This document shows positions 1 to 6,774 of a stretch of 6,774 nucleotides of DNA, piece by piece. Under the pieces are notes generated by a model. The model saw nothing but the letters and a program-made list of their open reading frames with translations, was not told the origin of the DNA and did not search any database. Both the position numbers and the translations under genes were made by a program. Numbering within the stretch: the first letter of the stretch is position 1; every line of letters starts with the position of its first letter. The stretch is from Candidatus Woesearchaeota archaeon (GTDB lineage: Archaea > Nanobdellota > Nanobdellia > Woesearchaeales > ARS49): positions 1 through 6,774 of the forward strand of contig JACQMU010000074.1 of the NCBI GenBank assembly GCA_016203425.1, given 5' to 3'.

Positions 1-1
1 A

Positions 2-64
2 ATTGTAATAAAAGGACAAGAACTAATCATAGAGGTGCTCGCAAATGCCGCAAATAGGGAATAA
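2..64 (+). CDS. 3' end of a probable MNT-type nucleotidyltransferase (partial)
   Basis: An open frame enters from the left edge and stops at TAA 62-64, giving a tail that reads IVIKGQELIIEVLANAANRE. It overlaps the start of the next gene by 20 nt, as expected for translationally coupled partners. A short hydrophobic/charged tail containing 'IVIKGQEL' resembles the last strand and helix of minimal nucleotidyltransferases (MNT), which are commonly encoded just before HEPN-domain proteins. The catalytic GSxxxG...DxD region would lie outside the window, so the assignment rests on the tail and on the HEPN gene that follows. It could instead be the end of an unrelated protein. Confidence 0.45.
   Translation: MVIKGQELIIEVLANAANRE
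32..37 (+). promoter_or_regulatory. Shine-Dalgarno site of the HEPN gene
   Basis: GAGGTG lies 7 nt before the ATG at 45 and matches the core of the archaeal anti-Shine-Dalgarno complement (GGAGGTGAT). It lies inside the end of the upstream gene. This fits an internal operon gene started by ribosome binding, in contrast to the apparently leaderless first genes elsewhere in the window. It supports ATG 45 as the true start. Confidence 0.6.
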
Positions 65-557
65 ACTCACATGGTGCCTGAACAAAGCAAAAAAAGAGTT
101 AGCAGAAACAAACAAGCACAGAGGACTAGTACAACTTGCACCAAACACAGAACTTGCATACCAACACGTAACAAAAGCAGAACACAACCTCAAAGCAATC
201 GATTACTTTACAAAAGGAGGATTCAGCGACTGGAGCATCAGCGCCGGATTTTACTCACTATACCACTGCTTCCTAGCACTACTAGCCAAAAACGGCTATG
301 AATCAAGAAACCAAGAATGCACAATAGCGGCAATCGAACACTTAACAGAACAAAAGAAAATAATGTTAGACCAAAAATTCATAGACGCACTCAAACAATA
401 CAATGAAGCCAAACACGCAGAAACAACGGTCATCGAACTACGCGAACAACTACAATACGGCATCAGCCTACAAGCACAAACACAACAATTACAAAAACTC
501 AAACAATTATGCAAAGAAGCAATCTATGACACAAAAGAATCACTAGCAAAGAAATAA
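45..557 (+). CDS. HEPN-domain protein, probable partner of the upstream nucleotidyltransferase
   Basis: This 170-residue, largely helical cytoplasmic protein fits the HEPN fold. Residues 38-58 form the first helix (AYQHVTKAEHNLKAIDYF). Residues 62-82 hold the diagnostic 'DWSISAGFYSLYHCFLALL' core. GYESRNQECT follows at 84-93, and the 'LREQLQY' motif of the last helices sits at 132-138. A Lys/Gln-rich helical tail completes it. HEPN proteins paired with MNT nucleotidyltransferases act as RNase toxins held in check by AMPylation, or as substrate-binding partners. The canonical RNase signature Rx4-6H is not visible: R88-N89 is followed by no His until residue 99. RNA cleavage therefore cannot be claimed. 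The start is supported by a Shine-Dalgarno site and by overlap with the preceding gene. Codons are strongly A/C-rich (ACA, CAA, AAC). Confidence 0.8.
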   Translation: MPQIGNKLTWCLNKAKKELAETNKHRGLVQLAPNTELAYQHVTKAEHNLKAIDYFTKGGFSDWSISAGFYSLYHCFLALLAKNGYESRNQECTIAAIEHLTEQKKIMLDQKFIDALKQYNEAKHAETTVIELREQLQYGISLQAQTQQLQKLKQLCKEAIYDTKESLAKK

Positions 558-597
558 ATGGATATTTCTACACAATCTTGTGTACGTGAATACATAA

Positions 598-735
598 ACG
601 CAGCACGAACGCCACAAAAGACACAAAATACAATACGAAATCAGTGTGAGCGCCAAACAAAATTTAGCACAAACCATCCTACAAAGAGCAGAAGAATTCG
701 TGGCGGAAATAAGAAGAATACTGAAACAACCATAG
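598..735 (+). pseudogene. Decayed second HEPN gene, C-terminal fragment
   Basis: In the frame starting at 598 and stopping at TAG 733-735, the translation contains HKRHKIQYEIS followed by a helix ending EEFVAEIRRILKQP. It aligns without gaps to the last 37 or so residues of the HEPN protein at 45-557 (ELREQLQYGIS...KESL), sharing R, QY, IS, A, two Q, E and the final L. The frame has no start codon: TAA at 595-597 closes it upstream, and nothing resembling the HEPN core precedes it. An ATG at 558, directly after the upstream stop, opens a different frame that runs to 758 but gives a product with no recognisable features. The simplest reading is the remnant of a tandem HEPN copy that lost its N-terminal part. 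Confidence 0.5.
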
Positions 736-750
736 TACAACTCAGAAGAT

Positions 751-767
751 TTGTTTAAGTTTTCTCT
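751..767 (+). terminator. Possible oligo-T terminator of the HEPN operon
   Basis: A T-rich stretch (TTGTTTAAGTTTTCTCTT) lies between the HEPN remnant and the convergent M23 stop codon. Archaeal RNA polymerase terminates at such T-rich tracts without needing a hairpin. A palindrome, CGAGTTTACTCG, follows at 771-782. The assignment rests only on composition and position. Confidence 0.35.
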
Positions 768-775
768 TGACGAGT

Positions 776-1306
776 TTACTCGAATTCTATTTCTATACTT
801 TCCCAGTCTTCTTCTTTAGCACCATATCTTTGAAAAACGACGAAGTGGAGATGGGGTTCTGTAGAATAACCTGTGTTTCCGCTCAAACCAATCACTTGAC
901 CATTTTGAACAGTTTGGCCTTTTTTCACTAAGATTCCTTGATGTTTTAGGTGAACATACTGAGAAAATTCATTGTCTTCATGCTGGAGAGTTATGTAATT
1001 GGCTTCATTCGCCAATTTTGGATCGTTACCACCTGTTTTTGAATTTTTCTTGTAGTCTACCACAATACCATCTCTGGCAGCCAGAACCGGACTGTCTTCT
1101 GGCATCACAAAATCTATTGCAAATTTTAGCTTCCCGTAATGAACTTTTGTATCAGAAACAGCCTGTGCCTGAGCTTCCTTTCGAAAGGGCAATCCATACT
1201 TGTATTTTGATCGCGCCATACTGTAAAAAGCGAATAAAGTATATAAAAATCCATCGATGAACTTCAGTTTTTCTTCTTCAAGTTTAGATATTGCTTCAAC
1301 AATCAT
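776..1306 (-). CDS. M23 (LytM/lysostaphin-type) zinc metallopeptidase domain protein
   Basis: The 176-residue protein carries a full M23 catalytic domain at about residues 38-160. Visible motifs are H56 and D65 (zinc ligands, in an H-x8-D arrangement as in 'SH...YAIDF' members), 'PVLAARDGIVV' at 73-83, H119 in 'QYVHL', 'VKKGQTVQNGQVIGLSGNTGYS' around 127-148, and the H152-L-H154 motif in PHLHF. All the zinc and catalytic histidines expected are present, so it should be active. Family members cut short peptide cross-links, in bacteria mostly those of peptidoglycan. Residues 17-29 are hydrophobic and could be a weak membrane or export segment. A shorter start at Met30 (1219) would leave just the domain. 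ATG 1306 is preferred because a TATA-like box lies about 29 nt upstream. Its codon use lacks the strong A/C skew of the surrounding genes. Confidence 0.88.
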   Translation of the reverse strand: MIVEAISKLEEEKLKFIDGFLYTLFAFYSMARSKYKYGLPFRKEAQAQAVSDTKVHYGKLKFAIDFVMPEDSPVLAARDGIVVDYKKNSKTGGNDPKLANEANYITLQHEDNEFSQYVHLKHQGILVKKGQTVQNGQVIGLSGNTGYSTEPHLHFVVFQRYGAKEEDWESIEIEFE

Positions 1307-1330
1307 TCACGCAAATTGTCAAACTAAAAG

Positions 1331-1340
1331 TAAATATACA
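1331..1340 (-). promoter_or_regulatory. TATA box for the M23 gene
   Basis: On the minus strand TGTATATTTA has its TATATTTA core centred 28.5 nt before the ATG at 1306. Archaeal transcription starts about 25 nt downstream of the TATA centre, so the mRNA would be leaderless or nearly so. No Shine-Dalgarno sequence is seen before the ATG, which agrees. Confidence 0.5.
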
Positions 1341-1377
1341 ACCACCACTTTCTAATCAAACAGATTCTTGCACCACC

Positions 1378-1384
1378 AAAAAAA
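1378..1384 (-). terminator. Oligo-T run, probable terminator for ferredoxin transcription
   Basis: The minus strand has seven consecutive T residues here, about 175 nt after the ferredoxin stop and about 40 nt before the M23 TATA box. This is where a transcript from the ferredoxin promoter would be expected to end. A short hairpin with 5-bp stems at 1411-1415 and 1422-1426 (loop 1416-1421) lies 27 nt before it. Archaeal intrinsic termination depends mainly on the T-tract. Confidence 0.4.
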
Positions 1385-1432
1385 GTGTAAATGCTTACGA
1401 AGAGGGTGCCGCCTCCGATGTGAGGCTTATGT

Positions 1433-1558
1433 TCACATACTATCAACTTTCTCAATCTTCTTTGTCGTATAATACGCCTGCCTACGACGATCAAAATCAG
1501 CAGGATGGCGTGTTGCTTGAACATACGCTATCACTGCACCCTTGAAGAAAGAATGCTT
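1433..1558 (-). other. Unrecognised 41-codon reading frame after the ferredoxin stop
   Basis: Directly after the ferredoxin TGA, and in the same frame, 41 sense codons precede the next stop at 1435-1433. The translation (for example IAYVQATRHPADFDRRRQAY) has a protein-like mix of residues. The only plausible start is GTG at 1534, which would give 33 residues, with GGGTG two bases upstream, too close to be a normal ribosome site. It may be a small protein, the end of a decayed gene, a former C-terminal extension of the ferredoxin, or chance. I recognise no family. The remaining sequence down to 1341 holds a small hairpin, a T7 run and no gene that I can see. Confidence 0.25.
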
Positions 1559-1843
1559 TCATAGTGTCAGAAACTCATCAATAATCTTTTTAGTGTCATC
1601 AACACAAACTTTTTTGAAAAACACACCTTCAGGATAAATCACAATCGTGGGCCCTTCTGCACAATGCCCCAAACATTTTGTTTTTGTCACGTTAAACTCA
1701 TGCACGAGGCCATTATTATTAATGTGCTCTCTCAAAATACGCAAGATTTCAGTGCTGTTTCTTTTTGCACAACAGTCACCAGAATCGCGTTCATTAATGC
1801 ACACAAAAATATGGTGCTTGTACTTCTTGTTGATTTGCTCCAC
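1559..1843 (-). CDS. Thioredoxin-like [2Fe-2S] ferredoxin
   Basis: The protein of 94 residues matches the small thioredoxin-fold (2Fe-2S) ferredoxin family. It shows 'HHIFVCINER' at 10-19 with C15, 'GDCCAKRNS' with C24/C25, 'TKCLGHCAEGP' at 55-65 with C57 and C61, and 'IVIYPEGVFF' at 67-76. C15, C25 (or C24), C57 and C61 are the likely cluster ligands, in the family's C-x(8-12)-C...C-x3-C spacing; C80 is extra. It is a soluble electron carrier whose partner is not encoded nearby. The frame extends upstream to TTG 1897, but no ATG exists in it. GTG 1843 is chosen because it gives the usual family N-terminus just before 'YKHHIFVC' and lies 27.5 nt from a TATA box, which implies a leaderless transcript. 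The residues upstream of it (frame from 1897) would cover the promoter. Confidence 0.85.
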   Translation of the reverse strand: MEQINKKYKHHIFVCINERDSGDCCAKRNSTEILRILREHINNNGLVHEFNVTKTKCLGHCAEGPTIVIYPEGVFFKKVCVDDTKKIIDEFLTL

Positions 1844-1866
1844 AACACTGCCAAAAATAACACAAC

Positions 1867-1874
1867 ATTTAAAA
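1867..1874. promoter_or_regulatory. Shared bidirectional TATA box
   Basis: ATTTAAAA on the plus strand reads TTTTAAAT on the minus strand. Its centre (1870.5) is exactly 27.5 nt from the ATG at 1898 and exactly 27.5 nt from the ferredoxin GTG at 1843. Both spacings suit a leaderless archaeal transcript. A-rich sequence flanks the box on the upstream side for the minus direction (AAAAAAGATTAG), resembling a BRE. There is no other obvious TATA box between the two starts, so this one probably drives both genes. Confidence 0.55.
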
Positions 1875-1897
1875 CTAATCTTTTTTAAGAATGACAA

Positions 1898-2476
1898 ATG
1901 TTTGACAAAAAAACAGCAATGTCCTTATTTATTGCAGCCATCATGATACTAAGCGTACTGGGATTTGTACTTGTAGATAATGGCGGCGACAATTTAAAAC
2001 AAAAATATGGAGAACACACTTTTTTACGGCTGCCACAAGGATGGAGAACAACCATCAACGGACAACAATTTGTTTTTAATTATTTCCCAGAACAACTGGA
2101 AGACATAAAACTGCCCACTAACACAACTGCATTAAAAGAAAGCCCAATCATAGCATTCAGTTATGACCCAAACAACAGGTACGCAGAAGATTTAGGCGCA
2201 CTACAATATTATTTTGAGACAACAGTCACCAACAAACAACGATACGTCCAACGCGGGCTAACAAACACAACAACATACACAACACTACCAGAAATAACCT
2301 GCAAAAACGCAACACAACAACTGCCAGTCATTGTTTTAAACCTCAACACAAAACTCAACGCAACAGACATTCATTACAAAAACAACTGCCTAACAATCAC
2401 CGCAGACCGAGCACAAGAACTCTACACAACAACAGACAGGTTAATATACTCCTTCCTTGGAATAATGCAACCATGA
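1898..2476 (+). CDS. Membrane-anchored extracytoplasmic protein, paralogue of the next gene
   Basis: A 192-residue protein of unknown function. Residues 3-7 are charged, residues 8-27 form one transmembrane helix, and about 165 residues then follow, probably outside the cell. The outside part contains 'PIIAFSYDPNNRYAEDLGAL' at about 83-102, 'EITCKNATQQLPVIVLNL' at 132-149 with C135, 'NNCLTITA' with C164, and a last helix, 'DRLIYSFLGIMQP'. The two cysteines may form a disulfide. The same order of elements occurs in the following gene, so the two are diverged tandem duplicates. Similar proteins recur in Woesearchaeota-like genomes, as far as I recall. ATG 1898 is supported by the TATA spacing; ATG 1919 (Met8) is an alternative. 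It is the first gene of a three-gene overlapping operon. Several N-x-T/S sequons (N75, N122, N137, N154) fit an exported protein. Confidence 0.75.
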   Translation: MFDKKTAMSLFIAAIMILSVLGFVLVDNGGDNLKQKYGEHTFLRLPQGWRTTINGQQFVFNYFPEQLEDIKLPTNTTALKESPIIAFSYDPNNRYAEDLGALQYYFETTVTNKQRYVQRGLTNTTTYTTLPEITCKNATQQLPVIVLNLNTKLNATDIHYKNNCLTITADRAQELYTTTDRLIYSFLGIMQP

Positions 2477-3132
2477 CCGAAACAACACAAAACGACAAAC
2501 TGCAAAACATCTTTGTCATCTGCACAACAATTGTCGTGATATTATTTTTGTTAGCAGTATTCTTTGGAGTAAAGTACTACCACCAGCCAAAACCAACAGA
2601 AACAAAAAACTACGGCGCATTCAAATTCATAAAACAAGATGTTATATGGTACATGAACTGGCAACGAGCAGGCAACACCTACAAAATAGGGCTCAAATAC
2701 ACCCCAGATGAAACAGAAGACATTCCAATCGTAGGAGAACTCAACAACAGCTTCAACAAAAAAAACAAAATCTACATTGCATTTGACCCATTCTCAGGCA
2801 ACAAAAGCTTCAAATATTTAGCACACGCAGCATCGGAACTAACAACACAACTAACAGGGCCATTAGGACGAGAAGCAGTAGCAGCATGCACGCGAGGCGA
2901 ACAAACAGACGCATGCAAAGAACGACCAGTAGTAACGTGCGACAACAAAGAATTAAACATCATCATACTCAAAGAAGCAGAACCAACACACATAAAACTC
3001 AGCGGCACATGCATCATCATCCAAGGCAAAGAAAATGAATTATTAAGAGCACTTGAAAAAGCACTGTACACATGGTTCGGCATAATCAAAAACCCAATCA
3101 TACCAGTACCACCGGAATTAGCCAATGAATGA
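2473..3132 (+). CDS. Membrane-anchored extracytoplasmic protein, second paralogue
   Basis: This 219-residue protein begins inside the previous gene's stop (ATGA, 4-nt overlap), which implies coupled translation. Residues 13-35 form a transmembrane helix and the rest is probably outside. Elements matching the upstream paralogue, in order: 'YGAFKF' (47-52; YGEHTF upstream), 'YTPDETEDIPI' (76-86; YFPEQLEDIKL), 'KIYIAFDP' (99-106; PIIAFSYDP), 'VTCDN' with C156 (ITCKN), 'GTCIIIQG' with C180 (NNCLTITA), and 'ALYTWFGIIKNP' (LIYSFLGIMQP). C139 and C148 form an extra pair that the first copy lacks. The C156-C180 pair is therefore the conserved one. Function is unknown; two non-identical copies side by side suggest a heteromeric surface complex. 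Confidence 0.75.
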   Translation: MTETTQNDKLQNIFVICTTIVVILFLLAVFFGVKYYHQPKPTETKNYGAFKFIKQDVIWYMNWQRAGNTYKIGLKYTPDETEDIPIVGELNNSFNKKNKIYIAFDPFSGNKSFKYLAHAASELTTQLTGPLGREAVAACTRGEQTDACKERPVVTCDNKELNIIILKEAEPTHIKLSGTCIIIQGKENELLRALEKALYTWFGIIKNPIIPVPPELANE

Positions 3133-3727
3133 ACACTATTACACAGAAGAACCAACCAGCAAATTAGTAACAGAACAAATAACCTTCAGAATAAACGAAA
3201 CAGAACTAAAACTCACCACTGCATCAGGCGTATTCTCAAGAAAAAAAATTGATTTAGGAACCAAAATACTCATTGAAAATATAGAAATAAAGAAAAACAC
3301 AAAAGTTCTTGACTTAGGATGCGGCTATGGGATTATTGGAATCAGCATAGCAAAAATAATTCCTGACACCAAAGTTGTGCTCACTGACGCCAACAAACGA
3401 GCAACACAATTAGCAAAACAAAACGCAAAACAAAACAATGTTACTGTTGATGTAAGAACAGGAAATTCGTATGAAACAGTTGCAGGAGAAACGTTCGACT
3501 ACATACTGCTCAACCCGCCACAAACAGCAGGCAGAAAAATATGCTTTCAACTCATTGAACACGCACCACAACACTTAAACAAACAAGGAGTTTTTTACCT
3601 CGTTGCACGACATAAAAAAGGCGGAGCCGTACTGGAAGCAAAGATGAAAGAAACATTTGGCAATGCAGAAACCGTAGCACGAGAAAGTGGGTTTAGAGTT
3701 TACAAAAGCACCAAACAAAAAGACTGA
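3125..3727 (+). CDS. Class I SAM-dependent methyltransferase, MJ0882/RsmC-like
   Basis: This 200-residue Rossmann-fold methyltransferase closely follows the archaeal MJ0882 type (MTS domain, related to the rRNA guanine-N2 methyltransferase RsmC). It shows 'HYYTEEPTS' at 4-12, 'TASGVFSRKKIDLGTKIL' at 32-49, motif I 'VLDLGCGYGIIGI' at 61-73, the acidic ribose-binding residue D88 in 'LTDANKRA', the catalytic 'NPPQTAG' at 130-136, and a C-terminal 'FGNAETVARESGFRV'. The NPP motif is typical of enzymes methylating an exocyclic amine of a base, so rRNA or tRNA guanine-N2 is the expected target; the exact base is not known. The length is close to MJ0882 as I recall it. The start ATG overlaps the previous gene by 8 nt, so it is the third gene of the operon. 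It ends 9 nt from the convergent hydrolase. Confidence 0.88.
   Translation: MNEHYYTEEPTSKLVTEQITFRINETELKLTTASGVFSRKKIDLGTKILIENIEIKKNTKVLDLGCGYGIIGISIAKIIPDTKVVLTDANKRATQLAKQNAKQNNVTVDVRTGNSYETVAGETFDYILLNPPQTAGRKICFQLIEHAPQHLNKQGVFYLVARHKKGGAVLEAKMKETFGNAETVARESGFRVYKSTKQKD
3717..3721 (-). terminator. Possible T-tract terminator of the hydrolase gene
   Basis: Reading the minus strand past the hydrolase stop, a TTTTT run within TCTTTTTGTTTGG begins about 16 nt downstream. It lies inside the 3' end of the convergent methyltransferase gene, so the two mRNAs would overlap in antisense. The evidence is the T-tract and its position only. Confidence 0.3.
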
Positions 3728-3736
3728 ACAAACACA

Positions 3737-5854
3737 CTACACTTTACAATCCTGCGAACACGTTGTTCTTGTTTCATCAAGACCACAAACACCATTACCA
3801 CAACCGCACAACAAAGGAGTTTCAACAACATTCCCAGAAACCTTTTTGCCAACTGCAACATAAGATTCACCAGAAACACAACCCGCCACCTTAAAACGAA
3901 CAAAACGATTCCAGCCAAGCAAAGAATTATCAACAGCAACATCACTGGAAATTATACGTGACATAACCCTGCGAGCAGTTGCATCGTCAGTCAAAGCAGT
4001 GTGCGTCAAAGGAAATAAGAAAAGATTTTTACACGACTCATTAGCAAAAAAAGGGCCGACACGAATGTCCTGCACACTCTTCACACTAGTAACACCATCA
4101 TTAGGCTCATTAATTCCGAAAATAACATCACTTGAAAAACTCACAGGACCAAGCCTAAAAGCATAAGGCTTGTTGCCTGCAATCGCAACATACGAAACAC
4201 CACTTAATTTCTCAGGCTCAAGTCCATTACGCAACTCATTCACAACAACATCATTCAGATTCAGCAACCCAATCTTGTCACCAGAATTAATCACATACTT
4301 AATAACATCCTTCAAAACAGCTAAGGCAGGCGTACCAGCATTAGGAGAACCAATAAGCACCACCTTGTCAACTTTTTTCAAAAAATTGAAACCACGCTCA
4401 GCACTAAGTTTTAATGCGTGCTGAACAACAAAACCACCCAACGAATGACCAACCAAATTAACGTTATCAAATTCATTCGCACGCGACTCCAACAAATCAG
4501 CAAGCTGCTGCCCAACACTCAAAGAAGGATGATCCATAGGATAAGATAAAACCCAAATCTGAAAAGGCTGCTTGTTCAAAACATAATCATCAATTACGTA
4601 CTGCCACGCAGCAGGACTGCTCAACAAACCATGCACCAAAACAATAGCATTTCTCGAACTGCCATTATAAACACGCTCAAGCTTAGCAGCATAACACGCA
4701 ACACACAAACGACCCATAACTGCAAACAACACTTCTTTATTTTTGTCCAGCACATTCTCAAAATCAGAAATTTCACCCACAAGCAACAACCGCTCAACAA
4801 CATAACTCGGCACAAACTCCCAACCATTCACAGCCCCGCGATACAAACCCAAATTCTTCATGTCAATATTCTCAAGCAACGAAAACTTTGCCAACACACG
4901 AACAGAAACATTCCTCAAAGAACCACTCTTCACTTTCAAGATTACTGGGGCGCCGACCATAACAAACTCTGGATTCAAAGGATTTGTTACATTACGCACA
5001 GGCGTGCTCACAGACACAACAAGCTCAGAAGAACGATTGCCAACAAAATCTATCACATAATTACCAAAAACCACTGTGTGCTCAGAAGGCTTCAACGTGA
5101 CTTCTGTGCTTTCCTTAAAACCCCAAGCACCCTCATTAAGCGCGCCTGGGCGAGACTCAAGCTGTTTTTTACGAAAGTCACGAACCGGCAAACCATTACA
5201 AACAAGCTCACCAACAGAACTATCCACCTTGCTCACAGGACGACAACCACCATTAATACAACGAACAACATTAACATCAGAAAAAACTTGCGGCACATTT
5301 AACGTCATATCAAGAGACTCACCATTACACGCAACACTAACAGGCTCACTTGCAAGCTCAAAACCATCTGGAACAAGAATTTCAGAAGCATCACCTTTCG
5401 ATAGAGATATTTTAGCATTCTCCTTACTAACAAACGCACAACTCACTTGATCATGCACAACTGTACTTACAGGAAAATCCGTAACACCCTTAACAAACAA
5501 AGAAGGACTCTTGTAACCACCAGGCAAATTAAAACCACTCGCCTGCACAGCATCAGCAGCCATCATGCCAGCAGCCGACTCAAAAACAACACTCTTCAAC
5601 TGAGCCTTCTGCGACATAGACTCAGCAAACAAACGCTTAAACTCAGCATCCCTCTCAAACAAAGACGCATTACCAACAACCAGTTTTTCAGGAAGCAGCT
5701 CTTTCTTTCCAGAAGTACCCTCAAACGTTTCTTCCTCAAGAGGCTGAACACGAAAAAACTGCCAAACAAGAAAAACAACAATCAATGCAATGAGAGAACC
5801 ATATAATACCGGCAGATAAGATTTAGGCGCGACATCAACACTCTTTTTGGACAT
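3737..5854 (-). CDS. Membrane-anchored alpha/beta hydrolase (lipase-like) with Cys-rich tail
   Basis: The 705-residue protein has one N-terminal transmembrane helix (about 15-34) after a basic start (MSKK), so most of it should face outside. Residues 40-380 are a mostly beta-rich region of unknown type with scattered Cys (C139, C176, C199, C204, C219). The hydrolase domain spans about 400-640: oxyanion strand 'AIVLVHGLLSSPAAW' (403-417), nucleophile elbow G469-H-S471-L-G-G, 'LIGSPNAGTP' (500-509), and probable catalytic D586 in 'NEPNDGVTS' and H618 in 'PLTHTAL'. This fits the lipase/PGAP1-like esterases that cut ester or acyl bonds; the substrate is unknown. The end, 'CGCGNGVC' (683-690) plus 'TTCSQDC' (697-703), resembles the CGNGVC...C..DC tails of archaeal surface proteins. 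ATG 5854 is supported by a TATA box. Its coding strand is G/T-rich. Confidence 0.88.
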   Translation of the reverse strand: MSKKSVDVAPKSYLPVLYGSLIALIVVFLVWQFFRVQPLEEETFEGTSGKKELLPEKLVVGNASLFERDAEFKRLFAESMSQKAQLKSVVFESAAGMMAADAVQASGFNLPGGYKSPSLFVKGVTDFPVSTVVHDQVSCAFVSKENAKISLSKGDASEILVPDGFELASEPVSVACNGESLDMTLNVPQVFSDVNVVRCINGGCRPVSKVDSSVGELVCNGLPVRDFRKKQLESRPGALNEGAWGFKESTEVTLKPSEHTVVFGNYVIDFVGNRSSELVVSVSTPVRNVTNPLNPEFVMVGAPVILKVKSGSLRNVSVRVLAKFSLLENIDMKNLGLYRGAVNGWEFVPSYVVERLLLVGEISDFENVLDKNKEVLFAVMGRLCVACYAAKLERVYNGSSRNAIVLVHGLLSSPAAWQYVIDDYVLNKQPFQIWVLSYPMDHPSLSVGQQLADLLESRANEFDNVNLVGHSLGGFVVQHALKLSAERGFNFLKKVDKVVLIGSPNAGTPALAVLKDVIKYVINSGDKIGLLNLNDVVVNELRNGLEPEKLSGVSYVAIAGNKPYAFRLGPVSFSSDVIFGINEPNDGVTSVKSVQDIRVGPFFANESCKNLFLFPLTHTALTDDATARRVMSRIISSDVAVDNSLLGWNRFVRFKVAGCVSGESYVAVGKKVSGNVVETPLLCGCGNGVCGLDETRTTCSQDCKV

Positions 5855-5877
5855 ACAGCAACGATAGAATTAAGAGT

Positions 5878-5885
5878 TTTTAAAT
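5878..5885 (-). promoter_or_regulatory. TATA box for the hydrolase gene
   Basis: On the minus strand ATTTAAAA, within TATAAATTTAAAAACT, is centred at 5881.5, exactly 27.5 nt before the ATG at 5854. The octamer and spacing are the same as for the gene starting at 1898. This implies a leaderless hydrolase mRNA and a transcription unit separate from the trmI-DUF6624 operon upstream. Confidence 0.55.
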
Positions 5886-5904
5886 TTATACTAAGAAATT
5901 TTTC

Positions 5905-6414
5905 TCACTGCTTTTGCTGGTTTTTATCCCACATCGCCACATTTTTTCGAAGACCTGCCTCATACTCAACAAACGGTTCAAGACCAACTGCTGCCCTTCT
6001 TTCATCTAAATGCTTTTGGTCTTTTATCGGCCGAGGACCATACACGCCTTTTTTATCGACATAAAACTGCGTCCCATATACTTGCTTCTTCCCCTCATGC
6101 ACCAGAACACGATCAGTCAAATAAGCAAGACTTGCTTTATCTGCTTGATTTGCTTTCACGGCCTGCTCCAACAAATCAAGACATCTTTTTTGAAATTCGG
6201 GATCACGATCAGCATGCTGCACCAACAACCATGCAGCAAAAGCACCATCTTCACCCACCGAATTGTACGTTGGCCAGCCATGCATTTCAACAATCTCTTT
6301 CATTCGCTTCAGGTTACGTTCATCAACTGAAATGTCATAATCCTCAACCCTTTTCATACTTCTCCGCATATCCTGATCTTCTTTCATCATCCTCAGAAGT
6401 TCTTTTTGCAACAT
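5905..6414 (-). CDS. DUF6624 family protein
   Basis: A 169-residue soluble protein with the family's conserved series: 'HGWPTYNSVGEDGAFAAWLL' at 45-64, 'VQHADRDPEFQKRCLDLL' at 65-82, 'YLTDRVLVHEG' at 98-108, 'YGTQFY' at 113-118, 'GPRPI' at 126-130 and 'DERRAAVGLEP' at 137-147. The biochemical role of this family is not established. The first 40 residues are a charged helical region. The frame extends upstream to 6507, but that part overlaps the trmI coding sequence in another frame and is rich in aromatics. ATG 6414, 5 nt after the trmI stop, is therefore the natural start. No strong Shine-Dalgarno site is seen; GTGA lies 5 nt upstream within the trmI stop. The family is, to my knowledge, mostly bacterial, so transfer into an archaeon is possible. 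Confidence 0.85.
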   Translation of the reverse strand: MLQKELLRMMKEDQDMRRSMKRVEDYDISVDERNLKRMKEIVEMHGWPTYNSVGEDGAFAAWLLVQHADRDPEFQKRCLDLLEQAVKANQADKASLAYLTDRVLVHEGKKQVYGTQFYVDKKGVYGPRPIKDQKHLDERRAAVGLEPFVEYEAGLRKNVAMWDKNQQKQ

Positions 6415-6419
6415 TTTAT

Positions 6420-6774
6420 TCACGATATCTTTCTCACAAGCGTTAAAAAACCAGAATGACCAATAGAAATAGATTTTGGCCTTACACGACGATTGTTCAC
6501 TTCCCACAAACGCTCAATCAATTCTACTGTTTTAACAACAAGAAAATGCTCATTCTTTTCTAATGCGGAAACAAAATCCATAATTTGAGGAATTGTCGGA
6601 GAAAAGTTCACTATAAAACCACCAATTTTCAAAGCACTATCAATTGCAGGAACAGCTTTCCACGGCTCAGGAAGGTCTAAAGTAATAAGGTCAACATGCT
6701 TTTCATCAACACCATCATAAACACTCTTGTGCTTCACAGTAATGTTTTTCAAATTCAGAGACTCAATGTTAGAC
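6420..6774 (-). CDS. trmI: tRNA (adenine-N1)-methyltransferase TrmI, C-terminal part (5' end outside window)
   Basis: The frame runs without a stop from the right edge to TGA 6422-6420. About 118 residues are visible, beginning SNIESLNLKNITV. They include 'VDLITLDLPEPW', the motif IV region in which TrmI/Trm61 enzymes position the adenine, then 'ALKIGGFIVNFSPTIPQIM', 'ERLWEV', 'RVRPKS' and 'IGHSGFLTLVRKIS', the family's C-terminal signature (usually GHTGFL.. .R). TrmI is a SAM-dependent homotetramer that methylates N1 of A58 in the tRNA T-loop, and in archaea also A57. The SAM-binding motif I and the start lie beyond the window. It is co-transcribed with the DUF6624 gene, 5 nt downstream. Confidence 0.88.
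   Translation of the reverse strand, partial: SNIESLNLKNITVKHKSVYDGVDEKHVDLITLDLPEPWKAVPAIDSALKIGGFIVNFSPTIPQIMDFVSALEKNEHFLVVKTVELIERLWEVNNRRVRPKSISIGHSGFLTLVRKIS

Follow-up and report, generated by a model that had tools for sequence, protein, structure and literature searches.

In ordinary leaderless archaeal TATA promoters, a short and constant distance separates the box from the start codon of a single gene, and the transcript carries no leader. Symmetric bacterial and archaeal promoters are reportedly a cause of divergent transcription, to go by the title of Warman et al. 2021. In Pyrococcus furiosus, bidirectional BRE-TATA-BRE promoters have been described which, in the part of the source available to us, have in vitro support and include an example with starts 49 bp apart; the pairs analyzed there, whose starts were mapped, consist mainly of an mRNA and an antisense RNA (PMC6640164). 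In the bacterial symmetric case, as far as the accessible part of that source goes, the shared sequence is a −10 element and the starts are 18 bp apart (PMC10268837).

The locus compared here with these systems lies in a window of 6,774 nucleotides (the whole stretch of DNA that was analyzed), on contig 21 of a draft genome of 168 contigs (865,322 bases, 82.5% complete); its features are collected in Table 1. A ferredoxin gene starting at GTG 1843 on the minus strand and a membrane-protein operon starting at ATG 1898 on the plus strand face away from each other, with 54 bases in between (starts 55 bp apart). The midpoint of ATTTAAAA, 1870.5, is 27.5 nt from either start codon, and the claim in the initial annotation that one TATA box stands exactly midway between two starts is thus borne out by the sequence. 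The core TTTAAA occupies −30 to −25 relative to ATG 1898 and to GTG 1843 alike. The box is also nearly self-complementary, as had been pointed out. However, this is not a special feature of the locus: the consensus learned for the lineage, TTTATAAA, is itself a perfect palindrome, and near-self-complementarity is the rule there.

Table 1 Coordinates of genes and promoter elements in the window
Feature	Position	Strand	Remarks
M23 (LytM-like) peptidase	776-1306	-	PF01551, 78.3 bits
Thioredoxin-like [2Fe-2S] ferredoxin, 94 aa	1559..1843	-	GTG start 1843; PF01257
BRE-like stretch ACAACA	1862..1867	+	Last base doubles as first base of the box; both best-conserved BRE columns hold A
Candidate shared TATA box ATTTAAAA	1867..1874	.	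Palindromic core TTTAAA 1868-1873
Weak BRE-like stretch ATTAGT	1874..1879	-	One best-conserved BRE column holds A, the other does not
Rival AT-rich site TTAAAAAA	1881..1888	-	3.3 bits at −46; predicted leader about 16 bases
First membrane-anchored protein of the plus operon, 192 aa	1898..2476	+	ATG start 1898
Second membrane-anchored protein, 219 aa	2473..3132	+	ORF; 4-base overlap with the first gene
RsmC-like small methyltransferase, 200 aa	3125..3727	+	PF05175, 159.4 bits; 8-base overlap with the second gene
705-residue protein	3737-5854	-	Alpha/beta-hydrolase domain, residues 404-511, PF12697
DUF6624 protein (PF20329) and partial GCD14-type tRNA methyltransferase (PF08704, cut-off piece)	5905-6773	-	Two overlapping minus frames

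The promoter signal of the lineage was learned from a sample of the same genome (61 of the 168 contigs, 292,555 bases, 240 called genes) in which codon usage, rather than promoter signals, decided the choice of starts. The genes were called with a four-cluster codon model, as one codon model was unfit for two strand-dependent codon usages. The codon usage of the locus contig and 60 other contigs of the genome falls into strand-like clusters, with A/C-rich versus T/G-rich third positions, which suggests a strong strand composition skew. The motif TTTA[AT]A is most frequent at −30, where it is present in 17 of 130 upstream regions with the locus included and in 16 of 129 without its own gene, while the next highest position within −50 to −1 accounts for 5 of the 130 regions. 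Since the core begins at −30 of both starts and −30 is also the mode of the genome, the box stands, for either gene, at the most frequent leaderless position. The learned matrix spans 16 bases and has A-rich BRE positions ahead of TTTATAAA. The plus site, whose TATA box lies at the modal distance of the lineage from the start codon, scored 7.2 bits, within the top 0.08% of positions genome-wide, and the minus site on the ferredoxin side scored 2.9 bits (top 0.66%); when the matrix was retrained without close divergent pairs, the values were 9.5 and 3.1 bits, respectively. To judge from the letters, the geometry is exact and the minus-side sequence is weak.

We consider it fairly probable that the box at 1867-1874 acts as a shared leaderless promoter for both divergent genes, the membrane operon probably being the strong direction and the ferredoxin gene the weak one. 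TBP would bind the palindromic core TTTAAA in either orientation, TFB would read the flanking BRE and thereby set the direction, and RNA polymerase would initiate at the first base of ATG 1898 or of GTG 1843, or right next to it, so that leaderless mRNAs would be produced. We infer transcription in either direction, together with its strength, from these features. The initial annotation had proposed one box for two leaderless starts, and this proposal agrees with the geometry, with both start codons and with the pairs spaced 51–55 bases around a central box in three relatives (see below). Its further proposal of bidirectional use, however, is less well supported toward the ferredoxin, because the minus reading (2.9–3.1 bits) lies only at the 45th percentile of the backward readings of ordinary promoters in the same genome.

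A different explanation is that the box drives the membrane operon only. The ferredoxin gene would then have its promoter elsewhere, such as at TTAAAAAA at −46, from which the transcript would carry a leader of about 16 bases, and the exact midpoint would be a coincidence. We regard this explanation as possible though rather doubtful. It was stated in the initial annotation that no second TATA box exists between the starts, which does not hold: on the minus strand, the site at −46 scores 3.3 bits, as compared with 2.9 bits for the candidate shared box. This difference speaks for a box that works one way, as do the poor minus-side BRE and the minus score, which is of the size usually obtained when one-way promoters are read backward. 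Nevertheless, under this explanation the core would lie exactly at the modal position of a conserved start by coincidence, and no Shine-Dalgarno-like motif is seen that would fit a 16-base leader. By eye, neither start is preceded by GGAG, GAGG or GGTG; a Shine-Dalgarno-like motif near −11 is found in other genes of the same genome. The occurrence of TATA boxes at −30 of the ferredoxin genes of relatives also argues against it. Boxes scoring 6 bits or more between −32 and −28 were found at 15 ferredoxin loci and 20 membrane-protein loci, out of 29 in each case; duplicates and weak hits among the ferredoxin loci (nine ids), as well as the locus L111 at a contig edge, were left out of the count. 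By the same criterion, four control windows gave 1, 0, 0 and 0 of 29 for ferredoxin and 3, 0, 0 and 1 of 29 for the membrane protein. The contig-edge ferredoxin locus L111 itself has 5.8 bits at −30. The closest ferredoxin gene fetched, that of G070 (L003; 59% identity), lacks a box of this kind and lies 2 bases behind another gene. As each gene singly often has its own TATA box in relatives, the candidate shared box looks like two superimposed leaderless promoters.

A ferredoxin start at another codon, such as TTG 1897, to which the open frame indeed extends and which would place the box within the gene, is very improbable, because M stands at the GTG column in all 29 aligned ferredoxins (own included; 29 of the 35 proteins found) and only 3 of them extend upstream; GTG 1843, the start used in the initial annotation, is thus the conserved one. 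The ferredoxin matches PF01257 with 30.2 bits, above the cut-off of 24.8, its C15, C25, C57 and C61 are invariant across the 29 sequences, and it is 86% identical to P0002, which is named Candidatus Woesearchaeota; going by this name, the uncultured host is probably a Woesearchaeote. The alignment of the membrane protein comprised 10 of the 17 homologues identified, its own sequence being one of the 10, and the start of the other nine falls in the same column as the ATG in 5, lies 1–2 residues upstream in 3 and is annotated 15 residues later in 1. Both start codons are thus backed by homologues. Neither the 192-aa nor the 219-aa membrane protein has a Pfam or NCBIfam match. In several relatives (e.g., G013:C14:456-1579), a second, weaker membrane-protein match is located directly behind the first, and from this arrangement the first two genes of the plus operon (1898-3132) may be tandem paralogues.

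Three observations were made on the outer genes of the window. One is that a peptidase of the M23 family, which is best known from murein cleavage, is encoded here in a probable archaeon. Another is that the 705-residue protein has, by eye, a hydrophobic N-terminal stretch. The last is that the true start of the DUF6624 protein is probably further in than listed.

Among the 96 genomes (E 0.001, own genome included in both counts), relatives of the membrane protein were found in 86 genomes, and matches of the ferredoxin, some of them weak, in 12. In a larger set, the ferredoxin was found in 33 of 352 members of the order (E 1e-15). The two genes are not neighbors in any of the 11 other genomes in which a ferredoxin match was obtained. 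The initial annotation had also suggested that the box could tie ferredoxin expression to the membrane-protein operon, but the pairing itself is not kept across the genomes searched. For P0003 and P0037, close homologues of the two proteins, the longest contig is given as 7,467 bases in both cases, and this common figure suggests that a single near relative may carry the pair as well. A scan of genome contigs with the membrane protein and a scan of viral contigs with the ferredoxin confirmed no relative, and an exact 20-base search gave one contig, from an Acholeplasmataceae bacterium.

Divergent pairs with a spacing similar to that of the locus recur in three other members of its family. Among the 186 divergent pairs of these three genomes, G015, G011 and G007, 10 are spaced by 51–55 bases and 12 by the other 36 spacings within 35–75 (binomial P 1.2e-4, for a window picked after viewing the data); with the window of 54 ± 2 bases taken from the locus, the counts are 9 versus 13 (P 6.6e-4). 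All ten pairs at 51–55 bases carry one central box that reads at least 4.7 bits in both directions. Read in the weaker direction, these boxes rank at the 79th–100th percentile (mean 0.90) of single promoters read backward (KS P 1.9e-7, with search widths that differ slightly between the two sets), whereas the weaker direction of the present locus lies at the 45th. Among the 12 flanking pairs, a loose definition of a shared box picked out one, the two box readings of which are 8 bases apart. In G089, which belongs to another family, none of 76 divergent pairs falls at 51–55 bases and one is at 49. In the own-genome sample, none of the 27 other called divergent pairs falls at 51–55 bases. The caller missed the short 94-aa ferredoxin, so that counts of pairs involving short genes may be too low. 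This spacing cluster in family members is a more interesting lead than the locus itself. We tentatively suggest that the family may possess a discrete head-to-head class with 51–55 bases between the starts, fixed by leaderless translation and the palindromic TATA box. One TBP site would feed two leaderless mRNAs in turn, so that the partners would be tied in mean output but compete at each initiation, and the ferredoxin/membrane-protein pair would be a young, lopsided member. Nothing seen supports a regulatory purpose of the link in the present pair, and gene packing is enough to explain the arrangement.

Whole-genome pattern counts were rejected as evidence for shared promoters. The pattern CAT-N22-TTTATAAA-N22-ATG occurs at 60 sites in 41 of the 96 genomes, as compared with 5 and 2 sites for the wrong symmetric spacings N17 and N27 and 3 for the reversed control. 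However, a control with one side wrong (N17/N22) gave 37 sites in 30 of the 96 genomes. If the two sides are independent, about 68 symmetric sites are to be expected from this figure (18.5²/5), so that there is no excess over independent one-sided leaderless promoters. None of three CAT-N22 sites checked for frames has long frames on both sides. A CAY/RTG pattern around TTTAAA (145 sites versus 23 in the reversed control) was also discarded, as it is contaminated by a CACT...AGTG element. Start-codon pairs collected without a gene caller (frames of at least 80 codons) show no peak at 50–54, and spurious frames swamp this count.

The contaminating element, CACT-n(3-5)-AGTG, recurs in relatives about 14 bases upstream of TTTAAATA boxes, for example at G007:C26:138049, G007:C26:169707, G013:C21:1771 and G083:C12:59314, and it has a sequence resembling a regulator site. 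It occurs four times in a G007 stretch and not in G000, G015, G011 and G089 (shuffles 0–0.33), and a stricter form is found in 3 of 24 genomes of the family.

If the proposed class is real, head-to-head leaderless pairs at 51–55 bases could be recognized as shared promoters directly in the sequences of uncultivated archaea, and such pairs would offer a compact test of how the orientation of TBP and TFB splits output between two mRNAs.

With the symmetric promoters of Warman et al. 2021, as the title presents them, the locus shares promoter symmetry as a candidate cause of divergent transcription. Unlike in the bacterial symmetric promoter, as described in the accessible part of its source (PMC10268837), the element here is an archaeal TATA box. 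The likeness is greater to the BRE-TATA-BRE promoters, as far as the available part of that report goes (PMC6640164): one near-symmetric, TTTAAA-centered box stands midway between two starts about 50 bp apart and would be read both ways, with the direction left to TFB. Here, however, two protein genes are concerned, their leaderless starts 55 bp apart are predicted, and the BRE is good on the plus side and weak on the minus side (2.9 bits, 45th percentile). The principle of a bidirectional box is already known from another archaeon, P. furiosus, whose report (PMC6640164) was the one directly relevant archaeal paper that the literature search turned up, and the present locus is a further, rather weak example; its own interest is modest, given a mechanism already described and an apparently weak ferredoxin direction. 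As compared with ordinary leaderless archaeal TATA promoters, the plus direction appears to be a normal example; those promoters serve one gene, whereas the box here is placed for two.
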